Program-made: the position numbers and the translations under genes
Notes under the pieces: generated by a model
What the model was told of the DNA's origin: nothing
What the model saw: only the letters and a program-made list of their open reading frames with translations
Databases searched by the model: none
DNA from: Xylanimonas oleitrophica
GTDB lineage: Bacteria; Actinomycetota; Actinomycetes; Actinomycetales; Cellulomonadaceae
DNA length: 64,000 bases
Direction of reading: 5' to 3'
NCBI RefSeq assembly: GCF_003244315.1
Contig: NZ_QKWH01000002.1
Span: 1 to 64,000 of the forward strand
In this document: positions 1 through 64,000 of the stretch, one piece after another
How positions within the stretch are numbered: position 1 is the first letter of the stretch
Layout of the letters: each line of letters begins with the position of its first letter

Positions 1-39
1 GCCGCCCTCCAGCAGGCCGTGGCCGAGGCCGCCCGCTGA
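1..39 (+). CDS. 3' end of an unidentified protein (partial)
   Basis: An open frame enters from the left edge and ends at TGA (37-39). It encodes the last twelve residues, AALQQAVAEAAR. An Ala-rich helical tail like this does not identify the protein. The G+C-rich third codon positions match the rest of the window, so it is probably the true end of a gene lying to the left. Confidence 0.55.
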   Translation, partial: AALQQAVAEAAR

Positions 40-82
40 CCTGCTGACGACCGGCTGAGAGACGAGTACGGCCGCGCCGCAC

Positions 83-155
83 GCCGCCTTAGCTCAGCTG
101 GTAGAGCTCCCGTCTTGTAAACGGAAGGTCGTCGGTTCGAACCCGACAGGCGGCT
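83..155 (+). tRNA. tRNA-Thr (anticodon TGT)
   Basis: A complete 73-nt cloverleaf is visible. The acceptor stem pairs GCCGCCT (83-89) with AGGCGGC (148-154), with T155 as discriminator. The D-arm contains AGCTCAGCTGGTAGAGC and the T-arm contains GGTTCGAACC. The anticodon loop CTTGTAA (114-120) places TGT at 116-118, which reads ACA threonine codons. The first anticodon-stem pair looks mismatched (C/A). CCA is not encoded. No integrase or attachment-site repeat is seen beside it. Confidence 0.95.
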
Positions 156-197
156 CTCGTCTCGGAGGTCTCCTCGGAGGTCCCCCAGAGGTCTCCG

Positions 198-650
198 TCA
201 GAGCGGCTCGCCCGGCCGCGTGACCGGGTCGGTCACCGGGTCCGTCGGGGCCGCGGACGCGGGGCCCGGCTCCGGGCCGGGGATCGGCTCTGAGGCGGCC
301 TCCGCGCCGGCGTCGGGGGAAGCCGCCGGGCGGCTCACCGACTCCTCGGACTTCTTGCCCACCCAGCGCGACGCCTCGGCGCCGAGGAGAGCCAGCGCGG
401 CCCCCACGCCCAGCGCCCCGCCGAGGATCTTGCTGGAGGGGCGGTCCTCCGACGAGTACTCCACCGCCCGCTGGTCGGCACGCTCGCGGACGCTCTCGCT
501 CCACCGGGCGGCCCGGGCGGCCCCGGACGCGACCCGGGGTGCGCCCTTGCTCTCCCACGCGGGCCGCGCCTTGCTCATCCCCTCGTCCGCGGCCTTGCGG
601 ATCTTCTCCGCGACCCTGTCGGCGGTGCTCGGACGCTGCTGATCGCTCAT
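198..650 (-). CDS. Hypothetical single-span membrane protein
   Basis: A 150-residue protein of no family I recognise. The N-terminal half is charged and helical and begins MSDQQRPSTADRV. One hydrophobic stretch around residues 75-95 (ILGGALGVGAALALLG) could span the membrane. The C-terminal third is a disordered Pro/Ala/Glu tail. The ATG at 650 is preceded by GGGAG on the minus strand and matches the point where the coding character begins. Longer in-frame starts reach 785 but would overlap the upstream leader of the divergent gene at 769. The layout suggests a small envelope-associated protein, but no function can be assigned. Confidence 0.7.
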   Translation of the reverse strand: MSDQQRPSTADRVAEKIRKAADEGMSKARPAWESKGAPRVASGAARAARWSESVRERADQRAVEYSSEDRPSSKILGGALGVGAALALLGAEASRWVGKKSEESVSRPAASPDAGAEAASEPIPGPEPGPASAAPTDPVTDPVTRPGEPL

Positions 651-768
651 GGTGGCTCCCTGGTCGACGCCGTTCCCCACCAGGCTAGTGCGGGGGCTGG
701 CGGCAGGAGCGGTGGAGGCGCGCTGCGCTAGGTTGGGGGCGCCGACCCCACGCGACGGAGGCCCCACG

Positions 769-1005
769 ATGACGTCCCGCCACACCCGCCCTCACCGCTC
801 GTCGTACCGTGCGATGCGTCTGCTGCGGCTCGGGCCCCTGCTGATCCTGCTGTCCCAGCTCGAGCCGCTGCGCCCGGCTGCGGCCGTGCTGTGGCTGGCG
901 GCGCTCGTCACGATGCTCGTGACGGTCTCCGTCGCCACGCGGGAGCGCTACGCGCCCGCACCGGTCCCGGTCCGCGGCGACGGCGCCCGGCGGCCGGGCG
1001 CCTGA
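769..1005 (+). CDS. Small membrane protein, hypothetical
   Basis: A 78-residue protein starting at ATG 769, with a clear GGAGG at 757-761. It has an Arg/His-rich N-terminus, then two hydrophobic segments at about residues 18-32 (LLRLGPLLILLSQL) and 35-55 (AAAVLWLAALVTMLVTVSVA), and a short Arg/Pro-rich tail. It is probably a two-helix inner membrane protein with both ends in the cytoplasm. It is transcribed divergently from the 198-650 gene and ends just before a strong hairpin. No known family is recognised. Confidence 0.65.
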   Translation: MTSRHTRPHRSSYRAMRLLRLGPLLILLSQLEPLRPAAAVLWLAALVTMLVTVSVATRERYAPAPVPVRGDGARRPGA

Positions 1006-1015
1006 CCCGGAGACG

Positions 1016-1053
1016 ACGCAGGCCCGCTCCCCGTGCAGGGAGCGGGCCTGCGT
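1016..1053. terminator. Bidirectional terminator between convergent genes
   Basis: A 16-bp perfect stem, ACGCAGGCCCGCTCCC (1016-1031) with GGGAGCGGGCCTGCGT (1038-1053), and a 6-nt loop. It sits between the stop codons of two convergent genes (1005 and 1059), so it can serve both strands. No U-tract follows, as is common in actinobacteria. Confidence 0.85.
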
Positions 1054-1058
1054 GCGTG

Positions 1059-1991
1059 TCAGGCGTGCGGCCAGCTCGTCGGCTCCGGCCACTTCGGGGC
1101 CCGCCCGTCGCCGCTGGAGGTGCCACGGATGCGGCGCTGGACCCAGGGCACCACGTGCACCTTGGCCCACTCGGCGTCGGCCTTGGCCTTGTCCACGAAG
1201 GGCAGCGGCGGAGCCGGGTCGAGCGGCACGTCGAAGTCGGCGTCGTCGGGCTCCAGGCCGAGGCCCACGAGCGCACCGTTCATCACGCGGCGGTGCCCCT
1301 CCGGGGTGAGGTGGAGGCGGTCGTCGGCCCACAGCCGCAGGTCGCCGAGGCAGCGCATGCCCCACAGGTCGAGCACGTACGCGCCGTGCCGGCGCGCGAT
1401 CGACCAGATGTTCGTGTTGAAGACGCCCACGCGGCCCCGCGTGAAGCTCAGCGCCCCGCCTGCCTTGAAGCCGGCGGCGAGCAGCACGTCGGCGCCGGTG
1501 GCGCGCACCCGCACGACGGCGTCCTCGAGCGCCTCGGAGATCAGGTCGACGTCGGCGTTCGGGCGCAGGATGTCGTTGCCGCCGCCGACCAGTGAGACGA
1601 GGTCAGGCTGTGCGGCCAGGGCCACGGGGAGCTGCTCGGCGATGATCGGCCGCAGCTGGCGCCCGCGGATCGCGAGGTTCGCGTACTCCAGGGGCGTCTG
1701 GCCCGCTGCGACGCGGCGGGCCGACAGGGTCTCGGCCAGCCGGTCCGTCCAGCCGCGCTGCACGGCGTCGGACTCGACGCCCTCCGGCGCGGGGGTGCCG
1801 TCCGGCGAGGGGTACGGGTCCCACAGGCCCTCGGAGAACGAGTCGCCGACGGCGACGTAGCGCGACCACCGGACCGGGTGCGGGTGCTCCTGGTGGGCGG
1901 CCGCTGCCGCCGACGCGTGGTCCGGGACGACGGCGGTGGGCTCGGAGGTGCTCGGGGGCGCGGGCTGCTGGTCCGGCTCGGTGGGGGTCAC
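1059..1991 (-). CDS. SGNH/GDSL-family hydrolase (lipase/esterase-like)
   Basis: A 310-residue SGNH-fold hydrolase. The family blocks are all present. Block I is VAVGDSFSEG with catalytic Ser51. Block II includes YANLAIRG (Asn105/Gly110). Block III is VGGGND (Asn139). Block V is DDRLHLTPEG with Asp224 and His227. Such enzymes cleave ester or acetyl groups from lipids or polysaccharides. There is no signal peptide, only a 40-residue Pro/Ala-rich N-terminal extension, so it appears cytoplasmic. The GTG at 1991 was chosen because earlier in-frame starts add low-quality Arg/Gly-rich sequence overlapping ung. The substrate cannot be told from sequence. Confidence 0.85.
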   Translation of the reverse strand: MTPTEPDQQPAPPSTSEPTAVVPDHASAAAAAHQEHPHPVRWSRYVAVGDSFSEGLWDPYPSPDGTPAPEGVESDAVQRGWTDRLAETLSARRVAAGQTPLEYANLAIRGRQLRPIIAEQLPVALAAQPDLVSLVGGGNDILRPNADVDLISEALEDAVVRVRATGADVLLAAGFKAGGALSFTRGRVGVFNTNIWSIARRHGAYVLDLWGMRCLGDLRLWADDRLHLTPEGHRRVMNGALVGLGLEPDDADFDVPLDPAPPLPFVDKAKADAEWAKVHVVPWVQRRIRGTSSGDGRAPKWPEPTSWPHA

Positions 1992-2020
1992 CCGGCCATT
2001 GTGCCCCCGGCCACCCGCGG

Positions 2021-2794
2021 TCAGGGCAGGCGCCAGTCCACGGGCTGCCCGCCCTGCGCCTCCAGCAGGGCGTTGACGCGGGAGAACGGCTTGGAGCCGA
2101 AGAAGCCGCGGTAGGCCGACAGCGGGCTGGGGTGCGGGCTCTCCACGTACGGGACCTGCCCGAGCCACGGCTTGAGGGAGGAGGCGTCGCGGCCCCACAG
2201 GATCGCCACGAGGGGGCCGCCGCGCGCCACGAGCGCCTTGATGGCCGCCTCCGTCACAGCCTCCCAGCCCTTGCCGCGGTGGGAGGCGGGCTTGCCCGGC
2301 TGGACGGTCAGCACCCGGTTGAGCAGCATGACGCCCTGGTCGGCCCAGGGGCGCAGGTCGCCGTTCGACGGCGGCGGAGCGCCGACGTCGTCCATCAGCT
2401 CGGTGTAGATGTTCGCCAGGGACTTGGGCACCGGCCGCACGTGCGGCTGCACCGAGAACGACAACCCCATGGGGTGACCTGGGGTCGGGTACGGGTCCTG
2501 TCCCACGACGAGCACGCGCACCTGGTCGAACGGCCGCTTGAACGCGTGCAGCACGTCCTCGCCCGCCGGCAGGTAGGGGCGACCCGCCGCGAGCTCCGCC
2601 CGGAGGAAGTCGCCCATCCGGTGGATCAGCGGCTCCACGTCGGCCAGCGCGGCCGCCCAGCCCGGGTCGATCACCTCGGCCAGGGGGCGGCGGCCCTGCG
2701 TCGGGCCCTGCGCCGGGGTCTGCGCCGGGCCCTGCGTCGGGCTCTCGGCGGGCTGGGGCGCGGTCGGTGCGGTCGGCTCGGTCGTCGGCTCCAC
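2021..2794 (-). CDS. ung: Uracil-DNA glycosylase, family 1
   Basis: A 257-residue protein that excises uracil from DNA as the first step of base-excision repair. The family 1 motif [10 protein letters not shown] is present near residues 98-107, with catalytic Asp100. The minor-groove loop [13 protein letters not shown] lies near the C-terminus. The Ung core starts near residue 40. The first 35 residues are a Pro/Gln/Thr-rich repeat ([14 protein letters not shown]) not needed for catalysis. The GTG at 2794 is the most plausible start but is uncertain within this low-complexity leader. The gene is transcribed toward the SGNH gene with a 29-nt gap, so the two may be co-transcribed. Confidence 0.93.
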
Positions 2795-2857
2795 GACGGC
2801 GAGGCTACCGGCGTCGACGGGTGAAAAGGGCGGCCACCCGGCACGGGACGGCGGCGA

Positions 2858-2887
2858 ATGACACCGTTGTGGTTCGCGCCGTACCCT
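2858..2887 (+). promoter_or_regulatory. Promoter for the DUF3263 gene, apparently leaderless
   Basis: A -35 ATGACA (2858-2863), an 18-nt spacer and a -10 TACCCT (2882-2887). The -10 ends 6 nt before ATG 2894, which places the start of transcription on or next to the start codon, so the mRNA is probably leaderless. No ribosome-binding site is visible. Confidence 0.55.
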
Positions 2888-2893
2888 GGGGGC

Positions 2894-3199
2894 ATGAGCG
2901 AGGCCATGGTGCACCAGGCGACGGAGGCTCCGGCCGACGCCGCGGCCGGGCTGTCGGAGCGCGACCGGGAGATCCTGGCCTTCGAGCGGCAGTGGTGGAA
3001 GTACGCCGGTGCCAAGGAGCAGGCCGTCCGCGAGCTGTTCGACATGTCGGCCACCCGCTACTACCAGGTGCTCAACGCGCTGATCGACTCGCCCGCGGCG
3101 CTCGCGGCGGACCCGATGCTGGTCAAGCGCCTGCGGCGGATGCGAGCCACCCGCCAGCGGGCGCGCTCGGCCCGCAGGCTGTCCGACGACAGGGCCTGA
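2894..3199 (+). CDS. DUF3263 family protein
   Basis: A 101-residue protein of the actinobacterial DUF3263 family. The signature stretch is visible: [20 protein letters not shown], followed by a helix-turn-helix-like segment ([20 protein letters not shown]). The tail is very basic ([17 protein letters not shown]). The combination suggests a small DNA-binding protein, but no target is known to me. It begins a same-strand run with the LytR_C protein, cspA and groEL, an order I recall from related actinobacteria. Start ATG 2894 follows a -10-like hexamer directly. Confidence 0.85.
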
Positions 3200-3229
3200 C
3201 CGCCTCCCCTCGGACGGTCGGGGAGCGGC

Positions 3230-3235
3230 TACCCT
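3230..3235 (+). promoter_or_regulatory. -10 hexamer for the LytR_C gene (leaderless)
   Basis: TACCCT ends 7 nt before the GTG start at 3243. It is the same hexamer and nearly the same spacing as at the preceding gene. No convincing -35 is present. It supports a second leaderless transcript in this cluster. Confidence 0.4.
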
Positions 3236-3242
3236 GTCGGGC

Positions 3243-3926
3243 GTGAGCAAGAGCCAGTACCCGTACCCGCCCGACGAGTTCGACGTCCGCGGGCCGGATG
3301 ACGCCCCGGTGGGCGTGCACCGCTCCCCGCGCAGCGGGTGGAGCAACGCCTGGCCCTTCCTCCTGGTCGCGGTCGTCTTCGCAGGCATCGCGATCGGCGC
3401 GGTGTCCCTGCTCTCCGACGACGGCGGCTCCGCTCCCGTGGCCGAGGGCGAGGTCACCCAGACGGCCCCGGCCGAGGGTGACGCGGTCGACCCGGGCGCC
3501 GAGGGCGATGCCGGCGAGGGTGCCGAGGAGCCTCCGGCCGAGGGTGGCACCGAGCTGCCCGAGGGCGAGGAGCCCCCGGCGGACGGCGAGGGCGCCGAGC
3601 CCGGGCAGGACATCCAGGCCCTGGTCGCTGCGGGCAGCACCAGCGCGCAGATCCGGGTGCTCAACGACAAGGGGCCGAGCGGCGAGGCCGCCAAGGGGAG
3701 CGAGGCGCTCGCCGCCTACGGCTTCACGAACCTCGAGGCCACCAACTACCCGGCCGGCGGTTCCGGCACCTCCGACACGGTGGTCTGGTACAACGAGGGC
3801 CGCAGCGACACGGCGGCCGCGGTGGCCGCCATCCTCGGCATCCCGAGCGAGAACGTGAGCCAGCAGAACGTGCGCAACGGCGACGTGGTCGTGGTGATCA
3901 ACGGTCCGCTGACCCCCGTGCAGTGA
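3243..3926 (+). CDS. LytR C-terminal domain protein, membrane-anchored
   Basis: A 227-residue envelope protein. The cytoplasmic N-terminus (about 35 residues) precedes one transmembrane helix near residues 38-58 ([20 protein letters not shown]). An acidic Glu/Pro/Gly-rich linker spans about 60-125. The C-terminal LytR_C domain (about 135-225) begins [14 protein letters not shown] and contains [10 protein letters not shown]. In LCP (LytR-CpsA-Psr) cell-wall polymer ligases this domain follows the catalytic domain. Here it stands alone, so the protein is probably an accessory wall protein without ligase activity. The GTG start lies 7 nt after TACCCT. Confidence 0.85.
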
Positions 3927-4024
3927 CCTGCCCGGGCCGCCGGCCGGCGTCGGCCCGTTGCCGAACCCCCAGGTCAGCGCGACGTGAGGGACGGTTCACG
4001 CTTTCCTCGTGTGACCGCGGCCAC

Positions 4025-4030
4025 TAGGCT
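4025..4030 (+). promoter_or_regulatory. Possible -10 hexamer for cspA
   Basis: TAGGCT in the cspA leader is followed by a 5' untranslated region of about 50 nt with a strong GAGGAGA ribosome site. A weak -35 candidate (TTTCCT, 4002-4007) lies 17 nt upstream. This assignment is tentative. Confidence 0.3.
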
Positions 4031-4087
4031 CGCCTCACTCCCGGACGGCGAGCGTCCTGGAGCTGGGAAGTACGAGGAGAAGTTTTC

Positions 4088-4291
4088 ATGGCCCAGGGCA
4101 CCGTCAAGTGGTTCAACTCGGAGAAGGGGTACGGGTTCATCACCCCTGCTTCCGGCGGTCAGGACCTGTTCGTCCACTACAGCGCCATCCAGACCGACGG
4201 CTACCGCACCCTCGAGGAGGGGCAGCAGGTCGAGTTCGAGCTGGGCCAGGGCCAGAAGGGCCCGCAGGCCGAGCAGGTCCGCCCCCTGTAA
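4088..4291 (+). CDS. cspA: Cold-shock protein CspA-type
   Basis: A 67-residue single cold-shock domain, the normal family length. It binds single-stranded nucleic acid and acts as an RNA chaperone in the cytoplasm. The RNA-binding motifs are visible: KGYGFITP (RNP1, residues 15-22) and DLFVHYSAI (RNP2, about 28-36), with the early aromatics W8 and F9. Start ATG 4088 follows GAGGAGA with good spacing. It lies between the LytR_C gene and groEL and has its own strong terminator. It is one of two cold-shock proteins in the window; the other (22378) is longer. Confidence 0.95.
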
Positions 4292-4305
4292 GGCCGGGCG
4301 CCCCG

Positions 4306-4350
4306 GACGGGCCGGTGCCTGCGGCGTGCTGCCGCGGGCACCGGCCCGTC
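4306..4350 (+). terminator. Intrinsic terminator after cspA
   Basis: A 20-bp stem containing one G-U pair, left arm 4306-4325 and right arm 4331-4350, with a 5-nt GTGCT loop. It starts 15 nt after the cspA stop codon and separates cspA from the groEL promoter. Confidence 0.85.
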
Positions 4351-4387
4351 GTCGTCCGGGGCGACGGTTCTGCCACCGGCGGAGCGT

Positions 4388-4414
4388 CTTGCACTCTCGT
4401 TGGGCGAGTGCCAA
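4388..4414 (+). promoter_or_regulatory. CIRCE operator 1 (HrcA site)
   Basis: CTTGCACTC (4388-4396), a 9-nt spacer, then GAGTGCCAA (4406-4414). This matches the CIRCE consensus TTAGCACTC-N9-GAGTGCTAA with two or three differences. It overlaps the -35 TTGCAC of the groEL promoter, so HrcA bound here would block RNA polymerase. Confidence 0.88.
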
Positions 4415-4418
4415 TAAT
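4389..4418 (+). promoter_or_regulatory. groEL vegetative promoter
   Basis: -35 TTGCAC (4389-4394), an 18-nt spacer and -10 AATAAT (4413-4418). Both hexamers lie inside or at the edge of CIRCE 1, and the second CIRCE starts 5 nt after the -10, so the start of transcription lies between or within the operators. Confidence 0.6.
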
Positions 4419-4422
4419 GGCG

Positions 4423-4449
4423 TTAGCACTCTCCGGGTCCGAGTGACAG
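4423..4449 (+). promoter_or_regulatory. CIRCE operator 2 (HrcA site, degenerate right arm)
   Basis: TTAGCACTC (4423-4431) is a perfect left half-site. A 9-nt spacer follows, then GAGTGACAG (4441-4449), which keeps GAGTG but departs at the end. It lies 35 nt after the first operator, centre to centre, just past the -10. Confidence 0.8.
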
Positions 4450-4537
4450 CCCGCCGGCCGCGAGGCCGGGGCGGCTCGCCGCGGAGGGTGGAGTACAACG
4501 GCCGACAGGTGAGGCCCGCGTCCGGGACGTGACATGA

Positions 4538-6238
<1,701 letters not shown>

Positions 6239-6257
6239 TCCACGCCCGCTGAACGAC

Positions 6258-6293
6258 GGAAGGCCCGTCTCCCCTCGGGGAGACGGGCCTTCC
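6258..6293. terminator. Terminator shared by groEL and the WXG100 gene
   Basis: A 16-bp perfect stem, GGAAGGCCCGTCTCCC (6258-6273) with GGGAGACGGGCCTTCC (6278-6293), and a 4-nt loop. A pyrimidine-rich run (CTCTCTCT) follows on the plus strand. It lies between the convergent groEL and WXG100 genes. Confidence 0.9.
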
Positions 6294-6311
6294 CTCTCTC
6301 TGACGCGGGGG

Positions 6312-6602
6312 TCAGCGGGTGGTGAACAGGCGGCTGGCCTGGGCCTCGGCGTCGGCGTAGGTGCGGGCCGCGGACGCGAGCGCCGCCTGGACGGAGTCGA
6401 GCGCCTGCTCCACCTGCACCTGCGCCGACTGCCACTGGGTCATGACCCCGGTGAACGCGGAGGCCGCACCACCGTGCCAGCTCGACTGCAGGTCCTGCAG
6501 ATGGCGCATCATGGCGCCCACCTCGCCCCGGATGTTGGTGACCGATCCGCTGACCGCGGCGCTCGCCTGAGCCACCCGGTCGCTGTCGACGTCGTACCGC
6601 AT
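6312..6602 (-). CDS. WXG100-family (EsxA-like) protein
   Basis: A 96-residue helical hairpin protein of the WXG100 family. The hallmark W-x-G turn is Trp42-His-Gly44 in SSWHGGAASAF. The long flanking helices have heptad-like hydrophobic spacing, and the length is typical. These proteins are secreted by type VII (ESX) systems or act as partners of toxins and secretion ATPases. No EccC ATPase, partner Esx gene or LXG toxin is nearby, so this is an orphan copy. It is alone on its strand and converges on groEL. Confidence 0.9.
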   Translation of the reverse strand: MRYDVDSDRVAQASAAVSGSVTNIRGEVGAMMRHLQDLQSSWHGGAASAFTGVMTQWQSAQVQVEQALDSVQAALASAARTYADAEAQASRLFTTR

Positions 6603-6742
6603 GTCGTCCCCTTCGCGCGGGCGCTGCCCGCCGTCGTGACCCGGACGGTCCGGGCGACGACGACGCTAGGGCCGGCGGGCCTGCCGGCGCAGGCTTCCTC
6701 CACAGGCTGTGGATCCCGCGACGGCGGAGGTGCGGGTGCCGG

Positions 6743-7495
6743 TCAGCGGGGCGCGGCGGCCTCTGCCACGGCGTCGGAGCCCTCCGGCTCCTCCTCCGGC
6801 GGCAGGCAGCGCTGCTCCTTGAGCAGCCGCGCCAGCTCCGCCTCCATGTTCTGGCGGGCCGGGTTCTCCCAGGCCGCGCCCATGGGGCTCCAGAACAGGC
6901 GCTGGCGCTGCAGCAGCCGTTCGAGGATCCGGACGCGTGCCCGCAGGAAGTCGCGGGTGGGGATGTGCGAGTACTCCGAGCGCACCGCCGCCGCGTACTC
7001 CTTGTAACGCTGCGGCTCGGCGGCGAGCACCGACAGGTCGGCGTCGTTGAGCACCTGGCTGTCCGTGTCGCGCGGGTCCGGCGAGTGCGTCAGCAGGGAG
7101 TCCACCAGCGCCGCCACCCGGTCCACGTTGCGCTCCGGCATCCCCAGCTCGGTGAGCTCCTTGCGGGCCAGCTCGGCGCTGGCGGTGGTCTGCTCGCCGC
7201 CCTTGAGGTCGTACGTCGTCTTGCGGTCGGAGGAGAACACGGCGCCGTGGTACCAGGCCGCCAGGCGCACCAGGTCGGGCTCGTGCGTCTCCTGCGAGAG
7301 CTCGTCCACACGGTGCAGCACCGTGGCGAGGTGCTTGAGGTTGTGGAAGTGGCGGTCCGGTGCGGACCAGCGAGCGACGAGCTCGTCACCGAGGTCGGCG
7401 ATCTCCCGGGCGGGAGCGGTCGCTCCCGCGCCCTGAGCGGCCCGGGAGAACGAGGAGCAGAACCACTGCGGTGCGTCAGTCCAGTTGACGCCCAT
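6743..7495 (-). CDS. HD-superfamily metal-dependent phosphohydrolase (predicted)
   Basis: A 250-residue protein resembling the COG4339 group of predicted HD hydrolases. Likely metal ligands are visible: RHFHNLKHL (His49, His51, His55), AAWYHGAVFSS (His83) and QVLNDADLSVLA. HD enzymes remove phosphates from nucleotides or related substrates, but the substrate of this group is unknown to me. The C-terminal 50 residues (LLQRQRLFWSPMG onward, then a Glu/Pro-rich tail) form a helical extension. It stands alone with ATG 7495. The 125-nt gap to the next gene upstream shows no clear promoter. Confidence 0.8.
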   Translation of the reverse strand: MGVNWTDAPQWFCSSFSRAAQGAGATAPAREIADLGDELVARWSAPDRHFHNLKHLATVLHRVDELSQETHEPDLVRLAAWYHGAVFSSDRKTTYDLKGGEQTTASAELARKELTELGMPERNVDRVAALVDSLLTHSPDPRDTDSQVLNDADLSVLAAEPQRYKEYAAAVRSEYSHIPTRDFLRARVRILERLLQRQRLFWSPMGAAWENPARQNMEAELARLLKEQRCLPPEEEPEGSDAVAEAAAPR

Positions 7496-7620
7496 GGCTA
7501 TCAGACCTTCGGTCGGTGACTACGGCGTTGTCCTCGTCACCAGCGTATTACTCCCGGGTGCGCCCGTGGGGAGGCGTTACCCGGTCGTGACGGGGCGGTG
7601 CCCGCACGCCCGGGAGGGGC

Positions 7621-9237
7621 TCACGGCACCGGCCGCGGGGGTGACGACGACGGGCCATCGTAGCCATGCTCGGGACCCGGTGCGTCACTCGCTTCCACGC
7701 CCTGGGGTGCGAGGGGCAGCCGGACACGCACCGTGAGGCCGCCGCCGGGCGTGGTGCGGGTGTCCACGGCCCCGCCGTGCGCCCCCACGATGGCGGCCAC
7801 GATGGCCAGGCCCAGACCGGACCCGCCCGAGCCGCGGTTGCGGGAGGAGTCCGCCCGGTAGAACCGCTCGAACATCCGCTGCGCCTGCTCCGGCGTCACA
7901 CCCGGCCCGTGGTCGCGCACCTCGACGACGGCGGTCGGCCCCGCGAGCGGGTCCAGCACCTGCCCGAGCGCCACCTCGGCCGGGGTCCCCGCGGGCGTGT
8001 GCCGCGCCACGTTGCCCACGAGGTTGGTGAGCACCTGGCGCAGGCGGTCGCCGTCGCCGGTGACCACCAGCGACGCCGGTGTGCCGGCGCAGGGCGCCCC
8101 CGCGCCGTCGGGCCCCGGCGGAGGAGCGAGCGGGACGACCGTCACCGTGCGGGACGGGTCGAGGGCGCGCAGGTCCTGCACGGCGTCGTCGGCCAGCCGC
8201 ACCAGCTCGACCGGGTCGTGCCGCAAGGGGCGACCCTCGTCCATGCGGGCGAGGTCGAGCAGGTCGTTGACCAGCGCGCCCATGCGGCGCGCGGCGTCCT
8301 CGATACGGCCCATGGTGTCGGCCACCTTGGCGTCGTCGTCCAGGGCGCCCATGCGGTACAGCTCCCCGTAGCCGCGGATCGTCGCCAGAGGGGTGCGCAG
8401 CTCGTGGCTGGCGTCCGAGACGAAGCGCCGCATCCGCTGCTCGGACTCCGCCCGGGCGGCGAACGCCTGCTCGATCTGGGCGAGCATCGCGTTGAGCGAC
8501 GTCGCCAGCGAACCCACCTCGGTCGACGGCGGGGCCGCGGGCACACGGCGGGCCAGGTCGCCCGCGGCGATCGCTGCCGCCGTCGTCTCGATCTGCCGCA
8601 GCGGGCGCAAGGAACGGTGCACGAGCAGCCACGCCACGCCCGCACCCAGGAAGATGATGCCGATCCCCGTGGCGGACAGGGTCACCGCCAGGAGGTTCGA
8701 CGCCTCGTGCACGCGCGTCAGCGGCAGCGCCACGAACGCCACCGCCGGGGTCTGCCGCGGCTCGACGGCCACGTTCACCGCCACCACCCGCCACTGCGTC
8801 GGGTGGCTGCCTCCGTTCGAGCCCACGGTGAACGGGACGCCCTGGCGCTCGTCCACCTCGTCCTGCGTCATGGGCGGCACGCTCGGCTCGCCGTAGAGAC
8901 GCACCGTCGGGTCCCACGTCAGCCGCTGCGACCCGCCCGAGGCGTCCCGCAGCAGCACGTAGTAGTCGCTCGGCCCCGAACCGGAGCCCCCGATCGCCAG
9001 GTTGAGCGCACGAGCGCTCGACGCCGTGCGGTCCAGCTGCTCGTCGACCTGCTTGACCAGGTAGCGCGAGACGATCGTCTGCGTCGTCAACGCGGTCACG
9101 CCCAGGCCGATCGCCAGCAGCAGCGCGATGATCGTCACCAGGCGGGCGCGCAGGGGCACCGTGTGCAGCCACGCGACGGTCCGGGACACCACCCGGCCGA
9201 CGGGTCCCGGAGGCGCGGGCGACCGGTCGTCGGTCAC
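7621..9237 (-). CDS. Sensor histidine kinase (TrcS-like)
   Basis: A 538-residue membrane kinase. TM1 is near residues 31-51, an extracytoplasmic sensor loop spans about 52-182, and TM2 is near 183-206. A HAMP linker covers about 207-260. The dimerisation helix carries SDASHELRTPL with phospho-acceptor His278. The ATPase domain has the N-box (TNLVGNVARHT), the G1 region (VEVRDHGPGV) and the G2 box (RGSGGSGLGLAIV). It autophosphorylates and passes phosphate to the regulator encoded 1 nt upstream. The GTG start at 9237 follows the regulator stop immediately. The signal is unknown; similarity to mycobacterial TrcS is by general resemblance. Confidence 0.92.
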   Translation of the reverse strand: MTDDRSPAPPGPVGRVVSRTVAWLHTVPLRARLVTIIALLLAIGLGVTALTTQTIVSRYLVKQVDEQLDRTASSARALNLAIGGSGSGPSDYYVLLRDASGGSQRLTWDPTVRLYGEPSVPPMTQDEVDERQGVPFTVGSNGGSHPTQWRVVAVNVAVEPRQTPAVAFVALPLTRVHEASNLLAVTLSATGIGIIFLGAGVAWLLVHRSLRPLRQIETTAAAIAAGDLARRVPAAPPSTEVGSLATSLNAMLAQIEQAFAARAESEQRMRRFVSDASHELRTPLATIRGYGELYRMGALDDDAKVADTMGRIEDAARRMGALVNDLLDLARMDEGRPLRHDPVELVRLADDAVQDLRALDPSRTVTVVPLAPPPGPDGAGAPCAGTPASLVVTGDGDRLRQVLTNLVGNVARHTPAGTPAEVALGQVLDPLAGPTAVVEVRDHGPGVTPEQAQRMFERFYRADSSRNRGSGGSGLGLAIVAAIVGAHGGAVDTRTTPGGGLTVRVRLPLAPQGVEASDAPGPEHGYDGPSSSPPRPVP

Positions 9238-9238
9238 G

Positions 9239-9988
9239 TCAGGCGCGCACCTGCTGCGGGGCGCGCAAGAGGTAGCCGATGCCGCGCTTGGTGTGGATCA
9301 GCGGCGGCAGCGGCTGCTCCTGGCCGTCCGGCCCGGGCACCTTGAGCGCGTCGATCTTGCGGCGCAGGTAGGAGATGTACGACTCGACGATGTTGGCGTC
9401 GCCGCCCCAGTCGTACTGCCACACGTGGTCGAGGATCTGCGCCTTGGACAGCACCCGGCCAGAGTTGAGCATGAGGTAGCGCAGCAGCTTGAACTCGGTG
9501 GGGGACAGCTCCACCTCGACGCCGGCCCGGCGCACCTCGTGGCTGTCCTCGTCGAGCTCCAGGTCGCCCACGCGCAGCACCGCGTCGTCCTCCGGCTGGC
9601 CGGCGTGCGTGCGGCGCAGCACCGCCCGGATGCGGGCCACGACCTCCTCCAGGCTGAACGGCTTGGTGACGTAGTCGTCGCCGCCCACCGTGAGGCCCTG
9701 CACCTTGTCCTGCGTGTCGTCCTTGGCCGTGAGGAACAGCACCGGGGTGTGCCGGCCGGTCTCGCGCATGCGACGAGTCACCGTGAAGCCGTCCATGTCA
9801 GGCAGCATGACGTCGAGCACCACCAGGTCGGGCTCGAGGTCGCGCACCAGCTGGAGGGCGCCCGCACCGTCACCGGCAGCGTGGACCTCGAAGCCCGCGA
9901 AGCGCAGGGACGTGGACAGCAGCTCGCGGATGTTGGGCTCGTCGTCCACGACGACGAGCCGCGCCTCCGGGGTGGTGGTGCTCGACAT
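9239..9988 (-). CDS. OmpR/PhoB-family response regulator (TrcR-like)
   Basis: A 249-residue DNA-binding regulator. The receiver domain has acidic pocket Asp15/Asp16, phosphorylation site Asp59 (LVVLDVMLPD) and conserved Lys109 (YVTKPFS). The winged-helix output domain (about 140-240) contains LSPTEFKLLRYLMLN and VESYISYLRRKID. It is the first gene of a two-gene operon with the kinase, separated by one base. A 10-15 residue N-terminal extension precedes the receiver. Target genes cannot be read from the sequence. Confidence 0.94.
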   Translation of the reverse strand: MSSTTTPEARLVVVDDEPNIRELLSTSLRFAGFEVHAAGDGAGALQLVRDLEPDLVVLDVMLPDMDGFTVTRRMRETGRHTPVLFLTAKDDTQDKVQGLTVGGDDYVTKPFSLEEVVARIRAVLRRTHAGQPEDDAVLRVGDLELDEDSHEVRRAGVEVELSPTEFKLLRYLMLNSGRVLSKAQILDHVWQYDWGGDANIVESYISYLRRKIDALKVPGPDGQEQPLPPLIHTKRGIGYLLRAPQQVRA

Positions 9989-10084
9989 GGATCCAGTGTG
10001 CGACCGGTCGCTGGGCGCTGCCTGGGAGAAGACCTGGGGAGAACCTGGGCGTGGCGCGGACCGGTGCTCCGGCCCGCCCGGACG

Positions 10085-10687
10085 TCACAGGTAGCGCAGC
10101 GGGTCGAACTCCTCGAGCGGGATGATCCGCACGCGGGGCAGCATCGTGGTGAACGCGTCCGCGTCACCCTCGAGGTCGAACGTCTCCATGCCGCGCGTCG
10201 TGAGCTCGGCGAACCGCGCGTTGACGAACTCGCGGAACGCGAGCAGGCCCACCCTGCGGCCGTCGCCCAGCAGCGCCTCCATCTGCGGCAGGAAGTCGCC
10301 GTCGTGGCTGGCGAGCAGCACGTCGCCGTCGCGGTCGGCCAGCGCCTCCAGGGTGCGCTGGATACCGACGTCCACCACCTTCTCCGTCCCGGACCCCGCC
10401 AGCGGGATGGGGCGGTACCCCATCGCCAGCAGCGCCTGCACGAACGGCATCGGCATCTGGCCGGACGACGCGTTGAGGAAGAACAGCGGGACGACGTCCT
10501 GCCCCCACACCTTGTGGGCGAAGGAGGTGATGCGGTCCCAGCGGGGGCGCTCGTCCGGGTTGGGGCGCCGGCCCAGCACGTTCATGCCCAGGGTGGCGTC
10601 GATGTTCTCGCCGTCGACCAGGAGGTACGTCTTGCGACCCCCGGGCCCGTCGGTGGCGGGCGGGGTGGCGGCGAAGGACTGCGACAT
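10085..10687 (-). CDS. NYN-domain (LabA/PIN-like) ribonuclease family protein
   Basis: A 200-residue protein with an NYN/PIN-like fold. Conserved acidic positions include LLVDGENID (Asp25 and the following Glu/Asn) and LLASHDGDFLP (about residues 128-138), the typical metal-binding sites of this nuclease superfamily. KVVDVGIQRTL is also characteristic. Family members are predicted or shown metal-dependent RNases; the RNA target here is unknown. Start ATG 10687 was chosen because upstream in-frame sequence is not conserved in character and lies in the divergent promoter region. Confidence 0.85.
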   Translation of the reverse strand: MSQSFAATPPATDGPGGRKTYLLVDGENIDATLGMNVLGRRPNPDERPRWDRITSFAHKVWGQDVVPLFFLNASSGQMPMPFVQALLAMGYRPIPLAGSGTEKVVDVGIQRTLEALADRDGDVLLASHDGDFLPQMEALLGDGRRVGLLAFREFVNARFAELTTRGMETFDLEGDADAFTTMLPRVRIIPLEEFDPLRYL

Positions 10688-10800
10688 GGCCCTCAGCGTA
10701 GTTGCGAAGCGGCCCGCGTGGTGGGCGGGACCTGCGTCCCGTCTCCGCGGGCCCTCCGGCCCGGTGTGCGAGCCCCCTGCGGGTGTCACCACCTGGGGGC

Positions 10801-10831
10801 TTGCCACGGGCGCCGGGGACGCGAGTACCTT
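10801..10831 (+). promoter_or_regulatory. Promoter for the glutamine amidotransferase-like gene
   Basis: -35 TTGCCA (10801-10806), a 19-nt spacer and -10 TACCTT (10826-10831). The GTG start at 10840 lies 8 nt downstream, so the transcript is likely leaderless, as for the genes at 2894 and 3243. Confidence 0.45.
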
Positions 10832-10839
10832 GTTCGTTC

Positions 10840-11607
10840 GTGACCGACATCCTCGAGCGACCGGGCATCGCCGTCCCGACGGACGAGAACCTCGGCGGCA
10901 CGCCCCGCATCACCGTCCTGCAGCACTCTCCCGACGTGCCTCTCGGGCTGCTGGCGTCCTCGCTGGGCGGCGGCGTCCGCGTCGTCCGCCTGGACCGCGG
11001 CGAGCCCGTGCCCGCGCTCGACGCGGTGGGAGCCGGCCTCGTCGTGCTCGGCGGGCCCATGACGGCGTACGACGACGAGGTCGCGCCGTGGCTGCCCGCC
11101 ACGCGCGACCTGCTCGCCGCCGCGGCCCGGGGCGGGGTGCCGACCCTCGCGATCTGCCTCGGCGCGCAGCTGCTCGCCGTCGCCGGCGGGGGAGCCGTCC
11201 AGGTCGCCGCGCCCCCCGGGCGGGAGGCCGGCGTCATCGAGGTGCACTGGCGCGACGCCGCCCGGACCGACCCCGTGCTGGGCGCCGTCGTCGCCGAGCT
11301 CCCCGGGCCGGCGCACGCCGTCAGCATGCACGCCGACGCGGTCTGCGACCTGCCCTCGGACGCCGTCTGGCTGGGGTGGTCGCACACCTACCCGTACCAG
11401 GCGTTCCGCCTCGGCTCCGCCCTCGGCATCCAGTTCCACCCCGAGGCCGGCAAGTCGATCGCCCTGGGCTGGGCCCGGGAGCACGACGACGTCGACTCCG
11501 CGGCGGTGGACGCGCAGATGAACGCCCACGCGGCGGAGCTGGCGCGGCTCGTCATCACGCTGGGCGGCGCCTTCGCCGCCCAGGTGGACGCGTACGCCGC
11601 GCGCTGA
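10840..11607 (+). CDS. Class I glutamine amidotransferase-like protein
   Basis: A 255-residue protein with a triad-type GATase fold. The nucleophile elbow is LAICLGAQLLA with Cys106, and the His-Glu pair is GIQFHPEAG with His200 and Glu202. GLVVLGGPMTAYDD is the usual early strand and oxyanion region. It is a stand-alone domain of the type annotated as GMP synthase-like or gamma-glutamyl hydrolase-like. It may hydrolyse glutamine or a gamma-glutamyl compound, but no synthetase partner is encoded nearby. The start is GTG 10840 with no visible ribosome site. Confidence 0.85.
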   Translation: MTDILERPGIAVPTDENLGGTPRITVLQHSPDVPLGLLASSLGGGVRVVRLDRGEPVPALDAVGAGLVVLGGPMTAYDDEVAPWLPATRDLLAAAARGGVPTLAICLGAQLLAVAGGGAVQVAAPPGREAGVIEVHWRDAARTDPVLGAVVAELPGPAHAVSMHADAVCDLPSDAVWLGWSHTYPYQAFRLGSALGIQFHPEAGKSIALGWAREHDDVDSAAVDAQMNAHAAELARLVITLGGAFAAQVDAYAAR

Positions 11608-11630
11608 GCCCACCTGGACTCCTGACACGG

Positions 11631-11663
11631 CAGCGCCCCGGACCTGTGCGGTCCGGGGCGCTG
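11631..11663. terminator. Bidirectional terminator, GATase/pspA
   Basis: A 14-bp perfect stem, CAGCGCCCCGGACC (11631-11644) with GGTCCGGGGCGCTG (11650-11663), and a TGTGC loop, between convergent stop codons at 11607 and 11678. Confidence 0.88.
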
Positions 11664-11677
11664 CGGCGTCGCAGAGG

Positions 11678-12448
11678 TCAGTAGCTCGACTCGGGCTCCG
11701 TGACCGACGTCGGCGAGATCTGCGGGGCCGGCGTGCTGCCCTGCTTGAGCGCCGCGAGGCGTGCCTCCAGCTCGATGTCGGCGTCCGAGGCCGCCAGCTC
11801 GGCGAACTGGGCGTCGAGCGACGAGGCCGCCACCTCGGCCTGCCCGATCGCCATCGCCTCCTCGCGGCGCACCGCGTCCTCGAAGCGGGCCAGCTCGCTG
11901 GTCGGGTCCAGCACGTTGATGGAGCTGATCGCCGTCTGCACCGTGCGCTGCGCCTGGGCCGACTTCTGCCGGGCCACGAGCTGGTCGCGGCGGCTCTTGA
12001 GATCGCCCAGCTTGTCCTTCATCGCGGCGAGGCCGTTCTTCAGCTTCTCCACCGTGACGCGCTGCTGCTCGATCATCGGCTGGGCCTGCTTGACCTCTGC
12101 CTCGGCGTCGAGCTGCTTGCGCAGCGCCACACGCGCCAGCTGGTCGAACTTGTCGGCGTTCGCCGTGTCGCCCGCGGCGCGGTACTCGTCCGCCTTGCGC
12201 GAGGCCGCCACGGCCTTGCCGCCCCACTCACGGACCGCGGCGACGTCCTCGTTGTAGTCCTGCTCCGCCAGGCGCAGGTTCCCGATCGTCTGGGCGATGG
12301 CCTGCTCGGCCTCGGCGATGTTGTTCGTGTAGTCGCGCACCAGCTGGTCCAGCATCTTCTGCGGGTCCTCGGCGCGGTCGATGAGCGCGTTGACGTTGGC
12401 CTTCGTGAGCTGGGCGATGCGCCCGAGGATGCTCTGCTTCTGCGTCAT
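11678..12448 (-). CDS. pspA: PspA/IM30 family membrane-stress protein
   Basis: A 256-residue, almost entirely coiled-coil protein of the PspA/IM30/Vipp1 (ESCRT-III-like) family. It begins MTQKQSILGRIAQLTKANV, with an amphipathic first helix. Long heptad-patterned helices follow (KLKNGLAAMKDKLGDLKSRR). The last 30 residues are a disordered Pro/Ser/Thr tail. Family members polymerise on the inner membrane and limit leakage under envelope stress. It lies 122 nt downstream of the TPM-domain gene on the same strand. That pairing is common in actinobacteria and suggests a joint envelope role. Confidence 0.93.
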   Translation of the reverse strand: MTQKQSILGRIAQLTKANVNALIDRAEDPQKMLDQLVRDYTNNIAEAEQAIAQTIGNLRLAEQDYNEDVAAVREWGGKAVAASRKADEYRAAGDTANADKFDQLARVALRKQLDAEAEVKQAQPMIEQQRVTVEKLKNGLAAMKDKLGDLKSRRDQLVARQKSAQAQRTVQTAISSINVLDPTSELARFEDAVRREEAMAIGQAEVAASSLDAQFAELAASDADIELEARLAALKQGSTPAPQISPTSVTEPESSY

Positions 12449-12570
12449 GGGTGGTGCCTTCCTCGTCCTCGATCAGGTGGTCCCGGAGGGACCAACGCTC
12501 GACGTGCCGCTCCCGGTTCCGGGAAGCCGGGAAGCCAGGGGCGCCGTGCGGGCCGGAGGTGCGGGCCGCA

Positions 12571-14673
12571 CTAGAACCTGCCGCCGCGGGCGCTGCGCCC
12601 GCCCCCGCCACCGCGGCCCGCCGGGCGGCCCCCGCCGAACCCGGCACCGCCGAACCCGCCACCGACCCGGCCGCCGGGCCTGCCCGACGACCTGCCGGAT
12701 CGCCCGTACGTGCTGCCGCCGAACCCGCCGCGACCGCCGCCGGAGCGCAGGATCGAGTCGAGCAGGATGCCGCCCAGCACCATGCCACCCACGTCGCCGC
12801 CACCCTGCTGCTGGCCCCAGCCCGCGACGTCCTGCTGCGCGGCGCGGGCCGCCGCCTGCGCGTACCGCTCCGCCTGCTGGGCGCGGGCCAGCGCAGCGGG
12901 CGGGTCCGCCGGGTGCAACGAGCGCGCCTCGCCCAGCAGCCGTGTCGCCTCTGCCAGGCGGGTGCGGGCCTCAGGCCCGACGGCGCGACGGCGCGTGGCC
13001 ACGAAGTCCTCCGTCGCCCGCACCTGCGACTCGACCCGACCCACCGTGTCCCGCAGCAGGGCCGTCGCCCGGGCGTCGGCCTCCGCCTTGGCGCGCGCCG
13101 GCTCCAGCGCCTTGTCGAGGGCCGCCTCCGCCGCCGTGAGCCGCGCCAGCGCCGCCAGCGGGTCACCGCCGTCCCGCGCCGCGCGCGCCTCCTCGACGGC
13201 GGCGCGAGCCTCCGCCTCGGCCGGAGCGACGCTCGCGTCGCCCGCGGCGCTCACCAGGGGCGCCAGGCGGGCGGCGTCCGCGATGTCCTGCGTGATCGAG
13301 GCGATGCCGCGCTCCAGCCGCGGCCCCGCCTCCGCAAGGTCCTGCCCGGCACGATCGACGGCGTCCAGCAGCGTCACCGCCTGCCCGAGCGCGTTCTGCG
13401 CGCCCCGGGCGTGCGCCACCGCCGTGCCCCGGTCCCTCTTCGCGAGAGCGGCACGGCCCTGCTCCACCGCCGAACGAGCACCGTCCACCAAGGACGCCGC
13501 CTGGTCCGGGTTCGCCGACACCGACGCCAGCGCCGAGGCCGGGTACGTGCTCGACAACGTGGCGAGCGCCTGCCGGGAGACGTCGATCCGCGCGGCGATC
13601 TCGTCGGCCCGCTGCAGCGTCTCGTCCAGCACCTGCGGGGCCCGCTCCGCGATCTTGCGCAGGTCGTCGAACGCGGCCGTCTGCTCGTCCAGGGCGTCCG
13701 CCGCGCCGTCGCACAGCGTGACGATCCGCGTCAGCAGCTCCCGGCGCTGCGGCTCCGCCTCCTGCGTGGAGTCGTCCAGGTGCTGCCGCAGCGCGAACGC
13801 CTGCCGCACGTCCTCCCGGGCCTGCGCCAGCGCCCGCTCGAACGCCGTCGTCGCCTCCAGGCCGAACTCGGCCTGCGCGAACCCCAGCTCCTGCTCCGAC
13901 GTCCGCAGCGCGTCGTCGATCGCCACCAGGGCGCTGCTCGCCCGCCGGTCCAGGTCCTGCGTGGGCAGCCCCGCCAGCTCGTCCGCCGACGACGCCGGGA
14001 CGCCCCGCTCCTGGCGGCGCCGACGCCACCACAACCAGCCGCCCACGCCACCGGCCACCACGACGGCGCCCCCGCTCAGCGCGAGCGGCGAGACCTCAGG
14101 GCCGGAAGACGACGCCAGCGCAGCCCGCGTCGCGTCCGCAGCGACCACCGCCGCCGACCCCCAGTCGGCGTCATCGGCAGGCGCGTCCCCCACCGCCCGC
14201 AACCGATCGGCCACGGCGTCCTGGATCACGTCGACGTCCCGCTCCGACAGGTCACCACCGCTGACGTACGACAACCCGAACAGCCGCTCCGCCGGAGCGA
14301 CCGCCAGCAGCAGGTCCTGCGCCCCCAGCCGGGCGTTGTTCGCGGTCGCGTTCGCCCAGCTCTCGCCGTCCATGTTCTCGAAGTCGTCCACGTACACGAC
14401 GAACAGCTGGTACCTCGTCTCGTCCGCGAGCCGGTCCAGCGCCGCCCGCACCTGCGCCTCGTCGTCCCCCAGCACGCCCGCACGGTCCGTGATCGCGCCG
14501 TCCAGCGTCGTCAGCGGGGGCTCCGCACGCGCCACGCTCAGCAGCCCCGCAGCCGCTCCACCAGGCACGACGGCGGGAGCCACCGCCAGGGCAGCGCCCG
14601 TGAGGACGACGGCGGCGGTGGCGGCGAGACGGGCGGGCACGCGGGAGCGCACGTCCGGGAGGGGGCGGGTCAC
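12571..14673 (-). CDS. TPM-domain membrane protein with Gly/Arg-rich tail
   Basis: A 700-residue envelope protein. The signal or anchor sequence is near residues 15-50 (LAATAAVVLTGAALAVAPAV). An extracytoplasmic TPM domain follows (about 60-190), with ITDRAGVLGDDEAQVRAAL and LLLAVAPAERLFGLSYV. One transmembrane helix lies near 205-225, then WLWWRRRRQ. A long cytoplasmic region of helical repeats spans about 230-640. The last 60 residues are almost all Gly, Arg, Ser and Phe (GGFGGAGFGGGRPAGRGGG). TPM domains occur in thylakoid repair phosphatases and bacterial membrane proteins. GTG 14673 was chosen because the signal segment follows directly. It is paired with pspA downstream. Confidence 0.85.
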   Translation of the reverse strand: MTRPLPDVRSRVPARLAATAAVVLTGAALAVAPAVVPGGAAAGLLSVARAEPPLTTLDGAITDRAGVLGDDEAQVRAALDRLADETRYQLFVVYVDDFENMDGESWANATANNARLGAQDLLLAVAPAERLFGLSYVSGGDLSERDVDVIQDAVADRLRAVGDAPADDADWGSAAVVAADATRAALASSSGPEVSPLALSGGAVVVAGGVGGWLWWRRRRQERGVPASSADELAGLPTQDLDRRASSALVAIDDALRTSEQELGFAQAEFGLEATTAFERALAQAREDVRQAFALRQHLDDSTQEAEPQRRELLTRIVTLCDGAADALDEQTAAFDDLRKIAERAPQVLDETLQRADEIAARIDVSRQALATLSSTYPASALASVSANPDQAASLVDGARSAVEQGRAALAKRDRGTAVAHARGAQNALGQAVTLLDAVDRAGQDLAEAGPRLERGIASITQDIADAARLAPLVSAAGDASVAPAEAEARAAVEEARAARDGGDPLAALARLTAAEAALDKALEPARAKAEADARATALLRDTVGRVESQVRATEDFVATRRRAVGPEARTRLAEATRLLGEARSLHPADPPAALARAQQAERYAQAAARAAQQDVAGWGQQQGGGDVGGMVLGGILLDSILRSGGGRGGFGGSTYGRSGRSSGRPGGRVGGGFGGAGFGGGRPAGRGGGGGRSARGGRF

Positions 14674-14756
14674 GTCCCGATGGTCGCCCGCTGCCTGCGG
14701 GGATGCAATCGCAGGCGGGGCCCGGCGTGTCACGGCCCTCGCGCCGGCCGGCGAGA

Positions 14757-14808
14757 CCGCTCACGGGCCGGCCCTCCGTCCCGGAGCACCGGGCCGGGCC
14801 GTGAGCGG
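14757..14808 (-). terminator. Terminator after the SDR gene
   Basis: An 18-bp stem with one mismatch pairs the segment beginning CCGCTCACGG (about 14757-14774) with GGGCCGGGCCGTGAGCGG (14791-14808). It begins 7 nt beyond the SDR stop codon on the minus strand. Confidence 0.8.
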
Positions 14809-14814
14809 CGGAGG

Positions 14815-15672
14815 TCAGCCGCCCACCACGTCCGTGGTGACCGCCAGAGCCCGGCCGGCCTCGACGTCGGACCTGAGGCTCTGGAGGCGGGCCTCCGCGA
14901 AGCCGAGCGAGTCCGAGCCGAGGACCTGGTGCAGCGGTGCGCCTCCCGTGGTGGCGACGGTGATGATCGCGGCGGCAGCCTTCGCCGGGTCACCGAGCTG
15001 GGTGCCCGGCATCGCCTGGTGGGCCTCGGTCATCTCCCGGATCGCGGGGTAGGCGTCGCTCGTGGCGCTCGGCAGGCCGAGCGACTGCGGCCGCAGGAAG
15101 TCGGTCCGCATGTATCCCGGCTCGATCAGCGTGACACGGATGCCGTGGCCGGCCACCTCCGCGGCCAACGACTCGGTGAGGCCCTCCAGCGCGTACTTGC
15201 CGGCGCAGTACAGGCCCCAGCCGGGAAAGGACGTCAGCCCGAGGATCGACGAGACGTTGACGACGTGCCCGCTGCCCGCCTCCCGGAAGCCGGGCAGCAC
15301 CGCGCGCAGCACGTTCCAGACGCCGAAGACCTGGACGTCGAACATGGCTCGCGCCTCCGCGTCCGTGACCTCCTCCACGGCGGCGAGGAAGCCGTAGCCG
15401 GCGTTGTTGACGACGACGTCGAGGCCGCCGAAGCGCTCCGTGGCCGCGGCGACGGCGTCGCGCACCTGCCGCTCGTCGGCCAGGTCCAGCTCCAGCGGGA
15501 GCAACCTGGCCGTGTCGACACCGTCGAGCGCCGCGGTGAGGCGCTCGACCGACCGGGTGGTGGCGGCGACCGCGTCACCCCGCTCGAGGAGCTGCGTGAC
15601 GAGCTCGAGGCCGAGACCGCGTGAGGCCCCCGTGACGAACCACGTCGCCGGGCCGGTGGTGGGGTGGGTCAT
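14815..15672 (-). CDS. Short-chain dehydrogenase/reductase (SDR)
   Basis: A 285-residue classical SDR oxidoreductase. The cofactor motif TGASRGLG (residues 14-21) and VNNAGYG (88-94) are present. The catalytic set is Ser142 with YCAGK (Tyr155, Lys159). Arg40 after strand 2 suggests NADP(H) preference. It reduces or oxidises a carbonyl/alcohol substrate that cannot be identified. Start ATG 15672 follows AGGAGG with ideal spacing. It is transcribed divergently from the MmyB-type regulator at 15853, a common regulator/target layout. Confidence 0.92.
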   Translation of the reverse strand: MTHPTTGPATWFVTGASRGLGLELVTQLLERGDAVAATTRSVERLTAALDGVDTARLLPLELDLADERQVRDAVAAATERFGGLDVVVNNAGYGFLAAVEEVTDAEARAMFDVQVFGVWNVLRAVLPGFREAGSGHVVNVSSILGLTSFPGWGLYCAGKYALEGLTESLAAEVAGHGIRVTLIEPGYMRTDFLRPQSLGLPSATSDAYPAIREMTEAHQAMPGTQLGDPAKAAAAIITVATTGGAPLHQVLGSDSLGFAEARLQSLRSDVEAGRALAVTTDVVGG

Positions 15673-15852
15673 GTGCTCCTCCTGGAACGTGTACCTGGAT
15701 CGTGTGCCGGCGGTCGATCGCGCCGTGGATCCAGCGTCACGCCTCAGCCAGGCCACCGGGGGCCCACAACCGGCCCGGCTCGTCCTGGGCGCAGCAACCT
15801 AGGACTCGGCGGGCCAGGTCCCACCCGCACCCGGTCTGCCAGCATGGGAAGC

Positions 15853-16746
15853 ATGCCCACGCCGCACGAGGAGATCGCCGACTACCTGCGGCGTGCACGC
15901 GCCGCGGCGGACCCCCGGCGCGCCGGGCTGCCCGCCGACGGCCGGGTACGGCGCGTCCCCGGCCTGCGGCGCGAGGAGGTCGCGCTCCTCGCGGGCGTCT
16001 CGACCGACTACTACACCCGGCTCGAGCAGGGCCGCCGGATCGTGCCGTCCGTGCAGGTGCTCGACGCGATCGTGCGGGCCCTCGACCTCGACGAGGCCGG
16101 ACGGACCCACCTGCACGACCTCGTCGCAGCCGTAGGCCGGCCGCGCCCCCGAGCACGCACCACCGTCCAGCGGGTCCGGCCCGGCCTCCACCAGCTCCTC
16201 GAGTCGCTCCACACCCAGCCGGCGATGATCCTCGGGCGCCGCACCGACGTGCTGGCCGCCAACCGGATGGCACGGGCCCTGTTCGCGGACTTCCCACGGA
16301 TGGCTCCCCGAGAGCGCAGCTACGCCCGCTGGATGCTCCTGGCCGACGAGGCACGCGACCTCTTCCTCGACTGGGAGCTGCAGGCACGCAACGCCGTCGA
16401 GGCCCTGCGCCTGGACGCGGGGAAGACCCCCGACGACCCCGAGACGCAGCAGCTCGTCGGCGAGCTCTCCCTCGCCAGCCCCGAGTTCCGCCGCTGGTGG
16501 TCCGAGCACCAGGTCCACCAGCGCAGCCACGGCACCAAACGGCTGCGGCACCCCGTCGTCGGGGAGCTCGCCGTCGACTTCGAGACGCTCACCCTCCCCG
16601 GGGACGCCGAGCAGACCCTGTACGTCTACACGGCCGCCGCAGGCTCCCCCTCGCAGCAGTCGCTGGACCTGCTGGCGAGCTGGGCGCACCCGACGAGCGG
16701 CCTCGCCTCGGGCTCCGACGGCCCGCGGCGCACGACGACGGGCTGA
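15853..16746 (+). CDS. XRE-type regulator with MmyB ligand-binding domain
   Basis: A 297-residue transcription factor. An N-terminal helix-turn-helix spans about residues 30-80, containing GLRREEVALLAGVSTDYYTR and LEQGRRIVPS. The C-terminal MmyB-like domain (about 105-275) has the familiar motifs DVLAANRMARALF, FRRWWSEHQV and KRLRHPVVGELAVDF. MmyB proteins bind fatty-acid-like ligands and commonly control an adjacent SDR gene. The 180-nt region shared with the divergent SDR gene is the likely operator. ATG 15853 is preferred; an in-frame ATG at 15844 adds three residues. Confidence 0.9.
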   Translation: MPTPHEEIADYLRRARAAADPRRAGLPADGRVRRVPGLRREEVALLAGVSTDYYTRLEQGRRIVPSVQVLDAIVRALDLDEAGRTHLHDLVAAVGRPRPRARTTVQRVRPGLHQLLESLHTQPAMILGRRTDVLAANRMARALFADFPRMAPRERSYARWMLLADEARDLFLDWELQARNAVEALRLDAGKTPDDPETQQLVGELSLASPEFRRWWSEHQVHQRSHGTKRLRHPVVGELAVDFETLTLPGDAEQTLYVYTAAAGSPSQQSLDLLASWAHPTSGLASGSDGPRRTTTG

Positions 16747-16752
16747 GGGGGC

Positions 16753-16776
16753 TCACTTCACGACGCCCAGGTCCTC
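16753..16776. repeat. 24-nt direct repeat, copy 1
   Basis: A perfect copy of the last coding bases and stop of the XPB gene (copy 2 at 16848-16871), starting TCACTTCACGACGCCCAGG. The offset is 95 nt. This copy lies outside any gene, between the convergent regulator and XPB. On the minus strand it would encode the same DLGVVK-stop ending. Confidence 0.9.
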
Positions 16777-16800
16777 TGGGTCCGTGGGTCGGACCTGGGC
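16765..16800. terminator. Hairpin between the MmyB-type regulator and XPB
   Basis: A 10-bp perfect stem, GCCCAGGTCC (16765-16774) with GGACCTGGGC (16791-16800), and a 16-nt loop. The left arm lies within the first copy of the 24-nt direct repeat. The position between convergent stops suggests a terminator. Confidence 0.5.
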
Positions 16801-16847
16801 TGTGTTCCGTGACGGGCGGGTGCCTCGCTGCGCTCGGCCCCCACCCT

Positions 16848-18527
16848 TCACTTCACGACGCCCAGGTCCTCCGCGTCCACGATGCGGTAGGCGTACCCCT
16901 GCTCCGCCAGGAACCGCTGCCGGTGCGCCGCGAAGTCCTGGTCCACCGTGTCGCGCGCGACGACGGCGTAGAAGTGCGCCGTGCGGCCGTCGGCCTTGGG
17001 CCGCATCACACGGCCCAGACGCTGCGCCTCCTCCTGCCGGGAGCCGAACGACCCCGACACCTGGATCGCCACCGACGCCTCCGGCAGGTCGATCGAGAAG
17101 TTCGCCACCTTGGACACCACCAGCCGCGTCACCTCGCCGGAGCGGAACGCGTCGAACAGGCGCTGGCGCTCGCGGACCGTCGTCGCCCCCGTGATGAGCG
17201 GGGCGTCCAGGTGCTCGCTGAGCTCCTCGAGCTGGTCCAGGTACTGACCGATCACCAGCACCTGGTCGTCCGGGTGCTGCGCCACGATCTGCTCCACCAC
17301 CCGGTTCTTGCCCGCAGCGGTGGCCGCCAGCCGGTACTTGTCCTCCGGCTCGGCCGTCGCGTACACCATGCGGTCGTGCTCCGGCAGGGTGAGGCGCACC
17401 TCCACGCAGTCCGCCGGGGCGATGTAGCCCTGCGCCTCGATGTCCTTCCACGGGGCGTCGTACCGCTTGGGGCCGATGAGGGAGAACACCTCGTCCTCAC
17501 GCCCGTCCTCGCGCACCAGGGTGGCGGTCAGGCCGAGCCGGCGGCGGGCCTGCAGGTCCGCCGTCATGCGGAAGATCGGTGCGGGCAGCAGGTGCACCTC
17601 GTCGTACACGACCAGGCCCCAGTCGCGAGCGTCGAGCAGCTCCAGGTGGCTGTACACGCCCTTCCGCTTGGTGGTGAGCACCTGGTAGGTGGCGATGGTG
17701 ACGGGCTTGATCTCCTTGCGGGTGCCCGAGTACTCGCCGATCTCGTCCTCGGTGAGCGTGGTGCGGCGCACCAGCTCGTCCTTCCACTGCCGTGCGGAGA
17801 CGGTGTTGGTGACGAGGATGAGCGTCGTCGTGCCGCTCTTGGCCATGGCACCCGCGCCCACGATGGTCTTGCCGGCACCGCAGGGGAGGACGACGACGCC
17901 GGACCCGCCGTGCCAGAACCCGTCCACCGCCTGCGCCTGGTAGGGGCGCATCTCCCACGGCTTGGGGGCCTCGTCCGGTGTGCGCGGCGCGGCGACGGGG
18001 GACAGCGCGATGGGGTGCTTCTCGCCGTCCACGTATCCGGCCAGGTCCTCCGCGGGCCAGCCGAGCTTGACGAGCACCTGCTTGAGGTGGCCGCGCTCGG
18101 AGGGGTGCACCACGACCGTCTCGTCGTCGACGCGCTCGCCCACGAGGCCCGCGGTCCGCTTCGACTTGAGCACCTCGGCGAGCACGGCCTTGTCGGTGGC
18201 CTGCAGCACCAGGCCGTGCGTCGGGTGGGAGGTCAGCGTGAGCCGCCCGTACCGCGACATGGTCTCGGCCACGTCCACCAGGAGCGCGTGCGGCACCGGG
18301 TACCGGGAGAACTCGATGAGGGTGTCGACCACCTGCTCGGCGTCGTGCCCGGCCGCGCGCGCGTTCCACAGGCCCAGGTTGGTCAGCCGGTAGGTGTGCA
18401 CGTGCTCGGGGGCGCGCTCCAGCTCGGCGAACGGGGCGATCGCCCGGCGGGCCTCGTCGGCACGCGGGTGGTCGACCTCCAGCAGGAGCGACTTGTCGCT
18501 CTGGACGATGAGCGGGCCGTCGGCCAA
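16848..18527 (-). CDS. DNA repair helicase XPB (bacterial type)
   Basis: A 559-residue superfamily 2 helicase homologous to eukaryotic XPB/Ssl2, which unwinds DNA during nucleotide excision repair. An N-terminal XPB-like domain (about 1-185) precedes the helicase core. Walker A is PCGAGKT (215-221), the DEVH box starts at Asp309, and LTATL (333-337) runs into the RED motif Arg339-Glu-Asp341. Motif VI is QRLGRVMR, near residue 505. The TTG at 18527 is preferred because GGAAGGA lies just upstream and the product then starts at ADGPLIVQSD, the conserved beginning. An ATG at 18668 adds 47 non-conserved residues. Its 3' end is duplicated downstream. Confidence 0.94.
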   Translation of the reverse strand: MADGPLIVQSDKSLLLEVDHPRADEARRAIAPFAELERAPEHVHTYRLTNLGLWNARAAGHDAEQVVDTLIEFSRYPVPHALLVDVAETMSRYGRLTLTSHPTHGLVLQATDKAVLAEVLKSKRTAGLVGERVDDETVVVHPSERGHLKQVLVKLGWPAEDLAGYVDGEKHPIALSPVAAPRTPDEAPKPWEMRPYQAQAVDGFWHGGSGVVVLPCGAGKTIVGAGAMAKSGTTTLILVTNTVSARQWKDELVRRTTLTEDEIGEYSGTRKEIKPVTIATYQVLTTKRKGVYSHLELLDARDWGLVVYDEVHLLPAPIFRMTADLQARRRLGLTATLVREDGREDEVFSLIGPKRYDAPWKDIEAQGYIAPADCVEVRLTLPEHDRMVYATAEPEDKYRLAATAAGKNRVVEQIVAQHPDDQVLVIGQYLDQLEELSEHLDAPLITGATTVRERQRLFDAFRSGEVTRLVVSKVANFSIDLPEASVAIQVSGSFGSRQEEAQRLGRVMRPKADGRTAHFYAVVARDTVDQDFAAHRQRFLAEQGYAYRIVDAEDLGVVK

Positions 18528-18710
18528 TGCGGTTCCTTCCGTCGGGGTACCAGGATGCCCAACACGGCGTGGCCCTCGGGTGTTCCGCGCTGCGACGGAT
18601 GGGAGCAGGCGCGGCGCGGGCTTGTCGGGCCTCGGTCGGAGCGCATGGCGGGAAGGCGTCATCGTCATCCTTCCGCCTCACAAGTCCTCGAGTGCGGACC
18701 ACTCGCCGCT

Positions 18711-18727
18711 TTATGGTCTGACCATAA
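18711..18727 (+). promoter_or_regulatory. Perfect 17-bp palindrome, possible operator
   Basis: TTATGGTCTGACCATAA is an 8+1+8 perfect dyad, unusually A+T-rich for this genome. It lies 31 nt before the GTG of the secreted-protein gene and about 184 nt before the divergent XPB start. It is probably a regulator-binding site; its right arm could double as a -10. The regulator is unknown. Confidence 0.6.
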
Positions 18728-18757
18728 CGGTCAAGGGGTTCATTGGAAGGAGCGCAC

Positions 18758-19342
18758 GTGCGATTCGGGAGCGTTGTACGGGCTATGGCGGCGGGCTGTG
18801 TCGCAGCCCTGCTCGGGGTTGCGTGGGCTGCAGTTGCGCAGGCTGAGCCTGAGTCGGGCGCAGTCTCGGAGGAACCAGCCTTCGCTGGAACGAACGGTGA
18901 GTACATCGAGGCCGACTCCCCGGAGGAGGCGGTGCGCGTCTATGAGCAGAGCCGCAGGGGTGGAGCTGCGGTCCAGGCCACCTATGAGAAGGCGCCGTGC
19001 AAGCTGACGACTCAACACATGCACACGCGGACATCAGGGAACAAGAAGACGATCGGTCACAAGCCCACCACGGCGTGCTCCGTGCGGGTCAGCAAGATCA
19101 CGCACGGAAACAGCGCTGACTATCGATGGGGGCCCGGGCTCTGGGTGGCCGCGCACACGCAGGTTGCCTCCCGCAACAACCTGTCAAAGTGGACTCAGAC
19201 AGATTTCGAGTTCACGTGCGGCAAGATCCCCAGCGAGAACACGTCATGGGTGGGATGGACGGCAGGGACCGTCTTGTGGAACGGCAAGAACTACCACTCG
19301 ATCATCTCGACACCTCAGGCAGAGCTGAAGTGCAAGCCCTGA
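18758..19342 (+). CDS. Secreted four-cysteine protein, hypothetical
   Basis: A 194-residue protein with a typical signal peptide: RFGSVVR, a hydrophobic core VAALLGVAWAA, and likely cleavage after Ala29 (AQA/EP). The mature part has four cysteines (81, 107, 154, 192), enough for two disulfides, and is rich in Thr, Lys, Asn and Trp. GTG 18758 follows GGAAGGAGC with good spacing. Codon use is less GC-biased than in neighbours. With the odd placement between XPB and its partner gene this suggests recent acquisition. No family is recognised; a secreted antimicrobial, inhibitor or binding protein is possible but unsupported. Confidence 0.75.
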   Translation: MRFGSVVRAMAAGCVAALLGVAWAAVAQAEPESGAVSEEPAFAGTNGEYIEADSPEEAVRVYEQSRRGGAAVQATYEKAPCKLTTQHMHTRTSGNKKTIGHKPTTACSVRVSKITHGNSADYRWGPGLWVAAHTQVASRNNLSKWTQTDFEFTCGKIPSENTSWVGWTAGTVLWNGKNYHSIISTPQAELKCKP

Positions 19343-19764
19343 ACGATGACGGTGCCGGCCCGGCGACGTGCTTCGCGGTGTACGCGCGGTCCCCGAGGAA
19401 CGAACCCGTGGGCGATGTGCAGATCGACAACGTGGAGCCGGTCGTAGCGATCGCGGTCACCGAGGACGAGGCGCGGGAGCTCGCCGAGTCGATGGAGGCA
19501 CGCTTCTCTGAGCTCGAGGGACGGTGGGAAGAAGTCCCCCGGGCCGTCGACGGGCACGGCGTCAAGGATGTCACCCACCTCGTCTGCGTGGGCGAACCGC
19601 GCATCGCCGACGTCGTCGCGGCATTCGATGATCTGCGAGCTGCCGCGGCGTTTGCCGAAGAGGAGACGGTGCGCCGTGGGGGGCCGGCCCACGTGCTGTC
19701 GATGGCTGTGCACGAGCTCCATCTCGAGCGAGTGCCTCGACGGACGAGGTGGGGTTGGCGGTAG
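19330..19764 (+). CDS. Hypothetical protein downstream of the secreted protein
   Basis: An open frame of up to 144 residues overlapping the end of the secreted-protein gene by 13 nt. The likely body contains VVAIAVTEDEARELAESMEARF and VTHLVCVGEPRIADVVAAF, a mixed alpha/beta pattern with a helical C-terminal half. The start is uncertain: GTG 19330 would couple it to the gene before, while GTG 19378 gives 128 residues. No ribosome site is obvious for either. It lacks a signal peptide, so it would act in the cytoplasm. Function is unknown. It is probably co-transcribed with the secreted protein. Confidence 0.55.
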   Translation: MQALNDDGAGPATCFAVYARSPRNEPVGDVQIDNVEPVVAIAVTEDEARELAESMEARFSELEGRWEEVPRAVDGHGVKDVTHLVCVGEPRIADVVAAFDDLRAAAAFAEEETVRRGGPAHVLSMAVHELHLERVPRRTRWGWR

Positions 19765-19790
19765 CGGCTCGTGCGCGTAGGGGACGAGGC

Positions 19791-22187
19791 CTAGCCGCCC
19801 TCGTCCGGCTCGACCGACGCGATGCGGTGCACCGCCACGGTGAGCTCCGCGCCGCGCGAGGTGTCCAGGGCGCGCAGGCGGCCGGCCTCCAGCCGCAGCG
19901 GCCGAACGCGCCGCCGCGCCGGTCTCCCGTGGGCGTCCACCAGCTCGAGCCACACGTGCTCGCCGTCCCGCACGGCCTCCCGCAGGAGGGCCAGCGTGTC
20001 GCCCGCGACACCGTCCACCGCTCCCGTGCGGGCGAGGCGGTCGACGGCGGTGGGCGGCGGCAGGATCGCGTGCGCCGCGCCGTCACCCACCGTGGCGCGT
20101 GCGGCGTCGGCCCCGGCGGCGGTGCTGGAGAACGGGCTGCGCGTGCCCCCGCCGTCGGCCACCCGCAGGCGCTCCACCAGGGCGCGCCGGCCGTCGTCGG
20201 ACACCGGCGCGGAAGCGACGGCGTACGCCGACCGCGCCCCTCGCCCGGGCCCGCGATCGATGCGTGGCGGGCGGCGCAGCCGGCCGAGCGGGCGGCCGTC
20301 GGGCCCTTCGAGCGCGGCCAGCAGCCCGCGCGAGCGCAGCGCGGCCTGCAGCTCCGCCGCGGGCACCGCTGTGGCCAGCACGGTGGGTGCCAGGCGCACC
20401 AGGCCGAGCGAGGCCAGCCGTGGGTCCTCGGCCAGGCCGGCCAGCACGGCAGGGTCGGCGGCACGCACGTACGAGGACGCGGTGCCCACCCGCAGCGCCT
20501 CGTGCCGGCGGGCCGTGTCCCGCACCAGGTACTCGAGCGGTTGCGGCACGGGCACGGGGGAGCGGCGGCCGAGCTCGTCGAGCAGGTCGTCCGCGCTCGC
20601 CCCCAGGTCGAGCGCCCGGGTCACCGACGCCGCCGAGAACCGCACCGTGGTGGCCCCGCCCCGCGACTCGACGTCGGCAGTCCGTCCGATCAGCGAGGCG
20701 AGCGCCCGCGACGGGCGGCCCGGCACGATCCCGGTCAGGTCGCCCTGCAGCAGCACCTCGTCCACCTCGGCCGGCAGCACGGCGCGCAGCGCGCCGGCCA
20801 GCGCCGCTGCCGCGCCGCCGTCCGCCGTCGGCTCGCCGGTGACCACGGGTAGCAGCGCGCGGCCGGGTGCGGCCAGGGACCCGGCCCCCGTGATCCCGAG
20901 CAGCGCGGCCTCGCGCAGCAGGCCCTCCACCGCGGGCTCGGGCGGCACCGCCCGGGGTGTCCGCCAGGCGAGGTCGGCCAGCACGTCTCCGGTCGACGGG
21001 GCGAGGCCCGGCATCCCCGCCAGGGCGGCGAGCACCTGGCCCCGCAGCCGGGGGACCCACGCCCGGTGCAGGTCGGCCGAGAGCGGCGCCCGCGTGGCTC
21101 CCTTCTCGTCCCGGGTGCCCGCGAGCCAGGGAGTGCGCCGGCTGGCCGCCCACGCCACGGCGAGCATCGCCCACCGGTCGGCGTCGTCCGCCTCGTCCCA
21201 GGCGTCGGCCACCGTGGTGGGCACGTACGACGCCGGGGCGTCGCCGTCGTCCGCCACGAGCCCCGCCGCGGCGGCGAGCTCCACCACCGCGGCCGCCGTC
21301 GCCTCGTCCACGTCCAGCGTCTGCGCCGCACGCCGCACGTCCCGCACGCCGAGACCTCCGGCTCGCAGCACGGGCGGCGGGTTCTCCTCCCACGCGGTGA
21401 CCAGCACGTCCACCAGTCGCACCGCCTCCAGGGCGGCGCTCGCGGACTCGGCGTCGGCGGTGTCCTCGCGCACAGTGCGCGCCGACCGCGGGGCGGGCGG
21501 GGCGAGCGCGGGGTCACGGTGGGTGCGCCCGTCGCGCAGCGCGAGGCCGACGTCGCGCGGCAGCACCACCGTGCGCGCCTCGGCGCGCTGCAGCAGCCCG
21601 GCGTCGACGAGGGCGTCGACGGCGCGGCGCGCGGCCGTGCCGTCGGGGGGCACGACGCCGGCGGGAGGGCCCCACGCGAGCGCGTCGAGCACCTCGCGGG
21701 CGCCCGGGGGCAGCGCCGCCACGGCGCTGTCGAGGCCGGTGAGGTCCGGTGCGGGGGAGCCCGGGTCGCGCCGGGGGCCGAGCCCTGCCGGGTAGGGCCC
21801 CAGGACCTCGCCGAGCCCCGGTGCGGGTCGCAGGTCGGGCTGGCCGGCCTCGCCGGCGTCCCAGACGAGGGCCTGCTCGGCGACGGCGGCCAGGAGGCCG
21901 CGGACGGCGGCGGCGGCGTCCGGGTCCTGCGCGCCCACGGCGGCGGCGACGTCGTCGGGGCCGACGGCGGGCAGCTCGCCCTCGAGGGCGAGCACCGCCT
22001 CCAGCACCTGGAGGGTGGGGGTGTCGGCGTGCACCAGGGCACGCTCGACCGACGTGCGGCTCGAGGCACGGGCCGCGAGGGAGCGCAGCGTCGACGGCGA
22101 CGGGGAGGCCAGGTCGGGGCGCGCGCGCAGCAGCGCGACGAGCTCGTCGTCGGACCTCTCCCGCACCGCGTCGGAGAAGGTGGCCAT
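19791..22187 (-). CDS. Helicase-associated-domain protein (XPB partner type)
   Basis: A 798-residue protein of the family annotated as helicase-associated or helicase C-terminal (XPB/Ssl2-like N-terminal) domain, which in actinobacteria usually lies next to XPB. It begins MATFSDAVRERSDDELVALL. It is built from helical winged-helix-like segments, with the recognisable stretches LQGDLTGIVPG and EYLVRDTARRHEALRVG. There is no Walker A motif, so it is not itself a helicase. The family resembles the damage-recognition part of XPB and may assist it, which is an inference. Here about 1.2 kb of unrelated DNA separates it from XPB. ATG 22187 is a clear start. Confidence 0.85.
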   Translation of the reverse strand: MATFSDAVRERSDDELVALLRARPDLASPSPSTLRSLAARASSRTSVERALVHADTPTLQVLEAVLALEGELPAVGPDDVAAAVGAQDPDAAAAVRGLLAAVAEQALVWDAGEAGQPDLRPAPGLGEVLGPYPAGLGPRRDPGSPAPDLTGLDSAVAALPPGAREVLDALAWGPPAGVVPPDGTAARRAVDALVDAGLLQRAEARTVVLPRDVGLALRDGRTHRDPALAPPAPRSARTVREDTADAESASAALEAVRLVDVLVTAWEENPPPVLRAGGLGVRDVRRAAQTLDVDEATAAAVVELAAAAGLVADDGDAPASYVPTTVADAWDEADDADRWAMLAVAWAASRRTPWLAGTRDEKGATRAPLSADLHRAWVPRLRGQVLAALAGMPGLAPSTGDVLADLAWRTPRAVPPEPAVEGLLREAALLGITGAGSLAAPGRALLPVVTGEPTADGGAAAALAGALRAVLPAEVDEVLLQGDLTGIVPGRPSRALASLIGRTADVESRGGATTVRFSAASVTRALDLGASADDLLDELGRRSPVPVPQPLEYLVRDTARRHEALRVGTASSYVRAADPAVLAGLAEDPRLASLGLVRLAPTVLATAVPAAELQAALRSRGLLAALEGPDGRPLGRLRRPPRIDRGPGRGARSAYAVASAPVSDDGRRALVERLRVADGGGTRSPFSSTAAGADAARATVGDGAAHAILPPPTAVDRLARTGAVDGVAGDTLALLREAVRDGEHVWLELVDAHGRPARRRVRPLRLEAGRLRALDTSRGAELTVAVHRIASVEPDEGG

Positions 22188-22321
22188 CCCGACGATGCTA
22201 CGCGCGCGGCGCCCCGTGCCGCGGGTGCCGGCGGTGTGTGCGCGCGGGTCAGCGCGCCGGCAGCGGCCTGGGGGCGATGCTGGGGACGATGCGGTGCTGC
22301 GCCCCCGCTGCCGGTAACGTT

Positions 22322-22352
22322 GTCCATCGGCCCGGTCCGCGGGCCGATGGAC
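22322..22352 (+). promoter_or_regulatory. Hairpin in the leader of the long cold-shock gene
   Basis: A 12-bp perfect stem, GTCCATCGGCCC (22322-22333) with GGGCCGATGGAC (22341-22352), and a 7-nt loop. The flanking CGTT...AACG can extend it past a small bulge. It lies 26 nt before the GTG start, upstream of GAGGT. A possible -10 TAACGT (22315-22320) immediately precedes it, so it may form at the 5' end of the mRNA. Confidence 0.6.
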
Positions 22353-22377
22353 GCAACGAGCACAGAACGAGGTCACA

Positions 22378-22761
22378 GTGCCCACCGGCAAGGTCAAGTG
22401 GTTCGACGCCGAGCGCGGCTTCGGCTTCATCGCCGCCGACGACGGCGGCGAGGTCTTCCTGCACGCCTCCGCGCTGCCCGACGGTGTCGCCAACCCCAAG
22501 CCCGGGGCCCGCGTGGACTTCGGCGTGGCGGACGGCCGTCGCGGTCCGTCGGCCCTCGCCGTCAAGCTCCTGGACCCGGCGCCGTCGGTCGTCAAGGCCA
22601 AGCGCAAGCCGCCGTCGGAGATGGCCACGATCGTCGAGGACCTGATCAAGGTGCTCGACCGCGTGGGGGACGGGCTCAAGCGGGGCAAGTACCCCGAGGG
22701 GCCTGCCGCCGAGCGCGTCGCCAAGCTCCTGCGTGCCGTGGCGGACGACCTCGAGGTCTGA
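22378..22761 (+). CDS. Cold-shock domain protein with C-terminal extension
   Basis: A 127-residue protein. Residues 1-65 are a cold-shock domain (GKVKWFDAERGFGFI with RNP1, and EVFLHASAL as RNP2). The C-terminal 60 residues are a helical extension (MATIVEDLIKVLDRVGDGLKRGKY) absent from classical CspA. It probably binds RNA or single-stranded DNA; the extension may mediate oligomerisation or partner binding. Long forms like this occur widely in actinobacteria. GTG 22378 is preceded by GAGGT and the leader hairpin. It is followed 14 nt later by the DUF3027 gene, suggesting one operon. Confidence 0.9.
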   Translation: MPTGKVKWFDAERGFGFIAADDGGEVFLHASALPDGVANPKPGARVDFGVADGRRGPSALAVKLLDPAPSVVKAKRKPPSEMATIVEDLIKVLDRVGDGLKRGKYPEGPAAERVAKLLRAVADDLEV

Positions 22762-22775
22762 GGGACAATCAGAAC

Positions 22776-23696
22776 GTGACTGCTGCCGCCGAGGCTCCTG
22801 CCCGCAACCGCCGCACGGGTGCGTCTGCCCGTACCGCCAAGGAGGCCGTGCTGGTCGGCGCGGTCGATCTGGCGCGCGAGGCCGCGGTCGAGGTCGCGGA
22901 GTCGGCGTCCGACGTCGGCGAGCACCTCGGTGCCGTGGTCGAGGGCGAGCGCCTGGTCTCCCACCGGTTCGCCGCGGGGATGGCGGGGTACCGCGGCTGG
23001 TACTGGGTGGTCACGGTGGCCCGCGTGCCGCGCGGCCGTACCGCCACGGTGTGCGAGGTGGAGCTGCTGCCGGGCGAGGACGCCCTGCTGGCTCCCGAGT
23101 GGCTGCCGTGGTCCGAGCGGCTGCGTCCGGGGGACATCGGCCCGGGGGACGTGCTGCCCTTCAAGCCGGACGACCCGCGCCTGGAGCCGGGCTGGGAGCC
23201 CACGGGCGACGAGGAGCTCGACTCGGTCGCGATCGAGGAGCTCGCCCTGGCGCGGCAGCGCGTGCTGTCGCCGCGGGGGCGCGACGAGGCCGCCCAGCGC
23301 TGGTACCGCGGCTCCCGCGGGCCCACCGCCGCGGTGGCGGTCGCCTCGCCCGCCGAGTGCCTCTCGTGCGGGTTCCTGATCCCGCTCTCCGGGCCGCTGG
23401 GCCAGCTCTTCGGGGTGTGCGCCAACGAGTGGTCGCCCGACGACGGCAAGGTGGTGTCCCTCGACCACGGGTGCGGCGCGCACTCCGAGACGGACGTGGA
23501 GCAGCCGCCGTCCGACTGGCCGGACGCCGACCCGCTGATCGACGAGAACACCGTCGAGGTGGTCGAGCTGGCGCCGGTGAAGATGGCCGACCCGGTGGAC
23601 ACCGCGGCCGGGCCGCTGCCCGTGGTGGAGGCGGACGCCGAGGCTGAGCCGGCCGCGGACGCCACCGAGGCCGAGGCCGAGCCCGAGGCGGAGTGA
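22776..23696 (+). CDS. DUF3027 family protein
   Basis: A 306-residue actinobacterial DUF3027 protein. The conserved part spans about residues 20-265. It includes RFAAGMAGYRGWYWVVTVAR and a cysteine-containing C-terminal segment ECLSCGFLIPL ... FGVCANEW ... DHGCGAHSE. The four cysteines in CxxC-x(n)-C-x(n)-C spacing could bind zinc. The last 45 residues are a disordered Glu/Ala tail. Function is unknown. Start GTG 22776. It overlaps the following ATPase gene by 4 nt (GTGA), so the two are translationally coupled. Confidence 0.9.
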   Translation: MTAAAEAPARNRRTGASARTAKEAVLVGAVDLAREAAVEVAESASDVGEHLGAVVEGERLVSHRFAAGMAGYRGWYWVVTVARVPRGRTATVCEVELLPGEDALLAPEWLPWSERLRPGDIGPGDVLPFKPDDPRLEPGWEPTGDEELDSVAIEELALARQRVLSPRGRDEAAQRWYRGSRGPTAAVAVASPAECLSCGFLIPLSGPLGQLFGVCANEWSPDDGKVVSLDHGCGAHSETDVEQPPSDWPDADPLIDENTVEVVELAPVKMADPVDTAAGPLPVVEADAEAEPAADATEAEAEPEAE

Positions 23697-26600
23697 CCGC
23701 CGACCCGTTCGGGACGTCGGCGCTGCGAGGCGCCGTCCTGGACGCGTGGCGTGGCTCGGGCACCCGGCTGAGGGAGGACGCGAACCTCGAGGAGGACCAC
23801 GCCCGCGGGTACTACCGCGACCGGGTGCTGGTCGAGCTCGCTCAGAACGCCGCCGACGCCGCCGCTCGCGCGGGCGTGCCCGGGCGGGTCACGGTTCGTC
23901 TGGAAGGGCACCGCTCACCTGCGGTGTTGGTGGTCTCCAACGACGGTGCGCCGCTCGATGCCGCGGGCGTCGCCTCGCTGGCGTCCTTGCGTGCGTCGGC
24001 CAAGGGCGCCGGTGCGGTGGGCCGGTTCGGCGTCGGGTTCGCAGCCGTGCGCGGGGTGGCCGACGACGTGACGGTGCGTTCGCGGGCGGGCGGGGTGCGG
24101 TTCTCGCTGACCGCCACGCTCGAGGCCCTGGGCCTGCGCGAGGGGCACGTGCCGGTGCTGCGGCTGCCGTTCCCCGCGCCGGCCACGACGCCCGCCGAGC
24201 CCGACACCGTGGTGGAGCTCGTGCTGCGCGACGCCGAGGCTCTGGAGGCCGTGCGCACGCAGCTCGACGCCGTCGACGACGCCCTCCTGCTGGCGCTGCC
24301 GAGCCTGGACGAGGTGACCCTCGAGCATGTCGACGCGCGCGGTGAACGGCACCGCCGCGTGCTGCGCGACGTCGAGGAACGGTGGACGGTGCACCGCGAG
24401 GCGGGCGAGCTCGACCCCGCAGACGTGGCCGACCTGCCGGCCGAGCACCGCCGTACCGACTGGTCGGTGGTGTGGGCGCTGCCGCGCGGGGGCGAGCCGG
24501 CTCGCGGGCCCGTGCCGGGGCTCGCGGCGGCGACCTTGCACGCCCCCACGCCCACGGACGTCCCCCTCTCCTTCCCTGCCCTGCTCGTCGCGTCGTTCCC
24601 CGTGGACCCGGGACGGCGCCGGGTGCTGCCGGGCCCGGCCACCGAGCGCCTGGCCGTCGCGGCCGGCCGGGCCTACGCGGCCCTGCTGGCCCGGCTCGCT
24701 CCCGAGCGAGGCGGTGACGTGCTGGAGCTCGTGCCGGCGGGGATGCCCGCCGGGGACCTCGACGCCGTCGTGCGCGACGCGGCGGTCGACGCCTTGCGCA
24801 CCGCCCCGCTGCTCCCGGCGGCCGACGCCGGGGGCGCCGGTCTCGTCGCGCCCGCCGACGCGGTGCTGCTCGCCGGCCCGGTGGGAGAGGACCGGGAGGT
24901 CGCGCGCGTGCTGGGCGCCGTGGCCCTGACGACCCGGCTCCACGCGCTGGCGCGGATGCTGGGCGCCCGGGTGGTGCCGCTGGCCGACGCCCTCGACGAG
25001 CTGCCCGGCGGCATGGCACCGGCGCGGTGGCGCGAGGTGTACGCGGCGCTGGCCGCGCACGTCGTGGACCCCGCCGTCCGCGAGGCGCTCGCCGGGGTGC
25101 GGGTGCCGCTCGCGGACGGGCGGCTGGTGCTCGGGCCGCGGGGGACGGTGCTGCCGGACGGGCCGCACGGCGCGGGCCGGCCGGAGGAGGACGACGAGCC
25201 CTCGACGGCGGGCGAGAGGCCGGGAGCGCACGACCCCCTGGCGGACGCGGCCGCGGCCCTCGGGGTGCGGCTGGTGCACCCGGACGCCGCGCACCCCGTG
25301 CTCGAGCGGGCGGGCGCCGTGGAGCTCGACCCCCGCGCCCTGCTGGGCGACCCGTCGGTCCGGGCCGCTGCGCTCGCCGCGGCGGCCCAGGTGATCGACG
25401 ACGACGGGGACGACGACGGGGGCGACGACGAGCAGGTCGGCGCCGGCCCGCAGGACGTGGTGGACGCGGTGCTCCTCCTGGCCCGCCTGGCCGTGGACGG
25501 CTCGGACGCCCCGCTGCCGTTCTGGCTCGGCGAGCTGCCGGTCGCGACCGCCGACAGGGACGTCGCGCCCCTGCGGGAGTGCGCCCTGCCCGGCTCGTGG
25601 GCGGCCGAGCACCTGGACGCCCTCGCCCTCCTGGACGTCGACGAGGTGGTTCGCCACGGGGCGCACGTGCTGCGGGCTGCCGGGGCACACGCGGACCTGG
25701 ACCTGTACGTCGTGCGCGACGTCGACACGGGCGGGGGAGACGACCCGGGTCCGGACGACCCGGCGGGCTGGCTGGCCGGGTGGGACGACTACCTCGATGC
25801 GCTCGCGGAGCGGTGGGGTGAGGACGTGCTGGTCGGGGACCTGGAAGCGGTCGCCGACCTGGACGCGGTGGCCGAGGGGTCGTGGTCGCAGGCGCTGACC
25901 CGGGTGGCGGGCGACCCGCTGCTGCGCCGGGCGCTGCTGGCACCGGCCCGCCCGGGTGCGGGGGCCCGGCCCGGCGCGGAGGCAGCGCCGTCGTACACCG
26001 CCTGGTGGCTGCGCCGGCACCTGGGCGCGCCGTTCGCCCTGGACGGCGACGTGCCGCTGCTCCCGGCTCCGCCCGCACCGGTGAGGGGGCTGGACCCGGA
26101 GGTGCTGCGCGCGCTCGGCGGGGTCGGGTCGCTCGCGGGGCTCACGTCGGAGGACTGGCCCGTGGTGCTGGAGGGGCTGCCCCCGGTGGGCGCTCCGGTC
26201 GCGCTCACGGACGCGCTCGCCCTGTGGGAGGGCCTGGTGGCCCTGGCCGTGCGTCTCGGCCCGCACACCGAGGCGCTCGACCCGCTGCCCGGGCGGCTCC
26301 CCGCGCTGCGCACCCGCCCTGCTGAGGTCACGCCCGACGTCACGGTGCAGGTCACGGTGGCCGACGCGTCGGACCTCGTCGTCGCCGGTGCGCCGCGGTG
26401 GTCGCAGACCGGCCCTGTGGTCCCTGCCCCGCCCGGTGCGGCCGCGGCGCTCGCCGACCTGCTGGACCTGCCGCTGGCCGGTGGTGACGGTGGTGACGAC
26501 GAGAGCGACATCGAGGGCGATCTCGTCCCCGACGCCCCCGGTGCCCTGCGGGACGTCGACGAGCGGGTGCGGGCCCTCGACCCGCGCCTGCCCCACCGCT

Positions 26601-26806
26601 GGCGCCACCACGAGCGGCTCACGGTGGGCGGCCGGCGCGTGACCTGGTGGGTGCACGACGGGCAGGCCCACGCCGAGGGCACGGCCGGTCTGGCGCGTGC
26701 GCTGGCCGAGGTGCTGGGGGCGCCGTCGCTGGGTCCGGTGCTCGAGCGGGCGCTCGCCGAGCCCGCGCGGGCGCAGGAGGTGTGGGCGGTCAGGGCCTGG
26801 GGCTGA
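23693..26806 (+). CDS. Large sacsin/Hsp90-like (GHKL ATPase) protein
   Basis: A 1037-residue protein with an N-terminal Bergerat-fold ATPase domain like those of sacsin and Hsp90. The N-box is VLVELAQNAADAA (about residues 45-57). The nucleotide-lid region includes VVSNDGAPLDAAG and the glycine motif GAVGRFGVGFAAVRG (about 105-120). The remaining 850 residues are acidic, Ala/Leu/Val-rich and not recognisable to me, with short repeats of DDDGDDDGGDDE near 565-577. It lacks an HD or MutL-like nuclease motif that I can see. GTG 23693 overlaps the DUF3027 stop. A chaperone-like or DNA-defence role is possible but unproven. Confidence 0.85.
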   Translation: MTADPFGTSALRGAVLDAWRGSGTRLREDANLEEDHARGYYRDRVLVELAQNAADAAARAGVPGRVTVRLEGHRSPAVLVVSNDGAPLDAAGVASLASLRASAKGAGAVGRFGVGFAAVRGVADDVTVRSRAGGVRFSLTATLEALGLREGHVPVLRLPFPAPATTPAEPDTVVELVLRDAEALEAVRTQLDAVDDALLLALPSLDEVTLEHVDARGERHRRVLRDVEERWTVHREAGELDPADVADLPAEHRRTDWSVVWALPRGGEPARGPVPGLAAATLHAPTPTDVPLSFPALLVASFPVDPGRRRVLPGPATERLAVAAGRAYAALLARLAPERGGDVLELVPAGMPAGDLDAVVRDAAVDALRTAPLLPAADAGGAGLVAPADAVLLAGPVGEDREVARVLGAVALTTRLHALARMLGARVVPLADALDELPGGMAPARWREVYAALAAHVVDPAVREALAGVRVPLADGRLVLGPRGTVLPDGPHGAGRPEEDDEPSTAGERPGAHDPLADAAAALGVRLVHPDAAHPVLERAGAVELDPRALLGDPSVRAAALAAAAQVIDDDGDDDGGDDEQVGAGPQDVVDAVLLLARLAVDGSDAPLPFWLGELPVATADRDVAPLRECALPGSWAAEHLDALALLDVDEVVRHGAHVLRAAGAHADLDLYVVRDVDTGGGDDPGPDDPAGWLAGWDDYLDALAERWGEDVLVGDLEAVADLDAVAEGSWSQALTRVAGDPLLRRALLAPARPGAGARPGAEAAPSYTAWWLRRHLGAPFALDGDVPLLPAPPAPVRGLDPEVLRALGGVGSLAGLTSEDWPVVLEGLPPVGAPVALTDALALWEGLVALAVRLGPHTEALDPLPGRLPALRTRPAEVTPDVTVQVTVADASDLVVAGAPRWSQTGPVVPAPPGAAAALADLLDLPLAGGDGGDDESDIEGDLVPDAPGALRDVDERVRALDPRLPHRWRHHERLTVGGRRVTWWVHDGQAHAEGTAGLARALAEVLGAPSLGPVLERALAEPARAQEVWAVRAWG

Positions 26807-26821
26807 GCCCCGGGGGCATGG

Positions 26822-27058
26822 TCAGCGGTGCCTGCGCGCCCACAGGAGCCCGAGGCCGCCGAGCGCGATGCCGGCCGCGCAGACGGCCACCCCGTCCCAG
26901 GGGCGGTTCCCGACGACGGCGAGCAGGAGCGCCACCACGAGCGCGACGGCCCACAGGGCGATGCCGGCCAGGACGACGCGGCGAAGGTTCACCTCGTACG
27001 GCGGAGGGCTGGGGCGTCGCCGGTCGGGGTGGGCCAGGAGGCTGGCGATCGACGGCAC
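26822..27058 (-). CDS. DUF2530 family membrane protein
   Basis: A 78-residue protein with two transmembrane helices, about residues 28-50 (VVLAGIALWAVALVVALLLAV) and 56-73 (GVAVCAAGIALGGLGLLW). The motif PPPYEVNLRRVVLAG before the first helix is typical of DUF2530. It ends RRHR, so both termini are likely cytoplasmic. It converges on the sacsin-like gene with only 15 nt between stops. In mycobacteria a DUF2530 gene sits next to the DUF3027 gene, so the large ATPase may be an addition between them here. Confidence 0.8.
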   Translation of the reverse strand: MPSIASLLAHPDRRRPSPPPYEVNLRRVVLAGIALWAVALVVALLLAVVGNRPWDGVAVCAAGIALGGLGLLWARRHR

Positions 27059-27122
27059 GCCGCCAGTCTAGGTCGGGGTGGCGGGCTCGTCGCGGGATGC
27101 CGTGCGAGCGGCGTGCCGGGCG

Positions 27123-27395
27123 TCAGAACAGGTAGCGCGCGAGCTCGCGCGGCACCACGCGGCCCATCAGGTCGAGCGCGACGGTGCGGGTGAGCTCGTG
27201 CATGTCGGGGTCGTCGAGCAGGTCACCCAGGTCACCCAGGTCACCCAGGTCGTCGAGGCCACCGCTGGGCGAGGCCGGCGTGCTTCCGGCGGCCGACGTC
27301 ATCGGGGCGAGTCGCTGCTCGATCTCGCGGACCGTCTCTTCCACGCGGAGCAGCAGGTCCGCGGCGGCGTCCAGGGCCGGTCTGCCGCTCGTCAT
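27123..27395 (-). CDS. Hypothetical protein coupled to the second FlgN-like gene
   Basis: A 90-residue, mostly helical acidic protein (LLLRVEETVREIEQRLAP near the N-terminus). Residues about 48-60 are a short repeat, GDLGDLGDL, encoded by three and a half copies of a 9-nt unit. ATG 27395 overlaps the stop of the FlgN-like gene (ATGA), so it is translationally coupled to it. It may be a flagellar export substrate, partner or chaperone by association only. No family is recognised. Confidence 0.65.
   Translation of the reverse strand: MTSGRPALDAAADLLLRVEETVREIEQRLAPMTSAAGSTPASPSGGLDDLGDLGDLGDLLDDPDMHELTRTVALDLMGRVVPRELARYLF
27219..27251 (-). repeat. 9-nt tandem repeat within a coding region
   Basis: Three perfect units of CAGGTCACC (27219-27245) plus CAGGTC (27246-27251). 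The repeat keeps the reading frame and encodes Leu-Gly-Asp units on the minus strand. It is a likely site of copy-number slippage. Confidence 0.9.
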
Positions 27396-27805
27396 CGGGC
27401 GTCGTCCCGCTCGGCGCCGGCGGCCGGGGCGGAGTCCTGGAGGAGCTGCTGGTTGCGGTCGGCCAGGCGGCGGATGTCGGTCACGAGCTCGGTGAGCGCG
27501 TGGTGGTGGGCCTGGAGCATGTCCGACCAGGGCGGGGGAGCGGCAGCGGTGATCTCGCCGAGGCTCGCGCCGGGGGCCAGGCCCAGCTCGGTGGCGGCGC
27601 CGTCGGAGTCGACGGCCCGGCCCAGGTCGGCGGTGTGCACGGCGTCGAGGGTGCGAGACAGCTCGCGCCCGGCCTGGGCGAGGGCGTGCAGGCGTCCGGA
27701 CGCGAGGACCAGCTCGTGGACCTCGAGACGGAAGCGCAGCATCTCGAGCAGGCGGCGTTCAGCCCAGAGCGTCTCCGAGAGCGTGCTCAGCGTCACTTCA
27801 CGCAC
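27392..27805 (-). CDS. Second FlgN-like flagellar chaperone
   Basis: A 137-residue helical protein clearly paralogous to the FlgN encoded at 38067-38561. Both share LWAERRLLE(L/M)L, then F(K/R)LE, L-SGR, LGL(E/A)PG-(T/S)LGE and AAP(A/P)PW, across almost the whole length. FlgN binds the hook-junction proteins FlgK and FlgL and delivers them to the flagellar exporter. A second copy away from flgK/flgL may serve another substrate, perhaps the small protein encoded downstream. GTG 27805 is preceded by AAAGG; an in-frame GTG at 27796 is also possible. No FliA-type promoter was found upstream. Confidence 0.8.
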   Translation of the reverse strand: MREVTLSTLSETLWAERRLLEMLRFRLEVHELVLASGRLHALAQAGRELSRTLDAVHTADLGRAVDSDGAATELGLAPGASLGEITAAAPPPWSDMLQAHHHALTELVTDIRRLADRNQQLLQDSAPAAGAERDDAR

Positions 27806-28082
27806 GACCTTTCTGTCACGCGGGGAGACCCGACGGCGCCCTGCGTCGTCGTCAGGTCAGGGTAGGAGCGGCCCACCGCACTAGCCACGCCGGTGCGAGC
27901 GATCAGGGGGTGATTCTTCCCTGACCGGCACGCCCCGGTCGAGGCCCACAAAGAGTGCTCGAGGCACACGAACCCGCAGGTCACGAGCCTGCACCGGGAG
28001 GGTGGCCGGCTCGCGCGGGTCCGACCTGCTCCATCGGCCGGACGGCGCCCGGAAAGAGGCGGGGTGAAAGAGGTCACACCTG

Positions 28083-28110
28083 CTCACGTCTGGGCCGTTC
28101 CGTCCGAAAT
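28083..28110 (+). promoter_or_regulatory. FliA (sigma-28) type promoter for the 28286/GGDEF-EAL unit
   Basis: CTCAC (28083-28087), 15 nt, then TCCGAAAT (28103-28110). This is the shared layout of seven sites in the window. A GGGTGAAAGAG box lies 21 nt upstream of the -35, resembling the one before flgB. Confidence 0.75.
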
Positions 28111-28232
28111 GACTGGAGACAGCAGACCCCGGGACTCGTGCAGAGACCCGGCCGACGACGGTGAGGTGTTCGATGGGCTGGTCGCCAGCGCACCGGTCCC
28201 TCGCCGCGTCGGTACCCCGGGAGGGGCGGGAT

Positions 28233-28257
28233 CGTCGGGCCGCAGGGGGGCCCGACG
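28233..28257 (+). promoter_or_regulatory. Hairpin in the leader of the 28286 gene
   Basis: A 9-bp perfect stem, CGTCGGGCC (28233-28241) with GGCCCGACG (28249-28257), and a 7-nt loop, about 29 nt before the start codon. It may affect translation of the first gene. The ribosome site GGTGAGGTG follows it. Confidence 0.45.
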
Positions 28258-28285
28258 GCCCGTCCCCCCAGGGTGAGGTGCTCTC

Positions 28286-28654
28286 GTGACCGCCGTCGTC
28301 GGCGCCGAGGTCGCCGCCCCGCCCATCGACACCGCCGAGCACCGCGCGCCGGCTCCCGTGCCGGACGACGCGCAGGACTTCCGGCGCGTCGTCGCCTCCG
28401 CCGCGGTGGCTGACCGGGTCGGCCGGGTCTCCGAGCGCCTCTTCGGCCCCGAGGAGCCCGTCTCCGCCCGCGTGCAGGCCTGGCGCGGCCGGGTCGCCGC
28501 CCGCGCCGCCCTCCTCGAGATGCTGCCCGCTGCCGGTGCACGGGCCACCGGCGCGCAGTCGGCCGCCGTGCTCGACCTGCTCCGGGAGCGCGAGGCCGTC
28601 TGGGCCGCCCTGACCCCCGCCCGGCCGCGGCGACCGCGCCCGCAGCCCTGGTGA
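28286..28654 (+). CDS. Hypothetical protein under FliA control
   Basis: A 122-residue Ala/Arg-rich protein of no recognised family. The middle is helical (VADRVGRVSERLFG, then [20 protein letters not shown], then SAAVLDLLREREAVWAAL). The ends are Pro-rich and probably disordered. GTG 28286 has GAGG about 8 nt upstream. It lies between a FliA-type promoter and the sensor/GGDEF/EAL gene, 65 nt away, so it is probably co-transcribed with it. The size and helical nature resemble flagellar export chaperones or small adaptors, but this is only an analogy. Confidence 0.65.
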   Translation: MTAVVGAEVAAPPIDTAEHRAPAPVPDDAQDFRRVVASAAVADRVGRVSERLFGPEEPVSARVQAWRGRVAARAALLEMLPAAGARATGAQSAAVLDLLREREAVWAALTPARPRRPRPQPW

Positions 28655-28719
28655 GAGACCACCCGCGCGCCTGAATGGCGGCGTCCGGCAGGTCGGGGAG
28701 ACTGGCCGTGGAGGTACCC

Positions 28720-31700
28720 ATGCCCAGAACGATCCTCGTGCTCACGCCGGTGGCCGGCGGAGGCACCGCCGGGGAGATCCTCGACGGCGTCCACCGGACC
28801 GCGGCCGCCCTCGGGTGGCACCTCGTCGTCGTCCAGACGAGCGTGCCGTCCCGCGGCGGTGCCACCAGCGCCGCCGACGTGCGCCTGGCCGTCGACCGCG
28901 CCGACGGGGTCGTCGTGGTCGGCGACACCGTGGCGCGCACGTACGCCGAGGTCCTCGCCGAGGGTGAGGTGCCCGTGGTGGTGGCCGCCGAGCGGCACGA
29001 CGACGCCCTGCCCACCGTGGCGCCGGACAACGTGGGCACCGCCAGGGTGCTGGTGGAGCACCTGGCCGAGCACGGGTACGGCCGGGTGGTGTTCGTGGGA
29101 GACCTGGCCGACGGTGCGGTGGCCGAGCGGCTCGAGGGCTACCGGGACGCCGTCGCGCGGTCCGGGCTCCAGACCGGCGAGCAGGACGTCGTCGACGCCC
29201 CGCCCGGGGAGAGCGGCGGACGAGTCGCCGCGTTCTTCGTCCTGGCGCAGGAGGACCGGCCGAGGGCCGTGCTGTGCGCGACGTCGGCCACCGCGGTCGG
29301 CCTGACCCGGGCCCTACGCGCCGCCGACGTCTGCGTCCCCGAGGACATCGCCGTCGTCGGGTTCGACGACGTCTGGGCCGCCGAGTCGCACGACCCCTCC
29401 ATCACCACCGGCAACCACCGCTGGGACGTGCTGGGCTCCCGCGCCGTGGAGCTGCTCGCGGCCCGGCTCCGCGACGGGGCGGCGGACCCCGGCGCCGGCG
29501 CGGCAGCCCCGCCCGCCCCCGCCGTCGTCGGCCGCGCCTCCTGCGGCCCCTCTGCCGCCGTGCCCGACGAGCCCGCCCTCGACGACCCCGCGGCGGACGA
29601 CCTCGAGACCACCATCCTGACGACCCTGGGGGTCGAGGGGCGCTCCCGCGCCGCGCGAGAGGCGGCGCACGACCTCGCCCAGGAGGTCCGTGCCATCGTC
29701 GACGAGGTCGAGCGCACGGGCGCCGAGCCGCAGACCCACGCCTTCGCCACCGCCATGACCCCCCTCGCCGAGGTCCTCGTGCGCCCCGGGATCATGTACG
29801 GCGTCGGGCTCGCCGTCGGCGCCTACCTCACGCGGCGAGGGCAGCGTGCCTCGACCGAGATCGAGCCCATGCTGCGCATGATGCGCCACCGAGCCCTCGG
29901 CGCCGCGTGGCACCTGCAGGCACGTCGTGGCGCGCAGCGTGTCAACGCGCTGCGCGACGCGCTCCACCAGCAGTACGAGGTCGGTGCGGCGCTCATGGCC
30001 GACCAGGAGCAGGCGGCCGAGCTCGGCTGGCTCGCCAGCACCGGCGTGCCCGCCGGCGTCCTGGCCGTGCGCGAGCGCGACACCTACGTGGTGCGCGGCG
30101 TCTGGGACCCGCGGGGGAGGGTCGGAGCCGCACGGGGCGACGCCGTCGCCCCCAGCGCCTTCCCGCCTCCCGGCATGCTGGCCGTCGCGGACCCCGCCCA
30201 CGACATCGTCCTCGTGCTGCCGGTGGGCTCCGCCGAGGGCGAGCGCGGCGTCCTGGCGCTCGTCGTGCCGGGCGCGCAGGGAGCCGTCGGCACCACCTAC
30301 TCGTACTGGGCGGCCATGCTGGCCTCCACGCTGGAGCACGCCGAGCTCGTCGACGCCGTCGGCGACGAGCGCGAGCGCCTCGGCCTGCTCGCCCTGGCGA
30401 TGCGCGACGGCCAGTGGGAGTGGGACATCGAGACCGGCCGCATCGCGCTGTCCGCGCGCGCGGAAGAGCTGCTGCAGCTGCGCGCCGACGAGGTCTCCGA
30501 CTGGTTCGACCGGGTCCACCCGCGCGACGCGCGCAAGCTTCGCGGCCACCTCGCCGCCGTGCTCGCCGCCGACGGCCCCGCCTCGTTCGAGCAGGAGCTG
30601 CGGTTCCGCAGCGGAGGCACCTACCGCTGGCTCCTCATGCGCGCCATGACCCGCGGCCGGCGCCCCGGCGGCCGCGACCCGTTGCTCATGGGATCCCTCG
30701 CGGACATCCAGGAGCGCAAGGAGCTCGAGGAGAAGCTCGAGGTGGCGGCCATGTACGACCCCGTCACCGGGCTCGCCAACCGCCGCCTGTTCCTCGAGCG
30801 GCTCGGCGACGCGATGGAGCGGCACCGCTCCCGGGGCACCGAGTACGCCGTCATGTTCCTCGACCTCGACCGCTTCAAGCTGGTCAACGACTCCCTGGGC
30901 CACCGAGCGGGCGACGAGCTGCTGCGGGCGGTGGGCGAACGCCTCGGAGAGACGCTGCGGCCCCACGACATCGCAGCCCGGTTCGGTGGCGACGAGTTCG
31001 CGGTGCTGTGCGACAGGATCGTGCCCGACACCGCCGAGAGCGTGGCCCGGCGTCTCCAGGAAGCCCTGACCCGCCCGTTCGAGGTCGAGGGCCGCCACCT
31101 GTGGGTCACCGCGAGCATCGGCATCGTCACCTCGCCCAACCGCCACGAGCAGCCTGAGGACGTGCTCCGCGACGCCGACACCGCCATGTACCAGGCGAAG
31201 TCGGGCGAGGCAGGCAGCGTGGTGCACTTCGACGAGTCGATGCACGAGCAGGCGCTGGCCGACCTCGCGCTCTACGAGGCGCTGCGCCGCGCCCTCGACG
31301 CCCGGCAGTTCTCCGTGCACTACCAGCCGATCGTCACCGTGCGGGACAACCACGTCCAGCCGGTGCGGCGCTTCGAGGCCCTGGTGCGCTGGGAGCACCC
31401 TGAGAAGGGCACCGTGGGACCGCACGTGTTCCTGCCGCTCATGACGGAGACCGGTCTGGTGGTGCCGCTGGGCCGGTGGCTCATCGACGAGGTGTGCCGG
31501 CAGCTCGCCGCGTGGCAGCACACGGTCTCCGACGAGGTGCAGGTGAGCGTCAACCTGTCGGACCCGGAGTTCTGGTCGGAGGGCCTGCTCGGGTACATCC
31601 AGCAGTCGCTGGCCCGCCACGGGGTCCCTGCGTCGGCCCTGACGGTGGAGATCACCGAGGGCGTGATCGTGCGCCGTCCCCGCCAGACGCTCGAGCTCAT

Positions 31701-32061
31701 CACGTCGCTCCAGGACGCCGGGCTGGAGGTCCACGTCGACGACTTCGGCACCGGCTACTCGTCGCTGCACATGCTGCACCGGTTCCCGGTGGACGCCCTG
31801 AAGATCGACAGGTCGTTCGTGCAGGAGATGAGCCAGGGGGAGCGCACGGTCGCGCTCGTGCAGGCCATCATCGCGATGTCCGACGCCCTCGGGATCGAGG
31901 TGATCGCCGAGGGCGTCGAGGACACCGAGCAGATGGAGCGGCTGGAGGCGATGGGCTGCACCAGCATGCAGGGCTACCTGTTCGGCCGGGCCACCGGTCC
32001 CGACGGCGCCACGGCCGCCCTGCAGCGCGAGCCGGTGGGGTCAGGCCTGCTCGATGCGTAG
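28720..32061 (+). CDS. LacI-type sensor-PAS-GGDEF-EAL c-di-GMP enzyme
   Basis: A 1113-residue cytoplasmic fusion. Residues about 5-265 form a LacI-type periplasmic-binding-protein fold (VLEHLAEHGYGRVVFVG-like region, VPEDIAVVGFDDV), without a DNA-binding head. A linker and helical region precede a PAS domain (about 560-665). The GGDEF domain (near 755) keeps RFGGDEFAVL and an inhibitory RxxD site, RPHD. The EAL domain (from about 885) keeps FEALVRW, VNLS, VEITEG, DDFGTGYSSL, LKIDRSF, AEGVE and GYLFG. It can therefore be predicted to make and degrade c-di-GMP under a small-molecule signal. GAGGTACCC precedes ATG 28720. It overlaps the convergent PilZ gene by 21 nt. Confidence 0.9.
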   Translation: MPRTILVLTPVAGGGTAGEILDGVHRTAAALGWHLVVVQTSVPSRGGATSAADVRLAVDRADGVVVVGDTVARTYAEVLAEGEVPVVVAAERHDDALPTVAPDNVGTARVLVEHLAEHGYGRVVFVGDLADGAVAERLEGYRDAVARSGLQTGEQDVVDAPPGESGGRVAAFFVLAQEDRPRAVLCATSATAVGLTRALRAADVCVPEDIAVVGFDDVWAAESHDPSITTGNHRWDVLGSRAVELLAARLRDGAADPGAGAAAPPAPAVVGRASCGPSAAVPDEPALDDPAADDLETTILTTLGVEGRSRAAREAAHDLAQEVRAIVDEVERTGAEPQTHAFATAMTPLAEVLVRPGIMYGVGLAVGAYLTRRGQRASTEIEPMLRMMRHRALGAAWHLQARRGAQRVNALRDALHQQYEVGAALMADQEQAAELGWLASTGVPAGVLAVRERDTYVVRGVWDPRGRVGAARGDAVAPSAFPPPGMLAVADPAHDIVLVLPVGSAEGERGVLALVVPGAQGAVGTTYSYWAAMLASTLEHAELVDAVGDERERLGLLALAMRDGQWEWDIETGRIALSARAEELLQLRADEVSDWFDRVHPRDARKLRGHLAAVLAADGPASFEQELRFRSGGTYRWLLMRAMTRGRRPGGRDPLLMGSLADIQERKELEEKLEVAAMYDPVTGLANRRLFLERLGDAMERHRSRGTEYAVMFLDLDRFKLVNDSLGHRAGDELLRAVGERLGETLRPHDIAARFGGDEFAVLCDRIVPDTAESVARRLQEALTRPFEVEGRHLWVTASIGIVTSPNRHEQPEDVLRDADTAMYQAKSGEAGSVVHFDESMHEQALADLALYEALRRALDARQFSVHYQPIVTVRDNHVQPVRRFEALVRWEHPEKGTVGPHVFLPLMTETGLVVPLGRWLIDEVCRQLAAWQHTVSDEVQVSVNLSDPEFWSEGLLGYIQQSLARHGVPASALTVEITEGVIVRRPRQTLELITSLQDAGLEVHVDDFGTGYSSLHMLHRFPVDALKIDRSFVQEMSQGERTVALVQAIIAMSDALGIEVIAEGVEDTEQMERLEAMGCTSMQGYLFGRATGPDGATAALQREPVGSGLLDA

Positions 32062-32700
32062 GCGGCGCTGCTCGCGCTGCACCTCGGCCAGGTAGCGGCT
32101 CAGCCGGTCCTCGCGCTGGCGGTCGGTGCCGATGAACCGGCACCCGTAGTGCGCGACACCCCCGGACTGCTGGATGCGCACGATCCGGGCACGCACGGGC
32201 AGGTCGGTGCGCTCCTTGCCGACGCGGACCACCCCGGGCAGGGTCAGGCGCACCTCGGAGTCCTGCGGCAGCGTCTTGCGGCACGTCAGGCGCAGCCCGT
32301 GGGCGCTCAGGTCCTGGATCGTCACCTTGTACGTGCCGGTCTCGCCGGGCTTGCCCTGCACGGGCGGGGCCACCACCTGCGCCTCGAGCTCCAGGTGCAG
32401 GTCCACGCGGACGAAGTTGCGCTTCTGGTTGCGGGAGACCTCCGTGACGTCGCCCAGCTCCAGCACCAGGTCGTCGCGGCCGCGCAGGTAGGCGTCGTAG
32501 ACGCACTCGCCGCGCACGTCGTCGAGCACGTCGACGCGCACGGGAAGGCCCGGCGGCAGGTCGTCCGGCAGGTGGACGACGACGGGGCCGCCGTCCGGCG
32601 CGGTGAGCTCGATGCGCATCACGTCGTCCTCGAAGAAGACGACGCGGGCGTCGACGTCGTCGCCGTCCACGTGGGCGACGCAGGGGCGTGACTCGTGCAT
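32041..32700 (-). CDS. PilZ-domain c-di-GMP receptor (YcgR-like)
   Basis: A 219-residue protein with an N-terminal YcgR-like beta domain (about 1-88) and a C-terminal PilZ domain. The c-di-GMP-binding residues are intact: RxxxR as RNQKR (90-94) and DxSxxG as DLSAHG (130-135). Receptors of this type slow or stop flagellar rotation by contacting the motor or switch when c-di-GMP is high. Start ATG 32700 has AGGAGAGGTAGG upstream. It is 40 nt downstream of the membrane GGDEF-EAL gene and probably shares its FliA-type promoter, so an enzyme and a receptor are produced together. Confidence 0.92.
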   Translation of the reverse strand: MHESRPCVAHVDGDDVDARVVFFEDDVMRIELTAPDGGPVVVHLPDDLPPGLPVRVDVLDDVRGECVYDAYLRGRDDLVLELGDVTEVSRNQKRNFVRVDLHLELEAQVVAPPVQGKPGETGTYKVTIQDLSAHGLRLTCRKTLPQDSEVRLTLPGVVRVGKERTDLPVRARIVRIQQSGGVAHYGCRFIGTDRQREDRLSRYLAEVQREQRRLRIEQA

Positions 32701-32740
32701 GGGACCTACCTCTCCTGGAAGGACGGTGACGGGGGAAGGC

Positions 32741-35179
32741 TCACCGGCCGAGCGCGGCGACCGTCGCGGCGTCGCGCTCCCCGGGGGCGGGTCGTCCGTG
32801 CAGGAACCCCTGCACCTCGACGCAGCCCTCCTGGCGCACCTGCTCGTGCTGCTCCTCGTTCTCCACGCCCTCGGCCACCGTGGTGACCCCCAGGCGGCGG
32901 CCGAGCTCCGCGACGGCGCGGACGACGGCCGCGCAGTCCGCCCGCTGCGTCGAGTCGCGCACGAACGTGCCGTCGATCTTGATCTTGTCGAACGAGAAGT
33001 CCCGCAGGTGCGCGAGGGACGAGTAGCCGGTGCCGAAGTCGTCGAGGGCCACCCGCACACCCAGCTCGCGCAGGCGGCGCAGCTCCTCGGCCGCCGCAGC
33101 GCCGTGGTGCAGCAGGGCCGTCTCGGTCACCTCGATCTCCAGCCGCGGGGCGGGCAGCCCGGACGACTCCAGCGCCCGGGTCACCTCGGCCACCAGCGTG
33201 CCCGCGCCGATCTGCTGGGCGGAGATGTTGACGGCCACCCGGGCGCCGTCCTCCCAGCGGGTCGCCTCCGCGCACGCCTCGTCGAGCACGTGCCGGTCGA
33301 GACGGGCGATGAGGCCGCACTCCTCGGCCAGCGGCACGAACTCGCCGGGCGAGACCCAGCGTCCGTCGTGGTGCCAGCGCACCAGCGCCTCGCGCGCGGT
33401 GACGCGGCCCGTGGCGATGTCGAAGATCGGCTGGTAGAAGACGAACAGGTGCTCGGGGCGGTCCAGGGCCTGCTCGAGGGCCTGCTCGAGGCGCGAGCGC
33501 TCCTGGATGCGGGCGTCCATGGCCGCGTCGAACACGCCGGTGGCGCCCCGGCCGTCGGCCTTGGCGGCGTACAGCGCGGTGTCGGCGTGGGCCAGCAGCG
33601 TCTCGACGTCACGGCCGTGCTCCGGGCTCACGGTGATGCCGGTCGACACGCTGACCCGCACGGTGCGCAGCCGGTCGAGCCGGTACGGGGCACCGAGGGT
33701 GCGCACCAGGTCGGCGGCCAGCGCCGTGGCGCCGGCCAGGTCGGCGCCGGGGGCCAGGACGGCGAAGTCGTCGCCCCCGATCCGTGCGGCGACGGCGCCG
33801 ATGCGGTCGCAGGTGGCGCGCAGGCGGGCGGCGACCTGGGCGATGAGCAGGTCGCCCACCTGGTGCCCGTGCGCGTCGTTGACGTTCTTGAGGCTGTCGA
33901 TGTCCAGGTACAGCACCGCGAAGCTCTCGGTGCCGCCCGTCAGGGCCGCGGCCACCTCCTCGCGGAACGTGTGCCGGTTCGGCAGGCTCGTGAGGGTGTC
34001 GTAGTGCGCCAGGTCGTGGATGCGCTGGGCGGTGGCGACCTTCTCCGTCACGATCTCCCACACCAGCATGGCCGACAGGTAGGTGCCGTCGTCGTCGGTG
34101 ATGGCCGAGACGGTGATGTCCGCCAGCTCCGGGCCGATCTTGATCCGGGCGTCGTAGGGCAGGCGGCTCGGGTCCTGCAGGAGCCGCCGCTGGTGCTCGG
34201 GCATCCGGTGGAACATGTCCAGCGACGTGCCGACGAGGTTCTCCAGGTCGATGGGCAGCACGTGCCCCAGGTTCTCCAGCAGCTCGTAGCAGGCGGCGTT
34301 GGCGTAGGTGATCTCGAACGTGCGCGGGTCGGCCGTCATGACGGCGGTCGGCATGTCCTCGATCATGCGCAGCATGCGCGCCTGCTCCTGCTCCCGGAAC
34401 CGCGCCTCGGACTGGGCCCGCACCCTGCTGCGGAAGTCCTTGTGCAGCGCCAGCACGACGACGGTCGCGGCCACGAGGGCGGCGATGGCGTCCAGGCCCA
34501 TGGTGGCCAGCGCCGCGCTGCCCGTCGTCACCAGCAGCACCGCGGCGGGCACACCGCCGACGACGGCGATGACGAGGGCGGCCCGGGCGTTCGCGATGAG
34601 GCTGGTCATGCTGATCATCAGCGAGAACGTCAGGAACAGGACGACCTGGCCGCGCTCGAGGCCGTCGGCGTACCGCAGCAGCACCGCGGCCCACCCCACC
34701 ATGCCGAGCGCGAGCAGCGCCGCCAGCACGTCGGCGCGCAGCAGCTGCCGGCGTGCCTCCTGCTCGGTGGGCCGGGCGGAGCGTCGCCGCCGCCACATGA
34801 CCATGCGCACCGCGTAGACCACGGTGAAGGCGGCGGCCACGCCGACCGTCAGCGCCGCCGGCGCCCGCCCGAGGAACGACAGGGCCAGCACCCACGCGTA
34901 GAACGCCAGCACCGTGTACATGAGCGGGATCTGGCGGGAGAGCACCATGAACTGCTCCGTGCGCAGCGCCTCGGCAGCGTGCTCGGGACGCGGTGCCGTG
35001 AACCGGGCGGTCGTCGCGGGGCGGGGGGCCGGGCGGCGCGTCGTGGCGTCCGCAGCCGGGCAGGGCGTGTCTGCGTGGTGCCGGGCACCGCCCGTGGCCG
35101 AGCCGGGTGCCGCAGCACCGGGGTGCGACGCGGACGGCTCGGGCGTGCGTGTCGAGCCGGCATGTTCGAGGTCGGTCAT
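32741..35179 (-). CDS. Membrane-anchored PAS-GGDEF-EAL protein
   Basis: An 812-residue protein. A 65-residue disordered N-terminus precedes about six transmembrane helices (about 85-255). A PAS-like segment (MIEDMPTAVMTADPRTFEITYANAA, about 275-300) is followed by GGDEF and EAL domains. The GGDEF signature is altered to GGDDF (about residue 465) and no RxxD inhibitory site is present. The EAL domain keeps REALVRW (about 595), VNIS, EVTET, DDFGTGYSSL, IKIDGTF and AEGVEN. It is therefore more likely a c-di-GMP phosphodiesterase with a weak or regulatory cyclase domain. AAGGGGG precedes ATG 35179. A FliA-type promoter lies 59 nt upstream. Confidence 0.9.
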   Translation of the reverse strand: MTDLEHAGSTRTPEPSASHPGAAAPGSATGGARHHADTPCPAADATTRRPAPRPATTARFTAPRPEHAAEALRTEQFMVLSRQIPLMYTVLAFYAWVLALSFLGRAPAALTVGVAAAFTVVYAVRMVMWRRRRSARPTEQEARRQLLRADVLAALLALGMVGWAAVLLRYADGLERGQVVLFLTFSLMISMTSLIANARAALVIAVVGGVPAAVLLVTTGSAALATMGLDAIAALVAATVVVLALHKDFRSRVRAQSEARFREQEQARMLRMIEDMPTAVMTADPRTFEITYANAACYELLENLGHVLPIDLENLVGTSLDMFHRMPEHQRRLLQDPSRLPYDARIKIGPELADITVSAITDDDGTYLSAMLVWEIVTEKVATAQRIHDLAHYDTLTSLPNRHTFREEVAAALTGGTESFAVLYLDIDSLKNVNDAHGHQVGDLLIAQVAARLRATCDRIGAVAARIGGDDFAVLAPGADLAGATALAADLVRTLGAPYRLDRLRTVRVSVSTGITVSPEHGRDVETLLAHADTALYAAKADGRGATGVFDAAMDARIQERSRLEQALEQALDRPEHLFVFYQPIFDIATGRVTAREALVRWHHDGRWVSPGEFVPLAEECGLIARLDRHVLDEACAEATRWEDGARVAVNISAQQIGAGTLVAEVTRALESSGLPAPRLEIEVTETALLHHGAAAAEELRRLRELGVRVALDDFGTGYSSLAHLRDFSFDKIKIDGTFVRDSTQRADCAAVVRAVAELGRRLGVTTVAEGVENEEQHEQVRQEGCVEVQGFLHGRPAPGERDAATVAALGR

Positions 35180-35237
35180 ACCGGCCCCCTTTCGTCCCGT
35201 CCGTGCGGACCTGTCCCGTACGGGTGTAGCCCTTGAC

Positions 35238-35265
35238 CTATCGGCGGGAAGAGCCCTGGCGTGAG
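35238..35265 (-). promoter_or_regulatory. FliA (sigma-28) type promoter for the GGDEF-EAL/PilZ operon
   Basis: Read on the minus strand: CTCAC (35265-35261), 15 nt, then GCCGATAG (35245-35238). This is the closest match in the window to the classical GCCGATAA box. It lies between the fliW stop and the GGDEF-EAL start, so this operon has its own promoter besides read-through from fliW. Confidence 0.82.
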
Positions 35266-35286
35266 CAGCCGGGCGGGGGAGAGCGT

Positions 35287-35694
35287 TCAGCCGAGCGGGG
35301 CGCGCAGGGGCAGGTCGGCCTCGAGGATGACCTGCACGGCACGGCCCGAGCGAGGGTCGACCACCAGCGGTGCCACCAGGTTCATGGTGGGCACCTCGTG
35401 GGCGTCGTCGGCCGGGTGGATCAGCGCGAGCAGCATCGCCTCGGACGCGCCCTGGAGGCCGAGCTGGCGCAGGGCGTCCGCGGGCAGCCCGGGGGCGTAG
35501 TCGGGGAAGAACACCGACGGCACGGCGGCGAAGAGGCGCAGCGGCCTGTCCTGCTCGCCGGCGCCACGCAGCTCGAGCACCACGCCGCTGTCGTCCAGCG
35601 GCGTGACCTGGAGCGTGTCGTGCCCGGGCAGGCCGGGCAGCGGCGCGACGAGGCCGAGCATGGCGGGGGCCGCGGTCACGGTGGCGGCGCTCAT
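35287..35694 (-). CDS. fliW: Flagellar assembly factor FliW
   Basis: A 135-residue FliW. The conserved core includes LVAPLPGLPGH, RLFAAVPSVFFPDYAP and the C-terminal NLVAPLVVDPRSGRAVQVIL. FliW binds flagellin and, in Bacillus, the translational repressor CsrA, linking flagellin translation to export. No csrA gene follows fliW here, where it is commonly found. ATG 35694 overlaps the flgL stop (ATGA), so it is coupled to flgL. Confidence 0.93.
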   Translation of the reverse strand: MSAATVTAAPAMLGLVAPLPGLPGHDTLQVTPLDDSGVVLELRGAGEQDRPLRLFAAVPSVFFPDYAPGLPADALRQLGLQGASEAMLLALIHPADDAHEVPTMNLVAPLVVDPRSGRAVQVILEADLPLRAPLG

Positions 35695-36587
35695 CGCAGG
35701 AAGTCGAGCAGCGACGGCTGGAGCACACGGGCGCCCGCGCTCAGCGCGCCCTTGTACGCGACCTCCTGGACCTGCAGGTCCAGGAGCACCTTGGCGAGGT
35801 CGACGTCCTCGATCTCGGACAGGCGCGTGGTGTTGGTCAGCTTCGCGTCCGTGAGGGTGGCCTGCGCGGTCTGCACCTGGCGCTGCCGGGCACCGAGCGC
35901 CGAGAGCTCTGTGCGCACCGACTCCATGCGGGAGTCGAGGGCGTCGAGCCTGCTGGTGGGGTTGCCCGTGGGGGTGCGCAGCTCGGCGACGATGTCGTCG
36001 AGCAGCGCGAAGACGGAGTTGCCCTGCTCGGGCGTGCCGAACACGGCGCGGCCGTCGGAGTCGACCCGCACGGAGACGGCCTCGGAGATGCGGCGCTCGA
36101 CCGGCGCGCCCGAGCCCTGGTACGGGTACGTGCCGTCCTCGGCCGCCGCGAAGGCGCCGGCGGCGTTGGACGTGCCCGCGAAGACGTTGCGGCCCAGGTA
36201 CGAGGTGTTGGCGATGCCCAGCAGGGAGTCGCGCAGACCCTCGATGTTCGTGGCGATCGCCTCGCGAGAGGTCTGGCCCAGCGCACCGTTGCCGCCCTGC
36301 ACCACGAGGTCGCGGGCGTTGTTCAGCACGGCCAGGGCCGACTGGAGAGCGGTGTCGATCGTGGTGAGCCAGCTGTCGGCGTCGGAGACGTTGCGCTCGA
36401 TCTGGGCGAGGTCGCCGCGCTCGGTGCGCAGGCGCATCGCGGACGCGGCGGCGGCGGGGTCGTTCGAGGCGACCTCGATCTTCTTGCCGCTCGAGAGCTG
36501 CGACTGCAGGTCGCTCATCCGGTGCAGGTTGGCCTGGATGTTGGCCAGGGTGCGCTGCTGGATGGTCTGGTGGGTGATGCGGGTCAT
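35691..36587 (-). CDS. flgL: Flagellar hook-filament junction protein FlgL
   Basis: A 298-residue FlgL (HAP3) connecting the hook-associated ring to the filament. The flagellin-like N-terminus is MTRITHQTIQQRTLANIQAN, with the signature LSSGKKIEVASNDPAAAASA. The C-terminal coiled-coil half ends LSAGARVLQPSLLDFLR. It is exported by the flagellar type III system and chaperoned by FlgN. GGGAGGTAG precedes ATG 36587. It starts 2 nt after flgK in a flgN-flgK-flgL-fliW operon. Confidence 0.96.
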   Translation of the reverse strand: MTRITHQTIQQRTLANIQANLHRMSDLQSQLSSGKKIEVASNDPAAAASAMRLRTERGDLAQIERNVSDADSWLTTIDTALQSALAVLNNARDLVVQGGNGALGQTSREAIATNIEGLRDSLLGIANTSYLGRNVFAGTSNAAGAFAAAEDGTYPYQGSGAPVERRISEAVSVRVDSDGRAVFGTPEQGNSVFALLDDIVAELRTPTGNPTSRLDALDSRMESVRTELSALGARQRQVQTAQATLTDAKLTNTTRLSEIEDVDLAKVLLDLQVQEVAYKGALSAGARVLQPSLLDFLR

Positions 36588-36589
36588 GA

Positions 36590-38035
36590 CTACCTCCCGA
36601 CGACGCCGGTGCGGTTGATGAGCGTGTCCAGCATCTGGTCGATGGCCGTGAGCACGCGGGCGGCGCCCTCGTAGGCACGCTGGTAGGCGACCATGTTGAC
36701 GGTCTCCTCGTCCAGGTCGACGCTGGCGTTGGCGAGCTGCTGGCTGACGGCCGATGCGCGGGCCACCTCCGACACGGCGGCGCGCGCGCCGGCCGAGGAG
36801 GTGCGGCTGCCGAGATCCACGACGAACGCGTTCCACTGGGCGTCGGGGCCGCCCGGCGTCGTGCCGAGCGCCGCGAGACGCGCGGCGACGCTCCCGTCGA
36901 GCTGGTCCTGGGCGCTCGCCGAGACGGCGATCCGGCTCGGGTCGGTGATGGCCACGGTCAGGCTCAGCGCCCCCGGCTGGCCGGTGAAGGTGAAGAACTC
37001 GCCGCCGGGCTGACCGTCGACGGTGTACGCGCCGGCGTGGAGGTCGTTGACCTGGCGGGCGAGGTCGACGGCGAGCCGGTCGTACCGGGCTGCGGCCTCG
37101 GCGAGCGGGCCGCCGGTGCCCGTCTCGTTCGCAGGGGCGAGCACGGCGAGGATGCCGGCGAGCTGACCGCCGTCGAGCCCGGCGGAGGAGCCGGGGCGCG
37201 ACGCCCACTCGATCGTCACGGCCGTGGCCTCGCCACCGGCGGTGCCCATCACGTGCCCGAACGACGGGGCGCCGGAGACCTTGAGCTCGCGGGCCGTGGA
37301 GCCGGCGACCAGCGGGTTGCCGCCCACCAGCACGTCGACCTGCCCGTCGTTGCCGTACTGGACCGTGCCGCCCACGAGGGCGGCGAGCTCGGTGACGGCG
37401 AGGTCGCGGGCGTCGATCAGCTCGTTGGCGACGCCGCCGGAGTTGGTGATCTGCTGGATGCGGGCGTTGAGGTCGGCCACGTTGGCCGCCGTCGCGTTGG
37501 TCTTGGCCACGAGCGCGACGGCGGTGTCGTACTGCTGGTTCCACTCCGTCCGCGCCGCGGCGTACATCGAGCCGAGCCGGGCGGCGACGGCGCTGGAGGT
37601 CTCCAGCACGACGGAGCGGGCAGCCTCGGTGTCCGGCGTGTTGGCCAGGTCGTTCCAGGCGCCCCACATGGCGGTGAGCTGGTCCGAGAAGCCGGTCTTG
37701 CTGGCGGACGGCTCGCCGACGGTGGCCTCCAGGGCCTTGAGGCCGTCTGCCACCGCCTTGAGGTACGTGGCCGACGAGGTCTGGACGCGTACGCGCGTGT
37801 CCAGGAAGACGTCGCCCAGGCGGGCGAAGTCGGACACCTTGGTGCCGTTGCCCACCCCGTTGGAGACGGAGAACATCGAAGGGACGGTCACGCCGCCCAC
37901 CGACGTCAGGTTGGCGCGCTGGCGGGTGTAGCCCACCGTGTTGACGTTCGCGACGTTCTGCCCCGACACGTCCAGCGCCTGGCGCTGTGCGGTCAACGAG
38001 CTCAGCGCGGTGCTCAGTCCGGAGAAGGTGCTCAT
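36590..38035 (-). CDS. flgK: Flagellar hook-associated protein FlgK
   Basis: A 481-residue FlgK (HAP1). The N-terminal signature STFSGLSTALSSLTAQRQAL and the motif GQNVANVNTVGYTRQRANL are typical of axial proteins. The C-terminus closes with VNMVAYQRAYEGAARVLTAIDQMLDTLINR. It forms the first ring above the hook and is exported by the flagellar system. ATG 38035 was chosen over an upstream in-frame ATG at 38131, which would overlap flgN. It lies 31 nt downstream of flgN. Confidence 0.97.
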   Translation of the reverse strand: MSTFSGLSTALSSLTAQRQALDVSGQNVANVNTVGYTRQRANLTSVGGVTVPSMFSVSNGVGNGTKVSDFARLGDVFLDTRVRVQTSSATYLKAVADGLKALEATVGEPSASKTGFSDQLTAMWGAWNDLANTPDTEAARSVVLETSSAVAARLGSMYAAARTEWNQQYDTAVALVAKTNATAANVADLNARIQQITNSGGVANELIDARDLAVTELAALVGGTVQYGNDGQVDVLVGGNPLVAGSTARELKVSGAPSFGHVMGTAGGEATAVTIEWASRPGSSAGLDGGQLAGILAVLAPANETGTGGPLAEAAARYDRLAVDLARQVNDLHAGAYTVDGQPGGEFFTFTGQPGALSLTVAITDPSRIAVSASAQDQLDGSVAARLAALGTTPGGPDAQWNAFVVDLGSRTSSAGARAAVSEVARASAVSQQLANASVDLDEETVNMVAYQRAYEGAARVLTAIDQMLDTLINRTGVVGR

Positions 38036-38066
38036 CGGTTCCTGGCCTCTCGTCTGGTCAGCCGTG

Positions 38067-38561
38067 TCAGAGGGATGCGTCGAAGATCTGGCCGCTGCGG
38101 TCGATGCTCGCCGCGTGGCCCGTGTCGTCATAGGTCTCGGACTCGCGCCGCAGCGCGAGCAGCGTCTCCTGGGTGGCGCGGTGCGAGACCGCCAGGAGCT
38201 CGCGGTTGCCGTCGGCCAGCTCGCTGATCTCCGAGGTGAGCTGGGCGAACGCGTCCCGGTGGGAGAGCAGCAGCTCGTCCCACGGGGCGGGGGCTGCCAG
38301 GGCCAGCTCGCCGAGCGGCGTGCCGGGCTCCAGGCCCAGCGCCACCGCGGCGGCGTCGGCCTCCGCGGCGCGGCCCACCTCCGCGGACCGGATCTCGTCC
38401 AGGACCTTGGCGACCTCTCGGGCGGCGTGGCCGAGCCAGCGCGAGCGCCCGCTGGTCAGGAGCAGCTGCTCCTCCTCCAGCTTGAAGAGCAGCAGCTCGA
38501 GGAGGCGACGCTCCGCCCACAGGACGTCCGACAGGCGCCTGAGCTCATCGTGACTTTCCAA
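38067..38561 (-). CDS. flgN: Flagellar export chaperone FlgN
   Basis: A 164-residue helical chaperone for FlgK and FlgL. Signature stretches are LWAERRLLELLLFKLEEEQLLL, then VGRAAEADAAAVALGLEPGTPLGE. The start is taken as TTG 38561, with GGAGGA just upstream. An ATG at 38603 (178 residues) lies almost on the expected transcription start of the FliA-type promoter (38610-38637), and the shorter form aligns with the beginning of the paralogue at 27392-27805. It heads the flgN-flgK-flgL-fliW operon. Confidence 0.88.
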   Translation of the reverse strand: MESHDELRRLSDVLWAERRLLELLLFKLEEEQLLLTSGRSRWLGHAAREVAKVLDEIRSAEVGRAAEADAAAVALGLEPGTPLGELALAAPAPWDELLLSHRDAFAQLTSEISELADGNRELLAVSHRATQETLLALRRESETYDDTGHAASIDRSGQIFDASL

Positions 38562-38609
38562 GACTTCCTCCGTGTGCTGCTGCGGCGCCGGTGCCTCCGC
38601 CATCCCTGT

Positions 38610-38637
38610 CCATCGGACGGTGGGGGCCGAGGATGAC
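38610..38637 (-). promoter_or_regulatory. FliA-type promoter for flgN-flgK-flgL-fliW
   Basis: On the minus strand GTCAT (38637-38633), 15 nt, then TCCGATGG (38617-38610). The -35 keeps only TCA of CTCAC, but the -10 is identical to the flgB site. Transcription would start near 38603, giving a leader of about 42 nt before the TTG start. Confidence 0.6.
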
Positions 38638-38821
38638 GGATTCCGGAAGATCGATGCTGCGCGGGTGCCGGGTGGTGCCGGCAGGGCAGGGGGCACACGC
38701 TAGGGGCAGGGTCCGACGACGCCCCGCCGGCGAGGCAGCCCACCGGGTGAAGTCCCTGGCAGGGGCGCTGCGGGCGCCCGATAGGGGCGTTGAGGCCGAT
38801 TTTGGACGAACGCGGGATGTT

Positions 38822-38849
38822 TTCACCCGCAATGGTTGCGATTCACCCG
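38822..38849 (-). promoter_or_regulatory. Paired CGGGTGAA boxes upstream of the sigma gene
   Basis: Two copies of TTCACCCG on the plus strand (38822-38829 and 38842-38849), 20 nt apart, so both face the same side of the helix. The same octamer occurs at 38744-38751 and before flgB (43421-43428). It could be the site of a flagellar regulator. Confidence 0.45.
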
Positions 38850-39009
38850 CCTGCCGCATGGTGTTATGCGCATGAAGTGTCTGAGGCTCTTCATGTCAGA
38901 AGTCGAGGCTGCGGACGGGCGCTGTGATCTGGTACGACGCTCGCCGTGGCCGAAGGACGAGCGTGCTCGTCGAGACGAGCGCGAGCCACGCTCAACAGGG
39001 GGCGGATCT

Positions 39010-39912
39010 GTGAGTGATCTGAAGCAGGGACCGGCAGGCGGGGCGGTCGACGAGGCGCGCGTGCGCGTGCTCGTCGAGGAGAACATCGCCATCGTCGGCT
39101 ACCAGGTGTCCGAGCTGCTGCACCGGGTGCCGCCGACGGTCACGCGGGACGAGCTGGCCTCGGCCGGCAGCCTCGCACTGGTGCTGGCCGCCCGTGCGTA
39201 CGACGAGTCGACCGGCGTGCCGTTCGCCCGCTACGCCGCGCTGCGCGTCCGCGGGGCCCTGATCGACGAGCTGCGCTCGATGGACTGGGCGTCGCGCGGT
39301 GCCCGGACCCGTGCTCGCGAGGTGCAGAGCGCCACGGACGAGCTCACCCACAGCCTGGGCCGGCGCCCGACGCGCGAGGAGATCGCGCAGGTGCTGGGCA
39401 CCGACCCGGCCAGCGTGGACCAGGCCCAGGCCGACCTCGAGCGCCGTGTGCTGAGCCTCGATGGCACGGACAACCCTGTCGCCGACGTCGTCGCGGACGC
39501 CGCGCCGACGCCGGAGGAGGCCGTGCTCACCCGCGAGCGGCTGACCTGGATGCGCGCGGCGGTCGAGTCGCTGCCCGAGCGGCTCAAGACCGTGGTGGTC
39601 GCCCTGTTCTTCGAGGACCGCCCCGTGACCGAGGTGGCTGCCGAGCTGGGCGTGACCCCCTCGCGCGTCAGCCAGCTGCGCACCGAGGCCCTGGGCCTCA
39701 TGCGGGACGGCCTCAACGCGGGCCTGGACCCCGAGCTGCTGCCTACCGTGGAGCGGCGCGACGGCGTCGCAGCGCGCCGCCGCCAGGCGTACTTCGCCCA
39801 GGTGGCCGCCCGTGCGGTGCAGGGGCTGCCGTTCGGTGCGCTCACCGCGGCTGGGGCGACCAGCGCGGACCACGAGGTCGTCGCGCGGCGTGCCGGGGTC
39901 CAGACCGCCTGA
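39010..39912 (+). CDS. fliA: FliA-type (sigma-28) flagellar sigma factor
   Basis: A 300-residue sigma-70 family member lacking region 1, as in FliA/SigD. Region 2 contains [22 protein letters not shown], the flagellar sigma signature. Region 3 has [15 protein letters not shown]. Region 4 has [36 protein letters not shown], split here only by description. The last 60 residues form an extra tail ([15 protein letters not shown]). GTG 39010 follows AGGGGG. It should recognise the seven CTCAC-N15-(G/T)CCGA sites in this window. No flgM anti-sigma gene is visible. Confidence 0.93.
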
Positions 39913-39924
39913 CCCCGCTCGTCC

Positions 39925-39981
39925 GCAGATCGCCGGCGGTGCCGGCCGCTCCGTCAGGGTGCGGCCGGCACCGCCGTCTGC
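39925..39981 (+). terminator. Strong terminator after fliA
   Basis: A 16-bp perfect stem, CGGCGGTGCCGGCCGC (39934-39949) with its complement at 39961-39976, and an 11-nt loop. GCAGA (39925-39929) and TCTGC (39977-39981) extend it past a small bulge. It separates fliA from flagellin. Confidence 0.9.
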
Positions 39982-40068
39982 GTCTGCCGCCACGGCAGGT
40001 TGCAGGGGGCGGCAGGAGGGGCCGCGGGAGGGCCCCAGGGCTCCGAGGAAAATTGCGTCGCAGAACTC

Positions 40069-40096
40069 CTCACGCCCGGCAGCGCCTGGGCGATAG
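40069..40096 (+). promoter_or_regulatory. FliA-type promoter of flagellin
   Basis: CTCAC (40069-40073), 15 nt, then GGCGATAG (40089-40096). It lies 55 nt before the flagellin ATG, leaving a leader of about 48 nt with AAGGAG. Confidence 0.8.
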
Positions 40097-40151
40097 GCAC
40101 GGTGAGCCCACGGAAGGGCACGCCGAGCCGATCTCAAGGAGTGACATCACC

Positions 40152-41039
40152 ATGGCTCTGACCGTCAACCAGAACATCGCGGCGCTGAACGCGTACCGCA
40201 ACCTCTCCAACACGCAGAACGACCTCTCGAAGTCGCTGGAGAAGCTCTCGTCCGGTCTGCGCATCAACCGCGCCGCCGACGACGCCGCTGGTCTGGCCAT
40301 CTCCGAGGGTCTGCGCTCGCAGGTCGGTGGCCTCAAGGTCGCCGCCCGCAACGCCCAGGACGGCATCTCCGTCGTCCAGACCGCTGAGGGCGCCCTCACC
40401 GAGGTGCACGCCATCCTTCAGCGCCTGCGCGACCTGTCCGTCCAGGCGGGCAACGACTCGAACAACGACAAGGCGCGGGCCAACATCGCGACGGAGGCCA
40501 ACAGCCTCGTCGACGAGCTCGACCGCATCGGCAAGTCCACCAACTTCAACGGCATCAACCTGCTGGACGGCACGGCTGGCGCGGGTGGCACTCTGACCTT
40601 CCAGGTCGGTGCGGGTGGCGCCAACTCCAACTCGACCATCGACGTGGACCTCTCCTCGGCCTCGCTCGCCAGCTTCGCCGCGGACCTTGAGGTCAAGCTC
40701 TACGACGCCGACACCGAGGCGTGGGGCGCCGATGGCGTGCTCGATTTCTCCACCGCCGGTGGTGCCCAGGCTGCGGTCGACCTGATCGACGGCAAGATCG
40801 AGGCCATCTCGACCGCTCGTGCCGAGCTGGGTGCTTACCAGAACCGCTTCGAGCACACGATCAAGAGCGTCAACGTGGCGATCGAGAACCTGTCCGCCTC
40901 GGAGTCGCGCATCCGCGACACCGACGTGGCCAACGAGACGGTGGCCTTCACCCGCGCGCAGATCCTGTCGCAGGCCGGCACCACCATCCTGGCTCAGGCC
41001 AAGAACCTGCCGCAGAGCGTTCTCCAGCTGCTGCAGTGA
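40152..41039 (+). CDS. fliC: Flagellin
   Basis: A 295-residue flagellin, the filament subunit. The conserved D0/D1 ends are clear: MALTVNQNIAALNAYRNL, then LSSGLRINRAADDAAGLAIS at the N-terminus, and SRIRDTDVANETVAFTRAQIL ending LPQSVLQLLQ at the C-terminus. The variable middle is short (about residues 140-205), so the surface domains are reduced. It is exported by the flagellar system with FliS as chaperone. AAGGAG precedes ATG 40152. It is the only flagellin gene in the window and has its own promoter and terminator-like hairpin. Confidence 0.97.
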   Translation: MALTVNQNIAALNAYRNLSNTQNDLSKSLEKLSSGLRINRAADDAAGLAISEGLRSQVGGLKVAARNAQDGISVVQTAEGALTEVHAILQRLRDLSVQAGNDSNNDKARANIATEANSLVDELDRIGKSTNFNGINLLDGTAGAGGTLTFQVGAGGANSNSTIDVDLSSASLASFAADLEVKLYDADTEAWGADGVLDFSTAGGAQAAVDLIDGKIEAISTARAELGAYQNRFEHTIKSVNVAIENLSASESRIRDTDVANETVAFTRAQILSQAGTTILAQAKNLPQSVLQLLQ

Positions 41040-41079
41040 TCCGACCCGGCCGGTGACCACCACCCCCACCGGCCGCACC

Positions 41080-41112
41080 TCCGGCGGTCTCGTCCCCCGT
41101 GAGACTGCCGGA
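41080..41112 (+). terminator. Hairpin between flagellin and fliD
   Basis: A 12-bp stem with one G-U pair, TCCGGCGGTCTC (41080-41091) with GAGACTGCCGGA (41101-41112), and a 9-nt loop. It begins 41 nt after the flagellin stop. As fliD has no promoter of its own that I can see, it may be a partial terminator that lets flagellin be made in excess. Confidence 0.7.
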
Positions 41113-41209
41113 ACCGTGCCGGCGGCGTGCGTCTCGACGCGCGCCGCCGGCACCACCACACAGACGGAAGGCTCCGCGCAGGGGCCCGACCCGGAGGACG
41201 TACCTCGCC

Positions 41210-42586
41210 ATGGCCGGACTCTCTGTCGACGGACTGATCAGCGGTCTGTCCACCTCGGCCCTGATCGACCAGCTCATCGCTGCCGAGGCGGTGCCGCAAT
41301 CGCTGCTCAAGAGCAAGCAGAGCCAGACGAGCTCGCTCGTCTCGGCTCTCCAGGCGCTCAACACGCGCGTGGCCTCTCTGGCCGAGGCGGCGGCCAAGGC
41401 GGCCAAGCCGGAGTCGTGGGACGCGGCCAAGGCGACCTCGTCCTCCACCGACGTCACCACCTCCGTCGCGTCCGCGAGCGCCGCCCAGGCGGGTGAGGTC
41501 AGCTTCCGCGTCGACGCGGCGGCCACCAGCCAGGCCGTGGTGACCCGTGGGGCGTTCGGTCTCGCCGAGAACGTGCTCGCCGGGCAGCCTCCCGTGCTCA
41601 CCCTCACGCGTGGCGACACGACAGTCACGATCGAGCCTGCTTCCGGGTCGCTCCAGGACGTCGTCGCGGCGATCAACCAGAACCCGGAAGCCGGCGTGCG
41701 GGCCACCCTGGTGCGGGGCGTCACCGCCGACGGTGCGGTGGGCTACCGGCTCCAGCTGACCGGCACCCAGACGGGCGAGCAGGACGGCGCGTTCTCGGTC
41801 TCGGGCCTGGTCGCCGACGAGAGCGCCGAGCTCCAGACCATCCGCACGGCGTCGGACGCCCGGATCACCCTCTATGCCGGCAGCGGCGCCGAGCAGGTGA
41901 TGACCTCGTCGACGAACACGTTCGAGGGGCTGCTCTCCGGCGTGGACGTGACCGTGAGCGCCGCTGCCGTGGGCGAGGACGTCACCGTGAGCGTCGCTCG
42001 GGACGACGCGGCTCTGAAGTCGCTCGCCTCGGGGCTCGTCGGCAGCCTCGGTGTGGTGCTCTCGGAGATCTCCTCCCGCACGGCCACCACCACGACGACG
42101 GCCGCCGACGGCCGCACGGTCGTGACCGGTGGTCTGTTCTCGGGCGACTCGACGGTGCGAGGCCTGCAGCAGCAGCTCCAGTCGGCCATGTCCTTCCCTG
42201 TCGACGGTGTCTCGCCGTCGACGGTCGGCCTCGTGATCAACCGTGACGGTACGTTCACGTTCGACGAGACCAAGTTCGCCGAGGCGCTCGCCGCGGACCC
42301 TGCGAAGGTCCAGAAGGTCGTCGCGGGCGTCGCCCAGCGCGTCGCAGACGTCGCAGAGGCTGCGAGCGACCGGTACGACGGCACACTGACGACGAAGATC
42401 ACGGGCCAGGAGTCGATCGTGAAGTCCCTGGGGGACCAGATCGACGCCTGGGACCGCCGCCTGGCGCTCCGGCGCGAGTCGCTGGTGCGCACGTACACCC
42501 AGCTCGAGACGCAGCTGTCGAGGCTGCAGTCGCAGTCGGCGTTCCTCATGTCGCAGCTCGGTGTGAACAACCAGAACTCGAACTGA
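41210..42586 (+). CDS. fliD: Filament cap protein FliD
   Basis: A 458-residue FliD (HAP2), which caps the filament and folds incoming flagellin. The N-terminal motif SVDGLISGLSTSALIDQLIAAE is characteristic. The C-terminal coiled coil includes LALRRESLVRTYTQLETQLSRLQSQ, then SAFLMSQLG. A central beta-rich region lies between. It is exported by the flagellar system. GGAGG lies 13 nt from ATG 41210, a slightly long spacing. It is followed by fliS after 22 nt. Confidence 0.95.
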   Translation: MAGLSVDGLISGLSTSALIDQLIAAEAVPQSLLKSKQSQTSSLVSALQALNTRVASLAEAAAKAAKPESWDAAKATSSSTDVTTSVASASAAQAGEVSFRVDAAATSQAVVTRGAFGLAENVLAGQPPVLTLTRGDTTVTIEPASGSLQDVVAAINQNPEAGVRATLVRGVTADGAVGYRLQLTGTQTGEQDGAFSVSGLVADESAELQTIRTASDARITLYAGSGAEQVMTSSTNTFEGLLSGVDVTVSAAAVGEDVTVSVARDDAALKSLASGLVGSLGVVLSEISSRTATTTTTAADGRTVVTGGLFSGDSTVRGLQQQLQSAMSFPVDGVSPSTVGLVINRDGTFTFDETKFAEALAADPAKVQKVVAGVAQRVADVAEAASDRYDGTLTTKITGQESIVKSLGDQIDAWDRRLALRRESLVRTYTQLETQLSRLQSQSAFLMSQLGVNNQNSN

Positions 42587-42608
42587 CGCGCGGAGCGAGG
42601 GGATTCCT

Positions 42609-43028
42609 GTGAACGTCGCCCGACAGCGGTTCCTCGAGGCCACGGTGGCCACGGCGAGCCCGGCCAAGCTGTTGACCCTGCTGTACGACCGTCTGGTGCT
42701 GGACCTGCACCGTGGGGCGGAGTCGTTCGGGCGCGGTGACGTGGCCGAGGGGCGCACGCACACCGACCACGCGCAGGACATCGTCACGGAGCTGATGGAC
42801 ACGCTCGACGTCGAGGCCTGGCCCGAGGGGCGACGGCTGCGGGACGTCTACGCCTTCCTGCTCAGCGAGCTCCTCACGGCCTCGACGGACGGCGACGCCG
42901 CGCGGGTGAGCGCGTGCTACGACCTGGTGCTGCCGCTCGCGGAGGCGTGGCGGGAGGCTGCCGCGGCGCAGGCGAGTTCCCCGGACCCCGCAGGTACCGC
43001 TCCCGGCGGCCTCCTCGGTGTCGGCTGA
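42609..43028 (+). CDS. fliS: Flagellin chaperone FliS
   Basis: A 139-residue FliS that binds the flagellin C-terminus and keeps it unfolded for export. The motif ATVATASPAKLLTLLYDRLVLDL is diagnostic, and the remaining helices fit the four-helix fold. The last 25 residues are a flexible Pro/Gly tail. GTG 42609 is the start. It precedes a small gene in the position usually held by fliT. Confidence 0.95.
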   Translation: MNVARQRFLEATVATASPAKLLTLLYDRLVLDLHRGAESFGRGDVAEGRTHTDHAQDIVTELMDTLDVEAWPEGRRLRDVYAFLLSELLTASTDGDAARVSACYDLVLPLAEAWREAAAAQASSPDPAGTAPGGLLGVG

Positions 43029-43038
43029 GGTGGGCACC

Positions 43039-43380
43039 ATGACCTGGCCGGCGGTGCTGGACCGGCTCGAGGCCGACGTCGTCGCCGCGGAGTCGCTCGC
43101 CCGCCAGGCGCGCGCCGGCGGTGCGCCCGGCGAGCAGGCACAGCGCACGGACGACGCCGTGCTCCTGGCAGCCCCGGTCCCGTGGCAGCCTCCCGTGGGC
43201 CTCGACGCCCTGCCGGCCGCGCTGGAGGGCCGCGCGCGCGAACTGCTCGCGCGCCAGGAGGCGGCCGCCCGTGACCTCGCGGAGGCGGCCCGTGGTGTGC
43301 GCCGTCAGCTGGTGGCCACCGACGGGCTCAGCGGCCCCGATCCCGCAGAGCGCCCCGTCTTCCTCGACGTCGAGGGCTGA
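43039..43380 (+). CDS. Small helical protein in the fliT position
   Basis: A 113-residue protein right after fliS, where fliT normally lies. It is mainly helical (VLDRLEADVVAAESLARQARA, and ELLARQEAAARDLAEAARGVRRQL), with a Pro-rich break (APVPWQPPVGLDALP). There is no residue-level match to FliT that I can identify. The position and size suggest an export chaperone for FliD or a related role. ATG 43039 was chosen because GAGG lies 8 nt upstream; GTG 43018 would overlap fliS. Confidence 0.7.
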   Translation: MTWPAVLDRLEADVVAAESLARQARAGGAPGEQAQRTDDAVLLAAPVPWQPPVGLDALPAALEGRARELLARQEAAARDLAEAARGVRRQLVATDGLSGPDPAERPVFLDVEG

Positions 43381-43420
43381 GCGCTCGCATCACCCGATAC
43401 CACCGACTTGAACGGTTGAA

Positions 43421-43440
43421 CGGGTGAAAGAGCCTTTCAC
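43421..43440 (+). promoter_or_regulatory. CGGGTGAA box and inverted repeat upstream of flgB
   Basis: CGGGTGAA (43421-43428) overlaps a perfect inverted repeat GTGAAAG-AGC-CTTTCAC (43424-43440). Two copies of TTGAACGG (43408-43415, 43416-43423) directly precede it. The box starts 32 nt upstream of the -35. It is likely a regulator-binding site. Confidence 0.5.
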
Positions 43441-43452
43441 GCTGCGGAAAAC

Positions 43453-43480
43453 CTCACACCCGCCGCTGTACCTCCGATGG
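43453..43480 (+). promoter_or_regulatory. FliA-type promoter of the flgB operon
   Basis: CTCAC (43453-43457), 15 nt, then TCCGATGG (43473-43480). The leader is about 70 nt, with GAGGTAA before ATG 43559. It should drive flgB through at least fliK. Confidence 0.78.
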
Positions 43481-43558
43481 GGCCGACGAGCACGGACCGC
43501 TCATCACGCAGGCCATGGATCGGCCGTCCCGCATCGACCCTGACGAGGTAACCCCCGT

Positions 43559-43906
43559 ATGGGCATGTTCGACTCCGTGAGCTTCGTGGCGCTCAGCTCG
43601 GCGCTCGACGGCCTCGCGCTGAGGCAGCGAGTGATCGCCGACAACGTCGCGAACCTCCAGACCCCCGGCTACCAGGCCAAGCGGGTGCTGTTCGAGGACG
43701 CCTTGGCCGCCGCCGTCGACAAGGGCACGGGTGCGGCCAGCCCGCGCGTGGCCCGGTCGCTGGAGCCGACCCGCGAGGACGGCAACAACGTGAACCTCGA
43801 CCAGCAGACGCTGGCCAACATCGACACGAACCTGCGCTACCAGCTCGCCACGCAGGCGATCTCGGGCACGTTCTCCTCGATCCGCACGGCGATCGGGGGC
43901 CGGTGA
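43559..43906 (+). CDS. flgB: Flagellar basal-body rod protein FlgB
   Basis: A 115-residue proximal rod subunit. The motif RQRVIADNVANLQTPGYQAKRV is the rod/hook-family signature, and NNVNLDQQTLANIDTNLRYQL is typical of FlgB. It assembles on the MS ring and is exported by the flagellar system. GAGGTAA precedes ATG 43559; the in-frame ATG 43565 is an alternative. It is the first gene of a long overlapping operon. Confidence 0.95.
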   Translation: MGMFDSVSFVALSSALDGLALRQRVIADNVANLQTPGYQAKRVLFEDALAAAVDKGTGAASPRVARSLEPTREDGNNVNLDQQTLANIDTNLRYQLATQAISGTFSSIRTAIGGR

Positions 43907-44301
43907 TGGGCCTCTTCGACGCGATCGGCATCGCCGGCACCGGCATGACCGTCAACCGCAAGTGGCTGGACGCGGTCAGCGACAACCTCGCCAACGCGAA
44001 CAACGCCACCAGCACGGCCGAGGAGGCCTTCCGTGCGCGCTACGTGATCGCCGCGGAGTCCCCGGACGGCAAGGGCGTGCAGGTGGGCGGCATCGTGCTC
44101 GGTGACGCCGAGGGCCGGATGGTCCAGGAACCCGACCACCCCCTCGCCGACGCCCAGGGGTACGTGCGCTACCCCGAGATCGACATGTCCAGCCAGATGA
44201 CCCAGCTGATCATGGCGCAGCGCGCCTACCAGGCGAACGCCGCGGTCGTGGACCGGGCACGCATGACGTACGAGGCCGCGCTGCAGATCGGACGATCCTG
44301 A
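43906..44301 (+). CDS. flgC: Flagellar basal-body rod protein FlgC
   Basis: A 131-residue rod protein with AVSDNLANANNATSTAEEAFR near the N-terminus and the C-terminal YPEIDMSSQMTQLIMAQRAY, then QANAA. It stacks with FlgB in the proximal rod. ATG 43906 overlaps the flgB stop by one base; GTG 43903 in the same frame would add one residue. Confidence 0.95.
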   Translation: MGLFDAIGIAGTGMTVNRKWLDAVSDNLANANNATSTAEEAFRARYVIAAESPDGKGVQVGGIVLGDAEGRMVQEPDHPLADAQGYVRYPEIDMSSQMTQLIMAQRAYQANAAVVDRARMTYEAALQIGRS

Positions 44302-44618
44302 TGTTCTCTCCCGTGGGCGCGGTCAGCGCCGTCACCCCCGTCATGCCTGCCGCCGGCCTCCAGGCCGTGGACCGCACGCCGGCCGCCGACGCGGCCGGCT
44401 CGGGCTTCGCCGTCGCCCTGGGCGGTGCGATCGACCAGCTCCAGGCCGCGCAGTCGACGTCGCAGGCCCTGGCCGTCAAGGCCGTGACCGGTGACCTCGA
44501 CGACGTGCACGACTACACGATCGCCGCCGCCCAGGCCTCGACGATGCTCGAGCTGACCGCCGCCGTGCGCAACAAGGCGGTCGAGGCGTTCACCGAGATC
44601 ATGAGGATGCAGGCCTGA
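44301..44618 (+). CDS. fliE: MS ring-rod junction protein FliE
   Basis: A 105-residue FliE joining the MS ring to the rod. The C-terminal helices ASTMLELTAAVRNKAVEAF, then TEIMRMQ carry the family signature. The N-terminus is an Ala/Pro-rich linker. ATG 44301 shares a base with the flgC stop. Confidence 0.93.
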   Translation: MFSPVGAVSAVTPVMPAAGLQAVDRTPAADAAGSGFAVALGGAIDQLQAAQSTSQALAVKAVTGDLDDVHDYTIAAAQASTMLELTAAVRNKAVEAFTEIMRMQA

Positions 44619-46243
44619 TGCCCGCTCCCGTGCAGGCCGCGCTCGACCGGATGACCGGCTTCTTCAAGCAGTTCAGCGTCGCCCAGCGCACGTTCGCGCT
44701 CATCGCGGTGGCGGCGCTGGTGCTGGGCGGTGTGGCGCTGGCGAGCTGGGCGACCAAGCCGACGATGGCGCCGCTGTTCAGCGGGCTGTCCGGCGCGGAC
44801 GCGAGCGCCGTCGTCGACCAGCTCGACGCCGCGGGCGTCAGCTATCAGCTCACCGACGGCGGCTCCACGGTGCTGGTGCCGACGGACCGGCTGTACCCGA
44901 TGCGCATCCAGATGGCGGCGCAGGGGCTGCCCGCCTCCTCGCAGGCGGGCGGCTACTCGCTGCTCGACGACATGCCGATGACGTCGTCGGAGTTCCAGCA
45001 GCAGACCACCTACCTGCGGGCGGTGGAGGGCGAGCTGGCGCGCACGATCGAGGCGATCGACGGCGTCGAGACGGCGTCGGTCAAGCTGGCGATCCCTGAG
45101 CAGACGGTCTTCGTGGAGAACAAGGCCGACCCGACGGCGTCGGTGTTCGTCAAGACGCGCGCGGGCCGCACGCTGAGCACCGAGCAGGTGCAGGCGATCG
45201 TGCACCTGGTCTCGGCGGGCATCGACGGCATGAAGTCGAGCGACGTGGCCGTGATCGACGCGTCCGGCCAGGTGCTCTCGGCCATCGGGGCCGAGGGCGG
45301 CGGGGCCGGGTTCGACGGCAAGCGGACCGCGGACTACGAGCAGCGCGTCTCCCAGGCGCTGCAGAGCGTGCTGGACCCGATCCTGGGCCCGGGCAAGTCC
45401 GCCGTGACCGTCTCGGCAGAGCTCAACTTCGACGCCACGCAGCGCACGGTGGAGGAGTTCAGCGCCACGCCGGACACGCCGCCGCTGACGGAGACGGTGG
45501 ACGAGGAGTCGTACACCGGCACGGGCGGCGGCGCCGCGGGCGTGCTGGGACCGGACAACATCCAGGTGCCGGGCGGTGCCAACGGCAACGGCGAGTACTC
45601 CAGCACGTCGGAGCAGCGCCAGAACGCCGTCAACAAGAGCACCGAGACGACGACGACGGCCCCGGGCCGCGTGGACCGCCAGTCGGTGGCGGTGCTCCTG
45701 GACCAGGAGGCGTCCGCGGCGCTGGACCTGGCCACCCTGCAGAACACGCTCGCCGCGGCCGCGGGCATCGACCCCGAGCGCGGCGACACGATCCAGGTGC
45801 AGCGCGCGGTGTTCGACACCTCGGCCGCCGACGCCGCCGCCGCGGCGCTCGAGGCCGAGGAGGCCGCTGCGGCTGCCGCGGCCCAGGAGAAGCTGTTCCG
45901 CGACCTGGTCATGGGCGGCGTCGGGCTGCTGGTCGCCCTGCTGCTGATCCTGTGGCTGGTGCGCCGTGCCAAGCGCTCGCGGCTGGCGCAGCGTGAGCGG
46001 CGCGAGGCCCTCGAGCTCGAGGCGCTGCGCGTCATGGAGCGTGAGGACCCGCTGCTGCTCGACTCCGCGGACGAGACGATCATGCTGCCGCCGGTCCCGG
46101 CGCAGCCGCCCGCCCCCGTGGAGCCGCCCCCGGCGGACCGCAAGCGCGCCGAGATCGCCGCCCTGGCGGACGAGCAGCCCGACGAGGTGGCCGAGCTGCT
46201 GCGCGGCTGGCTCGCCGGGGCGGGCCGCGGGGGTGACCGATGA
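44618..46243 (+). CDS. fliF: Flagellar MS-ring protein FliF
   Basis: A 541-residue inner-membrane ring protein. TM1 is near residues 27-45 (LIAVAALVLGGVALASW) and TM2 near 427-447 (DLVMGGVGLLVALLLILWLV). Ring-building motifs between them include MAPLFSGLSGADASAVVDQL and a conserved segment with GVETASVKLAIPEQTVFV. The cytoplasmic tail (REDPLLLDSADETIMLPP, then DEQPDEVAELLRGWL) is the FliG-binding end. ATG 44618 overlaps the fliE stop by one base. Confidence 0.97.
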   Translation: MPAPVQAALDRMTGFFKQFSVAQRTFALIAVAALVLGGVALASWATKPTMAPLFSGLSGADASAVVDQLDAAGVSYQLTDGGSTVLVPTDRLYPMRIQMAAQGLPASSQAGGYSLLDDMPMTSSEFQQQTTYLRAVEGELARTIEAIDGVETASVKLAIPEQTVFVENKADPTASVFVKTRAGRTLSTEQVQAIVHLVSAGIDGMKSSDVAVIDASGQVLSAIGAEGGGAGFDGKRTADYEQRVSQALQSVLDPILGPGKSAVTVSAELNFDATQRTVEEFSATPDTPPLTETVDEESYTGTGGGAAGVLGPDNIQVPGGANGNGEYSSTSEQRQNAVNKSTETTTTAPGRVDRQSVAVLLDQEASAALDLATLQNTLAAAAGIDPERGDTIQVQRAVFDTSAADAAAAALEAEEAAAAAAAQEKLFRDLVMGGVGLLVALLLILWLVRRAKRSRLAQRERREALELEALRVMEREDPLLLDSADETIMLPPVPAQPPAPVEPPPADRKRAEIAALADEQPDEVAELLRGWLAGAGRGGDR

Positions 46244-47277
46244 GCGCCCCGACGACGGCGGCCCCCGGCGTGGTCGTGCCCGCGATGCCCGCGGCGCGCA
46301 AGGCGGCCATGGTGCTGGTGCAGCTCGGCAAGGAGCGTGCCTCGCGCATCCTGGCCCGCCTGGAGCCGGTGGAGATCGAGGAGATCACCGCCGAGATCCT
46401 GCGCATGGACCGGGTGGACCAGGAGATCGCGGACGCGGTGCTGGAGGAGTTCTACGACTTCTCGGCGATCGGCCCCGGCATCGGCGGCGGCGTGAGCCTC
46501 GCCCAGCAGCTCCTCGAGGCGACGATGAGCGCCGACGAGGCCGCGGGGATGATCGAGCGCCTGCAGAGCTCGCTCGCGGGCCAGCCGTTCGAGTTCCTGC
46601 AGCAGGCCGACGCCCGCCAGGTGATCTCGCTCCTGTCGGGCGAGCACCCGCAGGCCATCGCCCTGGTGCTGGCGCACCTGCGGCCGGACCACGCCTCGGT
46701 GATCCTGGCGGGCCTGCCGGCCTCGCTCCAGGGCGACGTGGCGCACCGCATCGCGCTGATGGACCGGGCCTCGCCCGACGTCGTCACCGTGGTGGCCGAG
46801 TCGCTCCAGCGCAAGGCCTCGACGGTGCTCACGCCCCGCGAGCTGGCTGCTGTGGGCGGGGTGGCGCCGCTGGTGGAGATCATCAACCGGGCCGACCCCA
46901 CCACGGAGAAGGCGATCCTCGAGGGTCTGGAGACCCGGGACGAGGCGCTGGCCGAGGAGGTCCGCAGCCAGATGTTCGTGTTCGCGGACATCCTGCTGCT
47001 GGAGGACCGCGCGATGCAGCTGGTGCTGCGCCAGGTGGAGACCTCGGACCTGTCGGTCTCGCTCAAGGGCGCCGACGACGCGGTGCGCGACAAGATCATG
47101 CGCAACCTGTCCGAGCGTGCCCGCGAGAACCTCGCCGAGGAGATCGACATGCTCGGCCCCGTGCGGGTCTCGCAGATCGAGGAGGCGCGCTCCAACATCG
47201 TGCAGATCATCCGCCGCCTGGAGGAGTCGGGCCAGATCGCGATCCGCCGCGAGGGCGAGGACGACTATGTCTCCTGA
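46240..47277 (+). CDS. fliG: Flagellar motor switch protein FliG
   Basis: A 345-residue rotor protein that transmits torque from MotA. The EHPQAIALVLAHL motif and the C-terminal torque helix region (VFADILLLEDRAMQLVLRQV) are clear, as is MRNLSERARENLAEEIDMLG with its charged residues. The N-terminal FliF-binding part begins ARKAAMVLVQLGKERAS. ATG 46240 overlaps the fliF stop (ATGA). Confidence 0.97.
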   Translation: MSAPTTAAPGVVVPAMPAARKAAMVLVQLGKERASRILARLEPVEIEEITAEILRMDRVDQEIADAVLEEFYDFSAIGPGIGGGVSLAQQLLEATMSADEAAGMIERLQSSLAGQPFEFLQQADARQVISLLSGEHPQAIALVLAHLRPDHASVILAGLPASLQGDVAHRIALMDRASPDVVTVVAESLQRKASTVLTPRELAAVGGVAPLVEIINRADPTTEKAILEGLETRDEALAEEVRSQMFVFADILLLEDRAMQLVLRQVETSDLSVSLKGADDAVRDKIMRNLSERARENLAEEIDMLGPVRVSQIEEARSNIVQIIRRLEESGQIAIRREGEDDYVS

Positions 47278-47911
47278 GCCCTCGGTGGCCGTGCGGCCCG
47301 TGCTACCGGCCGTGCCCGACGTCGTCGACCCCCACCGCCCCGACGCGCAGCGCGGGGCCGGCTGGGCGGCCGGCTACGCGGCGGGCGCTCGCCGGGCGGC
47401 CGAGGTCGCGCGCCAGCGTGCCGAGCAGGACGCCGCGGCCCGTGCCGCGGCGGACGCCCGGCACGCGGCCGAGGTGGCCGGCGCCCTGCGGGCGCTGGCC
47501 GCTGCCGCCGCCGGGGTGCGCGCCCTGCGCACCCCCGTGGTGCAGGAGTCGGAGCGCACGCTGCACACGCTGGCGCTGGAGCTCGCCGAGGCCGTGCTGG
47601 GCGTCGAGCTGTCGGACGCCGAGCACGGTGCCCGGGCGGCGCTCGCCCGGGCCCTGTCGCGGCCGTGGGACGACGAGGGCGTCACCGTGCGCATGCACCC
47701 CGACGACCTGGCCCTCGTGCACGCCGCGACCGGTGCCGACGCGTCGCCGGAGGGCGTGCGGGTCGTCGCCGACCCCACCGTGGCGCGCGGGGACGCCGTC
47801 GCCGAGCACGTCGACGGCTGGCTCGACGCCCGCATCGGCACCGCCCTCGAGCGTGCCCGCGCCGCGCTCGACGCCGCGGACGGCGCGCCCGTCCCGGAGG
47901 GCGAGCGGTGA
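47267..47911 (+). CDS. fliH: Flagellar export regulator FliH
   Basis: A 214-residue FliH, the stalk protein that binds and regulates the FliI ATPase. The N-terminal half is Ala/Arg-rich coiled coil with GxxxG-like spacing (GAGWAAGYAAGARRA). The C-terminal part (LHTLALELAEAVLGVEL onward) resembles V/F-type ATPase stator subunits. ATG 47267 overlaps the fliG end by 11 nt. Confidence 0.9.
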   Translation: MSPEPSVAVRPVLPAVPDVVDPHRPDAQRGAGWAAGYAAGARRAAEVARQRAEQDAAARAAADARHAAEVAGALRALAAAAAGVRALRTPVVQESERTLHTLALELAEAVLGVELSDAEHGARAALARALSRPWDDEGVTVRMHPDDLALVHAATGADASPEGVRVVADPTVARGDAVAEHVDGWLDARIGTALERARAALDAADGAPVPEGER

Positions 47912-49239
47912 GCGCCGCGACGGCGCTGCGCGGCGGCGCGTGGACCCGGGCGCTGTCGGCGGCCGAGCCCGAGGCCGTCGGCACCGTGCGCGGCGCGGTC
48001 GGCCTCGTGGTCGAGGTCGCGGGCCTGACCGCCGCTGTGGGGGACATGCTCACGGTGGGGCAGGGGAGCGCCGCCACCCCCGTCGAGGTGGTCGCGGTGG
48101 ACCGCGAGCACCTGCGCTGCATGCCGCTGGGAGACACCCGGGGGCTCGCCGCCGGCCTGCCCGTGCGCGCGACCGGCGGCAGCCTGCGCGTCCCCGTCGG
48201 CGCCGGGCTGCTCGGCCGGGTCCTGGACGGCCTCGGCCGCCCGGTGGACGGCAGGGGACCCGTGGACGCCCAGGCGTGGGTGCCCGTGGACCAGCCGGCC
48301 CCCGGACCGCTCGACCGCGCCCGGGTCGACACCCCGGTGCCCCTGGGCGTGCGCGTGCTCGACACCCTGGTGACGGCCGGCCGCGGCCAGCGCCTGGGGC
48401 TGTTCGCGGGCTCCGGCGTGGGCAAGTCGAGCCTGCTGTCCATGATCGCTCGCGGTACCGAGGCGGAGGTCAGCGTCATCGCCCTGGTGGGCGAGCGTGG
48501 CCGCGAGGTGCGCGAGTTCCTCGAGGACGACCTGGGGCCCGAGGGCCTGGCCCGCTCCGTCGTCGTCGTCGCGACCTCCGACGCCCCGCCGCTGGTGCGG
48601 CTGCGCGCCGCGTTCGTGGCCACCCGGATCGCCGAGCACCTGCGCGACGAGGGCCGCCACGCCGTGCTGATGATGGACTCCCTGACCCGTGTGGCGATGG
48701 CCCAGCGCGAGATCGGCCTGTCCGTGGGGGAGCCGCCCGCCACGCGCGGCTACCCGCCCAGCACCTTCGCCCTCATGGCCCGCCTGCTCGAGCGTGCCGG
48801 CACGGGCCCTCGCGGCTCCATCACCGGCCTGTACACCGTGCTGGTGGACGGTGACGACCACAACGAGCCCATCGCCGACGCCGCACGCTCGATCCTCGAC
48901 GGGCACGTGGTGCTGCGCCGTGAGCTGGCGGTGGCCGGGCACTTCCCGGCGGTCGACGCCGTCGACTCCGTCTCCCGCGTGGCCTCCCGCGTCACCCGGC
49001 CCGACCAGCGCGCCGACGCCGCCGAGCTGCGCGCGGTGCTCGCGGCCCGGCGCCGGGCCCAGGACCTGCTCGACGTCGGCGCCTACGCCGCCGGCTCCGA
49101 CCCGCGCGTGGACGCCGCCCTGGCGAACGCCGCCGCCATCGACGCCTTCTGCCGCCAGTCGCTGGAGGAGACCGCCCCCGCGGCCGAGTCCTGGCAGCGG
49201 CTGCGCGACCTCGCGACCACCTTGAGGGGGACACCATGA
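47908..49239 (+). CDS. fliI: Flagellar export ATPase FliI
   Basis: A 443-residue ATPase related to the F1 beta subunit that powers unfolding and release of export cargo. The P-loop is FAGSGVGKSSLL (about 166-177), the Walker B strand is AVLMMDSLTRVAMAQREIG, and EPPATRGYPPSTFA is family-specific. GTG 47908 overlaps the fliH stop (GTGA), with GGAGGG upstream. Confidence 0.97.
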   Translation: MSAATALRGGAWTRALSAAEPEAVGTVRGAVGLVVEVAGLTAAVGDMLTVGQGSAATPVEVVAVDREHLRCMPLGDTRGLAAGLPVRATGGSLRVPVGAGLLGRVLDGLGRPVDGRGPVDAQAWVPVDQPAPGPLDRARVDTPVPLGVRVLDTLVTAGRGQRLGLFAGSGVGKSSLLSMIARGTEAEVSVIALVGERGREVREFLEDDLGPEGLARSVVVVATSDAPPLVRLRAAFVATRIAEHLRDEGRHAVLMMDSLTRVAMAQREIGLSVGEPPATRGYPPSTFALMARLLERAGTGPRGSITGLYTVLVDGDDHNEPIADAARSILDGHVVLRRELAVAGHFPAVDAVDSVSRVASRVTRPDQRADAAELRAVLAARRRAQDLLDVGAYAAGSDPRVDAALANAAAIDAFCRQSLEETAPAAESWQRLRDLATTLRGTP

Positions 49240-49673
49240 GCCGAGCCTTCCCGCTGGCCGGGCTGCTGCGCGTGCGCGGCCTGGAGCGCGACAGCGCCGC
49301 CGCGGCCCTCGCCCGGGCCCAGAACGAGGCGCGCGAGGCCGACCAGCGTGCCCGTGCCGCCCGCGAGGCCCTGTACGAGCACGAGATGCCCGCGACCTCC
49401 GACGCCCAGACGTGGCAGGCGCAGGTCGCCTCGCGCGCGGCGCTCCTGGCCCTGCTCGACCAGAGCCGCGACATCGCCGCCCGCCGCCAGGCCGAGACCG
49501 AAGAGCGCCGGCACGCGTGGAACGAGGCGCGCGGCCGCGTCCGTGTCGTCGAGCGCCTGCACGACCGCCACCGCGAGGCGCAGACGGCCGACGAGCTGCG
49601 CGCCGAGCAGAACGTCCTCGACGAGATCGCCGGGCGCACCGCACCCGGCCCCAGCCAGAGGGAGACCCCGTGA
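49236..49673 (+). CDS. fliJ: Flagellar export protein FliJ
   Basis: A 145-residue coiled-coil protein that fits the FliI ring like the gamma subunit of F1 and connects it to FlhA. It is almost all helix with Arg/Glu/Ala heptads (ALARAQNEAREADQRARAAR, then RRQAETEERRHAWNEARGRV). Sequence identity to known FliJ is weak, but position between fliI and fliK, length and fold are all as expected. ATG 49236 overlaps the fliI stop. Confidence 0.85.
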   Translation: MSRAFPLAGLLRVRGLERDSAAAALARAQNEAREADQRARAAREALYEHEMPATSDAQTWQAQVASRAALLALLDQSRDIAARRQAETEERRHAWNEARGRVRVVERLHDRHREAQTADELRAEQNVLDEIAGRTAPGPSQRETP

Positions 49674-51019
49674 GCACCCCGACGATCGCCCCCGCCCCGG
49701 CACCGGCCCGCGCCGGTGCGCCTGCGGCCACCGCAGGGCGTGGTGGCGACGGCGCGAGCGGGGGGACGCCCTTCTCCGACACGCTCGCCGACGCCGTGCG
49801 CGCGGCGCTCGGCGCCCGGCCGGGCACGCAGGCCGGTGCTCAGGCCGGTGCCGGCTCGGACGCCCAGGCCGGTGCCCAGGACGGGGCGCAGGCCGGCATC
49901 CCCACGGGCCAGGCAGGCGCGGACGGGGAGCAGGCAGGCGGCCCGGCGGTCGACGCCGGCGTGCCGGGGGCACCGCTCCCGGAGCAGGCCGCTCCCTCGA
50001 TCGACGGCGTGGCACAGGTCGTGGCGGGGCTGGTGCAGCCTGCTCCCGCCGTCGTGCCCGGCGCGACGGGCGCCTCGACGCCGGCCGAGGCGGCCGCGAC
50101 CGCGGTGCCTGCGGCGCCCGCGGTGACGGGCGGTTCCGCGGCAGGTGCTGCCGCGGTGCCGGGTGCGCCCGCTCTCACCGCTGCGGCCACCGCCGAGGCC
50201 GCGGCGGACCCCGCCGCCGAGGCGCACGTCCGCGCCGCCGCCCCGGGGGCGGGGGAGGCCGAGGGCCAGGTACCGGCCCGTCCGGCGCAGGCCGGCCCGA
50301 CGGCGCCCACGCGGACCGGCGGGCAGCCGGCCGGCCCGTCGACCGCCGCGCCCGCCCCGACCGTGGCCGACCCGGCGGCGACGGCCGCCGCGGCCTCGAC
50401 GGCCGGGACCGTCACCGCGGCGGCGCAGCACCTCGCCGCGCGTGCGGCCGACGCCTCGGGCGGCGAGCCAGTCCCGACCGGCACGCCTGCCGTCGCGGCC
50501 TCCGCCGCCCCCGCGCCCGTGACGGCCGCCCCCGTCGCGGCGACGCCCGCTCCGGCCCCGGCGCCGGCCGTGCCCGAGAACCTCGCGGCCCAGCTCGCCG
50601 AGGGCCTCGGCGCCCGCCTGCGCCCGGTCGGGAAGCTCGGGGAGGGGCGCCACGTGCTGTCGGTGCCGATCGACCCCGAGCAGCTCGGCCCGGTCCGGGT
50701 CGTCGCCCACATCACCGCCCAGCACGTGCGCCTGGAGCTCGTGGGCGCCACCGACCAGATGCGCGACGCCCTGCGCGGCGTGCTCGGCGACCTGCGCCGC
50801 GACCTCGCCGACGCCGGGCTCGAGGCGGAGGTGGGCCTCGGCGGGCGCGAGACGCCCGACGGCGGCCACGACAGCACCGACGACGGCACCCGCCACGACG
50901 GCGACGCACCCGCTCCTGGGCCGCGCACCGCCGTCCGGCACGACGTCGCCGGCCCCGCCGGTGCCGGGCTGGTCGACACCGGCCCCCGGCGCCCCGGGAC
51001 CCTCGACCTGCTCGCCTGA
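49670..51019 (+). CDS. fliK: Flagellar hook-length control protein FliK
   Basis: A 449-residue FliK. The first about 300 residues are a very Ala/Pro/Gly-rich, probably disordered ruler with imperfect repeats (AGAQAGAGSDAQAGAQDGAQ). The C-terminal Flg_hook domain (about 310-390) contains LSVPIDPEQLGPVRVVAHI, then LVGATDQMRDALRGVLGDL, which switches export specificity through FlhB. The ruler length should set the hook length. GTG 49670 overlaps the fliJ stop. It ends the tightly overlapping run; flgD follows 51 nt later. Confidence 0.9.
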   Translation: MSTPTIAPAPAPARAGAPAATAGRGGDGASGGTPFSDTLADAVRAALGARPGTQAGAQAGAGSDAQAGAQDGAQAGIPTGQAGADGEQAGGPAVDAGVPGAPLPEQAAPSIDGVAQVVAGLVQPAPAVVPGATGASTPAEAAATAVPAAPAVTGGSAAGAAAVPGAPALTAAATAEAAADPAAEAHVRAAAPGAGEAEGQVPARPAQAGPTAPTRTGGQPAGPSTAAPAPTVADPAATAAAASTAGTVTAAAQHLAARAADASGGEPVPTGTPAVAASAAPAPVTAAPVAATPAPAPAPAVPENLAAQLAEGLGARLRPVGKLGEGRHVLSVPIDPEQLGPVRVVAHITAQHVRLELVGATDQMRDALRGVLGDLRRDLADAGLEAEVGLGGRETPDGGHDSTDDGTRHDGDAPAPGPRTAVRHDVAGPAGAGLVDTGPRRPGTLDLLA

Positions 51020-51070
51020 CCACGACCTGCTCCACGCACGACCGCCACGCACCACACGGACGGAGAACCC

Positions 51071-51547
51071 ATGACCATCGACGCACCCGGCGCGATCGAC
51101 GTCGCATCGCTGACCACGCCTCGCGCGACGACGGCCAGCGACCGCCCGAACGACCAGCTCGACCGCCAGGCGTTCCTCCAGCTCCTGGTGGCGCAGCTGC
51201 GCAACCAGGACCCGAGCAACCCCATGGACACCTCGCAGCTGATGACGCAGACCACGCAGCTGTCCATGACGGAGTCGCTCACCGAGCTCGCCGACACGCA
51301 GCGGGAGGCGTTCGCGCTCCAGATGCGCGCCACGGCCGCCTCGCTGGTCGGCCAGCAGGTCAGCTACCTCGACGAGGCGGGCAAGGTCGTCACCGGCACC
51401 GCCAGCTCGACCTCCTACGCCGCACCCGTGCCCACCGTCCGCGTCGGCGACGTGGACGTGCCGCTCGAGTCGGTCGCCGGCGTGATCGCCGCCACCGGCA
51501 CCGGCTCCACGGCGCCCACGGTGCCCGGCACCGACGCCACCGCCTGA
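51071..51547 (+). CDS. flgD: Hook-cap protein FlgD
   Basis: A 158-residue hook scaffolding protein. The N-terminal signature RQAFLQLLVAQLRNQDPSNP, then MDTSQLMTQTTQLS is diagnostic. The C-terminal part is short, lacking most of the FlgD Ig-like domain, as in many Gram-positives. GGAG precedes ATG 51071. Confidence 0.94.
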   Translation: MTIDAPGAIDVASLTTPRATTASDRPNDQLDRQAFLQLLVAQLRNQDPSNPMDTSQLMTQTTQLSMTESLTELADTQREAFALQMRATAASLVGQQVSYLDEAGKVVTGTASSTSYAAPVPTVRVGDVDVPLESVAGVIAATGTGSTAPTVPGTDATA

Positions 51548-51584
51548 CCTCCAGCCTCTCGCACGTCCCCCGAAAGGAACCACC

Positions 51585-52748
51585 ATGCTCCGCTCGCTCT
51601 TCTCCGGCATCAGCGGCCTGCGCAGCCACCAGACGATGCTCGACGTCACCGGCAACAACATCGCCAACGTGAACACCACGGGCTTCAAGTCGTCCCAGGT
51701 GCAGTTCCAGGACGCGCTCAGCCAGGTGGTGCAGAACCCCGCCGGCGCCCAGAACGGCCTCGGTGGCACCAACCCCGCCCAGGTGGGCCTCGGCGTGCGC
51801 GTCGCCGGTATCACCACCAGCTTCACGCAGGGCTCGGCCCAGCTCACGGGCCGCAGCACCGACATGATGATCCAGGGCGACGGCTTCTTCGTGGTCCGCA
51901 AGGGCAACGAGACGTTCTACACGCGTGCTGGCTCGTTCGACTTCGACGCCACGGGCCAGATGGTGCTGCCCGGCGAGGGCGCGCTCGTCCAGGGGTGGGC
52001 CGCCGTGGACGGCGTCGTCGACCCGAACGGCCCGCTGACGGACCTGCGTGTGCCCACCGGCACCGTCATGCCGCCCAGGCAGACCACCGCCGCCACCTTC
52101 GCGGGCAACCTCGACGCCGAGGCGGCCACGGGCACCGTGCTCGAGCGCACCACCAAGGTGTACGACGCGGAGGGCAACGCCCGCGAGCTGACCCTGTCCT
52201 TCACGCGAACGGCCACCGGCTGGGACGTCTCGGGCACGGGTGTGACGCCCACGTCCCTGACCCTCACCGACGGCGTGCTGGCCCCGCTGGGCACCATCAC
52301 CGCCGACGGCGTGGCCGTGGACGTCTCCGGCCTGACCGGCTTCGCGGGCGTGGACACGATCAAGTTCGAGGGGCAGAACGGCCAGGCCGCCGGTGTGCTG
52401 CAGGCCTTCACCCTGGGCAACGACGGCACCATCACCGGCTCGTTCAGCAACGGCATGAGCCAGGTGCTGGGCCGCATCGCGCTGGGCACGTTCAACAACC
52501 CGGCCGGCCTGGAGAAGGCGGGCGGCTCGCTGTTCCGCACCACCGTCAACTCCGGCGAGGCCCAGGTGGGCACCGCGGGCACCGGCGGGCGCGGCGGCCT
52601 GTCCGGCGGCGCGGTCGAGATGTCGAACGTCGACCTCTCCAGCGAGTTCACCAACCTGATCGTGGCCCAGCGTGGCTTCCAGGCGAACTCCCGCGTCATC
52701 ACCACCTCGGACGAGGTGCTGAACGAGCTGGTCAACCTCAAGCGCTGA
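51585..52748 (+). CDS. flgE: Flagellar hook protein FlgE
   Basis: A 387-residue hook subunit of the FlgE/F/G family. N-terminal motif: MLRSLFSGISGLRSHQTMLD, then GNNIANVNTTGFKSSQ. C-terminal motif: SSEFTNLIVAQRGFQANSRV. The central domain (about 95-330) is hook-like, with MIQGDGFFVVRKG near its start. Length fits a hook protein rather than FlgG (about 260). No separate flgF/flgG is seen in the window. GAAAGGA precedes ATG 51585. Confidence 0.93.
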   Translation: MLRSLFSGISGLRSHQTMLDVTGNNIANVNTTGFKSSQVQFQDALSQVVQNPAGAQNGLGGTNPAQVGLGVRVAGITTSFTQGSAQLTGRSTDMMIQGDGFFVVRKGNETFYTRAGSFDFDATGQMVLPGEGALVQGWAAVDGVVDPNGPLTDLRVPTGTVMPPRQTTAATFAGNLDAEAATGTVLERTTKVYDAEGNARELTLSFTRTATGWDVSGTGVTPTSLTLTDGVLAPLGTITADGVAVDVSGLTGFAGVDTIKFEGQNGQAAGVLQAFTLGNDGTITGSFSNGMSQVLGRIALGTFNNPAGLEKAGGSLFRTTVNSGEAQVGTAGTGGRGGLSGGAVEMSNVDLSSEFTNLIVAQRGFQANSRVITTSDEVLNELVNLKR

Positions 52749-52782
52749 CGCAGGCAGCACGAGCGACGTCTGAGGAGACTCA

Positions 52783-53604
52783 GTGGAAGCGATCAGCCAG
52801 ATCGTGGCGCGGGTGAGCGAGCTCTCGACCGTCACCGGGACGGCCCCCGCGGCCGTCCCGGCGACGGCGAGCACCGCCTCGGCCCCGACCGCGGCGGCCG
52901 GCACCTTCGCGTCGGCGCTGGCCGCCGAGCTGGCGGGCACGGGCACGACCTCCGCCCTGCCCGGCACCCTCGCGGGCACGGTGCCGGGTGGGGTGCCGGG
53001 TGCGCTGGCGGGCCTCCTGCCCGCGGCGAGCGGCAGCACCGCCGGGGGCGGTCTCGCCGCGGCGCTGCCCGCGGCGGCCGGTACGACGTCGCTCGCCCAG
53101 CTGTGGGCGCAGGCCACCTTCGGCCAGGCCCGCACCGTGGAGGGTGTGACGGCGGTGCCGGGCGCTCCTTCCGGTGCAGCCGCTGCGGCGGCCGGGGTGT
53201 CCGGGGCGGCCGAGGCCGGCCCGGTCTGGCAGCCCGCCGCGCCGACGTCGGACGTCGCCGCGCGCGGCCAGCAGGTCGTCGCCACCGCGCTCGAGCACGT
53301 CGGCACGCCCTACGTGTGGGGCGGCTCCACGCCGGCGGGCTTCGACTGCTCCGGCCTGGTGAGCTACGCGTACGCGAAGGTCGGCGTGGACCTGCCGCAC
53401 CAGTCCACCGCCATCCGCGACTCCGCGCGCACCACCGTGGTCTCCCGCGAGGAGGCGCTGCCGGGCGACATCATCTGGTCGCCGGGGCACGTGTCCGTCT
53501 ACATGGGCGACGGCATGCAGGTGGAGGCCTCGCGCCCGGGTGGCTGGGACGTGGCCGTGCGCAAGATCTGGCAGCAGGACCCGGTCTTCCTGCGTGTGGT
53601 CTGA
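52783..53604 (+). CDS. Flagellar-operon NlpC/P60 peptidoglycan endopeptidase
   Basis: A 273-residue protein. Residues 1-155 are an Ala/Gly/Thr-rich N-terminal region that starts MEAISQIVARVSEL and has no signal peptide. Residues about 160-273 are an NlpC/P60 (C40) domain with catalytic Cys189 (FDCSGLVSY) and His236 (SPGHVSVYMG). Such enzymes cut D-Glu-diaminopimelate type links in wall peptides. Position after flgE suggests it opens the wall for the rod or hook, doing the job of the muramidase part of FlgJ. Lack of a signal suggests export through the flagellar system. GAGGAG precedes GTG 52783. Confidence 0.88.
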   Translation: MEAISQIVARVSELSTVTGTAPAAVPATASTASAPTAAAGTFASALAAELAGTGTTSALPGTLAGTVPGGVPGALAGLLPAASGSTAGGGLAAALPAAAGTTSLAQLWAQATFGQARTVEGVTAVPGAPSGAAAAAAGVSGAAEAGPVWQPAAPTSDVAARGQQVVATALEHVGTPYVWGGSTPAGFDCSGLVSYAYAKVGVDLPHQSTAIRDSARTTVVSREEALPGDIIWSPGHVSVYMGDGMQVEASRPGGWDVAVRKIWQQDPVFLRVV

Positions 53605-53658
53605 GAGCCACCGTGACGCCGGCAGCACCGCGCGGAGGGGGAGCGGTGGCCCGGAACC

Positions 53659-53686
53659 CTCACATCTCACCCTCGCCGGCCGATGA
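53659..53686 (+). promoter_or_regulatory. FliA-type promoter of flbD-motA-motB-fliL
   Basis: CTCAC (53659-53663), 15 nt, then GCCGATGA (53679-53686), leaving a leader of about 73 nt before flbD. Confidence 0.78.
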
Positions 53687-53765
53687 GCAAGGCACGGGCC
53701 CACGGAGGGGCCCTGGCCGGATCATCGCCCCGGCCTGCCAGCCGGGACCAGGGACAGGGCCTGCC

Positions 53766-54071
53766 GTGATCATCGTGACGCGTCTGAACGGGACACCCTT
53801 CGGGGTCAACCCCGATCTGATCCAGCGCGTCGAGACCGCGCCCGACACGATCCTGACCCTGGTGGACGGCAGCAAGTACGTCATCACCGAGACCCTCCAG
53901 GACGTCATCCGCCTGGTCACCGAGCACAAGGCCACGGTCCTCGCCCACGCGCGGGACATGCCGAGCACGGTCTCCGAGCCGGAGGACACCGCCCCCCACC
54001 TCGTGGTCCACGAGGGCGGGAACGGTGACGACCCGCCACCCCCCGTCCCGCTTCGACCGAGGAGCCCGTGA
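53766..54071 (+). CDS. flbD: FlbD-family flagellar protein
   Basis: A 101-residue protein whose first 65 residues are the FlbD (SwrD-type) domain: IIVTRLNGTPFGVNPDLIQRV, then VDGSKYVITETLQDVIRLV. In Bacillus SwrD raises motor torque by acting on stators, consistent with its place before motA and motB. The last 30 residues are a Pro-rich tail. GTG 53766 is the only good start and the stop overlaps motA. Confidence 0.9.
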   Translation: MIIVTRLNGTPFGVNPDLIQRVETAPDTILTLVDGSKYVITETLQDVIRLVTEHKATVLAHARDMPSTVSEPEDTAPHLVVHEGGNGDDPPPPVPLRPRSP

Positions 54072-54853
54072 TGGATCCCGCCGGAATCATCGGAATCGTC
54101 GTCGCCCTGGTAGCGATCTTCGCCATGCTGCTGATCGAGGGCGCCGACCCGATGTCGATCATGCTGCCCGCACCGATGATCCTGGTGTGGTTCGGCACGA
54201 TGGCCGTGGGCGTCGCCGGTCACACCATGAAGGACGTCGTCGAGTCCTACAAGGCGGTCCCCCGCGCTCTGGGCAGCAAGGCACCGGACCCCGCGGGCAC
54301 GATCGACGTGCTCGTCGGCCTGGCCGACCGCGCCCGCCGCGAGGGCCTGCTCGCGCTCGAGGACGAGGCGCGCAAGGTCGAGGACCCGTTCCTGCGCGCC
54401 GGGCTCCAGCAGGCCATCGACGGCACGGACCCCGACGACCTGCGGGGCATCCTGGAGGACCGGATCGCCTCCAAGCGCACCGCGGACCGCGTGTACTCCA
54501 AGTACTTCCAGGACATGGGCGGCTACGCGCCCACCGTCGGCATCATCGGCACGGTCATCTCGCTGGTGCACGTGCTCGAGAACCTGTCCGACCCGTCGTC
54601 GCTGGGCCACGCCATCGCCGCCGCGTTCGTCGCGACCCTGTGGGGCATCCTCTCGGCCAACGTCGTCTGGCTGCCCATCTCCAACCGCATCCGCCGCGTC
54701 TCCGACCTGGAGTGCATGCAGATGGAGGTCACGCTCGAGGGCCTGATCGCCGTGCAGTCCGGCGCCAACCCGCGCGTGGTGGGCGAGGTGCTGCGCAGCC
54801 TCCTGCCGCCGGAGCCGGAGGGCAGGCCCGGCAAGAAGCAGGCTGCCGCATGA
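54071..54853 (+). CDS. motA: Flagellar stator protein MotA
   Basis: A 260-residue stator subunit with four transmembrane helices. The first (GIIGIVVALVAIFAMLLIEG) starts at residue 5, and the last pair includes GIIGTVISLVHVL and ATLWGILSANVVWLPI. It forms the proton channel with MotB and contacts FliG. The cytoplasmic loop (about 65-150) is charged (EDEARKVEDPFLRAGLQQAI). ATG 54071 shares a base with the flbD stop; GTG 54068 would add one residue. Confidence 0.95.
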   Translation: MDPAGIIGIVVALVAIFAMLLIEGADPMSIMLPAPMILVWFGTMAVGVAGHTMKDVVESYKAVPRALGSKAPDPAGTIDVLVGLADRARREGLLALEDEARKVEDPFLRAGLQQAIDGTDPDDLRGILEDRIASKRTADRVYSKYFQDMGGYAPTVGIIGTVISLVHVLENLSDPSSLGHAIAAAFVATLWGILSANVVWLPISNRIRRVSDLECMQMEVTLEGLIAVQSGANPRVVGEVLRSLLPPEPEGRPGKKQAAA

Positions 54854-55743
54854 GCGGCGGGGGCCGGCGCCGCAAGGCGCACGAGGAGGAGCACGTCAAC
54901 CACGAGCGCTGGCTCGTGAGCTACTCCGACATGATCACCGTGCTCATGGGTCTGTTCATCGTGCTGTTCGCGATGAGCCAGGTCGACCAGGAGAAGTACG
55001 AGGCGCTGCGCGCGTCCCTGCAGGCCGGCTTCCAGGTGGCGTCCGGGTCGGACGGCATCCTCGACGGCAGCAGCGGTGTCATGGACGGCCACGACGCGCC
55101 CGACACGCCTCGGGACCCCGCCACGAGCACGGCCGGCATCGTGGACGCCGACGAGGGGCTGGGGCTGCAGGGCGCCGACCTGACCTCGCACGAGCGGCTG
55201 GGCACCGACCCGCGCGCCCTGGCGCTGGCCGAGGAGGAGGCCGAGCACCTCGAGCAGATCCGCGACCGGATCCGTGCCGAGCTCGAGTCCGCGCACCTGG
55301 CGCGCACCGTGGACTTCCGGATCGACGACCGCGGCCTGACCATGCGCCTGGTGGCCGACGACGTCTTCTTCGCCGCCTCGAGCGCCGAGCTGACCGAGAC
55401 GGCGCGGCAGGTGCTGGACACGGCGTCCGCGACGCTGCGCGAGATCTCCGAGCACGTCTCGGTCGAGGGGCACGCCAACATCATCCCCGTGTCGGGCAGG
55501 TACCCGACGAACTGGGAGCTGTCGTCCGACCGAGCCACGCAGGTGCTGCGCCGGCTCGTGGAGAACGGCGGCGTCCCCGGCGAGCGCGTCATGGCCGTCG
55601 GGTTCGGTGACGAGCGCCCGCTCGTCAGCGGCACCGACGACATGGCGCTGGCCGCCAACCGGCGGGTGGACCTCGTGGTGCTGAGCGACGCACCCGAGGC
55701 CGTCCGCGACCTGCTTCCCGTGGTCGACCAGGAGAAGGGCTGA
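54850..55743 (+). CDS. motB: Flagellar stator protein MotB
   Basis: A 297-residue MotB. One transmembrane helix near residues 27-44 contains the essential proton-carrying Asp27 in SYSDMITVLMGLFIVLFAMS. A periplasmic linker leads to a peptidoglycan-binding OmpA-like domain (about 170-285), including VSVEGHANIIP, NWELSSDRATQVLRRL and VGFGDERPL, then NRRVDLVVL. ATG 54850 overlaps the motA stop (ATGA). Confidence 0.96.
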   Translation: MSGGGRRRKAHEEEHVNHERWLVSYSDMITVLMGLFIVLFAMSQVDQEKYEALRASLQAGFQVASGSDGILDGSSGVMDGHDAPDTPRDPATSTAGIVDADEGLGLQGADLTSHERLGTDPRALALAEEEAEHLEQIRDRIRAELESAHLARTVDFRIDDRGLTMRLVADDVFFAASSAELTETARQVLDTASATLREISEHVSVEGHANIIPVSGRYPTNWELSSDRATQVLRRLVENGGVPGERVMAVGFGDERPLVSGTDDMALAANRRVDLVVLSDAPEAVRDLLPVVDQEKG

Positions 55744-55748
55744 CCCCT

Positions 55749-56276
55749 ATGCCGCTCGAACAGCGCGTCATCACCCCGCAGAAGATCGGCGGCCCCAAGC
55801 CGGCGACGTCGATCAAGCCCGTCAAGGAGGAGGCCGTCGCGGCCGAGGAGCCGGCGAAGCGGCCCCGGGGGCGCAGGGCGCTGGCCGTGGTCGGTGCGCT
55901 CGTGGTCGTCGCCCTCCTGGGTGCGGGCGCCGCCTGGTGGTGGCTCGGCCGCGACAGCGAGCCCGCGCCGCCGCCTCCCCCGGAGCCGGGGGAGGTCATG
56001 CAGATCGACCCGATCAGCATCAACCTGGCCAACGGCCGCTACCTGCGCCTGGGTCTGGGCCTGCAGCTCACCGCGGACGCCGGCGGCCACGGTGCCGGCC
56101 CGGACGCGTCGATCGCGCTCGACCACGCCATCAGCCTGTACTCGGGGCGCGACATCTCCGAGGTGGCCGACCCGGTGACACGCGAGGAGCTCAAGCAGAC
56201 GCTCGCCGAGCAGCTCGAGCACGCCTACCACGGGGAGGTGATGGACGTCTATCTGAGGGAGTTCGTCTACCAGTGA
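55749..56276 (+). CDS. fliL: Flagellar basal-body protein FliL
   Basis: A 175-residue FliL. A cytoplasmic tail of about 42 residues precedes one transmembrane helix (LAVVGALVVVALLGAGAAWWW). The outer domain begins INLANGRYLRLGLGLQL and ends YHGEVMDVYLREFVYQ, both typical. It surrounds or stabilises the stators. It is 5 nt after motB. Confidence 0.92.
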   Translation: MPLEQRVITPQKIGGPKPATSIKPVKEEAVAAEEPAKRPRGRRALAVVGALVVVALLGAGAAWWWLGRDSEPAPPPPPEPGEVMQIDPISINLANGRYLRLGLGLQLTADAGGHGAGPDASIALDHAISLYSGRDISEVADPVTREELKQTLAEQLEHAYHGEVMDVYLREFVYQ

Positions 56277-56315
56277 CGGTCACGGCACGGCCCGCCAGGG
56301 CTGCGGCCACCGTCC

Positions 56316-56332
56316 GGCGGGCTCGGCCCGCC
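56316..56332 (+). terminator. Possible terminator after fliL
   Basis: A 7-bp stem GGCGGGC (56316-56322) and GCCCGCC (56326-56332) with a 3-nt loop, about 40 nt after the fliL stop. The flanking region to 56487 is GC-rich with no gene. Confidence 0.4.
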
Positions 56333-56487
56333 TCACGTTCACGGCGCCACGGAGGGCGCCACACCGCCCCGCTCCGCCCCGGCACGACGCCGCCGGCGGG
56401 ACCGGCCCACGAGGGGTCCGGCGCGGGGATCCGGGGCACGGGCGTGCCCCCACGGCCTCTCGTCGTGCGCTCTCACCCGTCGTTTTC

Positions 56488-56515
56488 CTCACACCTGCCC
56501 GCAGACGTCCGATGA
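56488..56515 (+). promoter_or_regulatory. FliA-type promoter of the fliM operon
   Basis: CTCAC (56488-56492), 15 nt, then TCCGATGA (56508-56515). It ends 7 nt before GTG 56523, so the fliM mRNA is probably leaderless. A CTCACCCG box (one mismatch to the reverse complement of CGGGTGAA) lies at 56472-56479. Confidence 0.75.
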
Positions 56516-56522
56516 GGGGCGC

Positions 56523-57470
56523 GTGACAGTCCCAGGCCCCAGCATCGTGCGTGCCGGACGAGGTGCGCGCGCCGTGCGCTCGAGCGAGCCGGTCCCGTAC
56601 GACTTCCGCCGCCCCCTGACCATGTCCCGTGAGCACGCGCGTGCCCTGGAGATGGCGTTCGAACGGTTCGGCCGCCAGTGGGCCACGCAGCTCACGGCCC
56701 GGCTGCGCGCCGTCACCGAGATCACTCTCGAGGACCTGGCGCTGCGGCCCTACGACGAGCACGTCGCCTCGCTGCCGACGCCGAGCGTGCTGGTGGTCTG
56801 CTCCGCCGGCGAGCTGCGCCAGACGGCGATCCTGCAGCTGCCGCCGCCCATGACGCTGGTGTGGATCGACTACCTGTACGGCGGCACCGGAGCGGGCGAC
56901 GACCGGTTCGAGCGGGAGCTCACCGAGATCGAGGTGACCCTGCTGCGCGACCTGGTCAACGCCGCGTTCTCGGACCTGTCGTACGCCTTCGCCTCCGTGC
57001 TGCCGCTGGAGGTGTCGTTCCGCAGCGTGCAGTACAACGCCCAGTTCGTCCAGGCCGTCGCGGCCGGCGAGACGGTGCTGGTCGCCACCTTCACCGTGCG
57101 GCAGGGCGAGCGCACCGACACCGCCACCTTCATGCTGCCCGCCGAGCTCCTCCTGGCCGCGCTGCGTGCCTCGGAGGGCACCGCGCAGGGCTCGGAGGCC
57201 GACCAGCACGCCGTCGCCATCGCCCAGGCCGAGCTCGACCTCGCTGTCAGCGAGGTGCCTGTCGACGTCGCCGTCCGGTTCGCGCCGGTCACGGTGCGCC
57301 CGCGGGACGTGGTCTCGCTCGAGGTCGGCGACGTCCTGCCCCTGTCCCACCCGCAGGAGCGACCGCTGGACGTCGTCGTCGACGACGTCGTGCTCGCCCA
57401 TGCCGCCGTCGGGACCCGCGGGTCCCGCCTTGCCTGCCAGGTCGTCGCTATCGAGGAGACACGCTCATGA
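56523..57470 (+). CDS. fliM: Flagellar motor switch protein FliM
   Basis: A 315-residue C-ring protein. The middle domain begins PYDFRRPLTMSREHARALEM and includes LVNAAFSDLSYAF and VEVSFRSVQYNAQFVQ-like residues, followed by a C-terminal SpoA domain (about 235-315, VDVAVRFAPVTVRPRDVVSL). The N-terminal 30 residues are short and basic and lack an obvious CheY-binding EIDALL-type motif. GTG 56523 lies right after a FliA-type -10, suggesting leaderless translation. Confidence 0.94.
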   Translation: MTVPGPSIVRAGRGARAVRSSEPVPYDFRRPLTMSREHARALEMAFERFGRQWATQLTARLRAVTEITLEDLALRPYDEHVASLPTPSVLVVCSAGELRQTAILQLPPPMTLVWIDYLYGGTGAGDDRFERELTEIEVTLLRDLVNAAFSDLSYAFASVLPLEVSFRSVQYNAQFVQAVAAGETVLVATFTVRQGERTDTATFMLPAELLLAALRASEGTAQGSEADQHAVAIAQAELDLAVSEVPVDVAVRFAPVTVRPRDVVSLEVGDVLPLSHPQERPLDVVVDDVVLAHAAVGTRGSRLACQVVAIEETRS

Positions 57471-58195
57471 ACACCACCGTCACGCCGAGCCGCGCCGCCG
57501 GTCCGGCGGCCGAGCAGGCCGCCTCCGCCGCCGCTGCCGCCGCGGCGCTGGTCCCGGCCACGGTGCCGCTCGTCGCGGTGCCCGCGTCGGACGGCGACCT
57601 GCCGCCCGCGACGGCGAGCGCCCAGGTGGCCTCGTTCGTCGGTGCCACGAGCGCCGAGCTCGCCCTGGTGGCCGACGCCGCGATCTCGGAGGCGCTGGCG
57701 GCCGACGCCGGTGCCGCCGGCGCGCTGAGCCCGGCGGACGCGCTGCGTCCGGCCCTGGAGGCCGCCGCTCAGACGCTGGGTGCTGGGCTGCTGGAGGACT
57801 CGCGCACCGAGGTGGCGGGCGACGTCGTCGCCGAGGACACGCTGGTGTTCGCGCTGCAGCACGAGGGCACCACGCTGGCCTGGTTCACGCTGCGGGCCCG
57901 CGGGGAGCGCGTGGCCCCGCCGGCTGCGGCTCCGGCGGGCGGCGCGCGTGCCAGCATGCGGATGCTGTACGACGTCGAGATGACGCTGACGGCCGAGATC
58001 GGTCGCACGCGCCTGCCGGTGCGGCACGTGCTCGACCTGGTGCCCGGCTCGCTGCTCGAGCTGGACCGCACGGCCGGCAGCCCGGCGGACGTCATGGTCA
58101 ACGGCCGGCTCGTGGCCCGCGGCGAGGTCGTCGTCGTCGACGAGAGCTACGGGATCCGCATCACCGAGATCGTGCCGGGATCGGACGTGGGGTGA
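57467..58195 (+). CDS. fliN: Flagellar motor switch protein FliN/FliY type
   Basis: A 242-residue protein longer than classical FliN. The SpoA domain (about 165-240) has VEMTLTAEIGRTRLPVRHVL, then LVPGSLLELDRTAG and VVVDESYGIRITEIV. The N-terminal 150 residues are Ala-rich, then a partly conserved region (DTLVFALQHEGTTLAWFTL) that recalls the extra domain of FliY, though phosphatase motifs are not evident. ATG 57467 overlaps the fliM stop and follows GAGGAG. Confidence 0.9.
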   Translation: MNTTVTPSRAAGPAAEQAASAAAAAAALVPATVPLVAVPASDGDLPPATASAQVASFVGATSAELALVADAAISEALAADAGAAGALSPADALRPALEAAAQTLGAGLLEDSRTEVAGDVVAEDTLVFALQHEGTTLAWFTLRARGERVAPPAAAPAGGARASMRMLYDVEMTLTAEIGRTRLPVRHVLDLVPGSLLELDRTAGSPADVMVNGRLVARGEVVVVDESYGIRITEIVPGSDVG

Positions 58196-58698
58196 TGGGG
58201 GACGCAGTCATGCTCCTCCTGCGCGTCGTCCTGTCCTTGGGCGTCGTGCTGCTCCTGATCTGGTACCTGGGCCGTCGGCTCGGTCAGGGGCGTGCTCCGG
58301 CCACCGGCGAGCACGAGGTGCGCGTCGTGGCACGGCAGCCGCTGGGCCGGCACGCCGGTGTCGCGGTGCTGGGCATCGGGGAGCGCCGGCTGCTGGTCGG
58401 GTTCGGCGAGCAGCAGGTGAGCCTCCTGGGCGAGCTCGACGCCGTCGCCGCTCCGGCGGCGGTGGCGGGCGACGTCGTGGGGGCGGAGGACGGGACGGTG
58501 ACGGGGGCCGGCGTCGTCGCGCCGCCGTGGCTGCCGGTGCCGGTGCCGGCGCTGGCCGGTGCGCGCGCGCCACGGCACGTCGCGGCGAGCGTGCCGGACG
58601 ACGGCGCGGGCGGCTCCCCGCTGGCGGGGTCCGTGCTCGACCCGCACACGTGGCGCCGCGCCGTGCGCGCGGTGCAGGAACGCACGGTCCGCCGGTGA
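58195..58698 (+). CDS. fliO: Flagellar biosynthetic protein FliO
   Basis: A 167-residue FliO, which helps FliP assemble in the export gate. One transmembrane helix lies near residues 6-24 (MLLLRVVLSLGVVLLLIWYL). A cytoplasmic domain follows with VRVVARQPLGRHAGVAVLGI and RRLLVGF. The C-terminal half is Pro/Val/Ala-rich. ATG 58195 shares a base with the fliN stop; GTG 58192 would add one residue. Confidence 0.88.
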   Translation: MGDAVMLLLRVVLSLGVVLLLIWYLGRRLGQGRAPATGEHEVRVVARQPLGRHAGVAVLGIGERRLLVGFGEQQVSLLGELDAVAAPAAVAGDVVGAEDGTVTGAGVVAPPWLPVPVPALAGARAPRHVAASVPDDGAGGSPLAGSVLDPHTWRRAVRAVQERTVRR

Positions 58699-59381
58699 AC
58701 CCGGACCTGGGCGACACCGTCGCCGTCACCATCAACGGCGTCAACGGGACGCCGAGCAGCTCGATCGTCGTCCTGCTGGCGATCACCCTGCTGTCGGTCG
58801 CCCCCGCGCTGATCCTGATGACCACGAGCTTCACGAAGATCTTCGTGGTGCTCGCGCTAACCCGGAACGCGCTCGGCCTGCAGGGCGTGCCGCCGAACCA
58901 GGTCATCGCCGGCCTGGCGCTGTTCCTGAGCCTGTTCATCATGGCGCCCACGGTCAGCGGCGTGAACGACGCGGGCGTGCAGCCGTACCTGGACGGCAGC
59001 CTCACCTTCACCGAGGCGGTCGACGCCGGCTACGGCCCGCTGCGCGACTTCATGCTGGCCCACACCCGCGAGTCCGACCTGGCGCTGCTGACCCGGGCGG
59101 CGGGCCTGCCCAACCCGGCCACGCCCGCCGACGTCGGCTTCGCCCAGCTCGCGCCGGCGTTCCTGCTGTCGGAGCTGCGCGCGGCGTTCATCATCGGCTT
59201 CGTCATCTTCGTGCCGTTCCTGGTGATCGACCTCGTCGTCTCCTCGGTGCTGATGGCGATGGGCATGATGATGCTCCCGCCCGTCATGGTCTCGCTGCCG
59301 TTCAAGCTGCTGCTGTTCGTCATCGTGGACGGCTGGGGCCTGATCGTCACCGCGCTCGTCGGCTCCTATGGGGGAGGCTGA
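58695..59381 (+). CDS. fliP: Flagellar export gate protein FliP
   Basis: A 228-residue export-gate core protein. Family motifs are LILMTTSFTKIFVVLALTRN and PPNQVIAGLALFLSLFIM, then the C-terminal LMAMGMMMLPPVMVSLPFKL. The N-terminus lacks the cleavable signal peptide found in many FliP proteins and has only about 20 residues before the first helix. GTG 58695 overlaps the fliO stop (GTGA). Confidence 0.95.
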   Translation: MNPDLGDTVAVTINGVNGTPSSSIVVLLAITLLSVAPALILMTTSFTKIFVVLALTRNALGLQGVPPNQVIAGLALFLSLFIMAPTVSGVNDAGVQPYLDGSLTFTEAVDAGYGPLRDFMLAHTRESDLALLTRAAGLPNPATPADVGFAQLAPAFLLSELRAAFIIGFVIFVPFLVIDLVVSSVLMAMGMMMLPPVMVSLPFKLLLFVIVDGWGLIVTALVGSYGGG

Positions 59382-59382
59382 C

Positions 59383-59655
59383 GTGGACACCGCCGCAGTC
59401 CTCGACCTGGGGATGGACGCCCTCGTGCTGGCCGCCAAGCTCGCGGCCCCCGTGCTCATCACGTCGCTCGTGGTCGGGTTCGTCGTCTCGCTCGCGCAGT
59501 CGGTCACGCAGATCCAGGAGATCACGCTGTCGTTCGTGCCCAAGGCCATCGCCGCGGCGATCGCGCTGGTGGTGTGCGGCAACTGGATGCTGTCCGAGCT
59601 CGTGACGTTCACGCGCGAGCTGTTCACCCGCATCCCCGCCCTGGTGGGTTCCTGA
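59383..59655 (+). CDS. fliQ: Flagellar export gate protein FliQ
   Basis: A 90-residue, two-helix gate protein (LAAPVLITSLVVGFVVSLAQ, then SVTQIQEITLSFVPKA). The GTG at 59383 has GGGGAGG 6 nt upstream and gives the usual family length. The ATG at 59368 would lie inside fliP and carry that Shine-Dalgarno within its coding sequence. Confidence 0.94.
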   Translation: MDTAAVLDLGMDALVLAAKLAAPVLITSLVVGFVVSLAQSVTQIQEITLSFVPKAIAAAIALVVCGNWMLSELVTFTRELFTRIPALVGS

Positions 59656-59656
59656 C

Positions 59657-60433
59657 ATGGGACCGAGCGACCCCGTGGCGGTCACGCTGCCGCTCGGAGC
59701 CGTGGAGGCGACGTTGCTGGCGGGCGTGCGGTTCGCCGCGTTCCTCGTCATCGCGCCGCCGTTCGCCCAGCGGGGCATCCCCTCGATGGTCAAGCTGACC
59801 CTCGCGTTCGGCCTGGCCCTGGCGGTGGCCCCGCGCCTGGACCAGGAGCCGGCCTCGAGCACCGGCGCGTTCGTCGCAGCCCTGGTGCTCCAGGCCGTGG
59901 CGGGGGCCGGGCTCGGGTTCCTCGTCGCCCTCGTGTTCTCGGCGGTGCAGGCCGCCGGTGGCCTGATCGACCTGTTCGGCGGCTTCCAGCTCGCCACCGC
60001 GTTCGACCCGATGAGCATGACCAGCGGCGCCCCGTTCGCCCGGCTGTACCAGTTCGCGGCGCTCGTGCTGCTGTTCGCCTCGGACGGCTACCAGGTCGTG
60101 CTGGCGGGCCTGGCCCGCAGCTTCGACGCTATCCCCCTCGGCACGTCGCCCGTGACCGGCGCCCTCGCCGAGTCGGTGGCCACCGGGCTGTCCCAGATGT
60201 TCCTGTCGGCGGTGCAGATCGCCGGGCCGCTCCTGGTGGTCCTGTTCCTCACCGACGTCGGCCTCGGCCTGCTGACCCGCGTGGCCCCCGCCCTCAACGC
60301 CTTCGCCCTGGGCTTCCCGCTCAAGATCATGGTGACCCTCACGCTGGGGGCCTTCGCCTTCCTCGCCCTCGGCGGCGTGGTCCGGGCGCTGACCGGCGAC
60401 GCGGTCGACACGATGCTGGGGGTGAGCCCGTGA
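59657..60433 (+). CDS. fliR: Flagellar export gate protein FliR
   Basis: A 258-residue, six-helix gate protein. Recognisable segments are FAAFLVIAPPFAQRGIPSMV, GGLIDLFGGFQLATAFDPMS and VLFLTDVGLGLLTRVAPALN, then FPLKIMVTL. It completes the FliP5-FliQ4-FliR1 gate. ATG 59657 is 1 nt after fliQ. Confidence 0.95.
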   Translation: MGPSDPVAVTLPLGAVEATLLAGVRFAAFLVIAPPFAQRGIPSMVKLTLAFGLALAVAPRLDQEPASSTGAFVAALVLQAVAGAGLGFLVALVFSAVQAAGGLIDLFGGFQLATAFDPMSMTSGAPFARLYQFAALVLLFASDGYQVVLAGLARSFDAIPLGTSPVTGALAESVATGLSQMFLSAVQIAGPLLVVLFLTDVGLGLLTRVAPALNAFALGFPLKIMVTLTLGAFAFLALGGVVRALTGDAVDTMLGVSP

Positions 60434-61611
60434 GCGACTCCCAGGAGCGCAACCTCCCCGCCACCCCGCAACGCATGAAGGAGGCGCGGCGCAAGGGCAA
60501 GCTGGGCCGCTCCCAGGACCTGTCGGCCTGGGTGGGCCTGGCCGCCGCCGCCGTCACCCTGCCCCTGGTGCTCGACGCCGGGGCCGCCGCCGCCCAGGAG
60601 CAGCTCGCCGTCGTGCGCGACGTCGCCGCCAGCCCCGACACGGGCGTGGCGGTGCGGGCGCTCGGCGACGGCCTGCGCTCCATCATCGGTGTCCTGGCGC
60701 CGCTGCTCGCCGTCGTCTTCGGCGTCGTCCTGGCCGTCTCGATCGCCCAGGGCGGCCTGCGGCCGCGCCAGATCCGGCTCCACTTCGACCACTTCAAGCC
60801 CGTCAGCGCCGCCAAGCGGCTCTTCGGCGCCCAGGCGTGGTGGATGGCCCTCAAGACCCTCCTCAAGAGCGCGCTGGTGGGCGTGGCCGTCTACGTCGCC
60901 ATGCGCGCCCTCGTGCCGCTCCTCGCGGTGTCCGGCGACCTCACCCTGGGCCAGCTGTTGTGGACCGCCACGGACGGCGTCAAGGACCTGCTGCTGTGGG
61001 GCGTCGGGGCCGGCATCGCGATGGCCCTCCTCGACCTCGCCGTCGTCATCCGGCGCAACCGCAAGCAGACCCGCATGACGCTGCGCGAGTTCAAGGACGA
61101 GAACAAGCGCACCGAGGGCGACCCGCTCCTCAAGGGCGCCATCCGGTCCCGCCAGCTCGCCATGAGCCGCAACCGCATGATGGCCGAGGTCGCCGACGCC
61201 GACGTCGTGCTCGTCAACCCCACCCACGTGGCCGTGGCGCTGCGCTACCAGCCCGGCGCCGGCGCCCCCCGCGTCGTCGCCAAGGGTGCGGGCGCCGTCG
61301 CCTCCGCCATCCGCGCCCGCGCGCTGGAGAACCGCGTGCCCCTGGTGGAGGACGTCCCCCTGGCACGCGCCCTGCACGCCGCCTGCGACATCGGCCAGGA
61401 GATCCCCGAGTACCTGTTCACCGCCGTGGCCCGCGTGCTCGCCTTCGTCATGAACCTGCGTCAGCGCGGCGCCGCCGCCGGCTCCCACCGGATGCCGCAG
61501 GCCAGCACCGTGCCCGAGGCCCCGCCCCGGCGCCCCGGTCACCGGGGCCCGCCCCGGCACGCCCGCACCCCCCGACCCAGCCAGCCGACAGCCACCAGGA
61601 GCGCCGCGTGA
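60430..61611 (+). CDS. flhB: Export specificity switch protein FlhB
   Basis: A 393-residue FlhB. N-terminal motif ATPQRMKEARRKGKLGRSQD, four transmembrane helices, and a cytoplasmic domain with the self-cleavage site NPTH in VLVNPTHVAVALRY (about residue 263). Cleavage there lets FliK switch export from hook to filament proteins. The last 45 residues are an Arg/Pro-rich tail. GTG 60430 overlaps the fliR stop. Confidence 0.96.
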   Translation: MSDSQERNLPATPQRMKEARRKGKLGRSQDLSAWVGLAAAAVTLPLVLDAGAAAAQEQLAVVRDVAASPDTGVAVRALGDGLRSIIGVLAPLLAVVFGVVLAVSIAQGGLRPRQIRLHFDHFKPVSAAKRLFGAQAWWMALKTLLKSALVGVAVYVAMRALVPLLAVSGDLTLGQLLWTATDGVKDLLLWGVGAGIAMALLDLAVVIRRNRKQTRMTLREFKDENKRTEGDPLLKGAIRSRQLAMSRNRMMAEVADADVVLVNPTHVAVALRYQPGAGAPRVVAKGAGAVASAIRARALENRVPLVEDVPLARALHAACDIGQEIPEYLFTAVARVLAFVMNLRQRGAAAGSHRMPQASTVPEAPPRRPGHRGPPRHARTPRPSQPTATRSAA

Positions 61612-63674
61612 GAAACAGGTCGATCTCCCAGCTCGCGGTCCCCGTGGGGGTCGTGGGCATCGTGATCCTGCTGGTGGTGCCGCTGCCGCCGGCGCTGCTG
61701 GACGTGCTCATCGCCGTCAACATCACGGCCTCGCTCGTCATCCTGCTCACCAGCATGTACGTGCGCCGCCCGCTCGACTTCTCCGTCTTCCCGTCGCTGA
61801 TCCTCGTGTTCACGCTGTTCCGCCTCGGGCTCAACGTGGCCTCCACGCGGCTCGTGCTCGGCGACGGCTACGCGGGCGAGGTCATCGGCGCGTTCGGCCA
61901 CTTCGTCGTGGGCGGCTCCCTCGTCATCGGCCTCGTGATCTTCCTGATCCTCGTGGTCATCCAGTTCGTGGTCATCACCAACGGTGCCGGCCGTGTGGCC
62001 GAGGTGGGCGCCCGCTTCACCCTCGACGCCATGCCCGGCAAGCAGATGGCCATCGACGCCGACCTGAACTCCGGGCTCATCGACGAGGACGAGGCACGCC
62101 GGCGCCGCGCGGACGTCACCGCCGAGGCCGACTTCTACGGCGCCATGGACGGTGGCTCCAAGTTCGTCAAGGGCGACGCCATCGCCGGCATCGTCATCAC
62201 CGTCATCAACCTCATCGGCGGCATCATCATCGGCGTCGCCCAGATGGGCATGCCGGTCACCGAGGCCGTCGAGCGGTTCAGCCTCCTGACCGTGGGCGAC
62301 GGCCTGGTCACCCAGATCCCCGCCCTGCTCCTGTCCGTCTCCACCGGCATCGTGGTCACCCGGTCCACGGCCGAGGGCGACATGGGCTCCGAGGCCACCA
62401 AGCAGCTCTCGCAGTCGCGCACCGCGCTGTACATCGCCGGCTCCGGGGCCATCGGCCTCGCCCTGCTGCCCGGCATGCCCAAGGTGCCGTTCCTGCTGGT
62501 GGGTGCCGCGCTCCTGCTGCTGGCCCAGCGGGCGGCGGCCACCGCCCGCAAGGCCGAGGAGGAGGCCCAGGCGGCCGCCGTCGTCCCCGCCGGGTCCACC
62601 CCGGCCGGGGACTCGCCCGAGGAGCTGCTCGACCAGATGCGCGTGCACGCCCTGGAGATCCGCCTCGCCCCCGACCTCGTGGAGCTGGTGGGCCAGGGCC
62701 CCGACCAGGACCTGCTCGGCCGGGTGCGCGGCCTGCGCCGTCAGCTCGCCCTGGAGCTCGGTGTCGTCGTGCCGCCCGTGCGCACCCGCGACAGCGTCGA
62801 CCTGCCGCGCTCCACCTACGCGATCTTCGTGGCCGGCGTCGAGACCGCCCGCGGCCTCGCCCCCGCCGGCCGCCTGCTCGCCCTCGGCGACGACCTGGGC
62901 TCGCTGCCCGGCACCCCCGTCTCCGAGCCCGTGTTCGGACTGCCCGGCCGGTGGATCCCCGCCGAGCTGCGGCACGCCGCCGAGATGAGCGGCGCCACCG
63001 TGGTGGATCGTGTCTCCGTGCTCATCACCCACCTCGGCGCCGTCGTGACCGACAACGCGCCGCGCCTGCTCAGCCGCGAGGACGTCCGTCTGCTCACCGA
63101 CGGGCTCAAGAGCGTCAGCCCGTCCGTGGTGGAGGAGCTCGTGCCCGGCCTGCTGTCCCTCGGCGAGGTGCAGCGGGTGCTGCAGGGCCTGCTGGCCGAG
63201 CAGGTCTCCATCCGGGACCTCGGCCGCATCTACGAGGGCATCGCCACCCGCGCCCGCACCTCGACCGAGCCCGAGGGCCTGATCGAGGCGGCCCGCGCCG
63301 CGCTGGGCCCCGCCCTGACCGCCAAGCACGTGCACGACGGCACGCTGCGCGTGGTCACCCTCGACCCCGCCCTCGAGCACGCCCTGGCCGAGTCCGTGCG
63401 CCCCGGCGACGCCGGCAGCCAGCTCGTGGTCGAGCCCGCCCGGCTCGACTCCCTGCTGTCCCAGCTGCGGCGCGCCGTGGCCGACGCCGAGGCCGACGGC
63501 CGCGACGTCGTCCTCGCCTGCGTCCCCGCGCTGCGGCCGGCCCTGCGCCGGCTCGTCGCGCTGGCGCTGCCCCGCCTGCCCGTGCTCTCCTACAGCGAGG
63601 TCACGGCCGCAGGAGCCGCCGTCGAGAGCGCAGGGGTGGTGAGCGATGGCCACGCGATTGCTGCTCGAGGGTGA
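61608..63674 (+). CDS. flhA: Flagellar export gate protein FlhA
   Basis: A 688-residue FlhA. About eight transmembrane helices cover residues 10-320. The FHIPEP loop region includes RFTLDAMPGKQMAIDADLNS and EARRRRADVTAEADFYGAMD, then GGSKFVKGDAIAG. The cytoplasmic ring domain (about 335-688) docks chaperone-cargo complexes. GTG 61608 overlaps the flhB stop (GTGA). Confidence 0.97.
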   Translation: MRNRSISQLAVPVGVVGIVILLVVPLPPALLDVLIAVNITASLVILLTSMYVRRPLDFSVFPSLILVFTLFRLGLNVASTRLVLGDGYAGEVIGAFGHFVVGGSLVIGLVIFLILVVIQFVVITNGAGRVAEVGARFTLDAMPGKQMAIDADLNSGLIDEDEARRRRADVTAEADFYGAMDGGSKFVKGDAIAGIVITVINLIGGIIIGVAQMGMPVTEAVERFSLLTVGDGLVTQIPALLLSVSTGIVVTRSTAEGDMGSEATKQLSQSRTALYIAGSGAIGLALLPGMPKVPFLLVGAALLLLAQRAAATARKAEEEAQAAAVVPAGSTPAGDSPEELLDQMRVHALEIRLAPDLVELVGQGPDQDLLGRVRGLRRQLALELGVVVPPVRTRDSVDLPRSTYAIFVAGVETARGLAPAGRLLALGDDLGSLPGTPVSEPVFGLPGRWIPAELRHAAEMSGATVVDRVSVLITHLGAVVTDNAPRLLSREDVRLLTDGLKSVSPSVVEELVPGLLSLGEVQRVLQGLLAEQVSIRDLGRIYEGIATRARTSTEPEGLIEAARAALGPALTAKHVHDGTLRVVTLDPALEHALAESVRPGDAGSQLVVEPARLDSLLSQLRRAVADAEADGRDVVLACVPALRPALRRLVALALPRLPVLSYSEVTAAGAAVESAGVVSDGHAIAARG

Positions 63675-64000
63675 CGACCTCGCCGAGCTGATGGCCCACG
63701 TGCGCGGCGAGCTCGGGCCCCGCGCCCGCGTCGTGCGCGCCGAGCGGGTGCGTACCGGCGGGTTCGCCGGGTTCTTCGCCCGCGAGCGCTACGAGGTCAC
63801 CGTGGACGTGCCCGACGACGTGCCGCTGCCCGAGCAGCCCGCCCCGCCCCGGCACCTGCCGCCCGGGTCGCTGCGGCCGCGCTCGTTCGAGGAGCTCATC
63901 GGTGCGGCCGACGCCGCCGACACCGTGACCGGCGCCGCCCGGCCGGCGGCGGCCGGCGGGGCCCCGGGCGCTGCTCCCGGCGGCGTGCCGGGCGGCGTCG
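63646..64000 (+). CDS. FlhF-like protein, 5' part only
   Basis: The window ends inside this gene; 118 codons are visible. It begins MATRLLLEGDDLAELMAHVR and includes PRARVVRAERVRTGGFAGFF, then ARERYEVTVDV. Actinobacterial proteins after flhA with this start are FlhF-related, a GTPase that sets flagellum number and place. The GTPase domain itself would lie beyond the edge, so the assignment rests on the N-terminus and position. The visible end is Ala/Gly/Pro-rich linker. ATG 63646 follows AGGGGTGG and overlaps flhA by 29 nt. Confidence 0.65.
   Translation, partial: MATRLLLEGDDLAELMAHVRGELGPRARVVRAERVRTGGFAGFFARERYEVTVDVPDDVPLPEQPAPPRHLPPGSLRPRSFEELIGAADAADTVTGAARPAAAGGAPGAAPGGVPGGV

Follow-up and report, generated by a model that had tools for sequence, protein, structure and literature searches.

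Most operators of the FadR subfamily of GntR regulators, including those of LldR and PdhR, are built from TKGT and ACMA boxes with three nucleotides between GT and AC (PMC4494728, in the portion of the article available). One of the best matching systems is LldR of Corynebacterium glutamicum, whose structure is 2di3 (PMC4494728, same portion). It is a FadR-type repressor of the lactate operon and of the fermentative gene ldhA, and its binding is inhibited by L-lactate (PMC7999487, in the excerpt available). In Escherichia coli an expanded genome-wide role in lactate utilisation and acid resistance has been described for LldR (PMC10272880, by its title), which sets a precedent for an LldR that controls genes beyond its own operon.

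The palindrome described here lies in a window of 64,000 nucleotides, the whole stretch of DNA that was analysed. It shares the core TGGT-CTG-ACCA, the odd centre and the GT-3 nt-AC arrangement with the operators of LldR, PdhR, GlcC and other members of the FadR subfamily, as far as the available portion of PMC4494728 describes them, whereas the outer bases of the putative operator are TTA...TAA. The set of genes predicted here (adhE, pflB, focA, nrdD, gap and phosphoketolase) differs from the C. glutamicum LldR targets named in the excerpt of PMC7999487. It differs also from the targets in the title of PMC10272880, which concern an organism of a different phylum. A limited search of the open-access literature surfaced no description of such a site set in actinobacteria. 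The protein encoded behind the palindrome has its described counterparts in LGFP-repeat proteins of two Rhodococcus plasmids (L049 and L050), in which the same C-terminal four-cysteine domain (27-31% identical) follows the LGFP repeats; unlike them, the window protein is a stand-alone secreted domain without such repeats.

Results

The features of the locus and the related sites elsewhere in the genome are collected in Table 1. The initial annotation had described a perfect 8+1+8 dyad just upstream of a gene for a secreted protein with four cysteines. This dyad is present, with its centre at 18719; it ends 30 nt before the GTG start codon, and the distance from the centre to the start codon is 39 nt. 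Comparable site-to-start distances (25 to 45 nt) were found for nrdD, focA and the VWA gene. The core TGGTCTGACCA has the form TKGT-N3-ACMA around an odd centre, and the operator-like character ascribed to the palindrome is borne out by this FadR-subfamily form. GGTCTGACC agrees with GGWCNGWCC, the core in the lldR promoters of relatives; the outer bases are TATG...CATA and not the TGTG...CACA of the LldR operator of the family. A scan with promoter and terminator consensus sequences gave no match. One might speculate that the A at position 2 creates a -10-like TATGGT overlapping the putative operator.

Table 1. Coordinates of the locus (window positions) and of related sites (contig positions)
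Feature	Position	Strand	Remarks
Gene of XPB/ERCC3-type helicase (by eye)	16848..18530	-	upstream neighbour, divergent from secreted-protein gene
Lower-GC islet	18690..19770	.	~61-70% against 74% in the window; edges approximate; flanked on both sides by helicase genes
Perfect 8+1+8 palindrome TTATGGTCTGACCATAA	18711..18727	.	core TGGT-CTG-ACCA; sequence read, consensus form from available portion of PMC4494728
Ribosome-binding site GGAAGGAG	18746..18753	+	read from sequence
Secreted-protein gene, 194 aa	18758..19342	+	GTG start 18758, stop 19340-19342; signal peptide by eye; conserved cysteines 81, 107, 154, 192
Putative small ORF, 128 aa	19378..19764	+	downstream, inside islet; no confident family
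Strong sites (two)	C27		beside divergent LutA-like gene and FCD-GntR gene
Strong site	C4:10006		beside adhE
Strong site	C22:264956		beside pflB
Strong site	C23:297495		beside formate/nitrite transporter, here called focA
Strong site	C8:1887		beside nrdD
Strong site	C5:33011		beside gap
Strong site	C11:99926		beside phosphoketolase
Strong site	C11:220182		beside thioredoxin-like gene
Strong site	C25:138758		beside VWA-domain protein gene
Two sites, 33 bp apart	C22:327605 and 327638 (to 327652; L007 ~6606-6653)		intergenic; first weaker, 17.5 bits

The 194-aa protein carries a further cysteine, Cys14, within the predicted signal peptide, which leaves four in the mature part as annotated. In favour of its predicted secretion are an apparent signal peptide, read by eye only, and the conserved cysteines; several homologues likewise start with hydrophobic stretches. 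The four mature cysteines are kept wherever the homologue sequence covers them, the exception being the last one in one fragment, and two disulfides are likely in the mature protein. The statement that the protein has no recognisable family holds for the curated libraries, since Pfam, NCBIfam and PHROGs gave no match, but distant relatives exist. At E <= 0.001, homologues were found in 11 of the order's 395 other genomes (the weakest, in G212, was not reproduced by tblastn and may be spurious) and in 3 of 393 other genomes of a class-wide draw, which overlaps the order set in some genomes. Six homologue loci in named genomes belong to Brevibacterium, Arthrobacter, Glutamicibacter and Corynebacterium. 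No homologue was found in other genomes of the same family among those drawn for the order search, nor in the phage collection searched.

A beta-sandwich was predicted with moderate confidence by AlphaFold from seven sequences (mean pLDDT 65.7; ~78 to 89 in the core blocks). The top TM-scores of this model in Foldseek were near 0.3. VIA-align placed factor XIII first, with Z up to 9.8 and an rmsd of 2.8 over 122 residues; the MspA porin (Z 9.1 to 9.3, 2% identity, rmsd 4.0 to 4.1) and GH2 enzymes were nearly level with it. On this model, the matches read as a common arrangement without a specific family. The proposed sequence and structure searches yielded homologues but no specific structural match. 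Judged by its homologues, the protein is a member of a small, patchily distributed actinobacterial family without a database name, and the analysis delimits this group of secreted four-cysteine proteins. The window protein is probably an accessory, horizontally acquired one that would act extracellularly or at the cell wall. The antagonistic or adhesive role suggested earlier is possible, but the findings speak neither for nor against it; the only hints at any function are secretion, the four conserved cysteines and the LGFP fusion in the two Rhodococcus plasmid proteins.

The GC content drops to about 61-68% over the secreted-protein gene. The alignment reached the ends of both helicase genes in 12 relatives; the two genes are spaced 12 to 175 bp apart in 11 of these and 870 bp in one, against 1263 bp in the window. 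At seven further loci the helicase alignment stopped short of the end or failed. The wider gap together with the lower GC fits a recently gained islet, and the secreted-protein gene was probably imported. The small ORF downstream gave only weak ASCH and acVLRF1 matches under the Pfam cut-offs.

In the whole genome (G000; 3.49 Mb, 28 contigs) the exact palindrome occurs once only, but the genome search proposed in the initial annotation revealed close variants that form a coherent set: with up to two mismatches, TATGGTCNGACCATA is found at five places including itself, against ~0.65 expected. The related sites of the wider genome have the consensus TGTGGWCNGWCCACA. The motif TGTGGTCWGACCACA was found twice exactly, five times with one mismatch and nine times with two (expected 0.004, 0.20 and 4.3, respectively), which amounts to 7 sites with at most one mismatch against 0.2 expected. 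When as many as three mismatches are allowed, the total of 33 places hardly exceeds the 25 of the reversed control and stays below the ~61 of the Markov model. A scoring matrix was derived from 28 sites at 22 lldR loci, all in other genomes, and with it 11 sites above 21.5 bits were found in the own genome, compared with ~0.27 expected. The gene names at these strong sites were taken from NCBIfam and Pfam; the phosphoketolase and PflB fragments stay under the whole-protein cut-offs because the proteins are cut by the locus end and match part of the model. The pair of sites on C22 is flanked by a uracil-DNA-glycosylase-type gene and a tRNA synthetase gene.

Membership of eno in the set is weak, since its site scores 16.6 bits, a level at which 4.7 sites are expected, and C27:24687 (beside a thymidylate kinase gene, by eye), C8:23035 and others are near chance level. 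In the C4:10006 region (L005 ~5990-6021), TGTGAAGACTTTCACA, which we take to be a Rex-like sequence, directly adjoins the GntR-type palindrome upstream of adhE, an arrangement that suggests joint redox and lactate control of this gene.

The motif is linked to lldR and adhE in relatives as well. Exact TGTGGTCWGACCACA is present in 20 of 61 genomes of the family, the own genome included, and at the 19 loci fetched from other genomes, to which these counts refer, it lies beside lldR and/or lutA in 13 cases, beside adhE in 4 and beside neither in 2; one of these two has a gene resembling, by eye, a zinc alcohol dehydrogenase. When lldR loci were picked through the regulator protein, without regard to the motif, 22 of 29 others carried a matching dyad near the gene start. 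The other 7 were without a site under the scan rule used, which required pairing at 6 or more of 7 positions together with a GntR-like half-site and left the two outermost bases free.

Discussion

The survey of GntR genes over the Pfam cut-off, in which FCD was assigned by Pfam for L022 and L021 and by eye for the others, revealed two FCD-GntR genes in the own genome, L022 and L021, both with GntR and FCD above the cut-off. The product of L022, which is located on contig C27 with the gene of a LutA-like Fe-S protein (LutA by eye) divergent beside it, has 2di3 as its best solved relative (E 4.1e-47); both its kinship to C. glutamicum LldR and its position beside lutA are those of an LldR. It reached 76.6 bits with the NCBIfam LldR model NF007741, below the cut-off of 311; this is presumably a model of enterobacterial LldR. 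The second gene, L021, encodes a VanR-like regulator and has a perfect inverted repeat, TAGACCTGAGG-3-CCTCAGGTCTA, just upstream (L021 1434-1458), which is probably its own operator. Since this different palindrome adjoins the L021 gene, L021 is disfavoured as reader of the 18711 site. The genes flanking the palindrome are helicases (by eye) and nothing regulator-like adjoins it, as had been noted, and for the distant regulator thus implied the LldR-like GntR protein on C27 is a good candidate, which replaces an anonymous factor by a concrete, testable name.

With the lldR-trained matrix, the 18711 site scores 18.1 bits and is the top site in the window, the next one having 9.0. Position 2 of both halves is A (TATGGTC), where G is found in 28/28 training sites, and on this account we do not class the site as an established LldR operator. 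Among 396 genomes of the order, TATGGTCWGACCATA in exactly this form is present in the own genome and in none of the other 395. The palindrome is also absent at the loci of homologous genes elsewhere (13 loci and 6 loci, with one protein common to both sets; some loci had short flanks, and the scan of the 6-locus set covered ~1 kb upstream only). Taken together with ~2 sites of at least this score expected per genome by chance, these findings leave the class of the site well supported, the LldR-like protein as the best guess for its reader and LldR control only likely.

We lean, with a confidence just past the midpoint, towards reading the palindrome as the operator of a GntR repressor of the FadR (FCD) subfamily; this is most likely the genome's single LldR-like protein, encoded beside lutA on C27, which would control the secreted-protein gene. 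The site itself, the class to which its sequence form assigns it, the genome-wide set of related sites and the link of the motif to lldR and adhE in relatives are observed; from here on we infer. Without ligand, a dimer of the LldR-like protein would sit on the palindrome, overlapping the promoter or lying immediately before it, and would keep the gene off. The ligand would be L-lactate, by analogy with C. glutamicum LldR; as lactate builds up, the dimer would be released from its site and the gene would be switched on together with the fermentation genes.

It is unlikely, yet deserves attention, that a different FadR/GntR-class regulator binds TATGGTCWGACCATA and that the symmetric change reflects another specificity, the regulator being perhaps islet-borne or lost with the donor. 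Both halves deviate identically from the LldR motif and the islet appears foreign, as this explanation would have it; however, just two FCD-GntR genes were found, the second with its own different palindrome, and the exact palindrome is confined to one genome of the order.

We give marginally less credence to a chance dyad that has no regulator and only accidentally resembles the LldR motif. In the window (74% GC) we counted 12 perfect odd dyads whose arms have at least 8 bases, where 5.05 +/- 2.04 were expected from 20 runs of a first-order Markov simulation. Symmetry of the 8+1+8 kind is therefore not rare in itself, and we rejected it as the measure of the palindrome's significance; the number of sites of 18.1 bits expected per genome also leaves room for coincidence. 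On the other hand, none of the other 11 dyads has five A/T pairs as TTATGGTCTGACCATAA does, and no dyad of this type appeared in the 20 simulations; the palindrome also matches the core exactly and stands 30 nt before a start codon, while only ~0.04 sites of such a score are expected in the window alone (scaled). The notable feature of the palindrome, as far as its letters tell, is thus its core, the published FadR-subfamily GntR operator form. A hairpin of the 5' leader RNA near the ribosome-binding site, which the distance of <=30 nt from the start codon and, by reading of the sequence, seven bases that could pair across a 3-nt loop would allow, is very improbable, since the related sites by fermentation genes have no such fixed position and those of relatives sit between divergent genes, the place expected of a DNA operator.

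If the LldR-like protein is the reader, as we prefer, a lactate-responsive fermentation regulon is predicted. It is conceivable, and we put this forward tentatively, that the LldR-like lactate sensor serves as a master regulator of fermentation in the family, and that the acquired secreted protein has been wired into its regulon, to be released upon build-up of fermentation acids. The predicted regulon would then cover alcohol, formate, anaerobic nucleotide synthesis, glycolysis and phosphoketolase.

Two minor observations may be added. A gene of an MmyB-type helix-turn-helix protein (by eye; window 15664-16746) lies ~2 kb from the palindrome, beyond a helicase, and is divergent from a short-chain dehydrogenase gene. 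In the relative G416 (L067), the exact GntR-type motif is found among tandemly arranged membrane-protein genes that resemble one another (MSTT...GLVAGLLMVVIGGATWG) and have no relation to lldR or adhE.

Follow-up and report, generated by a model that had tools for sequence, protein, structure and literature searches.

Two genes that share four nucleotides, one for a DUF3027 protein and one for a very large GHKL ATPase, raise the question of what this ATPase is and whether it acts together with its neighbour. They lie in a stretch of 64,000 nucleotides from Xylanimonas oleitrophica (positions 1 to 64,000 of contig NZ_QKWH01000002.1), which is called the window in the following. The gene pair described in the first-pass annotation is real, as seen from its coordinates, from the letters GTGA common to the ATPase start and the TGA stop of the DUF3027 gene, and from two domain models above their cut-offs. 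PF11228 matches residues 48–239 of the 306 residues of the DUF3027 protein with 291 bits (cut-off 25), and the ATPase reaches 71.6 bits with the NCBIfam model NF047352, "sacsin N-terminal ATP-binding-like domain" (cut-off 50). The GTG start at 23693 sits within ...GAGTGACC.... The preceding cold-shock-domain gene is part of a conserved gene order, and an XPB helicase (866.8 bits) and a Helicase_C_3 protein are encoded upstream, both divergently. The features of the locus are collected in Table 1.

Table 1. Features of the DUF3027–ATPase locus, with positions in the window.
Feature	Position	Strand	Evidence
Cold-shock-domain protein upstream of DUF3027	22378..22761	+	PF00313 60 bits; same placement in related loci
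DUF3027 protein, 306 aa, acidic C-terminal tail	22776..23696	+	PF11228 E 6e-87; translation
Putative zinc site of DUF3027 (C195, C198, C215, C233, H236)	23358..23483	+	Invariant in 28/28
GTGA shared by the end of DUF3027 and the beginning of the ATPase gene, 4 nt	23693..23696	+	Read directly
Sacsin-type GHKL ATPase, 1037 aa, GTG start	23693..26806	+	NF047352 71.6 bits; AlphaFold2 pLDDT 88.7
Predicted Bergerat-fold ATP-binding domain, residues 20–226	23750..24370	+	Sacsin SR1 Z 14.5; HtpG Z 14.7; residue conservation
Predicted Hsp90 middle-like domain and following helices, residues 200–430, with R308	24290..24982	+	TRAP1 Z 14.8; R308 invariant
C-terminal module, residues 436–1037	24998..26803	+	AlphaFold2 pLDDT 90.7, pTM 0.86; fold searches
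DUF2530 membrane protein, 78 aa, convergent	26822..27058	-	PF10745 31.8 bits (cut-off 25.5)

The identity of the ATPase, the conservation of its catalytic residues, its domain layout, the gene order and its inheritance can be read from sequence or model, and the protein is of the sacsin type. Taken singly, the window ATPase stays below the gathering scores of PF25794 (SACS; 17.3 against 32.8) and of Pfam HATPase_c; PF25794 was found at E ≤ 0.01 in 32 of 38 orthologues. A profile built from the 38 orthologues retrieved HtpG (E 1.3e-6), TRAP1, and sacsin SR1 from the PDB. The AlphaFold2 model calculated from the same alignment was matched to TRAP1 (351 aligned residues, covering residues 21–438), to HtpG with residues 20–430, and to sacsin SR1 (181 aligned residues, rmsd 3.7), and residues 20–430 are thus predicted to fold like the N-terminal and middle domains of Hsp90. 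Other GHKL proteins match these residues too, and gyrase and topoisomerase VI score level with Hsp90. While the fold of the N-terminal ATPase and middle domains and the catalytic residues are shared with Hsp90, HtpG, and TRAP1, the ATPase differs from these in having an asparagine in place of Asp79 and a different and larger C-terminal part, and PF00183, the model for the middle and C-terminal regions of Hsp90, found no match in it or elsewhere in the genome. A C-terminal dimerisation domain of the Hsp90 kind was not recognised, and the fold search of residues 436–1037 lists no Hsp90. The earlier designation as a sacsin/Hsp90-like GHKL ATPase is borne out by NF047352, by the profile matches in the PDB, by the fold match, and by the residues of the ATP site.

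These residues were mapped from yeast Hsp90 and human sacsin, as listed in Table 1 of PMC9880540, onto the 38 diverse orthologues. Glutamate 48 (E33 in Hsp90, E116 in sacsin), L49, N52, D55, A56, N83, S102, G110, G113, G115, F116, and R308 are found in all 38, T172 in 37, and K104 in 36. Ten of them (E48, N52, D55, N83, S102, K104, G110, G113, G115, and T172) are placed in the Bergerat-fold domain. The sacsin state is kept at N83, which corresponds to Asp79 of Hsp90 and Asn160 of sacsin and is asparagine throughout, and at K104, the equivalent of Gly100 in Hsp90 and Lys180 in sacsin, which is lysine in the 36 sequences mentioned. S102 and K104 make up an S-x-K lid of the sacsin type, and the spacing from L88 to G110 amounts to 22–28 residues for about two thirds of the orthologues, the others having a longer one. 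The catalytic arginine of the middle region, R474 in sacsin and R380 in Hsp90, is present as R308 according to shared motif and position, not superposition. R308 is the candidate because it is kept in 11 of 11 larger relatives of the ATPase, whereas the adjoining R309 is not kept in all of them. In sacsin, R474C is among the severe patient mutations (PMC3629688). The asparagine, the lid, and the arginine, together with the Bergerat domain and a unit length of about 1000–1400 residues, are likenesses to the sacsin internal repeat (SIRPT; sr1-sr2, SRR; vertebrate SACS), and the ATPase has about the size of one such repeat. Unlike sacsin it consists of a single unit, and no ubiquitin-like, J, or HEPN domain was recognised in it.

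The first-pass annotation had stated that the 850 C-terminal residues match nothing known to it, and had proposed structure prediction and a remote-homology search of the part past residue 200. These recovered the Hsp90 middle-like domain in residues 200–430 and, for residues of about 460–903, a family of larger sacsin-like proteins, so that the statement now holds for the last 130 residues, and for residues 436–1037 as far as matches in the PDB are concerned. Modelled alone, this C-terminal module is predicted with a confident fold that has no detected kin among solved structures. Foldseek gave no usable match to the PDB (best E 5.7) or to viral predictions (best E 3.3), with the proviso that a query model of 600 residues can mask single-domain matches; a second fold comparison yielded Z 3.1 at most, and a PDB profile search with the C-terminal part retrieved nothing. 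Within the module a possible internal repeat (residues 442–560 against 585–675) is weak, with an hhalign probability of 58%. The larger sacsin-like proteins, which have 1565–1859 residues and occur sporadically in Actinomycetota, align in profiles with residues 10–903 of the ATPase (835 columns, E 3.9e-42) and have the same ATP-site residues. The C-terminal part alone still aligned with them over 395 columns (P 1.7e-6, probability 90%), and a reversed control gave nothing. They differ from the window ATPase in being 600 residues longer, in their sporadic occurrence, and in not being the DUF3027-linked orthologue, and the three that were scanned all end in a ResIII/Helicase_C SF2 helicase closest to RadD. 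By sequence comparison the window ATPase is a shorter, helicase-less relative of these proteins.

The distribution of the two genes was surveyed in 197 genomes sampled evenly from the class Actinomycetia. DUF3027 was present in 196 of them, full-type ATPase orthologues, that is beyond matches to the N-terminal part only, in 104, and any match to the ATPase in 109. A sample of the phylum outside this class contained no DUF3027 and only short N-terminal ATPase matches. In 72 of the 104 genomes, belonging to many families, the ATPase follows DUF3027 directly and in the same orientation, with "directly" meaning within 1.6 kb of the DUF3027 domain, so that small genes may be present in between. Three further ATPases share the strand of DUF3027 at a distance of 1.6–10 kb, and four are encoded on the other strand no more than 10 kb from it; 19 are more distant or sit on a different contig, and for six no DUF3027 place is listed. 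The conserved linkage with DUF3027 expected in the first-pass annotation was therefore recovered. The same gene order is seen in Cellulomonas, Isoptericola, Promicromonospora, Oerskovia, Streptosporangiaceae, Thermomonosporaceae, Nocardiopsis, and Streptomyces. Of 22 loci of the Cellulomonadaceae/Promicromonosporaceae type, 20 show the overlap of four nucleotides; in Streptomyces the gap between DUF3027 and the ATPase is mostly 150–450 nucleotides and DUF2530 is often several kb off. Eighteen of the 19 distant cases belong to one family (f98), and in the four loci read there DUF2530 adjoins the ATPase in three and a weaker DUF2530 match is found in the fourth. In Kribbella and Actinopolymorpha the ATPase is located elsewhere, with no DUF3027 nearby.

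The gene tree of the ATPase tracks the families, with 12 family changes against a minimum of 10 and 37 upon shuffling, and the gene is inherited vertically. It had been suggested earlier that the ATPase was inserted between DUF3027 and DUF2530. The direction of this event has to be reversed: as the order recurs in distant families such as Streptosporangiaceae and Thermomonosporaceae and the tree follows taxonomy, the arrangement DUF3027–ATPase–DUF2530 is ancestral, and loss of the ATPase in several lineages is the simpler course. Loss is further suggested by two ATPase-less loci of the window's own family, in which DUF3027 and DUF2530 directly face each other. The link between ATPase and DUF3027 is real but optional and one-sided, as DUF3027 lives without the ATPase; the ATPase for its part is encoded apart from DUF3027 in f98 and in Kribbella. 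The joint role that had been proposed from the coupling is possible in view of the conserved linkage, but it would be an optional one.

Zinc binding by the DUF3027 protein, also raised in the first-pass annotation, is plausible, since its five cysteine and histidine residues of the putative site are invariant in all 28 aligned proteins. A PDB profile search with this protein retrieved only cysteine-rich proteins of the scavenger type; the best match had E 8.5e-6, no stretch passed alone, and the hits were regarded as chance cysteine matches. The Streptomyces protein SCO4330 is a DUF3027 member and a signature protein of actinobacteria (PMC4255298), and transposon insertions in its gene lead to less actinorhodin (PMC6585502). 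Polar effects of these insertions are possible because in Streptomyces the ATPase gene is usually the next one on the same strand. In mycobacteria DUF3027 is Rv0877, and a BCG isolate with a frameshift in Rv0877 has been described (PMC7781554); the mycobacterial protein is therefore not strictly essential there. Rv0883c had been considered as the mycobacterial DUF3027 and was dropped, since PMC7781554 assigns this domain to Rv0877, and a note on the essentiality of Rv0883c (PMC7775120) is for this reason inapplicable to DUF3027.

Taken together, the protein is held with moderate confidence to be a sacsin-type GHKL ATPase of the ancestral Actinomycetia core genome, encoded downstream of DUF3027, and to work most likely as an ATP-driven chaperone or clamp. 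Other readings have to be weighed against this. The conserved position directly behind DUF3027 in 72 of 104 cases and the frequent overlap in the window's group are what would be expected if the zinc protein recruited or regulated the ATPase and the latter acted only as its partner in a dedicated complex. Such an arrangement is quite unlikely, however, given that nearly every genome of the class has DUF3027 and about half of them the ATPase, that in f98 the ATPase is away from DUF3027 yet near DUF2530 in the loci examined, and that Kribbella and Actinopolymorpha have no DUF3027 near it. A clamp linked to nucleic acids, working with helicases or repair factors and with XPB or its associates as partners in trans, would accommodate the RadD-like helicase at the end of the larger relatives of 1565–1625 residues, the XPB and Helicase_C_3 genes of the window, and the equally high scores of the topoisomerase VI and gyrase GHKL folds. 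It seems unlikely, as the window ATPase has neither a helicase nor a nucleic-acid domain that could be recognised, XPB did not turn up in the Streptomyces flanks that were searched, and the Kribbella ATPase has none of these neighbours.

That the protein might be a scaffold with weak or no nucleotide binding, a pseudo-ATPase of structural function, is suggested by the asparagine in the position of Asp79 and by the low ATPase activity reported for the isolated SR1 domain of sacsin (PMC9880540). The catalytic glutamate, the Mg-binding asparagine, the glycine box, the S-x-K lid, and the arginine of the middle domain are on the other hand strictly conserved, and a longer sacsin fragment was reported to be active (PMC9880540), which makes this reading improbable. 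Phage defence, one of the roles proposed in the first-pass annotation, was not supported. GHKL ATPases do occur in defence systems, and the PADLOC models for TmtA (Tiamat) match residues 20–335 with E 3.5e-34, in line with a common GHKL and middle region. This corresponds to profile positions 25–354 of 1538 and thus to the generic ATPase and middle part; none of the PADLOC families matches the C-terminal module. The fixed position in a core-genome setting, the vertical tree, and losses that leave no islands are unlike mobile defence genes. An anti-phage protein of the TmtA kind is therefore very improbable, and the ATPase looks more like a housekeeping chaperone.

For the preferred chaperone or clamp, a mechanism may be outlined by comparison with Hsp90 and sacsin. 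ATP would bind in the N-terminal Bergerat pocket beneath the mostly short S-x-K lid, and R308 of the middle domain would reach the gamma-phosphate and so lock the N-terminal and middle domains together. Upon hydrolysis, with E48 as the base, both domains would reopen and the C-terminal module of 600 residues would move, so that an ATP-gated closure as in Hsp90 and sacsin is passed on to the module which may hold the client. DUF3027 would be a zinc protein in its own right that needs no ATPase; in the window's lineage the two are probably transcribed together, and DUF3027 may be an adaptor. We infer ATP hydrolysis, client binding, the oligomeric state, and any contact with DUF3027.

As no HtpG was detected in the window's own genome, the ATPase is the only recognised protein there with the Hsp90-type pair of N-terminal and middle domains. 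A replacement of HtpG by the ATPase was considered and rejected: 28 of 38 genomes of the class with a strong HtpG also carry the ATPase (odds ratio 3.1, kinship ignored), and mutual exclusion was not seen. Since the two co-occur, the ATPase is not a simple substitute of HtpG, and being absent from about half of the class it is not generally essential. Nor is a chaperone role the sole fit, because the pair of GHKL and middle domains is also found in gyrase, topoisomerase VI, and SMCHD1. A more far-reaching version looks rather unlikely; in it the ATPases would form a chaperone family of the actinobacterial core, each made of one sacsin-type unit and a C-terminal module of new fold, would use DUF3027 as a zinc adaptor, and would serve as an Hsp90-type machine in the many actinobacteria without HtpG.

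The domain as named by NCBI and sacsin-like proteins of prokaryotes were known already; the literature searched yielded no paper on this ATPase family and no biochemical or genetic data. New is a sacsin-type subfamily of the core genome that lacks the helicase, keeps a fixed ancestral synteny, and has a C-terminal fold to which the PDB searches gave no match. The locus also marks a core gene, so far unstudied, of the chromosome ancestral to actinobacteria, beside DUF3027, a signature protein of this group. The size of human sacsin (4,579 residues) makes it hard to handle biochemically, and opinions differ on whether the repeats act as genuine chaperones driven by ATP (PMC9880540, PMC3629688). 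The bacterial protein has a size at which a sacsin unit could be studied in a laboratory model, and its orthologues include proteins of Streptomyces, for which good laboratory strains exist. With 1037 residues, the ATP site of sacsin, and a model of high confidence, it could make the chaperone question of sacsin testable.

Linkage of the ATPase gene to that of DUF2530 persists at the loci examined in family f98, where the ATPase is located away from DUF3027: the DUF2530 gene is still adjacent to it at three of these four loci, and the remaining one has a weaker DUF2530 match beside the ATPase. This retained adjacency suggests that the two genes were relocated jointly. In the genomes of family f19 and in one further genome of the sample, G041, the DUF3027 profile was matched over its first 70-103 positions only, so that the part carrying the putative zinc site seems to be lost or diverged. 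For one contig, deposited under the name Sphaerisporangium cinnabarinum ATCC 31213, the ATPase gene falls within the Promicromonosporaceae/Oerskovia clade, and this record may be mislabelled or contaminated. A flagellar region adjoins the DUF3027-ATPase-DUF2530 cluster.

Features beyond DUF2530, within the ATPase and in larger relatives
Feature	Location	Remarks
FlgN-like flagellar chaperone gene	27392-27805	
GGDEF/EAL-type signalling protein	28675-32061	1128 aa; LacI-like N-terminus; domains read by eye
Weak internal repeat, ATPase C-terminal module	residues 442-560 (25016-25372) vs 585-675 (25445-25717)	hhalign probability 58%
ORFs L166-L178, actinobacteria		1565-1859 aa; sacsin-type ATPase and same middle region as window ATPase

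True HtpG (E below 1e-100) was found in just 38 of the 197 Actinomycetia genomes. The larger relatives occur scattered among actinobacteria, and in the three which were scanned a RadD-like SF2 helicase is fused C-terminally to the ATPase and middle region. Their N-terminal part matches the Tiamat defence protein TmtA, and this helicase-fused family is possibly a defence or repair protein.
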